DNA of 47,979 bases from Alloalcanivorax xenomutans (GTDB lineage: Bacteria > Pseudomonadota > Gammaproteobacteria > Pseudomonadales > Alcanivoracaceae): positions 1-47,979 of the forward strand of contig NZ_OBMO01000028.1 in NCBI RefSeq assembly GCF_900217905.1, in the 5' to 3' direction. Shown here piece after piece: positions 1 through 47,979 of this stretch (position 1 is the stretch's first letter; each line of letters starts with the position of its first letter). The notes below the pieces were generated by a model. The model searched no databases. It was not told where the DNA came from and worked only from the letters and a program-made list of their open reading frames with translations. Made by a program: the position numbers and the translations under genes.

Positions 1-437
1 CAATAAACGCCATCTCTCGTGTCTTCCCTTGCTTATACGGCTTCATCCCGCTGTGAGGAGAGCCCGGATACCGTTCAGATTTAAGAGAATGTGGGGCGGA
101 GCCAGATCTACAATACAGGGTCTTGGCCCTCAGGAGCTTGCCAGGCTTTGGTCCGACCCGGGAGTGCCGGTAGCTAACCAACACTCGTGGAGAGATACAA
201 GGAGCTTGTCCGGGCGGCGGGCCGCTGCAAGCGAATTTTTTTAGCTCTTGTGCCCTCCCCAATTCGCTTGCAGGCAAGCTCCCACAGCGGCACAGCGGCA
301 CAGCGGCACAGCGGCTTCGTAGTTCCCCCTCTCTGTGAGAAGCGAGCTTGCTCGCGAATAGCCTGTTGCGTGCAAGCGCCCCGCCTCGTCAACAGGCATA
401 ATACCCGCTCCTGTTTTCTGCCCTGGACGTCCGCCCC
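1..437. other. Non-coding left edge with hairpin repeat
   Basis: I see no convincing gene here. The open frames in this stretch have no recognisable domain and no good ribosome site. The stretch holds a REP-like inverted repeat and a short tandem octamer (annotated separately), then the 5' leader of the permease gene that starts at 438. Confidence 0.55.
226..314. repeat. REP-like hairpin plus 4x CACAGCGG tandem
   Basis: A perfect 12-bp inverted repeat, TGCAAGCGAATT (226-237) and AATTCGCTTGCA (261-272), has a 23-bp loop. It is followed by four uninterrupted copies of the octamer CACAGCGG (283-314). The text around it (AGCTCCCACAGCGG...CTTCGTAG) recurs near 6131-6153 and, more diverged, near 12919 and 23125. 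It therefore behaves like a dispersed intergenic repeat family. The tandem octamer looks like local slippage within one copy. Confidence 0.6.
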
Positions 438-1205
438 ATGGAATATCTTGGCGACCCCTGGCTGGTGGCGGCCCTGCTTGGCTCGGGGGTGATCGCCGGC
501 TTTATCAATACCTTGGCCGGCGGTGGCGGCCTGTTGATTCTGCCGCTGCTGATGCTCAGTGGCATGGGCCCGGCCCTGGCCAACGGAACCATGCGGGTGG
601 CGGTACTGATTCAGTGCGTGGAAGGTGTGCGCCAGTTCCACCGGCACGGTTCGGTGCCGTTCAAGGTCCTGCCCGGCATCCTCATTCCCACCCTGAGCGG
701 TGCCTTGATCGGCGCGGTGGCCGCCTCTTTCCTGCCCACGACCATTCTCAAACCGGTGTTGCTGACCACCCTGGTGGTGATGGCGGTGATCATGGTGGTG
801 CGTCCCTCCACGTTGATGCCGGAGGAGGGCGAAACGCCCAAGGCGTTGGCCAGTACCCCCGCCGCCTGGCTGGGCCTGTTCCTGACCGGCGCTTACGGCG
901 GGTTTGCCCAGGCCGGCGTCGGGTTCCTGGCCATCGCCGTGCTGGCCGGCCAGTTACGCTATGACCTGCGCCGCACCAACGCGCTGAAACTGGCCATGAC
1001 CGCCAGCTTTACCATCCTCGCTCTGGTGGTGTTCGTCTGGCGCGGCCAGGTGGCCTGGCTGCCGGGTCTGGTGGTGGGGCTGGGCACTTTATTGGGAGTG
1101 CGTCTGGCGGTGGGCTTCGCTCACCGGGTCTCCGGCGGCTGGCTCAAAGGGCTGCTGCTGATCATGGTGCTGGTGACCTGTTCCGCCGCTTTCCTCAAGG
1201 GTTGA
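438..1205 (+). CDS. TauE/SafE (TSUP) family membrane permease
   Basis: This 255-residue, very hydrophobic protein matches the TSUP family (TauE/SafE, formerly DUF81). Family members export or import small sulfur-containing or organic anions across the inner membrane. It has the family hallmarks: two related halves, each opening with a glycine-rich segment (NTLAGGGGLLILPLL near residues 24-38, GAYGGFAQAGVGFLAI near 152-167), and about seven to eight membrane segments. Length is normal for the family. The substrate cannot be told from sequence. It stands alone upstream of alaS with a roughly 100-bp gap, so co-regulation with alaS is not implied. Confidence 0.8.
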   Translation: MEYLGDPWLVAALLGSGVIAGFINTLAGGGGLLILPLLMLSGMGPALANGTMRVAVLIQCVEGVRQFHRHGSVPFKVLPGILIPTLSGALIGAVAASFLPTTILKPVLLTTLVVMAVIMVVRPSTLMPEEGETPKALASTPAAWLGLFLTGAYGGFAQAGVGFLAIAVLAGQLRYDLRRTNALKLAMTASFTILALVVFVWRGQVAWLPGLVVGLGTLLGVRLAVGFAHRVSGGWLKGLLLIMVLVTCSAAFLKG

Positions 1206-1303
1206 TCGGCCATGCCTATCGGTGTTCGTGACCCATCGCAACCGATCGATGACGACGCTATACTTGCCGGTCACCCCCAATCCAGCAATGACGTGTTCCT
1301 TAT

Positions 1304-3901
1304 ATGAAGAGCGCTGAGATTCGCCAGGCCTTTCTTGATTACTTCGCCAGCCAGGGCCATACGGTCGTGCCGTCCTCCTCCCTGGTGCCGGAGAACGATC
1401 CCACCCTGCTGTTCACCAACGCCGGGATGAACCAGTTCAAGGACGTGTTCCTGGGCCGTGAAAAGCGGGATTACACCCGTGCCACCAGCTCGCAACGCTG
1501 CGTGCGTGCCGGCGGCAAGCACAACGACCTGGAAAACGTGGGCTACACCGCCCGTCACCACACCTTCTTCGAGATGCTGGGGAATTTCAGCTTCGGCGAC
1601 TACTTCAAGCGCGAGGCGATCCGCTTTGCCTGGGAATTCCTCACCGGCACCCTGGGGCTGCCGGAAGAGCGCCTGTGGGTGACGGTGCATGTCTCCGATG
1701 ACCAAGCCGCCGACATCTGGCTCAAGGAAATGGGTGTCAGCGCCGAGCGCTTCTCCCGCCTGGACGAGGACAATTTCTGGCAAATGGGGGACACCGGTCC
1801 TTGCGGTCCCTGTTCGGAAATCTTCTACGATCACGGCGAGGACGTTCCCGGTGGCCCGCCGGGCTCCGAGAACGATGACCTGGATCGCTACATCGAGATC
1901 TGGAATCTGGTGTTCATGCAATACGATCGCCAGCCGGACGGTGAACTCAAGCCGCTGCCCAAGCCCAGCGTGGACACCGGCATGGGGCTGGAGCGCATTG
2001 CCGCGGTGATGCAGGGCGTCCACTCCAACTATGAAATCGATCTGTTCCAGGCCCTGCTGAAAGCCGCCGCCGAAGCCACCGGTTGCCAGAATCTGGAAGA
2101 GAAGTCTCTGCGGGTGATCGCCGACCACATCCGTTCCGCCAGCTTCCTGATCTGCGATGGTGTGATTCCCTCCAACGAGGGGCGCGGTTATGTGCTGCGC
2201 CGCATCATCCGCCGGGCATTGCGCCACGGCCATAAACTGGGGCAGGACAAGCCGTTCTTCTCCACCCTGGTGAAAGCGCTGGTGGCACAGATGGGCCAGG
2301 CCTACCCGGAGCTGGTGCGCGAGCAGGCACGCATCAAAAAAGCACTGCTCACCGAGGAAGAACAGTTCGCCCGCACGCTCAACGCGGGCATGAAGGTGCT
2401 GGAAAATGCCATTGCCGGCCTGCAAGGCAGCGAACTGCCCGGCGATGTGGTGTTCGCGCTGTACGACACCCATGGTTTCCCGCCGGATCTGACCGCCGAC
2501 GTGGCCCGCGAGCGCGGCCTGACCGTGGATATGGCCGGCTTCGAAAAGGAAATGGAAGCGCAGCGGGCCCTGGCCCGGGGCACCGGCGCCTTTGCCAATG
2601 ATTACAGCGACCGTCTCACCATCGAGTCGGTGACCGATTTCTCCGGTTACGAGAAGCTGGCGGATCAGGACGAGATCGTCGGTCTCTACAAGGACGGCAA
2701 CGCCGTGAACAGCCTCAATGCCGGTGATGAAGGCATGGTGGTGCTGGCGCGCACGCCGTTTTACGCCGAATCCGGTGGTCAGGTGGGCGACACCGGCCTG
2801 CTGGTCAAGGGCGACAGCCGCTTCGCCGTGGCGGATACCAAAAAGCGCCAGTCCGCCCATGTGCATCTGGGCACGCTGGAAGCCGGCACTCTGAAGGTAG
2901 GGGACAAGGTCGATGCCTGCGTGGACGTCGAGCGCCGCAACAACATCATGCGCAACCACTCCGCCACTCACCTGATGCACGCCGCGCTGCGTCAGGTGCT
3001 GGGCGGGCATGTGCAGCAGAAAGGCTCGCTGGTGGCGCCGGATTACCTGCGCTTCGATTTCTCCCACGGCGAGGCGCTGAGCGCTGAACAGCGCGAGCAG
3101 ATCGAGACCATCGTCAACCGTCAGATCCTGGCGAACACGGCGGTATCCACGGAGTTGATGGACATCGACGCCGCCCGTGAGGCCGGTGCCATGGCCCTGT
3201 TCGGCGAGAAATACGACGACCAGGTGCGGGTGCTGACCATGGGGCGCGATGGCTTCTCCAAGGAGCTTTGCGGCGGCACCCACGTGAGCCGTACCGGCGA
3301 CATTGGCCTGTTCAAAATCACCCTGGAAACCTCCGCCGCCGCCGGCGTGCGCCGTATCGAGGCGGTCACCGGGGAAGGGGCCCTGGCGCTGGTGCGTCAA
3401 CACGAAGCGGCGCTGGCGGAGATTGCCGGCACTCTCAAGAGCAGCCCGGAACTGGCCGCCGAGCGGGTGGGTGCCCAGGCTCGCCGTGTGCGCGAGTTGG
3501 AGAAGGAAGTGGAACGCCTGAAGCAGAAACTGGCTTCCGGTGCCGGCGGTGATCTGACCGCCGACGCCCGCGAGGTGGCCGGGGTGAAAGTGCTGGCCAC
3601 CCAGGTGGACGGCGCCGACGCCAAGACCCTGCGGGTGACCATGGATAAGGTGAAGGACAAGCTCGGCTCGGCGGTGATCCTGCTGGCGGCGGTGGAAGGT
3701 GACAAAGTGGCGCTGGTGGCCGGCGTCACCAAGGACCTCACCGACCGCTTCAAGGCCGGTGATCTGATGCGCCAGGTGGCCGGTCAACTGGACGGCCGCG
3801 GTGGCGGCCGGCCGGACATGGCCCAGGGCGGTGGCAACGACGTGGCGGCGCTGCCGAAAGCGCTGGCCGGCGTTTACGACTGGGTGGCGGAACAGGCCTG
3901 A
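1304..3901 (+). CDS. alaS: Alanine--tRNA ligase
   Basis: AlaS charges tRNA-Ala with alanine in the cytoplasm and removes mischarged Ser/Gly. It has 865 residues, against about 875 in E. coli. The N-terminal class II catalytic domain opens with the typical [10 protein letters not shown] and carries [16 protein letters not shown] around residue 163. The editing domain has the zinc ligands HxxxH (H552, H556) and CxxxH (C656, H660 in CGGTH). A coiled-coil linker (about 700-750) leads to the C-terminal C-Ala/DHHA1 domain, which has the glycine-rich [15 protein letters not shown] end. The ATG at 1304 is the only sensible start. The next gene, lysC, follows in the same order as in many gammaproteobacteria. 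Confidence 0.98.
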
Positions 3902-3997
3902 GCCCGCCGCGTTTCGGCGGGGAAAACCGGCCTCACATGATAACCGGGCGCGGAAATGTTACCCTTACGCGCCCTTTTTTGCGGAACAACGTCATTT

Positions 3998-5224
3998 ATG
4001 GCCCTAATTGTTCAGAAATACGGCGGCACCTCCGTGGGGTCCGTCGAACGCATCCAGGCCGTCGCCGAACGGGTGGCGCGCTTTCACCAGCAGGGTGATC
4101 AGGTGGTGGTGGTGGTCTCCGCCATGAGCGGCGAAACCAACCGTTTGATCGAGCTGGCCAACGGCATCAGCGGCACCCCGTCTCCGCGGGAAATGGACGT
4201 GCTGGTGTCCACCGGTGAGCAGGTCACCATCGCGCTGCTGTCCATGGCCCTGCATGGCCGTGGCATCGACGCCCGTTCCTACACCGGTTGGCAGGTGCCG
4301 ATCCGCACCGACCGCAGCCACTCCAAGGCGCGTATCGAGGACATCGACGACCAGAAAATGAGCGCCGACCTGAAGGCCGGGCGCGTGGTCGTGGTGGCCG
4401 GGTTCCAGGGGATCAACGACGACGGCCACATCACCACCCTTGGCCGGGGTGGTTCCGACACCACGGCGGTGGCCCTGGCGGCTGCCCTGAAGGCCGACGA
4501 GTGTCAGATCTATACCGACGTGGACGGGGTTTACACCACGGACCCCCGGGTGGTGGACAGCGCCCGCCGCCTGGACAAGATCACCTTCGAGGAAATGCTG
4601 GAAATGGCCAGCCTCGGCTCCAAGGTGCTGCAGATCCGTTCGGTGGAGTTCGCCGGCAAATACAATGTGCCGCTGCGTGTACTGTCCAGTTTTCAGGAGG
4701 GTCCGGGCACCCTCATTACCGTCGACGACGAGGTGGATATGGAAAAGCCGGTAATTTCTGGCATTGCTTTTACCCGTGATGAAGCCAAGATCACCGTGCG
4801 TGGTGCCCCCGACACCCCGGGTATCGCCGCCAAGATCCTCGGCCCGGTAAGCGACGCCAATATCGAAGTGGACATGATCGTGCAGAACGTGGGGGCCGAC
4901 GGCGCCACCGACTTCACCTTCACCGTGCACCGCAACGACTTCAACAAGGCCAAGGACGCGCTGCAGAAATCGGCCTCGGAGCTGGGCAGCCCGGAGATCA
5001 TCGGTGATGACAAAATCGCCAAGATCTCTCTGGTGGGTGTGGGCATGCGCTCCCACGCTGGCGTGGCCAGCAAGATGTTTGAAACCCTGGCCCAGGAAGG
5101 GGTTAATATCACTATGATCTCCACCTCGGAAATCAAGATTTCCGTGGTGGTGGCCGAAAAGTACCTGGAGCTGGCGGTTCGCGCACTGCACCAGGCCTTC
5201 GAGCTGGATCAGCCCGCCGCCTGA
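3998..5224 (+). CDS. lysC: Aspartate kinase
   Basis: LysC phosphorylates L-aspartate, the first step towards lysine, threonine, methionine and diaminopimelate. I chose the ATG at 3998 ([14 protein letters not shown]) over the in-frame ATG at 3956, because KYGGTSVG is the conserved N-terminus and the extra 14 residues are not. This gives 408 residues, the usual size of single-function proteobacterial aspartokinases. The amino acid kinase domain shows the [16 protein letters not shown] segment near residues 149-164. Two ACT domains (about 265-400), which bind feedback inhibitors, follow. A GC hairpin without a T tract (3903-3921) lies between alaS and lysC. Confidence 0.97.
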
Positions 5225-5382
5225 CGAGACATTCTTATTGGCATGCGGCATACTACCCGCCTCGCACACGGGGCGGGTACCGGCTTCCCGATAGTGGAAC
5301 GCTCAAGGATGACGGGTGGCTCGTATCCAGTGTGCAAAACCGCGCTCACTGAACAACATATGGATTCGAGGAGGGAACTCCC

Positions 5383-5571
5383 ATGCTTATTCTGACCCGC
5401 CGCGTCGGCGAGACGCTCATGGTCGGCGACGATGTCACCGTCACCGTTCTGGGTGTAAAAGGTAACCAGGTACGTATTGGTGTTAACGCGCCCAAAGAGG
5501 TGGCGGTGCACCGTGAGGAAATTTATCAGCGTATCCAGCACGAAAAAGGCTCTGATGGCGAGTCTGCCTGA
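5383..5571 (+). CDS. csrA: Carbon storage regulator CsrA/RsmA
   Basis: This 62-residue RNA-binding translational regulator has the canonical start [18 protein letters not shown] and core [18 protein letters not shown], both matching CsrA/RsmA. As a dimer it binds GGA motifs in mRNA leaders and controls carbon flow, motility and biofilm genes. A strong ribosome site (GGAGGGAA) sits just upstream of the ATG. Its place between lysC and a tRNA-Ser gene is the standard gammaproteobacterial arrangement and supports the identification. Confidence 0.98.
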
Positions 5572-5598
5572 TTTTTGAGCTGTATTTTCTGTCCAAAC

Positions 5599-5607
5599 TG
5601 GTATGAT
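5599..5607 (+). promoter_or_regulatory. Extended -10 promoter of tRNA-Ser
   Basis: TGGTATGAT is an extended -10 element (TGn plus TATGAT at 5602-5607), followed by a GC-rich discriminator (GCGCGGCG). Such discriminators are typical of stringently controlled stable-RNA promoters. The mature tRNA begins about 50 nt downstream. No clear -35 element is present at 17-bp spacing. Confidence 0.5.
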
Positions 5608-5658
5608 GCGCGGCGATGTCACGAGTCGCCGTGAGAACAAAGCGATCGACCGTGTTCC

Positions 5659-5748
5659 GGAGAGGTGGGTGAGTGGCTGAAACCAGTTCCCTGCTAAGGA
5701 ACCATACGGGTTACCGTATCGCGGGTTCGAATCCCGCCCTCTCCGCCA
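5659..5748 (+). tRNA. tRNA-Ser (anticodon GCT)
   Basis: This is a 90-nt cloverleaf with encoded CCA. The acceptor GGAGAGG (5659-5665) pairs with CCTCTCC (5738-5744), followed by G and CCA (5746-5748). The anticodon stem GTTCC/GGAAC encloses the loop CTGCTAA with anticodon GCT at 5693-5695, reading AGC/AGU serine codons. A long variable arm (TACGGGTTACCGTA) marks it as a class II tRNA. The T loop reads GGGTTCGAATCCC. A terminator follows at 5761. Confidence 0.97.
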
Positions 5749-5757
5749 TACAAACAA

Positions 5758-5912
5758 AAGCGCCCCGCTCCGCGGGGCGTTTTTGTTTGTATCGGTGACG
5801 GGCAGGGCTGAGAACCCGCCGGTTCGACAAGCCGCGCTTGCGCGGCGCAGGACGTCGCAAAGCGACGCCCCGAAGGGGTGAGCCGGCACGCCGGCGAATC
5901 CATCCCGCCCTC
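5758..5912 (+). repeat. tRNA-tail repeat, copy 1
   Basis: This is the first of two nearly identical 155-bp direct repeats (the other is 5943-6097, offset exactly 185 bp). Each starts with an intrinsic terminator, continues through several GC hairpins (for example GCCGCGC-TT-GCGCGGC and CCCCGAAGGGG), and ends with CGAATC-ATCCCGCCCTC, which resembles the 3' tail of the upstream tRNA-Ser (CGAATCCCGCCCTC). The layout recalls the rtT repeats after E. coli tyrT. Confidence 0.75.
5761..5784 (+). terminator. Rho-independent terminator after tRNA-Ser
   Basis: CGCCCCGC-TCC-GCGGGGCG (5761-5779) is an 8-bp GC stem followed by TTTTT. It lies 12 nt after the tRNA CCA end. Confidence 0.88.
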
Positions 5913-5942
5913 GGCACCTGACTCTCGTGCCACCATTCTCCT

Positions 5943-6097
5943 AAGCGCCCCGCTCCGCGGGGCGTTTTTGTTTGTATCGGTGACGGGCAGGGCTGAGAAC
6001 CCACCGGTTCGACAAGCCGCGCTTGCGCGGCGCAGGACGTCGCAAAGCGACGCCCCGGAGGGGTGAGCCGGCACGCCGGCGAATCAATCCCGCCCTC
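5943..6097 (+). repeat. tRNA-tail repeat, copy 2
   Basis: This is the second copy of the 155-bp repeat and differs from copy 1 at only a few positions. It ends GAATCAATCCCGCCCTC. The following bases (TCG) extend the match to the tRNA tail ATCCCGCCCTCT by one base beyond copy 1. The 30-bp spacer between the copies contains GGCACC...GTGCCACCA, possibly a decayed tRNA end, though this could be chance. Confidence 0.75.
5946..5969 (+). terminator. Second copy of the tRNA terminator
   Basis: This is an exact copy of the CGCCCCGC-TCC-GCGGGGCG hairpin with T tract, duplicated as part of the 155-bp repeat. It would act as a backup terminator for transcripts passing the first. Confidence 0.8.
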
Positions 6098-6193
6098 TCG
6101 ACGCTGACTCTCTCGCCCCCCTGATTTCTCAAGCTCCCACAGCGGCTTCGTAGACAGGTCTACGGGAAATTCTATTTAGCAGCGAATGGCGTG

Positions 6194-6769
6194 CTAGCGT
6201 GCTAGCGGGTAGTCGAGCAGGCATCCGACCCGGTGGCCCTCCAGAACAGAAGGGTCGAAGCAGACGATGTTGTTGTCCCGGTGCCAGCCGCAGGGGTAAA
6301 AGCCAGCATGGTAGACCTGGAACAGCGCTTCAAGCACCGGTTCGCCGTCCGGGCCCAGGCAATGCCGTGCCGCCGACACCTGCTTGAGTTGTTCCACGGC
6401 GTCGTAGAGCAGGGTGGTGACGAAGTTTTCGAACTCGGTCTGGGTTTTCCTGAGACGGCGTTTGACCAGCGTCATCCGGATCGGCTCCCAGTGTTCCCAG
6501 AATGGGGCGACGGCTTCCTCAATATCCGGGCTGATGGCGGCGTAGGCGTCGGTGCAATAGAAAGGGGAAACCGCATTGGCCTGCACGTCCTGCCAGATAC
6601 GGTACTCCGGCGGTAACTCCTGCGAGTTCTCCAGCAGCATGGCCCGGTCCAGATCGGTGAGGACCTCCGTGCCGTCGGGCAGGGCTTCCCGGTGGGCGGC
6701 GGAGAACAGCCGCTCCGAAAAGGGGAGCCGGACCGGCTCCAGTACCAAGGACAAGTCATAATCAGACAA
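6194..6769 (-). CDS. Hypothetical protein, third gene of WYL-SUKH operon
   Basis: This 191-residue soluble, acidic protein has no family I recognise. The likely start is TTG at 6769: GAGAGG sits 5-6 nt before it, and no ATG in frame fits as well. Features visible are a Trp/Tyr-rich middle (VAPFWEHWEPIRMTLV, about residues 89-104), a basic stretch (KRRLRKTQTEF) and a C-terminal GWHRDNNIVCFDPSVLEGHRVG segment. No signal peptide or membrane segment is present. It lies 28 bp after the SUKH gene on the same strand, so it is probably co-transcribed with it and the WYL regulator. It could be a second immunity-type protein or an effector; I cannot decide. Confidence 0.6.
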   Translation of the reverse strand: MSDYDLSLVLEPVRLPFSERLFSAAHREALPDGTEVLTDLDRAMLLENSQELPPEYRIWQDVQANAVSPFYCTDAYAAISPDIEEAVAPFWEHWEPIRMTLVKRRLRKTQTEFENFVTTLLYDAVEQLKQVSAARHCLGPDGEPVLEALFQVYHAGFYPCGWHRDNNIVCFDPSVLEGHRVGCLLDYPLAR

Positions 6770-6797
6770 GAGGCCTCTCCCAAATCACGCTAATGGT

Positions 6798-7205
6798 TTA
6801 AGCCTGGCGTTCACCCAACGTCCGGCCCTGGAACCGGATCAGCAACTGCGCCAGTGAGTCCGCGCTGACTCTCAGCTCCGAGGCCATCATCACGCCCATG
6901 TCCACTTCAAACACGGCAGACTCCTGGTCGCGCAGCAGCAGCGCCATGCCGCCGCTGTCGTCTCCGATCATCAGGTAGCCCGGCAGATACTCCGCCACCT
7001 CATAATCGCGATTGCGTTCCGCGATGCTGTCCGCGTCCAGCAGCACCAGGTTGCCTCCGGTGTACAGGCCATCGCTGAGCCGGAGAAAGGCTGCATAGTC
7101 CGGATGCAGCGGCCGGCCCAGTCCGGCTTCGGCCCCGGCAAGGGCTTCCGGGGAGGCCGGCGGCTCCAGCCGGTAATGTTGCTCCAGGTTTGCTCTGTTC
7201 AGCAT
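6798..7205 (-). CDS. SMI1/KNR4 (SUKH) family protein
   Basis: This 135-residue protein has the SUKH fold signature. It starts with a helix and an E-x-x-L-G-R-P-L-H-P-D-Y-A-A-F-L-R-L-S-D-G motif (residues about 26-46), then GGNLVLLDADSIAERNRDY, and YLMIGDDSGGMALLL (about 75-90). In bacteria SUKH proteins are often immunity partners of polymorphic toxins, though many are orphans. No toxin gene is visible nearby. It lies 12 bp downstream of the WYL regulator gene and 28 bp upstream of a hypothetical gene, which suggests one operon. Confidence 0.8.
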   Translation of the reverse strand: MLNRANLEQHYRLEPPASPEALAGAEAGLGRPLHPDYAAFLRLSDGLYTGGNLVLLDADSIAERNRDYEVAEYLPGYLMIGDDSGGMALLLRDQESAVFEVDMGVMMASELRVSADSLAQLLIRFQGRTLGERQA

Positions 7206-7217
7206 GGTCGCTACCGT

Positions 7218-8105
7218 TCAGTTGTCGCCGATCAGCCAGGGCCGGCATTCGTCCCGATTCATAAGTACGATTTGTTGTGCCTCCGGCGGGCGGTTGGGCG
7301 TTTGCTCCAACCGCAGCCACTGTAGCAGGTAGCCGACCAGCGCCGCCCGGGTGGGCAGGGCCAGTTCACCATCCTCCATGCCGTAATCGGCGGCGATCAG
7401 CGCTTGCTGCCTGGCGTCCAGGCGAGGGTCCGGTGCCAGCCGCAGGGTGATGACCGTCTGCCAGGGGCGGTCCTGCCGTGCGTCCCGGCTGGCCGGGGTG
7501 AGCAGACGGGCGCCGTCGCCGATGCGGCTCAATACGAAATCGCGATACTCCCGGTTTTTCTCACACCAGCCACGAACGTGCCAGCGATAGCCCGAGAACA
7601 CCACGGTATGAGGGTGGATTACCCGGGGCTCCGGCTCGGGGTGAGCCAGCGAGACGTATTCGATTTCCAGCCGCCGCCGCTCCCGGCAGGCCTGGATCAG
7701 CGGCCGCAGCACTTCCGGGCGGAGCCCCCGGTTCGGCACCGGCAGCATCTCGATATTCAGTTCCCTGACCGCCAATTGCTCGAAGGAGCCGGCCAGATCC
7801 TCGCGGGTCCGGACCATTTGCAGGTACTCGTCGGCGGCTCCCAGGGTAAAGCGCGGGGTGAATCCGGGGCCGGGCCGGTAGCCCTTGAGGGAGCGGTCGT
7901 AGACCAGATTGCCCGGTGCATACTGCTTCAGGTACAGGTTGATGTCCTTGCTGGCCTGCTGGCGGCCAATGCCGAAGGCGCGCATGAGGTGATTGGTGGT
8001 GAGGCGGCCCTCCCAGAGGGCGATGATCTCGATCAAACGGTAACGCAGCAGCAAATCCCAGCGTAACGGCCAGTCGCCGGCACTCTTGCGGGGGGAACGG
8101 GACAT
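7218..8105 (-). CDS. WYL-domain transcriptional regulator (BrxR/CapW-like)
   Basis: This 295-residue protein is built as a winged helix-turn-helix, then a WYL domain, then a C-terminal extension. The N-terminus (about 14-80) holds the HTH with LTTNHLMRAFGIGRQQASKDINLYL. The WYL domain (about 125-205) contains RRLEIEYVS, HPHTVVFSGYRWHVRGWCEKNREYRDFVLSRI. The C-terminal WCX-like part ends at 295. This architecture is that of BrxR/CapW proteins, dimeric repressors often found next to phage-defence systems such as BREX and CBASS. WYL domains are thought to sense nucleic-acid or nucleotide ligands. A 36-bp palindrome 31-66 bp upstream of the start is the likely autoregulatory operator. Confidence 0.85.
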   Translation of the reverse strand: MSRSPRKSAGDWPLRWDLLLRYRLIEIIALWEGRLTTNHLMRAFGIGRQQASKDINLYLKQYAPGNLVYDRSLKGYRPGPGFTPRFTLGAADEYLQMVRTREDLAGSFEQLAVRELNIEMLPVPNRGLRPEVLRPLIQACRERRRLEIEYVSLAHPEPEPRVIHPHTVVFSGYRWHVRGWCEKNREYRDFVLSRIGDGARLLTPASRDARQDRPWQTVITLRLAPDPRLDARQQALIAADYGMEDGELALPTRAALVGYLLQWLRLEQTPNRPPEAQQIVLMNRDECRPWLIGDN

Positions 8106-8135
8106 TTCCCATGGGCTCCAAAAAACGACGTGTTC

Positions 8136-8171
8136 ATGTAGTCAGTGTTGGTATGACCACACTGAATACAT
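8136..8171. promoter_or_regulatory. Palindromic operator before WYL regulator
   Basis: The arms ATGTAGTCAGTGT (8136-8148) and ACACTGAATACAT (8159-8171) match at 12 of 13 positions when inverted. The 10-bp spacer, TGGTATGACC, itself holds GGT-ATG-ACC. It lies 31 bp upstream of the WYL gene start. Size and symmetry fit the operator of a dimeric WYL repressor acting on its own operon. Confidence 0.65.
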
Positions 8172-8554
8172 ATTATGGTCTCCTTGCCCGGCAGGGCGCT
8201 GGAACAGGTCACGAATCCAGACCATCGTGAATCGGTTCACCGCGCTTCCGGGCCAGGAAGAAGAATCGAGACCCTGAGTAGGCTCTGAGATCGAATAAAG
8301 AAAGGAATGTCCGCGCCGCCTTTGGGACGCGTCGCCGGGGTAACTATCCGTTGGGGAAGGATAGAGGGTGAGCGAGATGGGGATCTTCGCTTTGGGGGCA
8401 TCGATACCATCGATGACCGGTCATCGGGGGGAATCTTCGTGCCATCCACCTGCGGTGGAGGGTCCTTCAGTGCAAAGGTGCATTCGGGTGGGCATGACCT
8501 TTCGTGGTTGTGACATGGCGCCGGCCATGTCCATCGTCGCCCAGAGGTAATGCC
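8172..8554. other. 380-bp intergenic region with perfect palindrome
   Basis: I see no gene in this stretch on either strand. It lies between the divergent WYL operon and the 408-aa hypothetical gene. It holds a perfect 16-bp palindrome, CGATGACCGGTCATCG (8411-8426), and the ribosome site AGAGGTAA before the ATG at 8555. Short frames in it lack domain content and proper ribosome sites. Promoters for the plus-strand gene are expected here, but no clear -35/-10 pair stands out. Confidence 0.5.
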
Positions 8555-9781
8555 ATGGCCCAGCGTTTGCGCCACACCCTAGTCCTGGAACCCGGTTTCG
8601 GGCCGCCGTCCCCCTATGCCTGGAGCGGACTGCCGGAATCACCGGAGACCACGGAACGGGTTGCCCACCGTCTTGGCCTGCATGGCGAAGGCGGCTTGCT
8701 GGTGCCCGACCGGGGCTATGGCCATCGCCTCAAGTCCGTGCTGAGCCGGCGTTCCCTGGTGCGGCGGGGTCTCCGCCATGGCGAACTGGAGGTCTTGTCG
8801 CGGGTGGCGGCGCTGCTGGTCAACGAGCATACCGGCAACATCCAGGTGCTGGACCGGGAGCAACGTCCGCTGGACCCCCAGGCGTTAATGCTGTTGTTAC
8901 GGGTGGATCCGGACGGGGTTCGTCAGTCGGTGGATGAGCAGATCCAGCAGCACCAGCAACGACTGGAAGGGTTGGTGACCTTGCACCATTGCACTCCCGC
9001 CCCCGGGGAGCAGCCGCTGCTTTCTCCAATGGCGGCGGAGGAACCGGAGCCGGCCATGTTGCCGTTCCGGGCCGGGCTCTGGGAGCGGTTCCTGGCGCTT
9101 TGGTCGGCGCGCCGGCGGGCTTGTCTGGCAAGTCGGCGGCGGCAGTGGCAGGAACAGCAACAGCAGGTGCGGCTGGCCTGGTTGCAGCGCCTGCATCGAC
9201 ACGCTGGCCAGTTCGAGCGGCTCAGGCGGCTGTATCAGGCGGCCCGGCAGGGGCAGCGCCAGGCCCTGGAAGGCGTGCTGGCCCATCGGTTGTCCATGGT
9301 GCCCTGGCCGCGGGTGACTCAGGTGGCGTTCCAACTCAGCGATGATCTGCGCGGCCTGACCCTGGAAGTGGATGTGCCGGATCCGGCGCTGTTCCCCTAT
9401 ACCAAACTGCGTCCGCACCCGCGTGGCGCCGGGGTATTGGTGACCTGGCTGTCCGACGGTGCCCGGCGGTGCCTGCACCGCGAGCACGCTCATGCCACCG
9501 GGGTGCGCTTGATCGGTGAAGCGCTGGCGGCGATTCCGCAGGTGCATTGGCTGGTGCTCTCCGCCCATGGCCGGGGCCGTGCCGGTGATCCGGTGCGCGG
9601 CCACTATCTCTACAGCGTTCGAGTGGAGCGTGGCGGCTGGCGCGGGCTGGTGTTCGAAGAGTTTTCAAGCCACCCGCCGGAGCGCATTTTGTCCGGTTTC
9701 GAGTATCGGCAAACCCTGGATGGCCAGGGCAACTGGCGGCCGGTACAGCCCTTTTCCACCCAGCCCCCCGGAGCACTTTAA
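8555..9781 (+). CDS. Hypothetical protein, 408 aa, unrecognised
   Basis: I chose the ATG at 8555 because AGAGGTAA lies 4 nt before it and upstream in-frame codons have no ribosome site. The protein is soluble, with no signal peptide or membrane segment. The N-terminal half (1-150) is mixed alpha/beta. Residues about 165-240 form a Trp/Arg/Gln-rich helical, coiled-coil-like region (RRRQWQEQQQQVRLAWLQRL). The C-terminal 150 residues look like an alpha/beta domain, with HWLVLSAHGRGRAGDPVRG and YLYSVRVERGGWRGLVFEE. I do not recognise the family. Its neighbour, divergent across 380 bp, is a WYL-regulated operon, which gives it an accessory-region context. Confidence 0.7.
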   Translation: MAQRLRHTLVLEPGFGPPSPYAWSGLPESPETTERVAHRLGLHGEGGLLVPDRGYGHRLKSVLSRRSLVRRGLRHGELEVLSRVAALLVNEHTGNIQVLDREQRPLDPQALMLLLRVDPDGVRQSVDEQIQQHQQRLEGLVTLHHCTPAPGEQPLLSPMAAEEPEPAMLPFRAGLWERFLALWSARRRACLASRRRQWQEQQQQVRLAWLQRLHRHAGQFERLRRLYQAARQGQRQALEGVLAHRLSMVPWPRVTQVAFQLSDDLRGLTLEVDVPDPALFPYTKLRPHPRGAGVLVTWLSDGARRCLHREHAHATGVRLIGEALAAIPQVHWLVLSAHGRGRAGDPVRGHYLYSVRVERGGWRGLVFEEFSSHPPERILSGFEYRQTLDGQGNWRPVQPFSTQPPGAL

Positions 9782-9898
9782 CCCCCGTTGACAATATCGC
9801 TACATTCCTGCGCCGGCTGACGTAGTACAACCGTACCAGATACCCACATGAAAATGAGGGGTAAGGATCCAGAACAACAATATTCAGGGGATCTGCTT

Positions 9899-12868
9899 AT
9901 GTGCGAGCGAGGAATCGGTTGGCTGTCCTTGTGTTTGCTGTTGGGCGTGCTGGCGGGCTGCGGTGGTTCGGGCGGCTCGGACTCTGGTGGCGATAATCCT
10001 GGTGGCGAGAACCCGGGAGGTGAAGTGCCGGATCCGGAAGGCCAGGGCCGGGTGTTCACGGTAGCGCCGGGCGAGGACGCCACCCAGAGTATGGTGGACG
10101 CCATGATTCAGCTGAAGCCGAAGGACGTGCTGCAATTCGAATGTGGTTTCTTCGAGCTGGATCAGGGGCTGCTGATTCAGGCCACGGAAGACGTCACCAT
10201 CCAGGGCTGCGGCAAGGATAAAACCGTGCTGTCATTCCGCGACAGCGTCAACGTCACCGGCCTGGAAGCACTCAATGTGCGCGGCATCACGGTGAAGGAT
10301 CTGACTATTCTCGACTCCCCCGGTGACGCCTTTAAACTCAAGGGCGTGAAATGGGGCACCCTGAGCAAAGTGCGCGCGATCTGGTCCGGCGGCGGCGAAC
10401 CCATCACCGCGGCCAATTATAGTGGGCGCCTGCAGGTGGCCTGCACCGCGCCGCCACTCAACGAGGGCGACCCGGCGCCGGATTATGTGCCCAGTTCCAG
10501 CAGCGGCCGTTATGGCATTTACCCGGTGGAGTCGGAATACATCCTGGTGGAGGACTCGGAATCCATTGGCGCCTCCGATGCCGGCATCTACGTGGGACAG
10601 ACCGACACCACCATTATTCGTAACAGTCGCGCCGCCTATAACGTCATGGGGTTCGAGATCGAGAACGTGCGCGGCGGTGAATACGACAACAATATCGCCG
10701 AATGCAACACCGGTGGCTTCCTCATCTACGATCTGGAGAACATCACCCGCTACGGCGACACCTCGGTGATGGTCAACAACGTGGCCCGCAACAACAACAC
10801 CTACAACTTCGCCCACAGCGGCCTGGTATCCATGGTGCCGCGTGGGGTGGGGTTCATCACCCTGGGCTACGACAATATCGAGGTTTACGACAACCTCTTC
10901 GAGGATCACAGCACCGCCGCCATCCTCTACATCAGCTATGAACTGATCGACGGTCCAGGGCAAACCGCCGACAAGAAGCTGGATCCTTATACCGAAGGGC
11001 TGCACATCCACGACAATGTTATCCGTAACTCCGGTTACAGCCTGCCACCGCCGGATCTGGAGGCGGCCGCGAACGGTGACATCCAGACTTTGCTGCCGAT
11101 GATGATCGGCCTGAAAAATCTGCCCACCATCAATGATCCTTCCGAGTTGCTCGGCAGTCTGGACAATCTGTTTAATCTCGGCCGCGGCGCGCACATCATC
11201 TGGGATGGTTTACTCGATGACCTGGACGCGGACTGCCCCTATCCGGTGGACGCCAACGGTGATCCGGTGCCCGCCGATGCAAACGGTAAACCGATCCACA
11301 CCAACCAGCATCCCAATCCGTCCTGCCACTACAACGCCTATAAGTTCGACGATCAGGGGCAGCGAAAACTGCCGCAGTGGGGCTCGTGCATTCATGACAA
11401 CCAATTCGATGAAGACAGCGTGCCGTATCTGAATTTCCACGGTACCGATGGGCTCGAAGTGGTGATGGCTCTGGCCGAGCAGGATCTGTCTCTCCTTGAT
11501 CCCGCTGAGCTGCTGGAGGTCATCCAGGGCCTGTTGAATCTGCCCAGCGATCGCAAGCTGAAGGATCACGACTGCCAGGCCCGTTTCGGCAAGCTGCTGG
11601 CGCCGCTGCCGAGGGTGACGATTCCGCCGTTCGAACCCAGCGGCGAGCACGATCCGGCGGTGTCCGAGGAATACGTGAAATTCCTGTGCGAAGCGGAAAC
11701 CGCCCAGAACGCCATCAATCGTCCGGCTCTGGCGGTGGACTGTCCGCGTCTGGATCAATACAACCTGTTCGCCGATCCGGCGGATCCGCGCAGCCTGCCC
11801 CATGAAGGGGGCGTGCCCTTTGTCCTTAACACCAAGCTGTTTTCCGACTACGCCACCAAGTACCGGGTGGCCTTTATTCCGCCCGGAGAACAGGCGGTGT
11901 ATCAGGACGGTCGGGACGGCGCCAACTCGAACGGCGCCATTGAGTTCCCGTTGGGGACGGTATTGGCGAAAACCTTCGCCTTCACCGACGAGGAGCAGGG
12001 CACCGAGCAACTGGTGGAGACCCGCCTGCTGATCAAACGGGAAAACAGCAGTGGCAATGCTTACTGGGCCGGCTTGCCGTACATCTGGGATGAGGATGGC
12101 GTGGCCCGGCTGGCCATGGGTGGCGGCGCCCGGGCGGTGAGCTGGCATTACCGTGACGTGGACAGTGGCGCGGTGATCAGTGGCGACACCGAGCGCTACA
12201 ACATTCCCAATGCCAACCAGTGCATCACCTGCCATGGCAATGACGATCAGGCCACCGGCAGTCCGCCCATCGGTCCCAAGCCGCGTAACCTGAATCTGGC
12301 CTACCGGCCGGAAAGCACCTTCATGGGGGAGCAGGGACAAGGCGGCTTCCCGCGCGTGAATCAATTGCAGTACTGGGTGGAGCAGGGCCTGCTGGCCGGC
12401 GCGCCGCAATTGCAGATCGATAGCCGTGGCGTGGCCACCAACGTGCCTCGTTTGCCGCATTGGAACGTGGCCGGCGACGGCGGCGAAGCAGCCCATTCCC
12501 CGGCGGATATCGAGCAGCGGCTGCGGGCCTATATGGAAGTCAATTGCCAGCACTGCCACAACGACAAGGGTGCCGCTTCCAACACCGGCTATTACCTGGA
12601 CCACTTCCGCGACGTGGATGCCGGCTACGGTATTTGCAAGAAACCCACCGCCACCGGCGGCGGCTCCTGCGGCCGGCAGCATGTCGTGGTGCCCGGTAAC
12701 AGCGAGGCCTCCATCGTCACCTGCCGGATGGAAGCGGAACACGATCCGCAACGGATGATGCCGCCGATCGCGCGCAGTGTGGCCGACGACGAGGCGGTGG
12801 CCTTGCTGCGGCAGTGGATTGATACCGTGGTGGATGACAGCTACACCAACGCAGGGGCCTGCCAGTAG
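9899..12868 (+). CDS. Lipoprotein: parallel beta-helix fused to diheme cytochrome c
   Basis: This 989-residue exported protein starts at ATG 9899, where AGGGG precedes it and a lipoprotein signal peptide follows immediately (hydrophobic run, lipobox LAGC with Cys21). A Gly/Ser/Asp-rich linker follows. Residues about 55-600 form a right-handed parallel beta-helix with repeated N/D-rich turns (IRNSRAAYNVMGFEIENVRGG, YDNNIAECNTGGFLIYDL). The last 350 residues look like an SO2930-type diheme cytochrome c, with CITCH at 775-779, CQHCH at 883-887 and a distal MMPPI. As I recall, these two families (TIGR03805/TIGR03806) normally occur as two adjacent genes; here they are one chain. It probably sits on the outer or inner membrane facing the periplasm. 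The substrate is unknown. Confidence 0.85.
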   Translation: MCERGIGWLSLCLLLGVLAGCGGSGGSDSGGDNPGGENPGGEVPDPEGQGRVFTVAPGEDATQSMVDAMIQLKPKDVLQFECGFFELDQGLLIQATEDVTIQGCGKDKTVLSFRDSVNVTGLEALNVRGITVKDLTILDSPGDAFKLKGVKWGTLSKVRAIWSGGGEPITAANYSGRLQVACTAPPLNEGDPAPDYVPSSSSGRYGIYPVESEYILVEDSESIGASDAGIYVGQTDTTIIRNSRAAYNVMGFEIENVRGGEYDNNIAECNTGGFLIYDLENITRYGDTSVMVNNVARNNNTYNFAHSGLVSMVPRGVGFITLGYDNIEVYDNLFEDHSTAAILYISYELIDGPGQTADKKLDPYTEGLHIHDNVIRNSGYSLPPPDLEAAANGDIQTLLPMMIGLKNLPTINDPSELLGSLDNLFNLGRGAHIIWDGLLDDLDADCPYPVDANGDPVPADANGKPIHTNQHPNPSCHYNAYKFDDQGQRKLPQWGSCIHDNQFDEDSVPYLNFHGTDGLEVVMALAEQDLSLLDPAELLEVIQGLLNLPSDRKLKDHDCQARFGKLLAPLPRVTIPPFEPSGEHDPAVSEEYVKFLCEAETAQNAINRPALAVDCPRLDQYNLFADPADPRSLPHEGGVPFVLNTKLFSDYATKYRVAFIPPGEQAVYQDGRDGANSNGAIEFPLGTVLAKTFAFTDEEQGTEQLVETRLLIKRENSSGNAYWAGLPYIWDEDGVARLAMGGGARAVSWHYRDVDSGAVISGDTERYNIPNANQCITCHGNDDQATGSPPIGPKPRNLNLAYRPESTFMGEQGQGGFPRVNQLQYWVEQGLLAGAPQLQIDSRGVATNVPRLPHWNVAGDGGEAAHSPADIEQRLRAYMEVNCQHCHNDKGAASNTGYYLDHFRDVDAGYGICKKPTATGGGSCGRQHVVVPGNSEASIVTCRMEAEHDPQRMMPPIARSVADDEAVALLRQWIDTVVDDSYTNAGACQ

Positions 12869-12897
12869 AGAAGAGGCGGTGCCCTCCATTATGGGCA

Positions 12898-12922
12898 GCA
12901 GAGCGGCGTTACGCCGCTCTGC
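12898..12922 (+). terminator. Strong hairpin after the cytochrome gene
   Basis: GCAGAGCGGCG-TTA-CGCCGCTCTGC is a perfect 11-bp stem 30 bp after the stop codon. The T tract is poor (CTTCGTAG), so it may be a weak terminator or an mRNA-protecting hairpin. The CTTCGTAG after it is shared with the dispersed repeats near 314, 6146 and 23141. Confidence 0.6.
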
Positions 12923-13051
12923 TTCGTAGCCCCTTCTGTGCCAGCGGTCCTCTCCATACAGAAAAGGGCTGAGATCGGGTTCAACGGTTACCGTTCCGTC
13001 ACATTGAGTCTCTATCCTTCCTTCTTCCTGGATTTTGAGTAAGGGGAAAGA

Positions 13052-14704
13052 ATGAAATGGCTCGATGACATGACGGTGAAGCGCAGCTGGGACTGGGTGC
13101 TGCTTGGCTTCAGCGTGATGATTCTGGTGCTTGGTGGGGTGAGCCTGTACGCCTCCCATTTCAGCCGCCAGGCATTCGGTACCCTGGAGCAGATTCACGT
13201 CCGCCAGACCAGCGCCCTGAACCGCACCTACATTGATCTGCTACAGGCCCAGGTGGCCATGGATCGGGCAGCAGAACTGATCCGGGTGCCGTCCTTCGAT
13301 GAACCGGAGCCGGTGATCGACGAGGCCGAGTCCTTGATGAAGGACGCTCGTCAGGCGTTCCAGCGCTTTTTGGAAATCCCCCCGCAACCGCAACAGCAGG
13401 AGGCCATCGATGCGTTGTCGGAGCAGTTGTACGCGTTGCTCAATGTTGGCCTGAGTCTGCAATTGACGGTGCTCAAGGAAGGGGATTTCGCCAGTTATCG
13501 CTCCGGTCGCGGTCGGGTCAGCGACATGAATTACGCTTTCGCCACTGGCGCGGACGCTTTTCTGGAAGCTTCGGAGGAGAGCGCCCGGCGTCTCACCGAA
13601 GGTTTCGAAGGACTGGTGCGACAGGGCGTGGCGGTGTTGGCGGTGACCGTGGCGGCGGCGCTGCTGCTGGTTTTGCTGGTGCGCTGGGGCGTGACAGTGA
13701 ACGTGATCCGGCCGCTGCAGCGTTTATTGACGCATTTCGAGCGCATTGCCGAAGGGGATTTGTCCGCCCGTCTGGAACGTCGTGGCGGTAACGAAATCGG
13801 CCAGTTGTACTCCGGCCTGAGCGCGTTGCAATCGGGATTGGCCAATATCGTGGAGCGGGTGCGCAAAAGTTGCGAGACGCTGCACCGGGGCAGCGCCGGT
13901 ATTGCCAACGGCACCGGCAATCTGTCCTCCCGCTTCGAGCAACTGGCCACGTCATTGGAAGAGACCGCCTCCAGCATGGAACAGCTTACCGCCACGGTGC
14001 GGCGCAATGAGGACCACGCCCGCCAGGGGCATGGCCTGGTCCGCGATGCGCACCGGGTGGCTTCGGAGGGTAGCGAGGTGATGGGCGCGGCGGTGAATCG
14101 CATGGAGCGTTTGCGCGCCGCCGCCGGGCAGATCGCTGAAACCACCAGCGCGATCCAGGGGATTGCCTTGCAGACCAGTATTCTGGCGCTTAACGCCTCG
14201 GTGGAGGCGGCCCGGGCCGGGGAAGAGGGCAGCGGTTTCGCGGTGGTGGCCAAGGAGGTGCGGGATCTGGCGCGGCGCAGCGCCACTCTGGCCAAGGACA
14301 TCGAAACCCGTATGGAGCAAGCCCTAGTGGAAGTGGACGACGGTGTGGCTCTGGTGGGCAAAGCGGGAGGCACCATGGAGCACATTGTCGAGGCGGTGAC
14401 GCGGGTCACCACCATCATGGATGACGTGGCCGTGGCTTCCACTGAACAGGCTCGGGGGATCGAGCAGATCGGCGAAGCGGTGGCGCAGATGGATCAGGTC
14501 ACCCAGCAGAACGTTTCGGTGGTGGCCCGCGCCGCTGACCACGCGGACCATCTGCGCCGCCAGGCGGATGAGCTGATGGCGGCGGTGGCGTCCTTCACCC
14601 TGACGTCCGACGGCCCGGCGTCACCCCCGGGCGAGCTGGAGCAGCCGCGCCTCGGTGTCCGCCCAGCTCAGGCACGCATCGGTAACGGAAACGCCGTAGC
14701 GTAG
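13052..14704 (+). CDS. Methyl-accepting chemotaxis protein
   Basis: This 550-residue inner-membrane chemoreceptor has TM1 at about residues 15-34 and a periplasmic four-helix-bundle-type sensor at about 35-190 that lacks cysteines or obvious metal ligands. TM2 lies at about 191-212 and a HAMP domain at about 213-265. The long cytoplasmic coiled coil has the conserved hairpin tip IALQTSILALNASVEAARAGEEGSGFAVVAKEVRDLA (about 370-406), where CheA and CheW bind. No C-terminal NWETF-type CheR/CheB docking pentapeptide is present. The ligand is unknown. GGGGAAAG precedes the ATG. Its 3' end overlaps the convergent DAHP synthase gene by 84 bp. A 13-bp palindrome, AACGGTTACCGTT (12983-12995), lies in the leader. 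Confidence 0.93.
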   Translation: MKWLDDMTVKRSWDWVLLGFSVMILVLGGVSLYASHFSRQAFGTLEQIHVRQTSALNRTYIDLLQAQVAMDRAAELIRVPSFDEPEPVIDEAESLMKDARQAFQRFLEIPPQPQQQEAIDALSEQLYALLNVGLSLQLTVLKEGDFASYRSGRGRVSDMNYAFATGADAFLEASEESARRLTEGFEGLVRQGVAVLAVTVAAALLLVLLVRWGVTVNVIRPLQRLLTHFERIAEGDLSARLERRGGNEIGQLYSGLSALQSGLANIVERVRKSCETLHRGSAGIANGTGNLSSRFEQLATSLEETASSMEQLTATVRRNEDHARQGHGLVRDAHRVASEGSEVMGAAVNRMERLRAAAGQIAETTSAIQGIALQTSILALNASVEAARAGEEGSGFAVVAKEVRDLARRSATLAKDIETRMEQALVEVDDGVALVGKAGGTMEHIVEAVTRVTTIMDDVAVASTEQARGIEQIGEAVAQMDQVTQQNVSVVARAADHADHLRRQADELMAAVASFTLTSDGPASPPGELEQPRLGVRPAQARIGNGNAVA

Positions 14705-15676
14705 CGATTCGGAAAGGGGTTGGTTGCCGCCGTTGAGGTGGCTTTCCAGCATCACCCCGACCACCGTGCTGTCACCCTGGCGCCGCTGGCGCAGCACCTC
14801 TTCCAGCACCAGCGGCTGGCGGGCCGGGTCCTTGCCGCTGTTGGCATGGCTGCAATCGACCACCAGGCGTGGATTGAGGCCGGCGCTTTCAAGGGCGTTA
14901 CGGGCGGCCAGTACCTGTTCTTCCTGGTAGTTGGGGCCCTGATGGCCGCCGCGCAGCACCAGGTGCGTATCGGCATTGCCCGGTGTTTGCACCAGGGCCG
15001 GATGGCCGTGATCGTCCAGCCCCAGGTGGGTGTGGCCGTGGGCGGCGGCGCCCATGGCGTCGCGGGCCACGGTGACGCTGCCGTCGGTACCGTTCTTGAA
15101 GCCCACCGGCAGCGGCAGGCCGCTGACCATTTCCCGGTGGATCTGTGATTCGGTGGTGCGCGCGCCGATCGCCGCCCAGGCCAGCAGATCGCTCAGGTAG
15201 GAGGCGGCCAGCGGGTTCAACAACTCCGTGGCCAGTGGCAGACCGAGCCACGCCAGGTCGCGCAGCAGCTCCCGGGACAGACGCAGCCCCGTGGCCAGGT
15301 CGTGGCGGCCATCCAGATGCGGATCATAGAGCAACCCTTTCCATCCCACCGTGGTGCGTGGCTTCTCCACGTAAGCGCGCATGACCAGCAGCAATGAATC
15401 GCTCACCTGCTCGGCGAGGCCGGCCAGCCGCTGGCCGTATTCGAGAGCGGATTCGGGATCGTGCAGGGAGCAGGGGCCGGTGATCACCAGCAGGCGATCA
15501 TCCTCGCCGTTGAGGATGGCGCGGACTGCCTGGCGTTGCTGGCGGATGCGAGTCTGCAACCCGGTTTCCAGGGGCAGCGCCTCACGCAGGGCGACAGGGC
15601 TGGGCAGACGTTGGTGGCGGGTTTCCTGGTCCTGGGCTTCGCCGGTTTCGGCCAGGGTGGCGACGGAGGCGTTCAT
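14621..15676 (-). CDS. 3-deoxy-7-phosphoheptulonate (DAHP) synthase, class I
   Basis: The enzyme condenses phosphoenolpyruvate with erythrose 4-phosphate, the first step of the shikimate pathway. The 351 residues match the AroF/AroG/AroH type, with GPCSLHDPESALEYGQRLA, MRAYVEKPRTTVGWKGL, GARTTESQIHREMVSGLPLPVGFKNGTDG and GVMLESHLNGGNQ. I cannot assign the feedback isozyme (Phe, Tyr or Trp), so I give no symbol. The ATG at 15676 is preferred over 15694, because AAGGAAAGG lies just before it. Two aromatic-rich leader peptides and a terminator lie upstream, pointing to attenuation by charged Tyr/Phe/Trp tRNAs. The 3' end overlaps the convergent chemoreceptor gene by 84 bp. Confidence 0.95.
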   Translation of the reverse strand: MNASVATLAETGEAQDQETRHQRLPSPVALREALPLETGLQTRIRQQRQAVRAILNGEDDRLLVITGPCSLHDPESALEYGQRLAGLAEQVSDSLLLVMRAYVEKPRTTVGWKGLLYDPHLDGRHDLATGLRLSRELLRDLAWLGLPLATELLNPLAASYLSDLLAWAAIGARTTESQIHREMVSGLPLPVGFKNGTDGSVTVARDAMGAAAHGHTHLGLDDHGHPALVQTPGNADTHLVLRGGHQGPNYQEEQVLAARNALESAGLNPRLVVDCSHANSGKDPARQPLVLEEVLRQRRQGDSTVVGVMLESHLNGGNQPLSESLRYGVSVTDACLSWADTEARLLQLARG

Positions 15677-15705
15677 AATCCTTTCCTTGAGCAATCAGGC
15701 GCCGA

Positions 15706-15822
15706 TCATCGGCGCAAGGGTGTCGATGGTGGTGTCGAGTCGTGGCGGCGGCCGGCGGTAAGGCCGGCGCCGCTAAATCGCCAGTAGCAAAACAGCGCGA
15801 AGTTACGGTAGTAGCGGTTCAT
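15706..15822 (-). CDS. Aromatic-rich leader peptide 2 of DAHP synthase
   Basis: This is a 38-codon frame with a clear ribosome site (GGAGAG, 6 nt before the ATG at 15822). It ends 29 bp before the DAHP synthase start. Its first half is MNRYYRNFALFCYWRF: seven of the first sixteen residues are Tyr, Phe or Trp. A strong hairpin (15745-15773, stem GCGGC(G)GCCGGC) and a second palindrome over its stop codon (GCGCCGATcATCGGCGC, 15699-15715) follow. Neither has a T tract, so control could be on translation of the synthase rather than on termination. Composition and position are those of a leader peptide; the function is inferred. Confidence 0.72.
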   Translation of the reverse strand: MNRYYRNFALFCYWRFSGAGLTAGRRHDSTPPSTPLRR

Positions 15823-15881
15823 GGCGTCTCTCCATCCTGTTTTCAGTAAAAAAATCCGTGAAAAATGTTATACCCGAAAAT

Positions 15882-15915
15882 GAAAAACCCCCGGTTGGGA
15901 AGCCAACCGGGGGTT
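15882..15915 (-). terminator. Intrinsic terminator/attenuator in aro leader
   Basis: On the minus strand, AACCCCCGGTTGG-CTTC-CCAACCGGGGGTT is a 13-bp perfect stem followed by a T run. It lies 47 nt after the stop codon of leader peptide 1. A competing pairing is visible: GCCAAACC (minus strand of 15920-15927) can pair with GGTTGGC (minus strand of 15902-15908) and would open the terminator stem. A further hairpin, CAGGCG...CGCCTG (15927-15951), sits just upstream. Together these look like a classical attenuator. It may also stop read-through from norB. Confidence 0.85.
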
Positions 15916-15962
15916 CAGGGGTTTGGCAGGCGTCCCGGATCCGGGCGCCTGGGCGGGTGGGC

Positions 15963-16070
15963 TCAGGCGCTCGAGCGGCTAAACCAATACCCGTAAAAAT
16001 AACCGCCACACGCCATCGCCACCGGAGTACCGGCGGTGAATGAAGCGTTGTCAGGGCGTGCGATGGTCAT
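15963..16070 (-). CDS. Aromatic-rich leader peptide 1 of DAHP synthase
   Basis: This 35-codon frame starts at ATG 16070, with GGAG 7 nt upstream. Near its end it encodes YFYGYWF, six aromatic residues out of seven, and stops soon after. The stop is followed by a hairpin (15927-15951) and a strong intrinsic terminator (15882-15915). This is the layout of trp/phe-type attenuators, where a ribosome stalled at aromatic codons lets an antiterminator form. A weak promoter candidate lies upstream on the minus strand (TTGCGG, 17 bp, TAGTCT; plus coordinates 16095-16123). The role is inferred from layout. Confidence 0.72.
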   Translation of the reverse strand: MTIARPDNASFTAGTPVAMACGGYFYGYWFSRSSA

Positions 16071-16170
16071 CGGAATCTCCAGAACAATGGACGAAGACTA
16101 ACCCAGCCCTGGCGCCACCGCAATCCCCGGAGGTAGCCCCCCGGGGACCGGCGGCGACTCAGGCATTGAT

Positions 16171-18441
16171 TCAGGCGTTGGACTCCGCCGGCTCCAGGGC
16201 AGGGGCTCGGGAGCCGAACAGCACCCCGGAGACCACCTGCCAGGCCACCGCCAGGGCGCCGATGATGAACACCACATCGCCGAAGGTGCGTACCCAACGC
16301 AGCGTTTGCAGCAGATCTTGTTGCATGAACGCCTCGCTGCGGGCGTACCACATGCCTTCGCTGACACTGGCGTGGAACTGGATCAGGCCCACCGGCAGCA
16401 GACTGGTGGAGATCATCAGCACCAGACCAATATTGAGCAGCCAGAAGCCGTTGCGCATCAGACGGTCACTGAACCGCAGTTGCGGGCGGATATAACGCAA
16501 CACCAGCAGCGTGAAGCCCAGTGCCAGGAAGCCGTAAACACCGAACAGGGCGGCATGAGCATGCACCGGCGTGGTGTTCAGACCCTGGATGTAGTACAGG
16601 GAAATCGGCGGGTTGATCATGAAGCCGAACACCCCGGCGCCGAGCATGTTCCAGAACGCCACCGCCACGAAGCAGGCTACCGGCCACTTCATCTGCTCCA
16701 TCCAGGGGGCCCGCTCGCGCAGCTTGCTGTGTTCCCAGGCTTCGTAGCCGAGTACCACCAGCGGTACCACTTCCAGAGCACTGAAGGTTGCCCCCACCGC
16801 CATCACCGGTGTGGTGGTGCCGGCGAAGTACAGGTGATGGAAGGTGCCGGGCACGCCGCCGAGCAGGAACAGGGACGCGGAGGCCAGGCTGGCGCCGGTG
16901 GCGACGGTGCGGGATACCAGCCCCAGGTTATAGAAAATGAAGGCCAGGGCGGTGGTGGCGAATACTTCGAAGAAGCCTTCCACCCACAGATGCACGATCC
17001 ACCAGCGCCAGTACTCCATGATGGAAAGGTGAGTGCGCTCGCCGTAGAAGAAGCCGGCGCCGTAGAACAGACCGATGGCGGTCACCGAGGCGGTGAGCAG
17101 CACCAGCAGATGTTTGTCGCCGGGTTGGCGCAAGGCCGGGCCGATACCGCGCAGCATCAATACCAGCCAGAAGGCGACGCCGGTGAACTTGCCGATCTGC
17201 CACAGACGGCCCAGATCCACGTACTCATAGCCCTGATGACCGAGCCAGAAGTTCAGGTTCTCCGGCATGATCTGGGCGATGGCGAGGTAGTTGCCGACGA
17301 AGGAACCGACCACCACAACCACCAGCGCCCAGAACAGAACATCGACGCCGAGCTTCTGGAACTTCGGATCCTTGCCGCCGTTGATGATCGGTGCCAGGAA
17401 CAGACCGGCGGCGAGGAAGCCGGTGGCGATCCAGAACAGCGCACTCTGGATATGCCAGGTGCGAAGCAGCGAGTAGGGGAAGTATTGAGACAGCTCGAAG
17501 CCGTAGAAATGCTGCCCTTCCACGGTGTAGTGCGCCACCGCTCCCCCGAGGAACACCTGGAAGGTGAAGAGTGCCACCACCAGGAACAGGTATTTCCCCA
17601 GTGCCTTTTGCGATGGCGTCAGAGAGACCAGACTGAGCGGGTCGCGGGCGGGGGCCGGCGGCTCATCATCATGGCGACGCAGGAAGGCCCAGCCCAGGAT
17701 CAGGAAACCAACACCGGCGATCAGCAGGATGACGCTGACGATGGACCAGATGATGTTCTCGGCGGTGGGCACGTTGTCGATCAACGGCTCGTGGGGCCAG
17801 TTGTTGGTGTAGGTGGCTTCCCCGTCGGGGCGCTCGGTGGCCGCCGCCCAGGCGGTCCAGAAGAAAAATTGAGTGAGCGCCCGCCGGCGGCTTTCACTGG
17901 GCAGAGTGCCTTCCTTCATGGCGTAGCTTTGCCGTGTGCCACGCAGTTCCGGCGCGTCGCCGAACAGCCGTGAATAATAGTCCGCGGTCAGTGCCATGGC
18001 TTCGGCGCGCCGGTTGCTGACCGTCAGGGTACCGTCACTTTGCTGGAAGGTGTTGGTGCGGTAGGCATCGCGCAACGCTCGTTGCAGCATCGCCTGATGT
18101 TCGCTGTCCAGGGCGTCATAGGACTGGCCGTAACGTTCCCGGGCGGCCAGCTCCAGCCAGTGGATCAGCTCCCGGTGCAGCCAGTCGGCGGTCCAGTCCG
18201 GCGCTTGATAGGCGCCGTGTCCCCAGATTGATCCCAGTTGCATGCCGCCCACGGATTGCCAGGCGGTTTGGCCGTCGAGAATGTCGTCCTGGGTCATCAG
18301 TACGGTGCCGTCCTCGGTCACCACCCGATCCGGGATCGGCGGCGCCTTGCGGTAGACCTCGGTACCGAAGTAGCCGAGCAGCGCGAACGTGACCGCCAGA
18401 ACGGCGATCAGCGTCCACCAGAGTTTGCGGTAGTGGGCCAT
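16171..18441 (-). CDS. norB: Nitric oxide reductase, quinol-dependent (qNOR)
   Basis: This enzyme reduces 2 NO to N2O using quinol, in the inner membrane. It has 756 residues and is the long single-subunit type: an extra N-terminal part (TM near 8-27 plus a periplasmic region to about 215) is fused to a NorB-like heme-copper oxidase core of about 12 membrane segments. The conserved core includes HLWVEGFFEVFATTALAFIF and HAHAALFGVYGFLALG. The ATG at 18441 is preceded by AGGAGG, and an upstream in-frame start at 18486 is less likely. Two NsrR-type operators lie 52-99 bp upstream, so induction by NO is expected. It is divergent in function but same-strand with the NnrS gene upstream. Confidence 0.95.
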   Translation of the reverse strand: MAHYRKLWWTLIAVLAVTFALLGYFGTEVYRKAPPIPDRVVTEDGTVLMTQDDILDGQTAWQSVGGMQLGSIWGHGAYQAPDWTADWLHRELIHWLELAARERYGQSYDALDSEHQAMLQRALRDAYRTNTFQQSDGTLTVSNRRAEAMALTADYYSRLFGDAPELRGTRQSYAMKEGTLPSESRRRALTQFFFWTAWAAATERPDGEATYTNNWPHEPLIDNVPTAENIIWSIVSVILLIAGVGFLILGWAFLRRHDDEPPAPARDPLSLVSLTPSQKALGKYLFLVVALFTFQVFLGGAVAHYTVEGQHFYGFELSQYFPYSLLRTWHIQSALFWIATGFLAAGLFLAPIINGGKDPKFQKLGVDVLFWALVVVVVGSFVGNYLAIAQIMPENLNFWLGHQGYEYVDLGRLWQIGKFTGVAFWLVLMLRGIGPALRQPGDKHLLVLLTASVTAIGLFYGAGFFYGERTHLSIMEYWRWWIVHLWVEGFFEVFATTALAFIFYNLGLVSRTVATGASLASASLFLLGGVPGTFHHLYFAGTTTPVMAVGATFSALEVVPLVVLGYEAWEHSKLRERAPWMEQMKWPVACFVAVAFWNMLGAGVFGFMINPPISLYYIQGLNTTPVHAHAALFGVYGFLALGFTLLVLRYIRPQLRFSDRLMRNGFWLLNIGLVLMISTSLLPVGLIQFHASVSEGMWYARSEAFMQQDLLQTLRWVRTFGDVVFIIGALAVAWQVVSGVLFGSRAPALEPAESNA

Positions 18442-18492
18442 GGTCGGGTCCTCCTGTTGATCCATGGGCATGGGGTTGGCGAACAAGCTTTA

Positions 18493-18515
18493 AAGGTGCA
18501 TATAAAATATATCTT
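18493..18515. promoter_or_regulatory. NsrR-type operator A before norB
   Basis: AAGGTGCATAT-A-AAATATATCTT is an 11-1-11 inverted repeat close to the NsrR consensus (AAGATGYATTT-N-AAATRCATCTT). It lies 52-74 bp upstream of the norB start. Confidence 0.75.
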
Positions 18516-18517
18516 TA

Positions 18518-18540
18518 AAGATGTATTAACAATACATGTT
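18518..18540. promoter_or_regulatory. NsrR-type operator B before norB
   Basis: AAGATGTATTA-A-CAATACATGTT is a second 11-1-11 NsrR-like inverted repeat, two bases beyond operator A. It overlaps the last two bases of the upstream NnrS gene. Tandem sites suggest tight repression of norB in the absence of NO. Confidence 0.75.
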
Positions 18541-19636
18541 AAGGATAATTTTCTGTCTTCAGTGGTCTTGGTCTTCCATGGAGCAGAAGCAGCAGGGTCA
18601 GATAGGCGAGACTCCAACAGAGAGAGGCCGCCGGCAGCAGCCACGACGGCGCTATCTCCGCGCCCCAGCGGGCCGCCGCGGCGGCGTTCAGCAATACCAT
18701 CACCGCCACCATCGGGCGGTGCGGCGGAACCCAGCCGCGAAGGCGCGGCCCGGCCTGACGGGCCATGACGCCGCAGGAGAGCGAGCCAAGGGCGCCCACG
18801 GTGATGCCGTGCAGCGGCGTGGTGATGGCATGGCCGCTGATCAAGGCGAGCCCTATGCCACTGAGCCCCAGCGCCAGCCAGCCGTAGCCCTGGCCGAGTA
18901 GCCATAGATCCGGCCGGGGCACCGACCACAAGCGCCAGCGCCACAGGCGCGCCAGCACCAGAGCGCCGAGGGCGTTCAGCAATAATCCAGTGAGTACGGG
19001 GTAGCGCCAGGCGCTACCCCAGGCCAGTCCGAAGATGATCAGCAACAGGCCTTCCAGGCGTGGCTGCACCCGCGCCCGCAACACTTCTCCCCGTTGCTGC
19101 CAGGCTGCCGCGGCCAAAGGCGCGATGATGCGCCCGCCCATGAAGGTGAGCAGAGCGGCGAGGATGATTACGGTAGCCAAACGCGGCCAGGGGGGCGGCA
19201 ACCACCACACCAGCAAGGGGATCAGGCACAACCAGGGAACCAGACCCAGGCCAACCCGGTTACGCCATTTCCTGGCATGACGCAGGCGGGGCAGCAGCAG
19301 CGCGGCCAGCAGCATACCAGTAAGCAAGTCCCAGCCGGATAGCGCAAATGGCGCGCTGGCAAACAGCCTTTGCCAGCGGCCCAGGGCCCATGGCAGCGTA
19401 AGCCCCCATAGCCGTGCCGGCGTCTGCGGGCCGAGCAGATAGCCGGCGATCAACATCGGCGCCAGCCCGAACAACATTTCCATGCCATGACCGGCACCCA
19501 GCAGGCCCGGGGGGCCGCCATCGAGTTGGGCCCAGGTGGAAAGCGGCACCATCACCACGGCCTCGGCGCAGGCGAGAGAAAAGAACAGCCGGGAGCAAGG
19601 CCACCGGCGCGACGGGGAAGAGGCTGCAGTGGACAT
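18539..19636 (-). CDS. NnrS family membrane protein (paralog 1)
   Basis: This 365-residue, strongly hydrophobic protein has about 12 predicted membrane segments. It shows NnrS-family features: GHGMEMLFGLAPMLIAGYLL (residues about 49-68), FMGGRIIAPLAAAAW (about 165-179) and HAITTPLHGITVGALGSLSCGVMAR (about 270-294). NnrS proteins are heme- and copper-containing membrane proteins that protect against NO-derived stress, and they are widely NsrR- or NnrR-controlled. An NsrR-type box lies 19 bp upstream of the ATG at 19636. Its end overlaps the norB operator region, so norB may be reached by read-through as well as by its own promoter. It is divergent from a second NnrS gene. Confidence 0.85.
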   Translation of the reverse strand: MSTAASSPSRRWPCSRLFFSLACAEAVVMVPLSTWAQLDGGPPGLLGAGHGMEMLFGLAPMLIAGYLLGPQTPARLWGLTLPWALGRWQRLFASAPFALSGWDLLTGMLLAALLLPRLRHARKWRNRVGLGLVPWLCLIPLLVWWLPPPWPRLATVIILAALLTFMGGRIIAPLAAAAWQQRGEVLRARVQPRLEGLLLIIFGLAWGSAWRYPVLTGLLLNALGALVLARLWRWRLWSVPRPDLWLLGQGYGWLALGLSGIGLALISGHAITTPLHGITVGALGSLSCGVMARQAGPRLRGWVPPHRPMVAVMVLLNAAAAARWGAEIAPSWLLPAASLCWSLAYLTLLLLLHGRPRPLKTENYP

Positions 19637-19654
19637 GGACTGGTATTTCCTTTA

Positions 19655-19677
19655 AAGATGCATATAAAATACATCTA
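19655..19677. promoter_or_regulatory. NsrR-type operator between the two nnrS genes
   Basis: AAGATGCATAT-A-AAATACATCTA matches the NsrR 11-1-11 consensus almost perfectly. It lies 19 bp before the minus-strand nnrS start and 51 bp before the plus-strand nnrS start, so one site may control both directions. Confidence 0.82.
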
Positions 19678-19727
19678 AAGTCTCATGATCACCCACTGTC
19701 ATGCCGGTGGTATCGAGGAACCTTGTC

Positions 19728-20900
19728 ATGGATCAAATATCGCGATCACCAAGACGACCATGGGCGGTGTTGTTCGCTTTCCCGTTTCGTATTTTCTTCG
19801 TTTCCACGGGCGTTGCCGCCGTACTGCTATTGCCGCTGTGGCTGTGGTGGTTGCTCGGCGGCGGCGGACCGGCGATGTCGGCGTTGCTATGGCATCAACA
19901 CGAGATGACGGTGGGGCTGCTTAACGCGGCCATCGCTGGCTTTCTGCTCACCGCGGTATGCAACTGGACCGGCACCGCGCCGGTGTCGGGGCGCGCGTTG
20001 CTGGCTCTATGGGGGTTGTGGTTGTCGGCCCGTCTCGGATTGTTGTTGGGTGACGCTTGGCAGCTGCTGGCGGTGTCGCTGGATCTGGCTTTCCTGCCCG
20101 TGGTGGCGATGCTGGCCGCAAGGCGCGTCTGGACCGCGCGCCAGGCTCGCCAGGCGCCCCTGATCGGAGTATTGCTTGCCCTGTGGGGATTGGACGTGGC
20201 GTTTCATTGGAGCGGGGATCCCCGTTTCCTGCATGGGTTGGTGCTGTTGGGCGCATTGCTGATCCTGATGGTGGGCGGCCGCATTACCCCGGCTTTCACC
20301 GCCAACTGGCTGCGTTTGCACGGCGATGATCCGGAGCGGGTCCGGCGTCGGCCGGCGCTGGATATCGCGGGCCTGGTATGCGGATTGGCCGTGGTGGTGT
20401 TGGAACTGACCCCGTGGCGGGGGCTTGCGGTGGCTCTGGCGGGGTTGCTGGCGGCACTGATCGCCGCCGTCCGGCTGGCCGGTTGGGCCGGTTGGCGGGT
20501 CCGGCGCGAGCCGTTGTTATGGATTCTGCATCTGGGGCATCTTTGGGTGGTGCTGGGATTCGGGCTCTGGGCGGCGGCCAAGGCCGGCTTGCCGGTGGCC
20601 CCCACGGCCTGGGTGCACGCCTTGGGTGCCGGCGCCATCGGCACCATGATTTTGGGCGTGATCACCCGTGTCGCCATGGGGCATACCGGACGTCCCATGC
20701 GCCTGTTGCCGGGCATGCGTTGGGGGTTCCTGGCGATCCTGGCCGCCGGTCTGGTCCGGGTGCTCGCCGGGCTCGGTATGGTGTCCTGGCTGCCGGGGCT
20801 ATGGCTGGCGGCGGCCTTGTGGTTGCTGGCCTGGTTGTTGTTCCTGTGGCTTTATACCCCGGTGCTGGCGGCGCCGAGGGCGGATGGACGGCCGGGCTGA
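19728..20900 (+). CDS. nnrS: NnrS family protein (paralog 2)
   Basis: This 390-residue membrane protein has about 12 segments. I chose the ATG at 19728 because GAGGAA precedes it; the frame is open from 19701 but has no ribosome site there. NnrS signatures are FPFRIFFVSTGVAAVLLLPLW, WHQHEMTVGLLNAAIAGFLLTA (His pair), MVGGRITPAFTANWL and HALGAGAIGTMILGVITRVAMGHTGR. NnrS relieves damage from NO and related metal-nitrosyl stress. Its stop codon shares one base with the start of the following Rrf2 regulator gene (TGATG), so the two are translationally coupled. The shared NsrR-type box upstream suggests NO control and autoregulation. Confidence 0.9.
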   Translation: MDQISRSPRRPWAVLFAFPFRIFFVSTGVAAVLLLPLWLWWLLGGGGPAMSALLWHQHEMTVGLLNAAIAGFLLTAVCNWTGTAPVSGRALLALWGLWLSARLGLLLGDAWQLLAVSLDLAFLPVVAMLAARRVWTARQARQAPLIGVLLALWGLDVAFHWSGDPRFLHGLVLLGALLILMVGGRITPAFTANWLRLHGDDPERVRRRPALDIAGLVCGLAVVVLELTPWRGLAVALAGLLAALIAAVRLAGWAGWRVRREPLLWILHLGHLWVVLGFGLWAAAKAGLPVAPTAWVHALGAGAIGTMILGVITRVAMGHTGRPMRLLPGMRWGFLAILAAGLVRVLAGLGMVSWLPGLWLAAALWLLAWLLFLWLYTPVLAAPRADGRPG

Positions 20901-21340
20901 TGCGGATTACCCGCTACACCGACTATGCTCTGCGCGTGTTGATTCAACTGGCGCTGCAACCGCGGCGTCTGACCATCGCCGACATGGCCAGGGCTTACGG
21001 CATCTCCCGCCACCACCTGACCAAGGTGGTGCATCAACTGCAACGTCTGGGTTACGTGGAGACCCAGCGCGGACAAACCGGTGGCGTCCGTCTGGCCCGC
21101 CCGGCGGCGGATATCCGGGTGGGTAAGGTGGTGCGGGATATGGAGCCGGACCTGGCTCTGGTGGAATGCTTCCATGGCGAGGACCGCTGCGCGATCACGC
21201 CATACTGTCAACTGCGGGTGGTGTTCGAGCAGGGGCTGAGACGGTTTCTGGAAACGCTGGACGGCTATACCCTGGAAGACATGGTTCGCGGCGAGCGCCG
21301 GCAATTGATCCGGATTCTGGAGCCGCCATCCTTTGGTTGA
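20900..21340 (+). CDS. Rrf2 family NsrR-like regulator (copy 1)
   Basis: This 146-residue Rrf2 protein has an N-terminal winged helix (MRITRYTDYALRVLIQLA; recognition helix GISRHHLTKVVHQLQRLGYV). Its C-terminal cluster-binding loop has three cysteines, ECFHGEDRC-AITPYC, as in NsrR. NsrR senses NO through an Fe-S cluster and represses detoxification genes. The coupled start (TGATG with nnrS) shows co-expression with nnrS. A second NsrR-like gene follows convergently at 21350; that one is closer to E. coli NsrR in the DNA-recognition helix (SRNHIVKVVHQL, RGKNGG), so I reserve the symbol for it. Confidence 0.88.
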   Translation: MRITRYTDYALRVLIQLALQPRRLTIADMARAYGISRHHLTKVVHQLQRLGYVETQRGQTGGVRLARPAADIRVGKVVRDMEPDLALVECFHGEDRCAITPYCQLRVVFEQGLRRFLETLDGYTLEDMVRGERRQLIRILEPPSFG

Positions 21341-21349
21341 CCGGTTGGC

Positions 21350-21799
21350 TCAGGCGCTCCGCTCGGTGACGGTCGGCAAAAGCCGCTTGTGCAGCGCCCG
21401 CCGCGGTTCGATGAGGTCGGCCAGGGTGTAGCCATCAAGGACGTGCAGGAACGCGTTCAAGGCTTCGTTGAGGGCGCCGCGTAGCACGCAATTGGGAGTA
21501 AGGACACAGGCATTCTGGTCGCCGAAGCACTCCACCAGGCTCATATTGGCCTCGGTGTAGCGAACCACCTCGCCCACATTGATGTCTTCGGGGCTATGAG
21601 CCAGGCGCAGGCCGCCGTTCTTGCCACGCAGGGTTTCCACATAGCCCAGTTGTCCGAGCTGATGCACTACCTTGACGATATGGTTGCGGGAAATGCCGTA
21701 GCTTTCTGAAATGGCACTGATGGTGCTCAGTGCCTCTCCCCGCAGGCCAAGATAGATCAGTACGCGTAAGGAGTAGTCACTGTATTGGGTCAGCTTCAT
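21350..21799 (-). CDS. nsrR: Nitric-oxide-sensing repressor NsrR (copy 2)
   Basis: This 149-residue Rrf2 regulator starts at ATG 21799 (MKLTQYSDYSLRVLIYL). The recognition helix YGISRNHIVKVVHQL and wing RGKNGGLRL match E. coli NsrR closely. Three cluster cysteines lie in ECFGDQNAC-VLTPNC. It should repress norB and nnrS until NO damages its Fe-S cluster. It faces copy 1 tail to tail, with only 9 bp between the stop codons, and is divergent from the SirB2 gene. No NsrR box is obvious in its own 57-bp upstream gap. Confidence 0.9.
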   Translation of the reverse strand: MKLTQYSDYSLRVLIYLGLRGEALSTISAISESYGISRNHIVKVVHQLGQLGYVETLRGKNGGLRLAHSPEDINVGEVVRYTEANMSLVECFGDQNACVLTPNCVLRGALNEALNAFLHVLDGYTLADLIEPRRALHKRLLPTVTERSA

Positions 21800-21856
21800 G
21801 GTCCCGCTTCCAAACGATGAACAATGGATTAGCCGGCAGTATAACGGAGTCTCGCA

Positions 21857-22246
21857 ATGATGTTGGATTACCTGTTGATCAAGCACCTGCACATGACCTT
21901 GGCGGCGATGAGTCTGGGGTTGTTCGTGCTGCGCGCCGGCTGGTCGGTGGCCGGCTCGCCGATGCTGCGGCGGCGCTGGGTGCGCGTCACTCCCCATATA
22001 GTGGACACGCTGTTGCTGACCTTCGGGGGCACGCTGATGATTCTGCTGCGCGCCTGGCCTCACCAAACGCCCTGGCTGGCGGCCAAGCTGCTGGCTCTTC
22101 TGGTTTATATAGGCCTGGGCACCATGGCGATAAAGCGGGGAACCACGCCCGCGCGAAGGGCTGGGTATGCGTTGGCGGCGATAATGGTATTTCTCTATAT
22201 GGTGGGGGTGGCGGTTCGGCACCACCCCGGTTCCTGGTTGATATGA
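21857..22246 (+). CDS. SirB2 family membrane protein
   Basis: This 129-residue protein has four membrane helices. MMLDYLLIKHLHMTLAAMSLGLFVLRAGW (residues 1-29) is the typical SirB2 opening with conserved His residues (HLH); further helices follow at about 45-63, 72-88 and 100-118. Despite an old link to an invasion gene regulator, the SirB2 function is unknown. Members are often found near NO or nitrate genes. It is divergent from nsrR across 57 bp, so it may be co-regulated with the NO block. Confidence 0.85.
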   Translation: MMLDYLLIKHLHMTLAAMSLGLFVLRAGWSVAGSPMLRRRWVRVTPHIVDTLLLTFGGTLMILLRAWPHQTPWLAAKLLALLVYIGLGTMAIKRGTTPARRAGYALAAIMVFLYMVGVAVRHHPGSWLI

Positions 22247-22519
22247 GAAGGCGGCAAATACAACAATGAAGTTGACCTGGAACCATGGTCTAAAAAGTGT
22301 TTTTGGTGAAAATAGTTTTACTTTGATTGGTCGAAAAGACAGTAAATAAAGCTTTAAAAGCCAATGAGGGAATTTTTATTTTTTGAACGGTTTCCCTTTT
22401 TTTGTAGAAAAGAGTCGCTTTTACCTTTTGTTACTTGAGCTTCCCGTCGCCTGATTTAATGTGCCCTCATCTGGGACGAGTCGTGTCTCCAGTTCGTTAG
22501 ATTGCACGAGGAGCGAAAT

Positions 22520-22996
22520 ATGAAAAAGCACTGGATGTTGGTACTGGCTTCCACGGCGGCCCTGAGCAGCCAGGTAGCCGTGGCGGATCTGTCCGCTGGC
22601 GTCAATGCCGCGGTAAATGCGGAGGCCGCTGGTGTCAATGCAGCGGTGAAAGCGGATGCCGATGCGAAAGCCGCCGAGAAAGCTCTGCGTGACAAGCGCG
22701 ATGCCGCCAAGGACAAGGCCGAGGCTACCCTCGAAAAAGCCAAGGCCGAGAAAGACGCCGCCGTGGAAGACGCGGAGTCCAGGAAGGAAGCCGCTAAGAA
22801 TCGCATGGAAGACGCCAAAACCGAGGCCAACGCCCGGGCCGAAGCCGGCAAAGCCAAGGCCGAAACCAAACGTGAGGAAGCCATGAAGAAGGTGGACGCA
22901 GCTCGGGACAATGCCTCGGTGGAGGCGGAAGCCAACGCCAATGCCAGCGTGAAAGCGGAAGAGAAAGGCAAGCCCTGGTACAAATTCTGGGATTGA
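22520..22996 (+). CDS. Secreted Ala/Lys/Glu-rich coiled-coil protein
   Basis: This 158-residue protein starts at ATG 22520 (GAGGAGCG upstream). A signal peptide (KKHWMLVLASTAALSSQVAVA, cleavage near residue 23) precedes a short repeat, GVNAAVNAEAAGVNAAVKAD. From about 45 to 145 it is an unbroken Ala/Lys/Glu/Asp/Arg helix (KAEATLEKAKAEKDAAVEDAESRKEAAKNRMEDAK) with coiled-coil spacing, ending in the aromatic tail KPWYKFWD. It is probably periplasmic. No known family is recognised; it resembles stress-related periplasmic helical proteins in style only. The upstream 250 bp are unusually AT-rich for this genome, and a terminator follows, so it is a single-gene unit. Confidence 0.75.
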   Translation: MKKHWMLVLASTAALSSQVAVADLSAGVNAAVNAEAAGVNAAVKADADAKAAEKALRDKRDAAKDKAEATLEKAKAEKDAAVEDAESRKEAAKNRMEDAKTEANARAEAGKAKAETKREEAMKKVDAARDNASVEAEANANASVKAEEKGKPWYKFWD

Positions 22997-23496
22997 TGGT
23001 GCCTCCGCCGATAAATCACCCCGGTCGCTGTCTTGCGCGCCCGGGGTTTTTGTGCCCAGCGGGAACGGCCGTCCACACAGTCGTAAGAAAGTCCGCTTAT
23101 ACGCAACACGCTGATTCGCCGCCAAGGCAGCTTCCCACAGCGACTTCGTAGCCCCCGTCGTGGCGGCGAATCGGCGCGTTTTTATATCGCCTGGACCAAT
23201 AGAGGGCCACGGCCATGGATTCCGCGGTCAAGCGTCAGAATCATCGGAACTTGTGAGGCAGCCGTTGCCTCCGGCGATTTTTGGGCTTGCCTTATTACAC
23301 CAATGGGCTATGGTCATGGTTTCCATTGGTGCTGAATCCTGATTAGCTCAACGCAAATGACTCTCTTCTTTCGTTTTACCTCTTTGACCTTTCCGGTTTA
23401 AGCCGGACGGCCTCTGGCTGTTCCGGCATCCCTCGTTTTATTTCGACAACTGTCTGTCGTTAACCGACATTTCCATGATGACGTGGAGGCGCGCTG
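22997..23496. other. 500-bp non-coding region with repeats
   Basis: I see no gene here. The region has a terminator (23018-23051) and a REP-like inverted repeat with arms GATTCGCCGCCA (23113-23124) and TGGCGGCGAATC (23161-23172); its loop carries the dispersed CTTCCCACAGCGACTTCGTAG text. It also has a second inverted repeat, CACCAATGG (23298-23306) with CCATTGGTG (23323-23331), and the leader of the next gene. Confidence 0.5.
23018..23051 (+). terminator. Terminator after the secreted coiled-coil gene
   Basis: ACCCCGG (23018-23024) pairs with CCGGGGT (23041-23047) around a 16-nt GC-rich loop, followed by TTTT. It is 22 bp after the stop codon. Confidence 0.8.
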
Positions 23497-23907
23497 GTGA
23501 AGCCTGTTCGTGGTTCATGGCTGGAAAAGCGATTTGTACCCATGGTTCGAAAGTATGCGGTGAGGAACCCGTGTTGCTTCCCTCCTGGTCCCGGAGAAAT
23601 CAGCGCCGTACTCGGCAAGCTGGAAGCACTGAGGCAGGCTGGGGGAGAGGCCCGGGTTGGCGTCGGTACCGTCGTGCGGATGGAAGATCTGCTCAGTGGT
23701 GAGCAGGGGAGCTTTCAATTGGTATGGCCGGACGAAGCGGCCCCGGAACAACGTCGTCTTTCGATTCTATCGCCACTGGGCGCTGCTCTGCTGGGAGCCC
23801 ATCGCGGTGATGAGGTGACGGTGACCTTGTTCGGATGCCGCTGTGAATTTCGAGTTCTGGCCCTGCGGGAGGCGGAGCCTCGGGAGGGTAGCGCCGTGCG
23901 GTTATGA
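23497..23907 (+). CDS. GreA/GreB C-terminal-like (Rnk-type) protein
   Basis: This 136-residue protein likely starts at GTG 23497, with GGAGG 9 nt upstream. Residues about 50-125 match the FKBP-like C-terminal domain of GreA/GreB and Rnk: VGVGTVVRMEDLLSGEQGSFQLVWPDEA, RLSILSPLGAALLGAHRGDEVTV. The coiled-coil acidic-tip arm of GreA is absent, so it is not a transcript-cleavage factor by itself. Rnk-like proteins bind RNA polymerase near the secondary channel and modulate nucleoside diphosphate metabolism or transcription. It stands alone. An RNA-polymerase-binding role is inferred from the domain only. Confidence 0.72.
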   Translation: MKPVRGSWLEKRFVPMVRKYAVRNPCCFPPGPGEISAVLGKLEALRQAGGEARVGVGTVVRMEDLLSGEQGSFQLVWPDEAAPEQRRLSILSPLGAALLGAHRGDEVTVTLFGCRCEFRVLALREAEPREGSAVRL

Positions 23908-24019
23908 GTGCGCCGGGCGGGATACCGCGAATCGCCGAGCCCTGTTCCGGGGCCCTGTGACCCACCTCCCGTCATTGGCGGCGCGGCGGGGGGACGTCTC
24001 GTTCACCATGGGTGAGATC

Positions 24020-24097
24020 ATGAGTAAAGAGAAACCCAAAAAGAAGGCACAAAAATCCCTCAAGGAAAAACGCCGCGACAAGCGGGAGAAGCGGTAG
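24020..24097 (+). CDS. 25-residue highly basic small protein
   Basis: The frame encodes MSKEKPKKKAQKSLKEKRRD and five more residues. Fourteen of the 25 are Lys or Arg, so it is probably a nucleic-acid-binding or ribosome-associated micropeptide. GGTGAG sits just before the ATG. An alternative in-frame ATG at 24008 would add four residues. It is followed by a hairpin (GGGGCC-ATTAT-GGCCCC, 24110-24126) that could end its transcript. I cannot name a family with certainty. Confidence 0.55.
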   Translation: MSKEKPKKKAQKSLKEKRRDKREKR

Positions 24098-24109
24098 GGG
24101 ATGCCTGGC

Positions 24110-24126
24110 GGGGCCATTATGGCCCC
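24110..24126 (+). terminator. Hairpin after the small basic gene
   Basis: GGGGCC-ATTAT-GGCCCC is a 6-bp stem followed by GTTTGCC. It is 12 bp after the stop codon. The T tract is short, so termination strength is uncertain. Confidence 0.5.
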
Positions 24127-24187
24127 GTTTGCCCTCTTCATATGAAAAACCGTTTGAAAGCCGAGATGGGCGGTGTGGGGCCGGAAT

Positions 24188-24201
24188 TTGAGCTACATCA
24201 T
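24188..24201. promoter_or_regulatory. FNR/ANR/DNR-like box before the regulator gene
   Basis: TTGAG-CTAC-ATCAT matches the TTGAT-N4-ATCAA consensus at 8 of 10 positions. It lies about 90 bp upstream of the Crp/Fnr gene start and could mediate auto- or cross-regulation. Confidence 0.5.
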
Positions 24202-24289
24202 GATTCTCGGGGGCGCTTCTTGATTCAATAAGGTCCGAGCCGGTCCATTTGCCGGTGGATCGTCAACCATAATCAAAGAAGAGAGGACG

Positions 24290-25042
24290 ATGTCAGCGAT
24301 CATTGATGTATTGGCGCGGACGGAGCTGTTCTCGACCCTGAAACCAAACGCCTTACGGGCGCTGTGTGAGGGTGGCCGGACCATCAATCTGCCAGATAAC
24401 GGTCATTTGTTTGAAGTGGGGGAGATGGCGAACGCCTACTACCTGATGACCAGTGGCGTGATGCGTTTGTACCGGCCGGGTCTGGATGGCGAGGACAAAG
24501 TATTCCAAGTGGTCGCCGAGGGGGACCTGGTGGCGGAAACCGCCATGTTTTCCGAACCTTGTATATATCCTTTGTCGGCCGAAGCGGAGAGCGCCAGCAC
24601 CCTGATCCGCCTGCCTCGCCCTGGCTTGCTCGGTCTGGTCCGGGTACAGCCGGATTTCGCCCTGCGCTTACTGGGAGAGATGTCTCACCGGCTTTATCAG
24701 GCGGTGAACCGGTTGGACCAGCTCACGGTGACCAATGCCGGACAAAGGGTGGCGATGTATTTGCTGGAGTTGACCGAGTGGCGGCCAGAGCATTGGGTGG
24801 TGCTGCCGGTAAGCGCCAAGGTGCTGGCGAGACAGCTGAATGTAACACCGGAAACGCTGTCGCGTCTGCTCACCCGTTTTCGCCAGAGCGGTTTGATCAG
24901 CGGGCGCGGACGTCGCTGGATGATCCTTGATCCCGCGGAGTTGTGCCGGGCCGCCAATCTGCCGTTACCGGACGCCCAGTGCCACTGTGCCGGCTCGCAG
25001 TTCTTTCGCTGTTGTAATTTCGGCCACCGGTCCTGCTCATAG
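24290..25042 (+). CDS. DNR-type Crp/Fnr family regulator
   Basis: This 250-residue regulator has a cyclic-nucleotide-binding-like sensor domain (about 1-125), a dimerisation helix (about 125-150) and a C-terminal HTH (about 160-225). The recognition helix is LNVTPETLSRLLTRFRQSGLI, and TPETLSR has the E--SR contacts that read TTGAT half-sites. The FNR/ANR N-terminal cluster cysteines are absent, which fits the DNR/NNR group that senses NO through heme. Unusually, the last 24 residues carry five cysteines (CHC, CC and a final C). It lies upstream of and convergent with the nar operon, and probably controls nar/nor together with NsrR. GAGAGGACG precedes the ATG. Confidence 0.85.
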   Translation: MSAIIDVLARTELFSTLKPNALRALCEGGRTINLPDNGHLFEVGEMANAYYLMTSGVMRLYRPGLDGEDKVFQVVAEGDLVAETAMFSEPCIYPLSAEAESASTLIRLPRPGLLGLVRVQPDFALRLLGEMSHRLYQAVNRLDQLTVTNAGQRVAMYLLELTEWRPEHWVVLPVSAKVLARQLNVTPETLSRLLTRFRQSGLISGRGRRWMILDPAELCRAANLPLPDAQCHCAGSQFFRCCNFGHRSCS

Positions 25043-25055
25043 GCGTATCCGTCGC

Positions 25056-25433
25056 TTAGTGGTCCAGGGTATTGATCAGGGTGACGACCTGATCGATCAC
25101 CTGTTCAATGTCCCCTTCACCATAACGCCGCCCGCGTCTTTTTCGCAGTCCGTTCTGATAAAGACGAACGTGGTGGTCCGGCCGTACATCCGCGCGTTTG
25201 AGGCAGTGCTCGGCGCAGTGCATCTGGCAGCCGTCGATGGCGATGATCACCCGCCCGGAGCGGGCCTTGCGTACCAGGCCGGGCACGCCGCCGCCGACAC
25301 CGGCGATACAGGACATTTCGGCGTGCCCGGCGTGGTCCAGACGCACCGCCACTTCGTTGGCGAGCTGAGCCACGTCGGAGCAGCCGGAACAGGAATACAA
25401 CAAGGGCGGTTTGCGTGAACGCTGGCCGGTCAT
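25056..25433 (-). CDS. DGC-domain putative zinc-binding protein
   Basis: This 125-residue protein is rich in conserved cysteines: YSCSGCSDVAQLANEVAVRL (about 13-32), AEMSCIAGVGGGVP (about 38-51) and the family-naming DGCQMHCAEHCLKRA (about 67-81). These match the DGC family (putative metal-binding). The function is unknown. Its start overlaps the end of the PPIase gene by 4 bp (ATGA), so it is the last gene of the narK-narGHJI transcript. A role in metal or cluster handling for nitrate respiration is only inferred from position. Confidence 0.82.
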   Translation of the reverse strand: MTGQRSRKPPLLYSCSGCSDVAQLANEVAVRLDHAGHAEMSCIAGVGGGVPGLVRKARSGRVIIAIDGCQMHCAEHCLKRADVRPDHHVRLYQNGLRKRRGRRYGEGDIEQVIDQVVTLINTLDH

Positions 25434-26206
25434 GAATCCTCCTCGAGGTGGAATCCGCGCACGCCGATATCGTTCTCCAGCGCCAGAAGATACTGGTGCA
25501 GGGCGCGTCGGCTGGCTTGCTCGAGCAGTTCGTGACGCACGCGTTCATTGACGTGTTCATAGGGCAGGGGGCGCGCTGGCCGCAGCTCTCTGATGTGTAC
25601 CAGATGCCAACCGTAACGGCTGGCCAGCGGTCTCCCGTGCAGCCCTGTCGGCAGCCGCGCCAGCACCCGGTCCAATTCGGCGACGGTCTGTCCCGGCCCC
25701 AGCCAGCCCAGTTCACCGCCCTGGTCCCGGGATGGGCAGTCGGAATAGCGCTGGGCCAGTTCCGTGAACCGATGCTCTGACGCGTCCAACTGGCGCAGCA
25801 GTTTCTGTCCCAGACGATACTGCCGGTCCCGGGCCCGGGCGTCGTCCGGCGCGGCGGCCAGAAGGATGTGCCGGAGATGCCAGCCGGGAGGGGTTTGGAA
25901 GCGCTCCGGGTGGCTGTGATAGTAACGCCGGCAATCAGCCGGGTGTGGCTCCGGGACCTGCAGGTCCTGCTCCAGCAGGGCGCTGATGCAGGCTTCTTCA
26001 TCGGTCGGATCCAACCCGCATTGCGCTGCCCGTTGCAACAGCAATTGGCGAATCACCAGGGCCCTGGCTGCCTGTCGCCGGGCCCGATCAAGGTCGCCAG
26101 CGGGATGGTGCTGGGTTTCCCGGGCGATCTCGCTCTCCTCGATGAGGGCCTCGCCAACCTGAATCACGCCGCCGCCGGGGCGTTCCACCATATCGATGCG
26201 TTGCAT
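25430..26206 (-). CDS. Parvulin-type peptidyl-prolyl isomerase of the nar operon
   Basis: This 258-residue protein has a parvulin (PpiC) domain at about residues 108-212 with HLRHILLAA, FTELAQRYSDCPSRDQGGELGWLGPGQTVAEL and YGWHLVHIRELRP. The N-terminal 100 residues are helical, resembling the SurA/NifM type. No signal peptide is visible, so it likely acts in the cytoplasm. It follows narI by 3 bp. Parvulin genes after narI are known in other nitrate reducers, and a role in folding or assembly of the nitrate reductase is likely but not shown. Confidence 0.88.
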   Translation of the reverse strand: MQRIDMVERPGGGVIQVGEALIEESEIARETQHHPAGDLDRARRQAARALVIRQLLLQRAAQCGLDPTDEEACISALLEQDLQVPEPHPADCRRYYHSHPERFQTPPGWHLRHILLAAAPDDARARDRQYRLGQKLLRQLDASEHRFTELAQRYSDCPSRDQGGELGWLGPGQTVAELDRVLARLPTGLHGRPLASRYGWHLVHIRELRPARPLPYEHVNERVRHELLEQASRRALHQYLLALENDIGVRGFHLEEDS

Positions 26207-26209
26207 GGC

Positions 26210-26899
26210 TCAGGCCCGCCTGCGGACGATTTGATAGCGACGGAAAAGATAGCCCAGGGGCAGGCTCCAGACGTGCACCAAACGGCTGAACGGAAACACC
26301 AGGAAAATGGTCAACCCGATGAAAATGTGCACCTTGTAGATCCAGCCCACGCCTTCCAGATAAGCGGCGGCGCCACCCTGGAAGAAAGCGATGGCCTGGG
26401 CCCAGTGCGCCAGCTGCAGCATCAGGCCACCGTCCAGATGCCCAAGGGCCGGGCCGATGGTGGCCAGCCCGAGGGTAACCTGTACCACCAACAGAGCAAT
26501 GATGAAGGTATCCATGGCACTGGAACTGGCCCGCACGCGGGGGTTGAACAGGCGCCGCCACAGCAGCATGACGCCGCCGATAAAACAGAGCACGCCGGCG
26601 ATGCCGCCCACCAGGATCGCCATTATCTGTTTAGCCCCAGCGCTGATAATCCAGGCGTAGGCCCAGTGTGGCGTCAGTAACCCCACCAGATGGCCGAAGA
26701 AAATCACCAGGATACCGATGTGAAAGCTGTTGCTGGCCAGCCGCATGTGCCGCGACGACAGCATCTGGCTGGAGCCGGTTTTCCAGGTGTACTGGCCATG
26801 ATCGAAGCGGATCAGGCTGCCCACCAGAAAGACGCTGACGGCGATATAGGGATAGATGCCGAACAGCAATATGTGCAGATGATGCGACAAGGATTCCAT
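26210..26899 (-). CDS. narI: Respiratory nitrate reductase gamma subunit (cytochrome b)
   Basis: NarI oxidises quinol in the inner membrane and passes electrons to NarH. It has 229 residues and five membrane helices. The four heme-b ligand histidines are visible with the E. coli spacing: H60 and H70 (FHIGILVIFFGH) and a later pair 18 apart (VHIFIGLTIFLVFPFSRLVH). The start lies 4 bp after the narJ stop. Length and all landmarks are normal for the family. Confidence 0.97.
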   Translation of the reverse strand: MESLSHHLHILLFGIYPYIAVSVFLVGSLIRFDHGQYTWKTGSSQMLSSRHMRLASNSFHIGILVIFFGHLVGLLTPHWAYAWIISAGAKQIMAILVGGIAGVLCFIGGVMLLWRRLFNPRVRASSSAMDTFIIALLVVQVTLGLATIGPALGHLDGGLMLQLAHWAQAIAFFQGGAAAYLEGVGWIYKVHIFIGLTIFLVFPFSRLVHVWSLPLGYLFRRYQIVRRRA

Positions 26900-26903
26900 C
26901 AGC

Positions 26904-27662
26904 TCACTCCTTGGCGCGACCGCTGACGGCCGCCGCTGTGGGTGGGACGAAACGGACCGGTTGTTCCTCGGCCTGTTGCCGTTGTCGGGTCCGGTGACGG
27001 CCTTGGGCGGATTGCAACTGACAGTCCTGATCGGATTCGGCGGAGAAGCGCACGGCTTCCTCTTCCCACACCGCGTCCAGGGCCTGGGGAGTGTGGTCCG
27101 GTGCTTCCCGGGATACCTCGGGCCGATGCGCCTGTATTTCCGATTCCGCGCCGATCAGAGCCAGCAAGGCGGTGACGGCCAGAGTCTGGGGTGCCTCCCG
27201 GCTTTCCAACCGTGCCGCCAGCCGGGCGAGAATGGCGCGGATTTCACCGAGCCAGCGGCCGATTTCCGTTTCCCGGCGGGTGGACAGAAACTCCAGAAAC
27301 AAGGGCAGATAATCGGGTAATTCCCGCGCTTGCAAACGGAAGCCGGCCTGTTGGTAGTGATCGAGCAGATCCACCATGGCCTGACCCCGGTCCCGGGATT
27401 CACCGTGGACATGCTCGAACAGCAGCAGTGAAGTGGCGCGGCCACGGTCGAACAAGGCCACGTATTCGGCTTGCAGATCCAGCAAATCGGCGGCGGCGAT
27501 CCGTTCGCACCATTGGCCAAGCCGGTCCCGCATCGACAGGGTCCAGCGTCGTTCCGCGCTCAGGGCGGCGGCCAGTTCCGGCGCCGCCTGTTGCAAGGCG
27601 ATTTCGGGATACTCCAGCAGGCGGGCGAGGGCACGCAGGCTCCGTTGGGTGATCTCAGTCAT
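26904..27662 (-). CDS. narJ: Nitrate reductase assembly chaperone
   Basis: NarJ is a cytoplasmic chaperone that holds NarG during insertion of the molybdenum cofactor and Fe-S cluster. The N-terminal 170 residues are the TorD/NarJ-like helical domain (SLRALARLLEYPEIALQ, LQAEYVALFDRGRATSLLLFEHVHGESRDRGQAMVDLLDHY, LPDYLPLFLEFLS). The protein is 252 residues, longer at the C-terminus with a charged, Gln/Arg-rich tail. Its start overlaps the end of narH by 8 bp, indicating coupled translation. Confidence 0.96.
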   Translation of the reverse strand: MTEITQRSLRALARLLEYPEIALQQAAPELAAALSAERRWTLSMRDRLGQWCERIAAADLLDLQAEYVALFDRGRATSLLLFEHVHGESRDRGQAMVDLLDHYQQAGFRLQARELPDYLPLFLEFLSTRRETEIGRWLGEIRAILARLAARLESREAPQTLAVTALLALIGAESEIQAHRPEVSREAPDHTPQALDAVWEEEAVRFSAESDQDCQLQSAQGRHRTRQRQQAEEQPVRFVPPTAAAVSGRAKE

Positions 27663-29211
27663 GACGCGCCTCCTGCTGCTCCGGTTCGAAACGTCGCGGT
27701 TTTACCAGGGTGGCGGTCTGCTTGCGCCCGCCGAACAGACTGGTATCGTCGTCGCCGCCCTGACAACCATTGCCAAAGGTGAAGCCGCAGCCGCCGCGTT
27801 CCGGAAACGCCTCACGGGCCTGTTCGCGATGGCTGGTGGGGATGACGAAACGGTCCTCGTAGTTGGCGATGGCCAGATAGCGGTACATTTCCATGACCTG
27901 GGCTTCGCTGAGACCCACCTGGTCGAGTACGGTGGTATCGGTTTCGCCATCCACCTGTTTGCCGCGCATATACAGGCGCATGGCGAGCAGCCGTTTCAAT
28001 GCCAGCACCACCGGCTCTTCCTCGCCGGCGGTGAGCATATTGGCCAGATACTTCACCGGGATGCGCAGGGATTCGATTTTCGGCAACACACCGTCGAATT
28101 CCAGATGGCCCGCCTCGGCGGCGGACTGGATCGGCGACAGTGGTGGCACATACCAGACCATGGGCAGGGTGCGATACTCCGGGTGCAACGGTAGCGCCAG
28201 CTGCCAGTCCACCGCCAGCTTGTACACCGGCGAGGCCTGGGCGGCGGTGATCACATTGTCGGGAATGCCATCGGCCCGGGCCCGTTCGATAACATCCGGG
28301 TCATGGGGATCGAGAAAGATATCCCGCTGGCGGTGGTACAGATCCCGCTCATCCGGGCTTTCCGCCACGTCCTTGATACGGTCCGCGTCGTACAGCAGCA
28401 CGCCCAGATAGCGGATCCGTCCGACGCAGGTTTCCGAGCACACGGTGGGTTCACCAGCTTCAATACGCGGAAAACAGAAAATGCATTTTTCTGATTTTCC
28501 GCTTTTCCAGTTGTAATAGATTTTCTTGTACGGACAGCCGGACACACACATGCGCCAGCCCCGGCATTTGTCCTGGTCGATCAGGACGATGCCGTCCTCC
28601 TCCCGCTTATAGATGGCGCCGCTGGGACAGGAAGCCACGCAGGTCGGGTTGAGGCAGTGCTCGCACAGGCGCGGTAAATACATCATGAAGGTGTGCTCGA
28701 ACTGCCCGTAGATGTCCGCTTGTATCTGATCGAAGTTGCTGTCCTGACGGCGCCGGGCGAACTCGGTGCCGAGAATCTCCTCCCAGTTGGGACCCCATTC
28801 GATCTTCTTCATGCGCTCACCTGAAATCAGCGAGCGTGGCCGCGCCACCGGTTGATGCTTGCCAGGCTTGGCCTGATGCAGATGCTCATAGTCGAAGTCG
28901 AAAGGCTCGTAGTAGTCGTCGATTTCCGGCAGATCCGGATTGGCGAACAGATTGGCCAGCACCCGCCACTTGCCACCGATGCGTGGTTCGATGCGGCCGT
29001 CCTTGCGACGCAGCCAGCCACCTTTCCATTTGTTCTGGTTCTCCCATTCCTTGGGGTAGCCAATGCCAGGCTTGGTTTCCACGTTGTTGAACCAGGCGTA
29101 TTCCACGCCCTCGCGGCTGGTCCAGACGTTCTTGCAGGTCACCGAGCAAGTGTGGCAGCCGATGCACTTGTCCAGATTGAGGACCATGCCGACCTGGGAT
29201 CGAATAGTCAT
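27655..29211 (-). CDS. narH: Respiratory nitrate reductase beta subunit
   Basis: NarH carries electrons from NarI to NarG through four Fe-S clusters. It has 518 residues. The first cluster motif, CIGCHTCSVTC, is at residues 16-26. The others lie in CEHCLNPTCVASCP, KCRGWRMCVSGCP (Trp in place of one Cys, as expected for the 3Fe-4S cluster) and KCIFCFPRIEAGEPTVCSETC. The start overlaps the narG stop by 4 bp. A C-terminal acidic or mixed tail follows YRYLAIANYEDRFVIPT. It is cytoplasmic, membrane-attached. Confidence 0.98.
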   Translation of the reverse strand: MTIRSQVGMVLNLDKCIGCHTCSVTCKNVWTSREGVEYAWFNNVETKPGIGYPKEWENQNKWKGGWLRRKDGRIEPRIGGKWRVLANLFANPDLPEIDDYYEPFDFDYEHLHQAKPGKHQPVARPRSLISGERMKKIEWGPNWEEILGTEFARRRQDSNFDQIQADIYGQFEHTFMMYLPRLCEHCLNPTCVASCPSGAIYKREEDGIVLIDQDKCRGWRMCVSGCPYKKIYYNWKSGKSEKCIFCFPRIEAGEPTVCSETCVGRIRYLGVLLYDADRIKDVAESPDERDLYHRQRDIFLDPHDPDVIERARADGIPDNVITAAQASPVYKLAVDWQLALPLHPEYRTLPMVWYVPPLSPIQSAAEAGHLEFDGVLPKIESLRIPVKYLANMLTAGEEEPVVLALKRLLAMRLYMRGKQVDGETDTTVLDQVGLSEAQVMEMYRYLAIANYEDRFVIPTSHREQAREAFPERGGCGFTFGNGCQGGDDDTSLFGGRKQTATLVKPRRFEPEQQEARHD

Positions 29212-32200
29212 TTCGCGGCCTCCTGAACGAAGTCCTGGCCTTCACCGTCCAGCCAGTCGATGTGTTTCATGCGCCGTACCATGACGAACTCGTCGCGATT
29301 GGAGCCGACGGTGCCGTAATAGTTGAACCCGTAGGCAAGCTGCGCGTAGCCGCCAATCATGTGGGTGGGTTTGGGACAGGCCCGGGTCACCGAGTTATGG
29401 ATGCCTCCCCGGGTACCGGTGATTTCCGAGCCTGGCACATGCACATTGCGCTCCTGAGCGTGGTACATCATCACCATGCCCTCTTTCACCCGCTGGCTGA
29501 CCACCGCCCGGGCGGCGATGGCGCCATTGGCGTTGTACAGCTCGACCCAGTCGTTGTCAGCCACGCCCAAATCAGCGGCATCGGATTCCGACAGCCACAC
29601 CACAGGCCCGCCCCGATTGAGCGTCAGCATCAGCAGGTTGTCACTGTAGGTGGAGTGAATGCCCCATTTCTGATGCGGAGTGAGGAAGTTCAGCGCCTTG
29701 CTGGGATAGCCATTATCCGGCGGCGGCGTGACACTGCTGGCGGCGCGGGTATCGATGGGCGGCCGGTAAACCAGCAGGCTTTCGCCGAAGGCGCGCATCC
29801 AGGGGTGGTCCTGATAAAGCTGCTGACGGCCGCTCACCGTGCGCCAGGGAATCAGTTCGTGCACGTTGGTATAGCCGGCGTTGTAGGACACATGTTCGTC
29901 TTCCAGGCCGGACCAGGTCGGGCTGGAAATGATCTTGCGCGGTTGGGCGACGACATCGCGAAAGCGGATTTTTTCCTCTTCCTTGGCACGGGCGAGATGG
30001 CTGTGATCGCGGCCGGTGAATTGGGACAATGCCTCCCAGGCTTTCACCGCCACCTGACCGTTGGTTTCCGGGGCCAGGCTGAGAACGACCTCGGCGGCGT
30101 CGATGGCGGTTTCGATGCAGGGCCGGTCCTTGGCCGGGCCCGCTGTCTTGCGACGGTTAAGCTGGCCGAGAAAAGCCACTTCCTTATCCGTGTTCCAACT
30201 GATGCCCTTGCCGCCATTGCCCAGTTTCTCCAGTGCCGGGCCCAGAGCGGTAAAGCGTTCGTAGGTGGCCGGGTAATCGCGTTGCACCTCGATCAGGGAG
30301 GGCATGGTTTTCCCCGGCACCGGCTCGCATTCGTCTTTTTTCCAATCCTTCACCCGTGGCTGCGCCAGCTCCGCCGGAGAGTCGTGCTGCAGCGGCAGGG
30401 TGACCAGATCGGTTTCCTCGCCCAGATGGCCCTCGCACACTTGGGAAAAGGCTTTGGCGATGCCTTTATAGATATCCCAGTCGCTGCGTGACTCCCAGGC
30501 CGGATCGGTGGCGGCGGTGAGCGGATGAATGAACGGATGCATGTCCGAGGTGTTGAGATCGTCTTTCTCATACCAGGTGGCGGTGGGCAGCACCACGTCG
30601 GAGTACAGGCAGGTGGTGGACATGCGGAAATCCAGCGTCACCAAAAGATCGAGTTTGCCTTCCGGTGCCTCGTCGCGCCAGGTCACTTCCCGGGGCCGTT
30701 CACCGCCGTCGCCAAGGTCCTTGCCCTGAATACCATGGCGGGTACCGAGCAGGTACTTGAGCATGTACTCGTGGCCCTTGCCGGAGCTGCCGAGAAGATT
30801 GGAGCGCCACACGAACAGATTGCGAGGGAAGTTTTGCGCATCGTCCGGATCCTCGGCGGCGAATTTCAGCGCGCCGGATTTCAATTGCGATACCACGTAG
30901 TCCGCGGTGCTTTGTCCGGCTTGCTTCGCGGCTTGGGCCAGGCGCAGCGGATTGGTGTTCAATTGTGGCGCGGAAGGCAGCCAGCCCATGCGCTCGGCGC
31001 GCACATTGAAATCGATCAGGCTGCCGCCGTAGTCCTCCACTTTGGCCAGGGGCGAGAGCAGGCTCTTCACGTCCAGTTTTTCGTAACGCCATTGGGAAGA
31101 GTGGGCGTAGAAAAAAGAGGTGCCGTTCATATGGCGCGGCGGCCGGGACCAGTCCAGGCCGAAGGCCAGAGGCAGCCAGCCGGTTTGCGGCCGCAGTTTT
31201 TCCTGGCCCACGTAATGAGCCCAGCCGCCGCCGCTTTGTCCCACGCAGCCGCACATCACCAGCAGATTGATCAGGCCCCGGTAGTTCATGTCCATGTGAT
31301 ACCAGTGGTTCATGCCGGCGCCGACGATGATCATGGATCGGCCACGGGTCCTGTCGGCATTGCTGGCGAACTCCCGGGCGATGCGGATGCACTGGTCCGC
31401 CGGCACACCGGTGATGCTCTCCTGCCAGGCGGGGGTATAAGGTTTGACTTGCCGGTAATCGGTGGCGCCTTGATCCTCGCCGAGTCCCCGATCGATACCG
31501 TAATTGGCGCAGAGCAAATCAAACACCGTTACCGCCACAATCTCGCCGCCATCGGCGCTGGTGAGCACTTTCACCGGCAGGCTATGGGTGAGGGTGTCGT
31601 CGCCGCCATTTTCCACATGAGGAAAGTGTTCGTGGGGAATGCCGCCGAAATAGGGGAAGGCGACCTTTTCCACCCGGTCGTGATCGCCGGCCAGGCTGAG
31701 GCGGGGTTGGATGTCCTGGCCATCAGCGTCAACCGGCTCCAGGTTCCATTTGCCCTGTTCGCCCCAGCGGAAGCCAATGGAGCCGCGCGGTACCGCCAGC
31801 CGTTCCCCGTTCTCATCCCAGACCAGTGTTTTCCAGCCCGGATTATTGTCCTGGCCCAGATTGTTGGCGAAGTCGCTGGCGCGCAGTTGTCGGCCGGGCA
31901 CATAGCGGCCATCGTCGCGGCGTTCCAGTTCCACCAGACAGGGCAGGTCGGTATAACGGCGCACGTAGTCGGTGAAGTAGGCGCTGGGGGAATCCAGGTG
32001 AAACTCCTTGAGGATCACATGGCCCATGGCCAAGGCGAGGGCGGCGTCGGTGCCCTGTCTGGCGCTCACCCACTCATCGGAGAGCTTGGCCACCTCCGCG
32101 TAGTCCGGCGTGATCGCCACGGTCTTGGTGCCCTTGTAACGCACTTCGGTGAAGAAGTGGGCATCGGGGGTGCGTGTCTGCGGTACGTTGGAACCCCAGG

Positions 32201-32954
32201 CGATGATGTAGCCGCTGTTGTACCAGTCCGCGGATTCCGGCACGTCGGTCTGCTCGCCCCAGGTCTGCGGCGACGCCGGCGGCAGGTCGCAGTACCAGTC
32301 GTAGAAGCTCAGGCAGACACCGCCGATCAGCGACAGGTAACGGGCGCCGGCGGCATAGGACACCATGGACATGGCCGGGATGGGCGAAAAGCCGATGATA
32401 CGATCCGGCCCGTATTGCTTGGCGGTGTAAACGTTGGCGGCGGCGATCAACGTATTGAGCTCATCCCAGCCGGCGCGCACGAATCCCCCCATGCCTCTGT
32501 TTTTCTTGTATTGGGCGGTCTTGTCCGGATCCTCGACCAGGCTGGCCCAGGCATCCACCGGATCACCGTGCCGCTCCAGCGCCTCGCGCCACAGCCGCCA
32601 CAGGGATTGCCGCACCAGCGGATATTTGAGCCGGTTGGCGCTGTACAGATACCAGGAATAACTGGCGCCGCGGGGGCAGCCCCGGGGCTCGTGGTTGGGC
32701 AGGTCCGGGCGGGTACGGGGGTAATCGGTTTGTTGGGTTTCCCAGGTCACCAGGCCGTTCTTTACGTAGATCTTCCAACTGCAGGAGCCGGTGCAGTTCA
32801 CCCCATGGGTGGATCGCACGATCCTGTCGTGTTGCCAGCGGGCCCGGTACCCGTCTTCCCAGTCCCGGTTTTCGTCGCGGGTCTCACCATGGTGATCGGA
32901 AAATTCGGTTGGCTTCTTTCCGAGATACCTCAGGCGGTCCAGAAAGTGGCTCAT
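29208..32954 (-). CDS. narG: Respiratory nitrate reductase alpha subunit
   Basis: NarG reduces nitrate to nitrite at a molybdenum bis-MGD cofactor. It has 1248 residues, the normal length. The N-terminal FS0 cluster has the NarG ligand pattern with a His: H50, C54, C58, C93 (HGVNCTGSC ... RGCPRG). The conserved CYSDVVLPTATWYEKDDLNTSDMHPF and YHAQERNVHVPGSEITGTRGGIHNS segments are present, as is WYCDLPPASPQTWGEQTDVPESADW with the Asp molybdenum ligand. No Tat signal is seen, as expected for cytoplasm-facing NarG. The start is 10 bp after the narK stop. Confidence 0.98.
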   Translation of the reverse strand: MSHFLDRLRYLGKKPTEFSDHHGETRDENRDWEDGYRARWQHDRIVRSTHGVNCTGSCSWKIYVKNGLVTWETQQTDYPRTRPDLPNHEPRGCPRGASYSWYLYSANRLKYPLVRQSLWRLWREALERHGDPVDAWASLVEDPDKTAQYKKNRGMGGFVRAGWDELNTLIAAANVYTAKQYGPDRIIGFSPIPAMSMVSYAAGARYLSLIGGVCLSFYDWYCDLPPASPQTWGEQTDVPESADWYNSGYIIAWGSNVPQTRTPDAHFFTEVRYKGTKTVAITPDYAEVAKLSDEWVSARQGTDAALALAMGHVILKEFHLDSPSAYFTDYVRRYTDLPCLVELERRDDGRYVPGRQLRASDFANNLGQDNNPGWKTLVWDENGERLAVPRGSIGFRWGEQGKWNLEPVDADGQDIQPRLSLAGDHDRVEKVAFPYFGGIPHEHFPHVENGGDDTLTHSLPVKVLTSADGGEIVAVTVFDLLCANYGIDRGLGEDQGATDYRQVKPYTPAWQESITGVPADQCIRIAREFASNADRTRGRSMIIVGAGMNHWYHMDMNYRGLINLLVMCGCVGQSGGGWAHYVGQEKLRPQTGWLPLAFGLDWSRPPRHMNGTSFFYAHSSQWRYEKLDVKSLLSPLAKVEDYGGSLIDFNVRAERMGWLPSAPQLNTNPLRLAQAAKQAGQSTADYVVSQLKSGALKFAAEDPDDAQNFPRNLFVWRSNLLGSSGKGHEYMLKYLLGTRHGIQGKDLGDGGERPREVTWRDEAPEGKLDLLVTLDFRMSTTCLYSDVVLPTATWYEKDDLNTSDMHPFIHPLTAATDPAWESRSDWDIYKGIAKAFSQVCEGHLGEETDLVTLPLQHDSPAELAQPRVKDWKKDECEPVPGKTMPSLIEVQRDYPATYERFTALGPALEKLGNGGKGISWNTDKEVAFLGQLNRRKTAGPAKDRPCIETAIDAAEVVLSLAPETNGQVAVKAWEALSQFTGRDHSHLARAKEEEKIRFRDVVAQPRKIISSPTWSGLEDEHVSYNAGYTNVHELIPWRTVSGRQQLYQDHPWMRAFGESLLVYRPPIDTRAASSVTPPPDNGYPSKALNFLTPHQKWGIHSTYSDNLLMLTLNRGGPVVWLSESDAADLGVADNDWVELYNANGAIAARAVVSQRVKEGMVMMYHAQERNVHVPGSEITGTRGGIHNSVTRACPKPTHMIGGYAQLAYGFNYYGTVGSNRDEFVMVRRMKHIDWLDGEGQDFVQEAAK

Positions 32955-32964
32955 GGTGTTGCTC

Positions 32965-35607
32965 CTAACAGGGAATCTCCGCTTTTTTGCGGGTGTAATA
33001 GAACCAGGTCAGTCCCAGACACAGGACGTAGAACAGCAGGAAGCCGTACAGCGCCGGTTCGGCGCCGCCGGTGAGATCCAGGGCCGTGCCGAAGGCCTTG
33101 GGAATAAAAAAGGCACCGTAGGCGGCGATGGCGGAGGTAAAGCCGACCACGGCGGCGGCTTCGCGGTCGCTTTCCAGTTGCTGTTGCCGGACATCCTGGT
33201 CCGGCATCAGCCGGGCCACTTCATGACGGAAGATGGCCGGCACCATTTGAAAGGTGCTGGAGTTGCCCACCCCGGAGACCAGGAACAGCCAGAGGAAGCA
33301 GACGAAGAAGCCGACAAAGGCACCGGGTTGATCGCGATGGTCGAGGAACCAGAGTAATCCGATCACCCCGGCGATCATGCCGACGAACACCCAGAAGGTA
33401 ACGCGGCCTCCGCCAAGCCGGTCCGCCACGCCACCGGAGAAGGCACGGCTCAGCGCTCCGAGAAGCGGACCGAGGAACGCCAACTTGAGAGCGTCCACTT
33501 CGGGGAACAAATGGGAGCTGAGCAGCGGAAAGGCGGCGGCGAAACCGATAAAACTGCCAAAGGTGCCGGTGTACAGCACGCACATCAGCCAGTTGTGCTT
33601 GCGCCGGAAAATCACCGCCTGATCCTGGAATGAGGACTTGGCGCTGGCGATATCGTTCATGCCGAACCAAGCAGCCACGGTGGCGGCAATAATGAACGGC
33701 ACCCAGACGAAGCCCGCGTTCTGCAGCCATAAGCGCTCGCCGTCGGCGGTCGTTTGCGGATCGCCGACCGCGAAGGCAAACACGCCGGTGGTAATCACCA
33801 GCGGTACCAGGAACTGCATCAGGCTCACGCCCAGGTTACCGAGGCCCGCGTTGAGTCCCATGGCGGCGCCTTTTTCCTTTTTCGGAAAGAAAAAAGAAAT
33901 GTTCGCCATGCTGGAAGCAAAGTTGCCGCCCCCAAAGCCGCACAACAAGGCCAGTACCAGCATTACCAGATAAGGGGTGTCCGGGTTGCGTACCGCGAAA
34001 CCGATCCACAGCGCCGGCAGTAACAGCGATGCGGTGGAGAATGCGGTCCAGCGGCGGCCGCCGAAGATCGGTACCATGAAACTGTAGAACACTCGCAGGG
34101 TGGCGCCGGAGAGGCCCGGTAACGCCGCCAGCCAGAACAGCTGATTGGCGTTGTAGTTGAAGCCCACTTGCGGTAACCGCGCCACCACCACCGACCACAC
34201 CATCCAGACGGAAAAGGCCAGCACCAGATTGGGAATGGAAATCCACAGGTTGCGGCGGGCGATGGCGCGACCCTGCTGCTCCCAGAAATCGGTGTCCTCC
34301 GGCCGCCAGTCCTGCAGTACCAGTTTGCTCGGGGTGGACAGTTCCGGCAGGTCGCCGGTTTCGCGCTGCTCCGTCCATTCCACCCGGTTGGCCTTGATAA
34401 TGGCGTAATGCATCCACGCCAGAGCTCCCGCCACCAGCACGAACAGCAGCATGAAACAGCTTTGCCAGATGCCCACCACGTCATTGAGCATGCCGAAGGT
34501 CAGCGGCAGGAAGAAGCCGCCCAGGCCGCCGACCATGCCCACCACACCGCCCACGGCACCCACGTGTTCGGGGTAGTAGGTAGGGATGTGTTTGAAGACC
34601 GCCGCCTTGCCCAGAGACATAAAGAAGCCCAGCACCATGATCAGCAGCACGAAGGGTGGCAGGCCCATGATCAAGGAAAAACGCAGTTCACCATCAATGC
34701 CCTGAATGCGGTATTCGGTGGGGGGATAGCTGAGCAGGAAAGTGCAAACCAGGCAGGCGATGAAGGTCCAGTACATCACGCGCCGCGCGCCGTACCGGTC
34801 GGAGAGCCAGCCACCGAGAATGCGGAACAGGGAGCCGGGAAGGGTGAACAAAAGGGTGATCATGCCGGCGGTGGTGAGACTTACCCCGTAGACCCTCATC
34901 AGGTAGTGGGGCAGCCACAGCGCCAGGGCAACGAAGGCGCCGAACACAAAAAAGTAATAGAGCGAGAAGCGCCACACTCGAAGGTCGGCCATGGGCGCCA
35001 GCCGCTGGCTCAAGGTGAGGGACGGAGTCGGGTGTCGCGGATCCCGCGCGAACACCAGGAAGCCAAGGCCCATCAGCGCCAGCACCAGCGCATACACCTG
35101 GGCGGTGCCCTGCCAGCCCAGCGCCACCAGCAGTAAAGGCGCGGCGAAGTTGGTCAGCGACGAGCCCATGTTGCCGGCGCCGAAAACGCCCAGGGCGGTG
35201 CCCTGGCGGTCGCCGCCAAACCAGCGGGAAACGTAAGCGGTGCCCACGGCGAAGGCGCCACCAGCCAGACCCAGGCCCAGCGCCGCCAACAGCAGCATGG
35301 GGTAACTGTGGGCCAGGGTCAGAAGATAGACGCAGCTGGCGCTGACCAGCAGCAGGATGCCCATAACCGGACGCCCGCCGAAGCGGTCGGTGAGAATGCC
35401 GAGAACCGGCCGGCTGATCGAGCCGGTGAGCACCGGTGTCGCGATCAGCAAAGCCAGTTCGGTGTCCGACAGATTCAGTTCTTTACTGAGAGGGATGCCA
35501 ATAATGGACAACAAAGTCCATACGGCGAAGCACAGCGTGAACGCCAGGGTGGAAAGGAACAACGCCTGCCCCGAGCCGGGGGGTGAGACCGGTTCCGTTG
35601 ATGCCAC
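32965..35607 (-). CDS. narK: Fused double nitrate/nitrite transporter (NarK1-NarK2 type)
   Basis: This 880-residue protein is made of two complete MFS units in one chain: residues about 15-420 and about 460-875, each with about 12 membrane segments, joined by a polar linker (EWTEQRETGDLPELSTPSK...). The first half resembles NarK1-type nitrate/proton symporters (GAVGGVVGMVGGLGGFFLPL); the second resembles NarK2-type nitrate/nitrite antiporters (GLNAGLGNLGVSLMQFLVPLV, GNSSTFQMVPAIF). Such fusions are known, for example in Paracoccus. It is the first gene of the nar operon. An FNR-type box lies 65 bp upstream. Confidence 0.95.
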   Translation of the reverse strand: MASTEPVSPPGSGQALFLSTLAFTLCFAVWTLLSIIGIPLSKELNLSDTELALLIATPVLTGSISRPVLGILTDRFGGRPVMGILLLVSASCVYLLTLAHSYPMLLLAALGLGLAGGAFAVGTAYVSRWFGGDRQGTALGVFGAGNMGSSLTNFAAPLLLVALGWQGTAQVYALVLALMGLGFLVFARDPRHPTPSLTLSQRLAPMADLRVWRFSLYYFFVFGAFVALALWLPHYLMRVYGVSLTTAGMITLLFTLPGSLFRILGGWLSDRYGARRVMYWTFIACLVCTFLLSYPPTEYRIQGIDGELRFSLIMGLPPFVLLIMVLGFFMSLGKAAVFKHIPTYYPEHVGAVGGVVGMVGGLGGFFLPLTFGMLNDVVGIWQSCFMLLFVLVAGALAWMHYAIIKANRVEWTEQRETGDLPELSTPSKLVLQDWRPEDTDFWEQQGRAIARRNLWISIPNLVLAFSVWMVWSVVVARLPQVGFNYNANQLFWLAALPGLSGATLRVFYSFMVPIFGGRRWTAFSTASLLLPALWIGFAVRNPDTPYLVMLVLALLCGFGGGNFASSMANISFFFPKKEKGAAMGLNAGLGNLGVSLMQFLVPLVITTGVFAFAVGDPQTTADGERLWLQNAGFVWVPFIIAATVAAWFGMNDIASAKSSFQDQAVIFRRKHNWLMCVLYTGTFGSFIGFAAAFPLLSSHLFPEVDALKLAFLGPLLGALSRAFSGGVADRLGGGRVTFWVFVGMIAGVIGLLWFLDHRDQPGAFVGFFVCFLWLFLVSGVGNSSTFQMVPAIFRHEVARLMPDQDVRQQQLESDREAAAVVGFTSAIAAYGAFFIPKAFGTALDLTGGAEPALYGFLLFYVLCLGLTWFYYTRKKAEIPC

Positions 35608-35671
35608 GGTGCCTCCTTGAGGTATGGGCCGTCCGTGTGTGGCAATCTGTCAGAAATAACTATCAAACGTA

Positions 35672-35685
35672 TTGATTAGGGTCAA
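35672..35685. promoter_or_regulatory. FNR/ANR box shared by narK and ubiT
   Basis: TTGAT-TAGG-GTCAA matches 9 of 10 consensus positions. It sits 65 bp before the narK start (minus strand) and 63 bp before the ubiT start (plus strand), so one site may activate both genes when oxygen is low. Confidence 0.72.
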
Positions 35686-35747
35686 CCTCTCTCCGACGAA
35701 TGGCATGGAGTATGGGGTTCCCGTCATGACAGTCCGGGGACTGCTCA

Positions 35748-36215
35748 ATGCGATATCCTTTCACGCCGCCGAAGCCGCCGTCGCCACTGGCGGTATTTCG
35801 CCATATCGATGCTCATGCGCCGTTGCCGCTGAAGCGCCCTTTTCTGGAGCCGCTGATGAACCGTCTACTGGCGGAGCCGTTGGCGGCGGGGGAATTCGAA
35901 CCCTTGCAGGGGCGTCACCTGACCCTTGATCTGGCTGACGGCGCGCCGCGTTTTACCGTGACGCTGCAGGCCAACCGTCTGCGATTAAGCGAACGCCCCG
36001 GCGAGGCGTGTATTCGTGGAGGCTGGCGTGAATTTTTGCAGCTCCTTGGCAGGGAGCAGGATCCGGACACCTTGTTTTTCCAGCGCCGTTTGTTGGTGGA
36101 AGGGGACACCGAATTGGGGTTGTGGGTGAAGAATCTGCTCGATGGTCTGGATCAGAGCGGCTGGCCGGGACCGGTGCGGGAGGGATTGCGGTTGCTGGCG
36201 TACGCAACACGTTGA
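35748..36215 (+). CDS. ubiT: SCP2-domain ubiquinone biosynthesis accessory protein UbiT
   Basis: UbiT (YhbT) is needed, with UbiU and UbiV, for ubiquinone synthesis without oxygen; it probably carries the lipid intermediates. It has 155 residues, mainly one SCP2 sterol-carrier-like domain (about 35-140) with LTLDLADGAPRFTVTLQANRLRLS and DPDTLFFQRRLLVEGDTELGLWVKNLLDGLD. The start has GGGGA upstream. It is divergent from narK and convergent with nrdG. The ubiUV pair lies 3 kb away on the other strand, on the far side of nrdD, which confirms the pathway assignment. Confidence 0.93.
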   Translation: MRYPFTPPKPPSPLAVFRHIDAHAPLPLKRPFLEPLMNRLLAEPLAAGEFEPLQGRHLTLDLADGAPRFTVTLQANRLRLSERPGEACIRGGWREFLQLLGREQDPDTLFFQRRLLVEGDTELGLWVKNLLDGLDQSGWPGPVREGLRLLAYATR

Positions 36216-36299
36216 TCGCTGCCATGGCTGATTCCCACGAAAGGATTACAAAGCTCTTGCAGTGCTCTTGAAGCGACCTTTGAATTCATATCCCCATTG

Positions 36300-37010
36300 T
36301 CAACGCACGCTGAGCGTTTCAAATAACGGCCGCAGCCGTTCCGCCAGTTCGGGCAGAGGATTGGCTATCGGCGACGGCTGTTGATAGGACGGTGACAGGC
36401 ATTGTTGTGGTCGCGCCCATTGCAGGGCGTAGTGGCGCACTCCCTTGGCGGCCAGCCAGCGTGCCAGCCGTTCCACGGCGGCTTCATCGAAGTCCAGCCA
36501 GTGCACGGTGGTGCGGCACTCCAAAGCGAGATCGGCGGCCAGCAACTGATCCAGACTGTCGCACAATTGTCGCCACTGCCGGCCGCGCCCGGTGATGCGA
36601 TCGATTTGAGCCGCATCCCCTTTCACGTCCAGACCCACCCAATCCAAATCCGGTATCAGTGTGCTCAGCCGGCGGGGGTAACTGCCGGCGGTGTGCAGAC
36701 CGATGCCGAATCCTCGCTCACGGGCCCGCTGTATCGCCGGTAACAGGTGTGGATGCCGGGTGGGCTCGCCGCCACTGAACACCACCGCTTCCAACAGGCC
36801 TCGTCGTGTTTCAAGAAAGGATTCGACTTCAAGCCATTCCCGCACCTGGCCCCGCCGGGGCGGGATCATGTGCGGGTTATGGCAATAGCCGCAGCGCAGC
36901 GGGCAACCCTGCAGGAAGACCACGCACGCCAGCCGGCCTGGATAGTCCAGTGTGGTCAGCGGCGTCAGGCCCGCCACCGGCAGGGCCGGAACGGCATCCG
37001 CGTCAGCCAT
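36300..37010 (-). CDS. nrdG: Anaerobic ribonucleotide reductase activase
   Basis: NrdG is a radical SAM enzyme that makes the glycyl radical in class III ribonucleotide reductase. It has 236 residues. The cluster motif is CPLRCGYC (CxxxCxxC, about residues 35-42). The SAM-binding EAVVFSGGEPTRHP lies at about 74-87. The fold matches the longer, Pseudomonas-type activase rather than the short 154-residue E. coli one. Its start overlaps the end of the 63-aa glycyl-radical gene by 8 bp, so the two are translationally coupled. It is convergent with ubiT. Confidence 0.94.
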   Translation of the reverse strand: MADADAVPALPVAGLTPLTTLDYPGRLACVVFLQGCPLRCGYCHNPHMIPPRRGQVREWLEVESFLETRRGLLEAVVFSGGEPTRHPHLLPAIQRARERGFGIGLHTAGSYPRRLSTLIPDLDWVGLDVKGDAAQIDRITGRGRQWRQLCDSLDQLLAADLALECRTTVHWLDFDEAAVERLARWLAAKGVRHYALQWARPQQCLSPSYQQPSPIANPLPELAERLRPLFETLSVR

Positions 37011-37194
37011 TCAGGCGTGCCTGTTGCTCACAAAAATGACGGCGCTGGCGATGCTCGGATTTTTTACCCGGATTGAACTGGCTCACCGGCCGGTGGTATC
37101 CCATCACCCGGGTCCAGACTTCGCAGCGCTGGCGTTGCTCTTCGGGCAGGGTGTCACGGGGATTCAGAGAAGCGGTGGAGAGAGAAGCGTTCAT
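37003..37194 (-). CDS. Stand-alone glycyl-radical domain of NrdD
   Basis: This 63-residue protein starts at ATG 37194 with a strong ribosome site (AAAAAGGAGA). It contains CEVWTRVMGYHRPVSQFNPG (residues 24-43), which matches the C-terminal glycyl-radical loop of class III ribonucleotide reductases, so the radical residue should be Gly32 (RVMGY). In usual NrdD proteins this segment follows the zinc motif directly in one chain. Here it is a separate frame, 45 bp after the nrdD stop and overlapping nrdG by 8 bp. It must pair with the large NrdD chain to give an active enzyme, if the split is real. Confidence 0.85.
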   Translation of the reverse strand: MNASLSTASLNPRDTLPEEQRQRCEVWTRVMGYHRPVSQFNPGKKSEHRQRRHFCEQQARLNG

Positions 37195-37239
37195 GGTATG
37201 TCTCCTTTTTGCGATGGAATAAAAATCAGCGTGAAAGTG

Positions 37240-38970
37240 TCAGGCCACGTGGGTGTCTTTCACTGTTGTTTGCTGGGCCAGCAGCGCGTCGTCGCAGCGC
37301 GGGCAGAATTCGTGTTCTCCAGCCAGGTAGCCGTGGACCGGGCAAATGGAAAAGGTTGGCGTCACGGTTATGTAAGGCAGTCGGAACCGGGACAGGGCGG
37401 TGCGTACCAACTGGCGGCAGGCGCGGGAGCTGGAAAGCCGTTCGCGCATGTACAGATGCAGCACGGTGCCGCCGGTATAGCGGGTTTGCAGCGGGTCTTG
37501 ATGAATCAGCGCCGCGAACGGATCCTCGGTATGGCCCACCGGCAACTGACTGGAGTTGGTGTAATAGGGAGCCTCGGGCGTACCGGCCTGGAGAATGTCG
37601 GGATAACGGCGGGCGTCCTCCTTGGCGAAGCGGTAGGTGGTGCCTTCCGCCGGAGTAGCTTCCAGGTTGTACAGATGGCCGGTTTCTTCCTGGAAACCAC
37701 GCATGCGTTCGCGTACGTGTTCCAGAAGACGCAAGGCCAGGTCACGACCCTGCTCGGTGGCGATATCCTGGCGATCATGGGTGAAATTACGCACCATCTC
37801 GTTAAGACCGTTCACGCCCAGTGTGGAGAAATGATTGCGTAACGTGCCCAGATAGCGCCGGGTGTAGGGATAAAGCCCCGCGTCCATCCAGCGCTGAATG
37901 CAATCGCGTTTGATTTCCAGACTGTCGCGGCCCAGTTCCAGCAGCCGATCCAATTCCCGGTAGAGCCCTTTTTCGTCGCCGGCGAAGCGATGACCCAGCC
38001 GCGCGCAGTTGATGGTCACCACACCCACGGAGCCGGTTTGCTCGGCACTGCCGAACAGGCCGTTACCACGTTTGAGCAGCTCACGGACATCCAGCTGCAG
38101 GCGGCAGCACATGGAACGCACCATGTGCGGTTGCAGATCAGAATTGAGGAAATTCTGGAAGTAGGGCAGGCCGTACTTGGCGGTCAGGGCGAACAGCCGC
38201 TCCGTGTTGGGCGCGTCCCAATCGAAATCCTCGGTGATGTTGTAGGTGGGAATCGGGAAGGTGAATACCCGGCCGCGTTGATCGCCGGCTTCCATCACTT
38301 CCAGATAGGCGCGGTTGATCAGATCCATCTCCGCCTGCAGCTCGCCGTAGGTGAACGGCTGCTCCTCGCCGGCGATCACTGGCACCTGTTCGCGCAGATC
38401 CTCCGGGCAGGTCCAGTCGAAGGTCAGGTTGGTGAACGGGGTCTGGCTGCCCCACCGGGAGGGCACATTGAGGTTGTAGATAAATTCCTGGATGGCTTGC
38501 CGTATCGCCGGGTAGTCCAGGTTGTCACGGCGCACATAGGGTGCCAGGTAGGTGTCGAAGGAACTGAAGGCCTGGGCACCGGCCCATTCGTTTTGCAGTG
38601 TGCCAAGGAAGTTGACCATCTGGCCAAGCGCGCTGGAGAGATGTTTGGGCGGGCCGCTTTCGGCGCGGTCGGTGACGCCGTTGAACCCTTCCATCAACAG
38701 GCTGCGCAGGGACCAGCCAGCGCAGTAGCCGCTCAGCATATCCAGATCATGCAAGTGCAGATCGCCTTCCCGATGGGCGCTGCCGATCTCCGGCGGGTAA
38801 ACCTGATCGAGCCAGTAGTTGGCGATCAGCTTGCCGGAGATGTTGAGGATCAGCCCGCCCAGGGAGTAACCCTGATTGGCGTTGGCGTGCACGCGCCAGT
38901 CGGCGCGACTGAGGTATTCCTCGACGGTGGTGCTCACTGCCACCGTGCTGTCCGGGCGGGGTGTGGTCAT
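37240..38970 (-). CDS. nrdD: Anaerobic (class III) ribonucleotide reductase, large part
   Basis: NrdD reduces ribonucleotides without oxygen. From ATG 38970 it has 576 residues. It begins directly with the catalytic barrel (YLSRADWRVHANANQGYSLGGL); the N-terminal ATP-cone of about 90 residues present in E. coli is absent. FFNSD-like and GSVGVVTINCARLG segments and the formate/thiol-type VNGLNEMV loop are seen. The zinc site near the end reads CPVHGYLAGEHEFCPRC. The chain then stops (AQQTTVKDTHVA) before the expected glycyl-radical loop, which is encoded by the next gene. An FNR-type box lies about 85 bp upstream. Confidence 0.93.
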   Translation of the reverse strand: MTTPRPDSTVAVSTTVEEYLSRADWRVHANANQGYSLGGLILNISGKLIANYWLDQVYPPEIGSAHREGDLHLHDLDMLSGYCAGWSLRSLLMEGFNGVTDRAESGPPKHLSSALGQMVNFLGTLQNEWAGAQAFSSFDTYLAPYVRRDNLDYPAIRQAIQEFIYNLNVPSRWGSQTPFTNLTFDWTCPEDLREQVPVIAGEEQPFTYGELQAEMDLINRAYLEVMEAGDQRGRVFTFPIPTYNITEDFDWDAPNTERLFALTAKYGLPYFQNFLNSDLQPHMVRSMCCRLQLDVRELLKRGNGLFGSAEQTGSVGVVTINCARLGHRFAGDEKGLYRELDRLLELGRDSLEIKRDCIQRWMDAGLYPYTRRYLGTLRNHFSTLGVNGLNEMVRNFTHDRQDIATEQGRDLALRLLEHVRERMRGFQEETGHLYNLEATPAEGTTYRFAKEDARRYPDILQAGTPEAPYYTNSSQLPVGHTEDPFAALIHQDPLQTRYTGGTVLHLYMRERLSSSRACRQLVRTALSRFRLPYITVTPTFSICPVHGYLAGEHEFCPRCDDALLAQQTTVKDTHVA

Positions 38971-39054
38971 GGCGCTGTTTCCATATTTAGTGTGTTTTAT
39001 TTGGTTTGGCACAATATATGGTGGTCAGCGTAAAGGTGAGACCGAGAGAAAGGG

Positions 39055-39068
39055 CTGATCTGGGTCAA
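39055..39068. promoter_or_regulatory. FNR/ANR-like box before nrdD
   Basis: On the minus strand TTGAC-CCAG-ATCAG matches 8 of 10 consensus positions. It lies 85-98 bp upstream of the nrdD start, with an AT-rich -10 candidate (TATATT, plus 39014-39019 region) between them. Confidence 0.55.
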
Positions 39069-39205
39069 GGAAAGTGAGGGTGGGAGGGGCCGGACGCCGA
39101 TAATGCAAAACCAGACCCAACGCCCTGGCAAGCACTAAAACGCTTATTTATTTCCGCAATGCCTGCAGCCCCGGGTTTTGACTTTAGCGTCTGGCGTCCG
39201 GCGTC

Positions 39206-40093
39206 CTACCGCCGGTCCATCCCGGGGGCGCCGTGCCAGTAGCCGTCACAGCGCGCTTCGTCCACCAGGGCAAGCGGGTCCCGGTGGTCCGGCTGGCCCC
39301 GGCGCACTCGATCAAAAGCCGCCACTATCTCCGCCATGGGCTCGTCGGCCACCACCAGGCGCGCGCTGCTTATCCCCATTTCAGCCATCACCGGCAGTTC
39401 CCGGCGCAGGTCCTGGGGCCAGGCGGAGAGGGTCTGGATGCCATTGAGAGTGAACAGTCTTCGACCATCCTGACTGAACAGAGGCAGCCCCTGAGGATCG
39501 TCCCGGCAAACAAACTGGCAGCGGTCCTTGGCATTGCCCCGCCGCCGGGCGGTGAAGCAACGGGCCGACCAGGCCAGCGCCAGATGCCCATAGGCATGGA
39601 CCTCGCACGGCAGAGCCAGATCCTGTTCCCGCAGTGCTGTCAGCAAAGCGGTGAGCGCCTGCCGGGACAGTTCCAAGGGCGCGTGCCAGCGTTGCATACC
39701 GGACCCAGCCAGCAAGCGGATGGCTTCCACGTTGTAGAGGTTCAGAGGCGCGCCGCCGATAAAGGGAATGCCGGCTTCGCTGAGCAAATGGACGGCGCTC
39801 ATATCATTGGCTTCCACCGGCAGTTCGCCGTTGTCGCACAGCCGGCGCAGCGCGCGCAGGTCGGCGCCGGCCTCGATCAGCGTTTGCGAGGCCAGCACCA
39901 CGGTCTTGCCCTGAGCACGCAGTTCCCGGGCCAGCCCGAGCCAGTGGTCCAGTTTCATGTCCCGTCGCCGACCGCACACGGTCTCGCCCAGATAGATCCG
40001 TTCCACCGGCCAGTCCGCCGCCTGCGCATAGAAGCTCTCGTAATCCTGTTGGTGCCAATAAAACGGTACCGGTCCCAGGGCCAGTTCCAGCAT
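39206..40093 (-). CDS. ubiV: O2-independent ubiquinone hydroxylation protein UbiV
   Basis: UbiV (YhbV, peptidase U32 family) works with UbiU to hydroxylate the ubiquinone ring without O2. I chose the ATG at 40093 (GGAGG 8 nt upstream); the open frame extends much further up but without conserved sequence. The protein has 295 residues. The 4Fe-4S ligands are visible: Cys40 (LGETVC) and the trio C-x12-C-x3-C (ARCFTARRRGNAKDRCQFVC). These have the same spacing as the ligands I recall for E. coli UbiV (C39, C180, C193, C197). It follows ubiU by 11 bp in one operon. Confidence 0.95.
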   Translation of the reverse strand: MLELALGPVPFYWHQQDYESFYAQAADWPVERIYLGETVCGRRRDMKLDHWLGLARELRAQGKTVVLASQTLIEAGADLRALRRLCDNGELPVEANDMSAVHLLSEAGIPFIGGAPLNLYNVEAIRLLAGSGMQRWHAPLELSRQALTALLTALREQDLALPCEVHAYGHLALAWSARCFTARRRGNAKDRCQFVCRDDPQGLPLFSQDGRRLFTLNGIQTLSAWPQDLRRELPVMAEMGISSARLVVADEPMAEIVAAFDRVRRGQPDHRDPLALVDEARCDGYWHGAPGMDRR

Positions 40094-40104
40094 GCCGATG
40101 CCTC

Positions 40105-41112
40105 CTATTTCCAGCGCCGCTCGTAGGCGCCCAGGGTGGTGGTGGTGCCTTCGGACAGGGCGCTCAGCGCACGTTGCCAGGCCGGGTCGGACTGGAACAT
40201 GGATGATGTCCGGGAGAGACGGTCCAACGCCTGGCGCCATACCCGGGTGACCTCCCGTACATAAGCGGGACTGCGTTGCCGGCCTTCGATCTTCACCGCG
40301 GCGATGCCGAGGGCCTGCAACTCCGGCAGCAGCTCCAACGTATTCAGACTGGTGGGTTCCTCGATGGCGTGATAGAGCTCGTTGTCCACCCGGAAGCGGC
40401 CCTTGCACAGGGTTGGATAACCGGCTTGTTCGCCAGGACCATAACGGTCGATGAGCACGCCGTTGAGACGGGAACTGAGACCGCCGTCCCGCTCTTCCCA
40501 GCGCACGTGGGCGGCGGGTGAGCAGGCACCGTGGGTATTGGGCGATTCACCGGTGAGATAGGAAGAAAGATAGCAGCGCCCTTCCACCATGATGCACAGG
40601 CTGCCGAAGCCGAACACTTCCAGGGCCACCGGCGAAGCCGCCGCCAGCTGTTTGACCTGATCCAGTGACAGCACCCGGGGCAGCACCGCGCGGCGAATGT
40701 CGAAATGCCGATGATAAAAATGCAGGGCCTCGGCGCTGGTGGCGGAGCCTTGCACGGACAAATGCCGGGGCAGGTCAGGGTGGCGGCGGCTGGCATACTC
40801 GAGCAGGCCCAGGTCCGCCAGAATCAAGGCATCCACACCGAGATCCGCGGCCTGATCCACGGCCCGGGTCCAGAGCGGCCAGCCCTCGTTTTGCGGATAT
40901 GTGTTGATGGCGCAGAACACCCGGCAACCTTGCCGGTGGGCGTAGTCGATACCTTCCCGGGCCCGTTCCGGAGTGAAGTTGAGACCGGCGAAGCGACGCG
41001 CGTTGGTGATGTCCTTGAAACCCATGTAAACCGCGTTGGCGCCTTCGTCCACCGCGGTTTTCAGTGCCGGCAGATTGCCGGCGGGGCAGACCAGTTCCGG
41101 GGAACCGCTCAT
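40105..41112 (-). CDS. ubiU: O2-independent ubiquinone hydroxylation protein UbiU
   Basis: UbiU (YhbU, peptidase U32 family) forms a complex with UbiV for oxygen-independent ring hydroxylation. I chose the ATG at 41112 (GGGAGGAGAC upstream) over 41124. It has 335 residues. The U32 start ELVCPAGNLPALKTAVDEGANAVYMGF is present. Four cluster cysteines occur with spacing 7, 17 and 39 residues (CIMVEGRC, GACSPAA, YPTLCKG), the same as I recall for E. coli UbiU (C169, C176, C193, C232). An FNR-type box lies 60 bp upstream, consistent with low-oxygen expression. Confidence 0.95.
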   Translation of the reverse strand: MSGSPELVCPAGNLPALKTAVDEGANAVYMGFKDITNARRFAGLNFTPERAREGIDYAHRQGCRVFCAINTYPQNEGWPLWTRAVDQAADLGVDALILADLGLLEYASRRHPDLPRHLSVQGSATSAEALHFYHRHFDIRRAVLPRVLSLDQVKQLAAASPVALEVFGFGSLCIMVEGRCYLSSYLTGESPNTHGACSPAAHVRWEERDGGLSSRLNGVLIDRYGPGEQAGYPTLCKGRFRVDNELYHAIEEPTSLNTLELLPELQALGIAAVKIEGRQRSPAYVREVTRVWRQALDRLSRTSSMFQSDPAWQRALSALSEGTTTTLGAYERRWK

Positions 41113-41171
41113 GTCTCCTCCCATGCCAGGTAGCGTGGCCGGTCAGGGTAAAGCCGCTGGGCCGCGCCGGG

Positions 41172-41185
41172 CTGACCTGGATCAA
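41172..41185. promoter_or_regulatory. FNR/ANR-like box before ubiUV
   Basis: On the minus strand TTGAT-CCAG-GTCAG matches 8 of 10 consensus positions. It is 60-73 bp before the ubiU start, and between ubiU and the end of cydC. Confidence 0.65.
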
Positions 41186-41200
41186 GGGGAAGGCCGGACT

Positions 41201-42856
41201 TCAGAGGTCGAGGACGAGCCGGTTCTCCATCCGTTCGGCATGGCGCCGGTCATGGGTGACCATGATCAGAACCCGGTCGTTCAAGGTGGAATGCAGCGTG
41301 TCGAACAGAGCGTCGGCGGTGGCCGGTTCCAGACCGGTGAAGGGCTCGTCCAGCAGGACGACCGGACTGTCCCGCAGCAGCACCCGGGCCAGCGATAAAC
41401 GCCGTCCCTGTCCGCCGGAGAGGTGCATGCCGTTGGTGCCGATCCAGTGATCGAGACCGCCACGTTGCCGTACCAGATCCGCCAGCCGTGCCTGTTCCAG
41501 CACCTGCCAGAGGCGCTCGTCGCTGGCGTCCGGTCTGGCCAGGCGCAAGTTATCCCTGAGAGTGCCGGTGAATAGCTGCTGTTGCTGTAACAGCAGGGCG
41601 AAACATTGGCGCCAGGCGTCGCTGTCCGCCCGTTCCTGGCTGACACCGCCGAATCGGATCTCGCCAGCACTGATCCGTTGCAGGCCCATCAGGCAATGCA
41701 ACAGAGTGGATTTACCACTGCCGCTTGGACCGACGATGGCCAGCGGAGCGCCGGCTCGCGCTTGCAGATCAAGACCGCTGAACAAGGCCGGTTGTCCAGG
41801 CCAGGCGAAACTCAGTCCGGAGACCTTCAAATCGCCGTCGGACCGGGGAATCCCGCTGCCGCCGGCGGCCGGCGGCGGGATTGGCGTGCCGGTCAGGGCC
41901 TCCAGGCGTGTCACGGTGGCACGGGTGTCTGGCCAGCCCTGCCAGGCCTGAGCCAGGGGCAGGGTCACCTCGGCGGCGGCGAGTACCAGCAGCATCAGGG
42001 CCAGCGCCATCGGCGCGTCGATCATCTCTTGCCGCACCGGCGTGATCAGTATCAGCAGCATCGCCACCGCCAGCCACTGCATCAGACTCTGAATCAGGGT
42101 CTGGGTGATGGCGTGCCGCAAGGCCAGCCGATGCTCGAGCGCGGCCAGATCGGCCAGGCGGCGGCGCCACTGCTCGAGTAATGACGGCCGCAGGCCATAG
42201 GCAAGCACATCGGGCAGTCCGTTGAGGGTTTGCACCAAATCCCCACGAAGCTGTTCGCGTTGCCAGGCCCGTTGTTCCAATGGTTCGGCGGAAACTTTCG
42301 ACAAGTGCCGCAGTGGCAGGAACATCGTGATAAAACCGGCCAGCATGGCCAGGGCCGCCGCCGGTCCGGCGATCCAGAACCCGGCCAGCAGCAATACCAC
42401 GGCGGTGGCGATGGCCACCAGGGCGGGCTGTCCCTGTCCCAGCCAGGCGTTCTCCAAGCGCTCCACATCTCCCAGCAGGCGCTCCAGCAAATGGCCGCTG
42501 CTCAGTGACGACAAGGGGCCGGGTATGCGCGGCAGAATCGCCGCGAACAATCGCGTGCGCAGGCGCTGCATCACATGGAAGGTGGCGTCATGGCTGACCA
42601 GCCGCTCGAAATAGCGGGACACGGTGCGGCCCACCGCCAAGGCGCGAATGCCGGCGCTGGGAACCAGAAGGTTGAACGCCACCGCCGGACCGCCAGCGGC
42701 CAGCCCGGCCAGCGCCGCGGCGCTGATGAACCAGCCTGACAAGCCCAGCAGCGCCATGGCGGCGAGGGCGGTAATCAGCGCCAGTAACCCGGCATTACGT
42801 AGCCGAGTGCCTTCCCCTTTGAATTGATGACGAAGCCAGGTGATGCGATCAGCCAT
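41201..42856 (-). CDS. cydC: Cysteine/glutathione ABC exporter subunit CydC
   Basis: CydC pairs with CydD to export cysteine and glutathione to the periplasm, which is needed for cytochrome bd assembly. It has 551 residues. Six membrane helices occupy residues 1-310, and the ATPase follows: Walker A GPSGSGKST, signature LSGGQGRRLSLARVLL, Walker B VVLLDEP. The start overlaps the cydD stop by 8 bp. It is the last gene before the ubiU promoter region on the same strand, with no clear terminator between. Confidence 0.95.
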   Translation of the reverse strand: MADRITWLRHQFKGEGTRLRNAGLLALITALAAMALLGLSGWFISAAALAGLAAGGPAVAFNLLVPSAGIRALAVGRTVSRYFERLVSHDATFHVMQRLRTRLFAAILPRIPGPLSSLSSGHLLERLLGDVERLENAWLGQGQPALVAIATAVVLLLAGFWIAGPAAALAMLAGFITMFLPLRHLSKVSAEPLEQRAWQREQLRGDLVQTLNGLPDVLAYGLRPSLLEQWRRRLADLAALEHRLALRHAITQTLIQSLMQWLAVAMLLILITPVRQEMIDAPMALALMLLVLAAAEVTLPLAQAWQGWPDTRATVTRLEALTGTPIPPPAAGGSGIPRSDGDLKVSGLSFAWPGQPALFSGLDLQARAGAPLAIVGPSGSGKSTLLHCLMGLQRISAGEIRFGGVSQERADSDAWRQCFALLLQQQQLFTGTLRDNLRLARPDASDERLWQVLEQARLADLVRQRGGLDHWIGTNGMHLSGGQGRRLSLARVLLRDSPVVLLDEPFTGLEPATADALFDTLHSTLNDRVLIMVTHDRRHAERMENRLVLDL

Positions 42857-44549
42857 GGGCCCGCCCTTCCATGGGCACCGGGGAAGGGCCCAGCCACAGG
42901 CTCTGGTCGGCCAGGGTGGCGAGCGCCGGGGAATGGGTGGCGATCACCAAGGTGCGTTGTCCCTTGCGGGCGCGCAGCGCCGCGATGATGCGTTGCTCCA
43001 GGGGGGCATCCAGCTCCGCGGTGGGTTCGTCGAGCAGCAGCAGTGGTGCCGGGCTCAGCAAGGCCCGGGCCAATGCCAACCGGCGGCCTTGCCCGCCGGA
43101 AAGACCGCCGCCGTTCTCGTCCAGCGCCGTATCCAGTCCGGCGGGCAAGTGTTCCAGACCACATTCGGCCAGTACTTGATGTAAGGCCTCGTCATCGGCA
43201 TCCGGGGCGGCCAGACGCAAATTATCCGCCACCGTGCCGTGGATGAACCACGGATGCTGCCCGGCCCAGGCCAGATTGCCGGTCACCTGTGCCAGCAGTG
43301 GCGCCGGCCGGCGGTTATGGCGTACTTCGCCGGTGTCCGGCGCCAGCAAACCGGCGATCAGTTTCAACAGAGTACTCTTGCCCGTGCCGCTGTCGCCCCT
43401 GAGTACCAGGCACGTCCCGGCCGTTACGGTCAGAGAGCAGTCGTGAAGCAGGGTCTCCTCGCAGCCAGGGTAACGGAACGACACCTGGTCAAGGGTCAGC
43501 GTGGTGGCGGTGGTGGAGACGTCAGCGGAAACGGTGGTGGCGCCGCTATCCTGGAGCAGTGGCGCCAGGACCTCGGCGGCGGCGCGGGCAGCGGCGCGGT
43601 CATGATAGCCGGCGGCCAACTGACGCAACGGCTGATAGAACTCCGGTGCCAGCAGCAATAGCCAAAGTCCGGTGGCGAAATCGAGCCGGGGACCGGGACC
43701 GATGGCGATCAAATTGAGCAGGTGCAAACCCACATACAAGGCCACCAGGGCCACCGATAGCGCCGCGAAAAGCTCCAGCACGGCGGACGTAAGAAAAGCG
43801 ATTCGCAGTACTTTCATGGTGCGTTTGCGGTATTCGGCGTTGACCGTATCCACTGCCCGTTGCTCCGCCGCTTCACGGGCGAAGGCTCGCAGCGTCAGCA
43901 CGCCACGCAGACGATCGAGAAAATAGCCGCCGAGAAAGCGCAAACTTTCCAGCTGTCGATCCGCTGCCCGCTGCGCGCCACTGCCCACCAGCATCATGAA
44001 GACCGGGATCAAAGGCGCGGTACACAGGAAGATCACACCAACGATCCAGTCCATGCTGAACGCGGCCAATAAAAACAACACCGTGGCCACGCTGGCCACT
44101 CGCCGTTGCACCGCGAAACCGGCGTGATAGCGACCCACCGCGCCGGCTTGTTCCAGCAAAGCGGTGCTGGCTTCCCCCGCGGTCAAGGTACCGCCGGCAC
44201 CGCGCAACAATGCCTCCGCCACGGCGCCGCGTACTGCCTGGCTGATATCGGCGGCGGCGCCGGCACTGAATCGGGCGCGGGCGGCTCCGGCCAGGGCCCG
44301 CGACGCCAGCGTCAACAACAGCAGGGAGGCGGGCAGCCATAAAGAGGGCTCGCCGTTGAGCAGACCAGCGGCGAGCCAGGCCAGCAGTCCCGCCTGAATG
44401 ATCGCCAGCGGCGTATCCGCCAGCGCGCTCAGGTATAGCCAGCGCACCATGTTCTTGGCGTGTTGCCGTTGTGCATCCAGCCAGAGGAGCGGGCTGGCCG
44501 GGGGTTCCGCGGACGCCGCGGGAGAATCTTGATGTAAATCAATAGGCAT
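42849..44549 (-). CDS. cydD: Cysteine/glutathione ABC exporter subunit CydD
   Basis: CydD is the partner of CydC. I give ATG 44549 as start (566 residues); a TTG at 44561 is possible, and an ATG about 37 codons further in (AKNMVRW) is a shorter alternative. Six membrane helices are followed by the ATPase: Walker A GDSGTGKST, signature LSGGQGRRLALARALL, Walker B LLLLDEPTAELD. A perfect FNR/ANR box lies across codons 3-7 of the chosen frame. That raises doubt about the true start or points to unusual regulation. It is divergent from cydA across about 450 bp. Confidence 0.93.
   Translation of the reverse strand: MPIDLHQDSPAASAEPPASPLLWLDAQRQHAKNMVRWLYLSALADTPLAIIQAGLLAWLAAGLLNGEPSLWLPASLLLLTLASRALAGAARARFSAGAAADISQAVRGAVAEALLRGAGGTLTAGEASTALLEQAGAVGRYHAGFAVQRRVASVATVLFLLAAFSMDWIVGVIFLCTAPLIPVFMMLVGSGAQRAADRQLESLRFLGGYFLDRLRGVLTLRAFAREAAEQRAVDTVNAEYRKRTMKVLRIAFLTSAVLELFAALSVALVALYVGLHLLNLIAIGPGPRLDFATGLWLLLLAPEFYQPLRQLAAGYHDRAAARAAAEVLAPLLQDSGATTVSADVSTTATTLTLDQVSFRYPGCEETLLHDCSLTVTAGTCLVLRGDSGTGKSTLLKLIAGLLAPDTGEVRHNRRPAPLLAQVTGNLAWAGQHPWFIHGTVADNLRLAAPDADDEALHQVLAECGLEHLPAGLDTALDENGGGLSGGQGRRLALARALLSPAPLLLLDEPTAELDAPLEQRIIAALRARKGQRTLVIATHSPALATLADQSLWLGPSPVPMEGRAHG
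44529..44542. promoter_or_regulatory. Perfect FNR/ANR box at the start of cydD
   Basis: TTGAT-GTAA-ATCAA matches the FNR/ANR consensus at 10 of 10 positions. It sits just inside the annotated cydD coding start (7-20 nt in) rather than upstream. Either cydD begins further downstream, or the protein bound here acts as a repressor or on a divergent promoter. Confidence 0.65.
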
Positions 44550-45002
44550 GCCGGTTTTCAACTCTTCTCTGGACCGCCGACGTGAACAGGGGCAGGGCCG
44601 GTGCTATGCTGAACCCGGCTTCACCAGCGCGAACAACGATGGGGATCAATGGTAGACCCGATTGCTCAGGCTTTCACCCGCAGTCTGTAATCACATGGAT
44701 GAAAGTCAACGGGCAATTCCCTGTGGCCACGGTCCATGGTGGCCACTCTGGCGGGTCGTCGCGGGGCAACGTTAAAAATTACGCCCGGCAATTTTTAATC
44801 CTGAATCGTTTCTTTGTCGACACGGAAACGCTGCTTCCATCGTATACGCGCACCGGTAAACAGAGGGCCACGGAGGGTCTTCAGCAGGATATTTCTGCAG
44901 GCAAGGAATGGCTGGCCGTCAATATCTCCATGGGATGGAGCGGATCGGTTGAGTCCGATCCGGTTGGCGAACCGCCAATGTGTAATCAGGGGAGAAACGC
45001 AG
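44550..45002. other. cydD-cydA divergent regulatory region
   Basis: I see no gene in this stretch. It contains a weak FNR-like box (TGGAT-GAAA-GTCAA, 44696-44709, 8/10) and an AT-rich inverted repeat TTAAAAATT-9-AATTTTTAA (44772-44798). It also holds a perfect GC inverted repeat CGGATCGG-TTGAGT-CCGATCCG (44941-44962) followed by CGGTT-GGCG-AACCG (44961-44974), then AGGGGAG before cydA. These could be operators or leader hairpins for cydABX. Confidence 0.5.
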
Positions 45003-46583
45003 ATGATCGACGCTACTCTGGTTGAGTTGTCGCGGGCGCAGTTTGCCCTGACAGCAATGTACCATTTCCTTTTCGTACCTCTGACTCTGGGACTGTCCTT
45101 CATGATCGCCATCATGGAGAGCGTCTATGTCATGACCGGACGCACCATCTGGCGTGACATGACCAAGTTCTGGGGGTTGCTGTTCGGCATCAACTTCGCC
45201 ATGGGCGTGGCCACCGGTATCGTCATGGAGTTCCAGTTCGGTACCAACTGGGCTTACTACAGCCACTATGTCGGTGACGTGTTCGGCGCGCCTTTGGCGA
45301 TCGAAGGCCTGATGGCGTTTTTCCTCGAAGCCACGCTGGTCGGTCTGTTCTTTTTCGGCTGGGACAAACTGGGCAAGGTCCAGCATCTGGCGGTGACCTG
45401 GCTGGTGGCCCTGGGGTCGAATCTGTCGGCGTTGTGGATTCTGATCGCTAATGGCTGGATGCAGAATCCGGTGGGCTCCTTTTTCAATCCCGACACCATG
45501 CGCATGGAAGTCACCGATTTCGCCGCGGTGATTTTCAATCCGGTGGCGCAGGCCAAGTTCGTTCATACGGTGGCCGCCGGTTACGTTACCGGCGCTGTGT
45601 TCGTATTGGCGATCAGTGCTTACTATTTGCTGCGTGGCCGTTATAAGGCGCTGGCCAAACGCTCCTTCACGGTGGCGGCTTCGTTCGGACTGGCGGCGGC
45701 GCTGTCGGTGGTGGTGCTCGGTGACGAGTCCGGTTATGCCATCACCGAGAATCAGAAGATGAAACTGGCGATGATCGAGGGGATGTGGCACACGGAAGAG
45801 GCGCCGGCGTCGTTTTCCTTGTTCGGTATTCCGGACCGCGAGGCCCAGGAAACGCACTATGAGTTGAAGATTCCCTGGGTCATGGGGTTGATCGCCACGC
45901 GCAGCTTCAGCAAGGAGATTCCCGGCATCACGGAACTGGCGGCCCTTTCGGAGATGCACATCCGTGATGGTTTGCTGGCCTACGACGCGCTGGAAACCCT
46001 GAAGGTCGATGAGGCCAACCCGGAGGCCAGGGAGACTTTTCTTCAGAACCAGGAATATCTGGGCTATGCGTTGCTGTTGAAAAAGTACGTGGAGGATCCC
46101 CGTGATGCCAGCGATCAGCAGATCGTCATGGCGGTACAGGATTCGCTGCCCAATGTGTTCGCGTTGTTCTGGTCGTTCCGTTTCATGGTGGCCATCGGTT
46201 TCTACATGATCGCGCTGTTTGGCCTGGCGTTCTATCTGGTGTCGCTGCGTCGCCGGGTGCCACGCTGGTTCCTGAGGGTGTCCTTTTACACCTTGCCGTT
46301 GCCCTGGATCGCCGCGGAGCTGGGTTGGCTGGTGGCGGAATACGGCCGGCAGCCCTGGGTCATCGAAGGGGTGTTGCCTACTTTCCTTGGCGTCAGTTCC
46401 ATCGGCATCAGTGACATTCTCATCTCCCTGGGGGGCTTCATGGTGTTGTACACGGTGCTGGCGGTGATCGAGGTCCGTCTGATGCTCAAATACATCCGCA
46501 AGGGCCCGGAACAGGAAAGCGGTGACGATCCCGCCAAACTGGATGCCGGCCTGTCACCGGCCTTTGCCAAGTCCCAGGAATGA
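45003..46583 (+). CDS. cydA: Cytochrome bd oxidase subunit I
   Basis: CydA oxidises quinol and reduces O2 with hemes b558, b595 and d. I chose ATG 45003 (AGGGGAG upstream; MIDATLVELSRAQFALTAMYHFLFVPL). It has 526 residues. The expected heme ligands fall two residues beyond their E. coli numbers: H21, H188 and M395. The Q-loop is long, as in the E. coli-type enzyme. It is the first gene of cydABX. CydDC, needed for its maturation, is divergent next door. Confidence 0.97.
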   Translation: MIDATLVELSRAQFALTAMYHFLFVPLTLGLSFMIAIMESVYVMTGRTIWRDMTKFWGLLFGINFAMGVATGIVMEFQFGTNWAYYSHYVGDVFGAPLAIEGLMAFFLEATLVGLFFFGWDKLGKVQHLAVTWLVALGSNLSALWILIANGWMQNPVGSFFNPDTMRMEVTDFAAVIFNPVAQAKFVHTVAAGYVTGAVFVLAISAYYLLRGRYKALAKRSFTVAASFGLAAALSVVVLGDESGYAITENQKMKLAMIEGMWHTEEAPASFSLFGIPDREAQETHYELKIPWVMGLIATRSFSKEIPGITELAALSEMHIRDGLLAYDALETLKVDEANPEARETFLQNQEYLGYALLLKKYVEDPRDASDQQIVMAVQDSLPNVFALFWSFRFMVAIGFYMIALFGLAFYLVSLRRRVPRWFLRVSFYTLPLPWIAAELGWLVAEYGRQPWVIEGVLPTFLGVSSIGISDILISLGGFMVLYTVLAVIEVRLMLKYIRKGPEQESGDDPAKLDAGLSPAFAKSQE

Positions 46584-46596
46584 GGGAGGAAACGCC

Positions 46597-47727
46597 ATGA
46601 TTTTCGATTACGAAGTGTTGCGTTTGATCTGGTGGGCCTTACTGGGTGTTCTGCTGGTGGCCTTTGCCGTCACCGACGGCTTCGACATGGGCGTGGCGGC
46701 GCTATTGCCAGCGGTGGCCCGAAGCGACGGCCAGCGCCGCCAGGTGATCAATACCGTGGGACCGGTGTGGGAAGGCAATCAGGTCTGGTTCATCCTTGGC
46801 GGCGGCGCCATTTTTGCCGCCTGGCCCGCGCTTTACGCGGTCAGCTTTTCCGGATTCTATCTGGCCATGTTCCTGATCCTGTCGGCGCTGATTATCCGGC
46901 CGGTGGCATTCAAATTCCGCTCCAAGCGCGACGAACCGGCCTGGCGCGCACGCTGGGACGCGGCGTTGTGCTTCAGCGGTGTGGTACCGGCGCTGATTTT
47001 CGGTGTGGCGGTGGGCAATGTGCTGCAGGGCGTGCCGTTTCATTTCGACAGCAGTCTGCGGCCGTTCTACACCGGTTCCTTCTTTGCGTTGCTGAATCCG
47101 TTTGCTCTGTTGTGTGGGCTGGTGTCACTGGCGATGCTGATACTGCACGGCGCCACCTGGCTGCAGATCAAGGCGGATGGTGAACCGGCGGAGCGGGCCC
47201 GAAAATTCGGCATGGTCGCGGCCATTGTCGTAATCGTACTGTTTGCCGTTGGTGGCTTCTGGGTCAGTCATATGGACGGCTACCGCATCGTCACGGCAAT
47301 GGATCCGCAAGGGCCTAGCAATCCATTGCGCAAGGAAGTGGTGTCGGAAGCCGGCATCTGGCTGAACAATTACCGTGCCCAGCCGGTTCTATGGCTGGTG
47401 CCCCTGGCCGGTTTCGCCGGTGCCGTGCTGGCGTTGATGGGGTTGTTCTGGCGCGTGGGCGCTTTGAGCTTTCTCGGCTCAAAGCTCTCGGTGGCCGCTA
47501 TCATCACCACGGTGGGAGTGTCCATGTTCCCGATGATTCTGCCGAGCAGCTCTGATCCGGGCCACAGCCTGACCGTCTGGGACAGTTCCTCCAGTCATTA
47601 CACCCTGGGCGTGATGCTGTTCGCCACGGTGGTGTTCCTGCCCATCATCCTGCTGTACACCGCCTGGGTGTATAAGGTGTTGTGGGGCAAGGTGAGCGAA
47701 AGCGACGTCAACAAGGATATGTACTGA
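46597..47727 (+). CDS. cydB: Cytochrome bd oxidase subunit II
   Basis: CydB is the scaffold partner of CydA. I chose ATG 46597 (GGGAGGAAACGCC upstream; MIFDYEVLRLIWWALLGVLL). It has 376 residues with about nine membrane segments. Family motifs are DGFDMGVAALLP, GPVWEGNQVWFILGGGAIFAAWP and HGATWLQIK. It begins 13 bp after the cydA stop. Confidence 0.97.
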   Translation: MIFDYEVLRLIWWALLGVLLVAFAVTDGFDMGVAALLPAVARSDGQRRQVINTVGPVWEGNQVWFILGGGAIFAAWPALYAVSFSGFYLAMFLILSALIIRPVAFKFRSKRDEPAWRARWDAALCFSGVVPALIFGVAVGNVLQGVPFHFDSSLRPFYTGSFFALLNPFALLCGLVSLAMLILHGATWLQIKADGEPAERARKFGMVAAIVVIVLFAVGGFWVSHMDGYRIVTAMDPQGPSNPLRKEVVSEAGIWLNNYRAQPVLWLVPLAGFAGAVLALMGLFWRVGALSFLGSKLSVAAIITTVGVSMFPMILPSSSDPGHSLTVWDSSSSHYTLGVMLFATVVFLPIILLYTAWVYKVLWGKVSESDVNKDMY

Positions 47728-47737
47728 GGAAACGATT

Positions 47738-47860
47738 ATGTGGTACTTCAGCTGGATTCTCGGTGTGGGCCTGGCCTGCACCTTCGCCATCCTCAACGCC
47801 ATGTGGTTTGAGCTGTCCGAAGTGGACGAGCAGGCCCGTGAGGCCGAGGACGAGGGGTAA
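47738..47860 (+). CDS. cydX: Cytochrome bd oxidase small subunit CydX
   Basis: This is a 40-residue single-span protein, MWYFSWILGVGLACTFAILN followed by AMWFELSE and an acidic tail. It matches CydX/YbgT (E. coli 37 residues), which stabilises the bd oxidase hemes. GAGGAAACG precedes the ATG, 10 bp after the cydB stop. Confidence 0.95.
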   Translation: MWYFSWILGVGLACTFAILNAMWFELSEVDEQAREAEDEG

Positions 47861-47898
47861 TTTCGGAGATTGTTACAAGGCCGCTGTAATCGGATGGA

Positions 47899-47966
47899 CT
47901 CGCCCTCGCCGAGGCGTCTAGGCGCCACGGTGGCATTCTAAACATGTCAACGACAGCGAGGGCGAG
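47899..47966. repeat. Inverted repeat at the right edge
   Basis: CTCGCCCTCGC (47899-47909) and GCGAGGGCGAG (47956-47966) are perfect 11-bp arms around 46 bp. No T tract follows. An ATG at 47970 directly after may open a further gene, but only ten bases are in the window. It could be a leader structure, a cydX terminator remnant or a mobile-element end. Confidence 0.4.
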
Positions 47967-47979
47967 CCCATGAAACAGC

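Follow-up and report, generated by a model that had tools for sequence, protein, structure and literature searches.

A conserved aromatic-rich second leader frame between a predicted attenuator and a DAHP synthase gene in Pseudomonas and its relatives

The gene for a class I DAHP synthase in Alloalcanivorax xenomutans is preceded by two short aromatic-rich reading frames in series. We analysed a stretch of 47,979 nucleotides of this bacterium (contig NZ_OBMO01000028.1 of assembly GCF_900217905.1, a genome of 4.35 Mb), hereafter the window, together with loci gathered around related synthases. The comparison shows that the attenuator formed with leader 1 is followed by a conserved and, by its codon statistics, coding leader rich in aromatic codons, leader 2 (L2), with a conserved start codon and Shine-Dalgarno (SD) site. 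We consider it rather probable that L2 senses the charging of aromatic tRNAs and acts in cis on translation of the synthase, after leader 1. The sign and mechanism of this control we infer from the arrangement of the leader and the RNA downstream of it.

Results

Two leader frames before the synthase gene

The features of the locus, all on the minus strand, are listed in Table 1. An earlier note on the window had described a small frame with a good ribosome site after the terminator. Indeed, GGAG (15833-15830) stands 7 nt 5' of the L2 ATG, which lies 62 nt past the terminator of leader 1 (15916-15885), and the frame (15822..15706, minus strand; MNRYYRNFALFCYWRFSGAGLTAGRRHDSTPPSTPLRR) ends, just where the note had placed it, 29 nt before the synthase ATG (15676). 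The seven aromatics that the note had counted among the first 16 residues are 3 Tyr, 3 Phe and 1 Trp (binomial probability of at least seven, 1.3e-4 at a background of 8%), and the second half of the window L2 is almost without aromatic residues. The most conserved part of L2, beyond what holds for the peptide alone, is the nucleotide string TGGCGATTTAGC (15783-15772). In the genome, TGGCGATTTA occurs at four places, L2 and three others.

Table 1. Features of the DAHP synthase leader in the window
Feature	Coordinates	Strand	Basis
Leader 1 ORF, MTIARPDNASFTAGTPVAMACGGYFYGYWFSRSSA	15963..16070	-	ORF list; ..YWFS.. leader in relatives
RF00627 'P15' RNA: 3' part of leader 1, hairpins and terminator	15888..16005	-	Rfam
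Intrinsic terminator of the first attenuator	15885..15916	-	14-pair stem and T tract
Leader 2 SD, GGAGAG	15828..15833	-	sequence
Leader 2 (L2) ORF, 38 aa, first 16 residues aromatic-rich	15706..15822	-	ORF list, comparison
L2 core TGG CGA TTT AGC (W-R-F-S)	15772..15783	-	conserved in unique L2s
Hairpin directly 3' of the core, 11 pairs, one bulge	15745..15773	-	fold, pairs by eye
7-bp hairpin GCGCCGA-TGA-TCGGCGC, L2 stop in loop	15699..15715	-	sequence and fold
DAHP synthase SD, AAGGA	15684..15688	-	sequence
Class I DAHP synthase, 351 aa, putative target	14621..15676	-	Pfam DAHP_synth_1, E 1.2e-75

A terminator scan of the window found no T-tract terminator after L2, the terminator of leader 1 being its sole match, which bears out the claim that the hairpins of L2 lack T tracts. 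L2 has the run of codons for products of the pathway that characterizes the leader peptide of an amino-acid attenuator. The intrinsic terminator that characterizes a transcription attenuator, however, is present in the window at leader 1 and not at L2. Since no terminator lies between L2 and the synthase in the window, we do not class L2 as a transcription attenuator. The same strand also carries, immediately 5' of leader 1, a 771-aa frame (16171-18486, minus strand), which we take to resemble a quinol-type nitric oxide reductase.

The first stage of the leader is a member of P15, the leader 1 region matching the Rfam covariance model RF00627 with a score of 70.6 bits against a gathering score of 70; of seven relatives that were scanned, four matched as well. 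Rfam classes P15 as a gene, 'Pseudomonas sRNA P15'. The model stops at the terminator, leaving L2 outside, and L2 itself gave no Rfam match at the gathering score in the window and 7 relatives. Among the loci, P15 coincides with an aromatic leader peptide and a terminator before a DAHP synthase in the window and in L038, L104, L053 and L195. P15 is probably the terminated product of the attenuator rather than a free sRNA. Four peptides tested against NCBIfam and Pfam placed neither leader in a known protein family. The accessible part of one report goes no further than to suggest that P15 may be a riboswitch (PMC2527527), and that of another mentions PA1750 only as one of several sRNA-bait hits (PMC4263517).

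Distribution of L2 among relatives

The search around related synthases gave 226 loci, of which eight paralogues or other genes were excluded; the remaining 218 include near relatives and duplicates (for example L032/L004, L157/L117 and L110/L025), and genomes with only a paralogue-like match (about 50-55% identity) are left out of them. The homologous frames that the earlier note proposed to look for upstream of DAHP synthases were found: 174 of the 218 loci carry an L2 with the motif W-R-F (WRF-type), and 24 carry a looser RF-type, a class whose regular expression also accepts the RY of MYRY, so that it includes L006, L027 and L194, in which RF is not clear; L187 has RF but no Trp. Twenty loci have neither type. 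At two of these (L178 and L185) an aromatic frame of divergent sequence occupies the position of L2; in the other 18 the leader 1 terminator lies 15-63 nt before the synthase (for L172 and L181 by a separate reading of the locus), leaving no room for L2. At loci with a WRF-type L2 the terminator lies at least 138 nt from the synthase (167 of 174 measured; the upper end of about 320 nt is rough, the distances coming from regular expressions, with a value of 387 for L180 based on a wrong start codon and 349 or 212 for L186, depending on the reading).

WRF-type frames make up 78 of the 80 named loci (2 RF-type), 58 of the 61 loci classified in family f21 out of a search of 119 genomes (3 RF-type), and 31 of the 37 in family f37, which we take to be Halomonadaceae (1 RF-type, 5 with none). 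Near the window L2 is patchy. The window's own family (37 genomes) has 4 WRF-type, 18 RF-type and 15 with none, and its genus (13 genomes) 4, 1 and 8, respectively; L2 is dispensable, as these 15 and 8 genomes do without it. On a tree of 59 synthases and one paralogue, with 48 labelled as having L2 (the two divergent ones counted) and 11 as lacking it, parsimony required 5 changes. We read L2 as an old feature that was probably lost several times.

Copies of the Alcanivorax type starting with MYRY were seen at L016, L018, L019, L021-L028, L030, L112, L113, L115 and L116; those of them that were read at the DNA level have many rare CGA codons, and several finish with CGA CGA before the stop. 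At the paralogous DAHP synthase of the window's genome (L122) the regular expression for leader 1 found no match. L125 and L126 (family f20) have paralogue-like synthases (about 50-55% identity) with an upstream aromatic frame of their own (in L126, ..FFWWFGYGFYFSQ..), where the string TTTTAGCC and a terminator-like hairpin are found; no L2 was seen at either locus.

L2 behaves as a coding frame

The earlier note had asked for the conservation of aromatic residues at the codon level. In 160 unique WRF-type L2s, aromatic codons take up 31.8% of the 12 positions before the core when read in frame; the two alternative frames have 2.5% and 6.6%, and the part after the core 1.1%. Most of this is Tyr, whose share (159 sequences) falls from 25.6% ahead of the core to 0.2% behind it and is 1.9% in the start of the synthase. 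Pairwise pN/pS before the core, calculated in all groups from pairs that are not independent, was likewise lowest in frame. For the Pseudomonas pseudoknot group (49 unique sequences, 993 pairs) the in-frame value was 0.37 and the two out-of-frame values were 1.62 and 0.71; the four-member clade of the window gave 0.16 in frame and 0.60 and 0.51 out of it, and f37 (8 pairs) 0.46 in frame and 1.07 and 0.91 out of it. The short forms showed a less marked difference, with 0.63 in frame and 0.92 and 0.83 in the other frames. After the core, pN/pS was 0.65-0.88 in the three larger groups and 0.15, from very few changes, in the window's clade. The comparison thus speaks for conservation of the reading frame, where its lack would have told against the note.

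A fixed core shared by both leaders

The aromatic block leads to a core with the consensus TGG CGA TTT A(G/C)C. Of 160 unique L2s, 155 have CGA and 156 have TTT there, statistics that are conditioned on the peptide motif W-R-[FYW]. Both codons are rare in the synthases of the same loci, CGA encoding 3.8% of the Arg residues and TTT 7.7% of the Phe residues, and reach 27% and 46%, respectively, in the rest of L2. In leader 1 the corresponding box is TGG TTT AGC; of 169 unique copies selected for a W-F motif, 165 have TTT and 154 have AGC. The description of L2 as a second, 'different' leader has to be qualified in that both leaders carry TGG(CGA)TTTAGC, with the synonymous sites nearly fixed. 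Sensing of tRNA alone leaves the fixed CGA and TTT codons unexplained. As a possible partner of the core, a complement in cis was rejected: GCTAAA was present in 0 of 226 loci, and other partial complements in 1 to 11.

RNA structure between the core and the synthase start

Of the 174 WRF-type L2s, 95 (72 of Pseudomonas and 23 of f37) are predicted to form a gapless H-type pseudoknot that starts 5 nt past the core. Stem a has 8 pairs and stem b 6, with at least 6 and at least 5 of them formed, respectively, and the loops are of 8, 1 and 9 nt. In 30 non-redundant sequences (at least 4 differences in 51 nt), 96.9% of the cells of the pseudoknot were paired, compared with 93.3% in shuffles (0 of 500 as high), and 12 cells had changed on both sides, compared with 3.0 in shuffles (0 of 500). 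When the partner was slid as a control, at most 54.2% of the cells paired. One column pair of stem a (21/45) is unpaired in 9 of the 30 sequences. At L117, L157, L158 and L160 of f37 (L117 and L157 being the same place), stem a is kept and stem b, read by eye, is apparently shifted. The pseudoknot is absent from the short forms of Pseudomonadaceae. A scan of 369 genomes of the class with a model of the pseudoknot, under stricter filters and with few close relatives among them, gave one match, which lies 5' of the synthase in G240, an f37 genome that the set already included. Frameshifting before the pseudoknot was considered and rejected: the offset to the synthase varies modulo 3, and the other frames, none of them conserved, reach the synthase start only in part of the sequences.

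In the short forms, complementarity to the synthase start is lower elsewhere in L2 and peaks at the core, with 14.5 against 11.9 in shuffles. Strong complementarity of the core to the ribosome-binding site was found in 12 of 35 non-redundant short forms, where 2.0 were expected, and in 11 of 35 when the position is moved on by six nt. In f37 the pairing is weak (3 of 25 against 1.0 expected) and not above that of some other windows within L2; 0 of 11 sequences were strong in the Pseudomonas pseudoknot group, and none was seen in the one representative of the window's clade. A universal core-to-start helix was accordingly rejected, the pairing being restricted to part of the groups.

In the window the 11-pair hairpin starts inside the AGC codon of the core and occupies the position that the pseudoknot has in other species. 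Its sequence is nearly identical in three close congeners, with one unpaired position in L032 (Alloalcanivorax balearicus, a close relative whose synthase is 97% identical to that of the window). The whole 225-nt stretch of the window folds only moderately better than shuffles (z -1.79). From the L2 stop to the synthase SD, folding was stronger than in mononucleotide shuffles (z < -1) among the short forms in 53 of 55, among the Pseudomonas pseudoknot forms in 66 of 67, in the window's clade in 4 of 4, and in f37 in 8 of the 10 sequences that were long enough. In addition, 14 of the 22 unique f37 loci that carry the pseudoknot have their L2 stop at most 6 nt from the synthase ATG. Layouts of these two kinds, the stop hairpin and the overlapping stop, would tie translation of L2 to initiation on the synthase.

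Relation of the two stages

A promoter between the two leaders would make them independent of each other, as the earlier note had pointed out. Across 165 loci the best sigma-70 score between the leaders was 7.54, against 7.59 in shuffles, and the best score upstream of leader 1 was 8.66, against 8.12. In the window itself no sigma-70-like site reaching 9/12 was found between them. Since there is no sigma-70-like signal above shuffles between the leaders, the simplest reading is that both are carried on one transcript. From the proposal of two aromatic sensors in series, what stands is a second leader frame after a transcriptional attenuator, widely conserved; that it senses aromatics belongs to the model discussed below.

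Discussion

We suggest that L2 is a translated leader, with a block of codons for aromatic residues that over the species compared are mainly Tyr, and that it would work on those transcripts that escaped the P15 attenuator. When charged aromatic tRNA is scarce, the ribosome would slow or stop on the aromatic block or the core, allowing different pairings downstream and changing access to the synthase start. The route may differ between groups. In the short-form Pseudomonadaceae, in a manner resembling erm, the free core would pair with the synthase start, and a stalled ribosome would mask the core and free the site. In f37, in which L2 often terminates at the synthase start, translational coupling would connect the two, and in the species of the window the switch would operate through the core hairpin and the hairpin at the stop codon. 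Two stages in series would widen the range of control. We tentatively place the second stage at translation rather than transcription because no terminator follows L2 in the window and there is structure at the L2 stop and synthase start, and also because L2 of f37 often stops near the synthase ATG and the core tends to pair with the ribosome-binding site in one subgroup. Several points stand against this model. The stop layouts suggest positive coupling, which combined with plain starvation stalling would have the wrong sign for a biosynthetic gene, and the core-to-start pairing is confined to the short forms and weak in f37. To these are added the pair of stem a that is often unformed, the weaker frame signal of the short forms, the patchy presence of L2 near the window and the fixed CGA and TTT codons. 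More tentatively, and with clearly less confidence than in tRNA sensing, L2 may be regarded as a composite switch of new design, in which a Tyr-rich block leads to a W-R(CGA)-F(TTT) pause box and then to an H-type pseudoknot, a hairpin or a core-to-start helix. L2 would then control translation in series with an attenuator that carries the same TGG..TTTAGC box; either the ribosome or a common factor would recognize this box in both leaders.

The main rival to sensing of tRNA charging is arrest by an excess of amino acid, which we hold to be unlikely. Here the peptide (..Y..WRF) would stop the ribosome at W-R(CGA)-F when free aromatics are abundant, with the help of a roadblock after the core; the L2 stop would not be reached, coupling would be lost, and the excess would lower the amount of enzyme. 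Such a scheme would make use of W-R-F with its nearly fixed rare CGA and TTT codons, of the pseudoknot so close behind the core, and of the coupling-type layouts at the L2 stop. In known arrest peptides, however, the upstream residues do not vary in number and place as the Tyr residues of L2 do, copies of the Alcanivorax type mostly have RF..W in place of W-R-F, and the short forms are without the pseudoknot. We give still less weight to Rho-dependent termination, in which a ribosome on L2 would cover or expose a C-rich stretch after the core. This stretch is, by eye, C-rich and G-poor in many sequences, and the window has no intrinsic terminator after L2, but stalling upstream on starvation would expose the site and lower expression, again the wrong sign.

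It is improbable, in our estimate, that L2 is a small protein or trans-acting RNA with a job of its own that merely shares the transcript. Its C-terminal half is weakly constrained (pN/pS 0.65 to 0.88 in the three larger groups, the 0.15 of the window's clade coming from too few changes to weigh here), which argues against such a role. Leader peptides with roles in trans do exist, peTrpL being one (PMC7298713); the pseudoknot forms a distinct RNA domain, and the search for L2 was made mainly at this synthase. Finally, short frames rich in GC are common and 18 of the 218 loci have no L2, as would be expected of an ordinary spacer with a chance ORF. To this explanation we assign hardly any probability, and the comparison refutes it: place, frame, core, structure and codon bias are conserved in three families. 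A chance origin is excluded because most relatives have a like frame in the same place; in the genus of the window the count is only 4 to 5 of 13 genomes.

If sensing of tRNA charging by L2 is correct, the first enzyme of the aromatic pathway in Pseudomonas and its relatives would be governed by two serial amino-acid sensors, one acting on transcription and one on translation. The Rfam 'sRNA' P15 would be the first half of this device, and the new pseudoknot element part of the second. It would also explain the conserved stretch between terminator and gene (at least 138 nt where measured), and offer a testable system for the range and sharpness gained by stacking leader peptides. L2 may be relevant to the engineering of aromatic production in P. 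putida.

Titles and openings of abstracts on P15, PA1750 and aromatic leaders, in a search that lay outside most subscription journals, contained no second leader before this synthase; PMC2965389 does not mention DAHP, aroF, aromatic or P15. Tandem leader ORFs and the P15 first stage are known, and L2 as a second aromatic leader in series appears to be new. As in pheL and trpL, where a run of control codons precedes structured RNA, the RNA that follows the codon block of L2 is without those codons. The T-tract terminator that defines transcriptional attenuation in pheL and trpL, however, is missing from L2 and present at leader 1. Among translational attenuators, ermA has two leader peptides, and in erm the stalling of a ribosome on the leader frees the start site. 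The same arrangement of two leader frames before the gene is found in ermB, also a translational attenuator, where a ribosome stalled on a leader induces the gene (PMC8274638). The erm systems differ from the L2 locus in that stalling is induced by a drug and in having no upstream transcriptional attenuator with aromatic control codons. The mgtCBR leader of Salmonella, with its tandem attenuators mgtM and mgtP, likewise places two short ORFs one after the other, one of which works through its Pro codons; both stages act on transcription and sense different signals (PMC3641672). The L2 locus also has two ORFs, with no promoter signal between them. It differs from mgtCBR in the aromatic content of both frames, in the lack of an intrinsic terminator at L2, in its biosynthetic target and in the pseudoknot that many copies carry.
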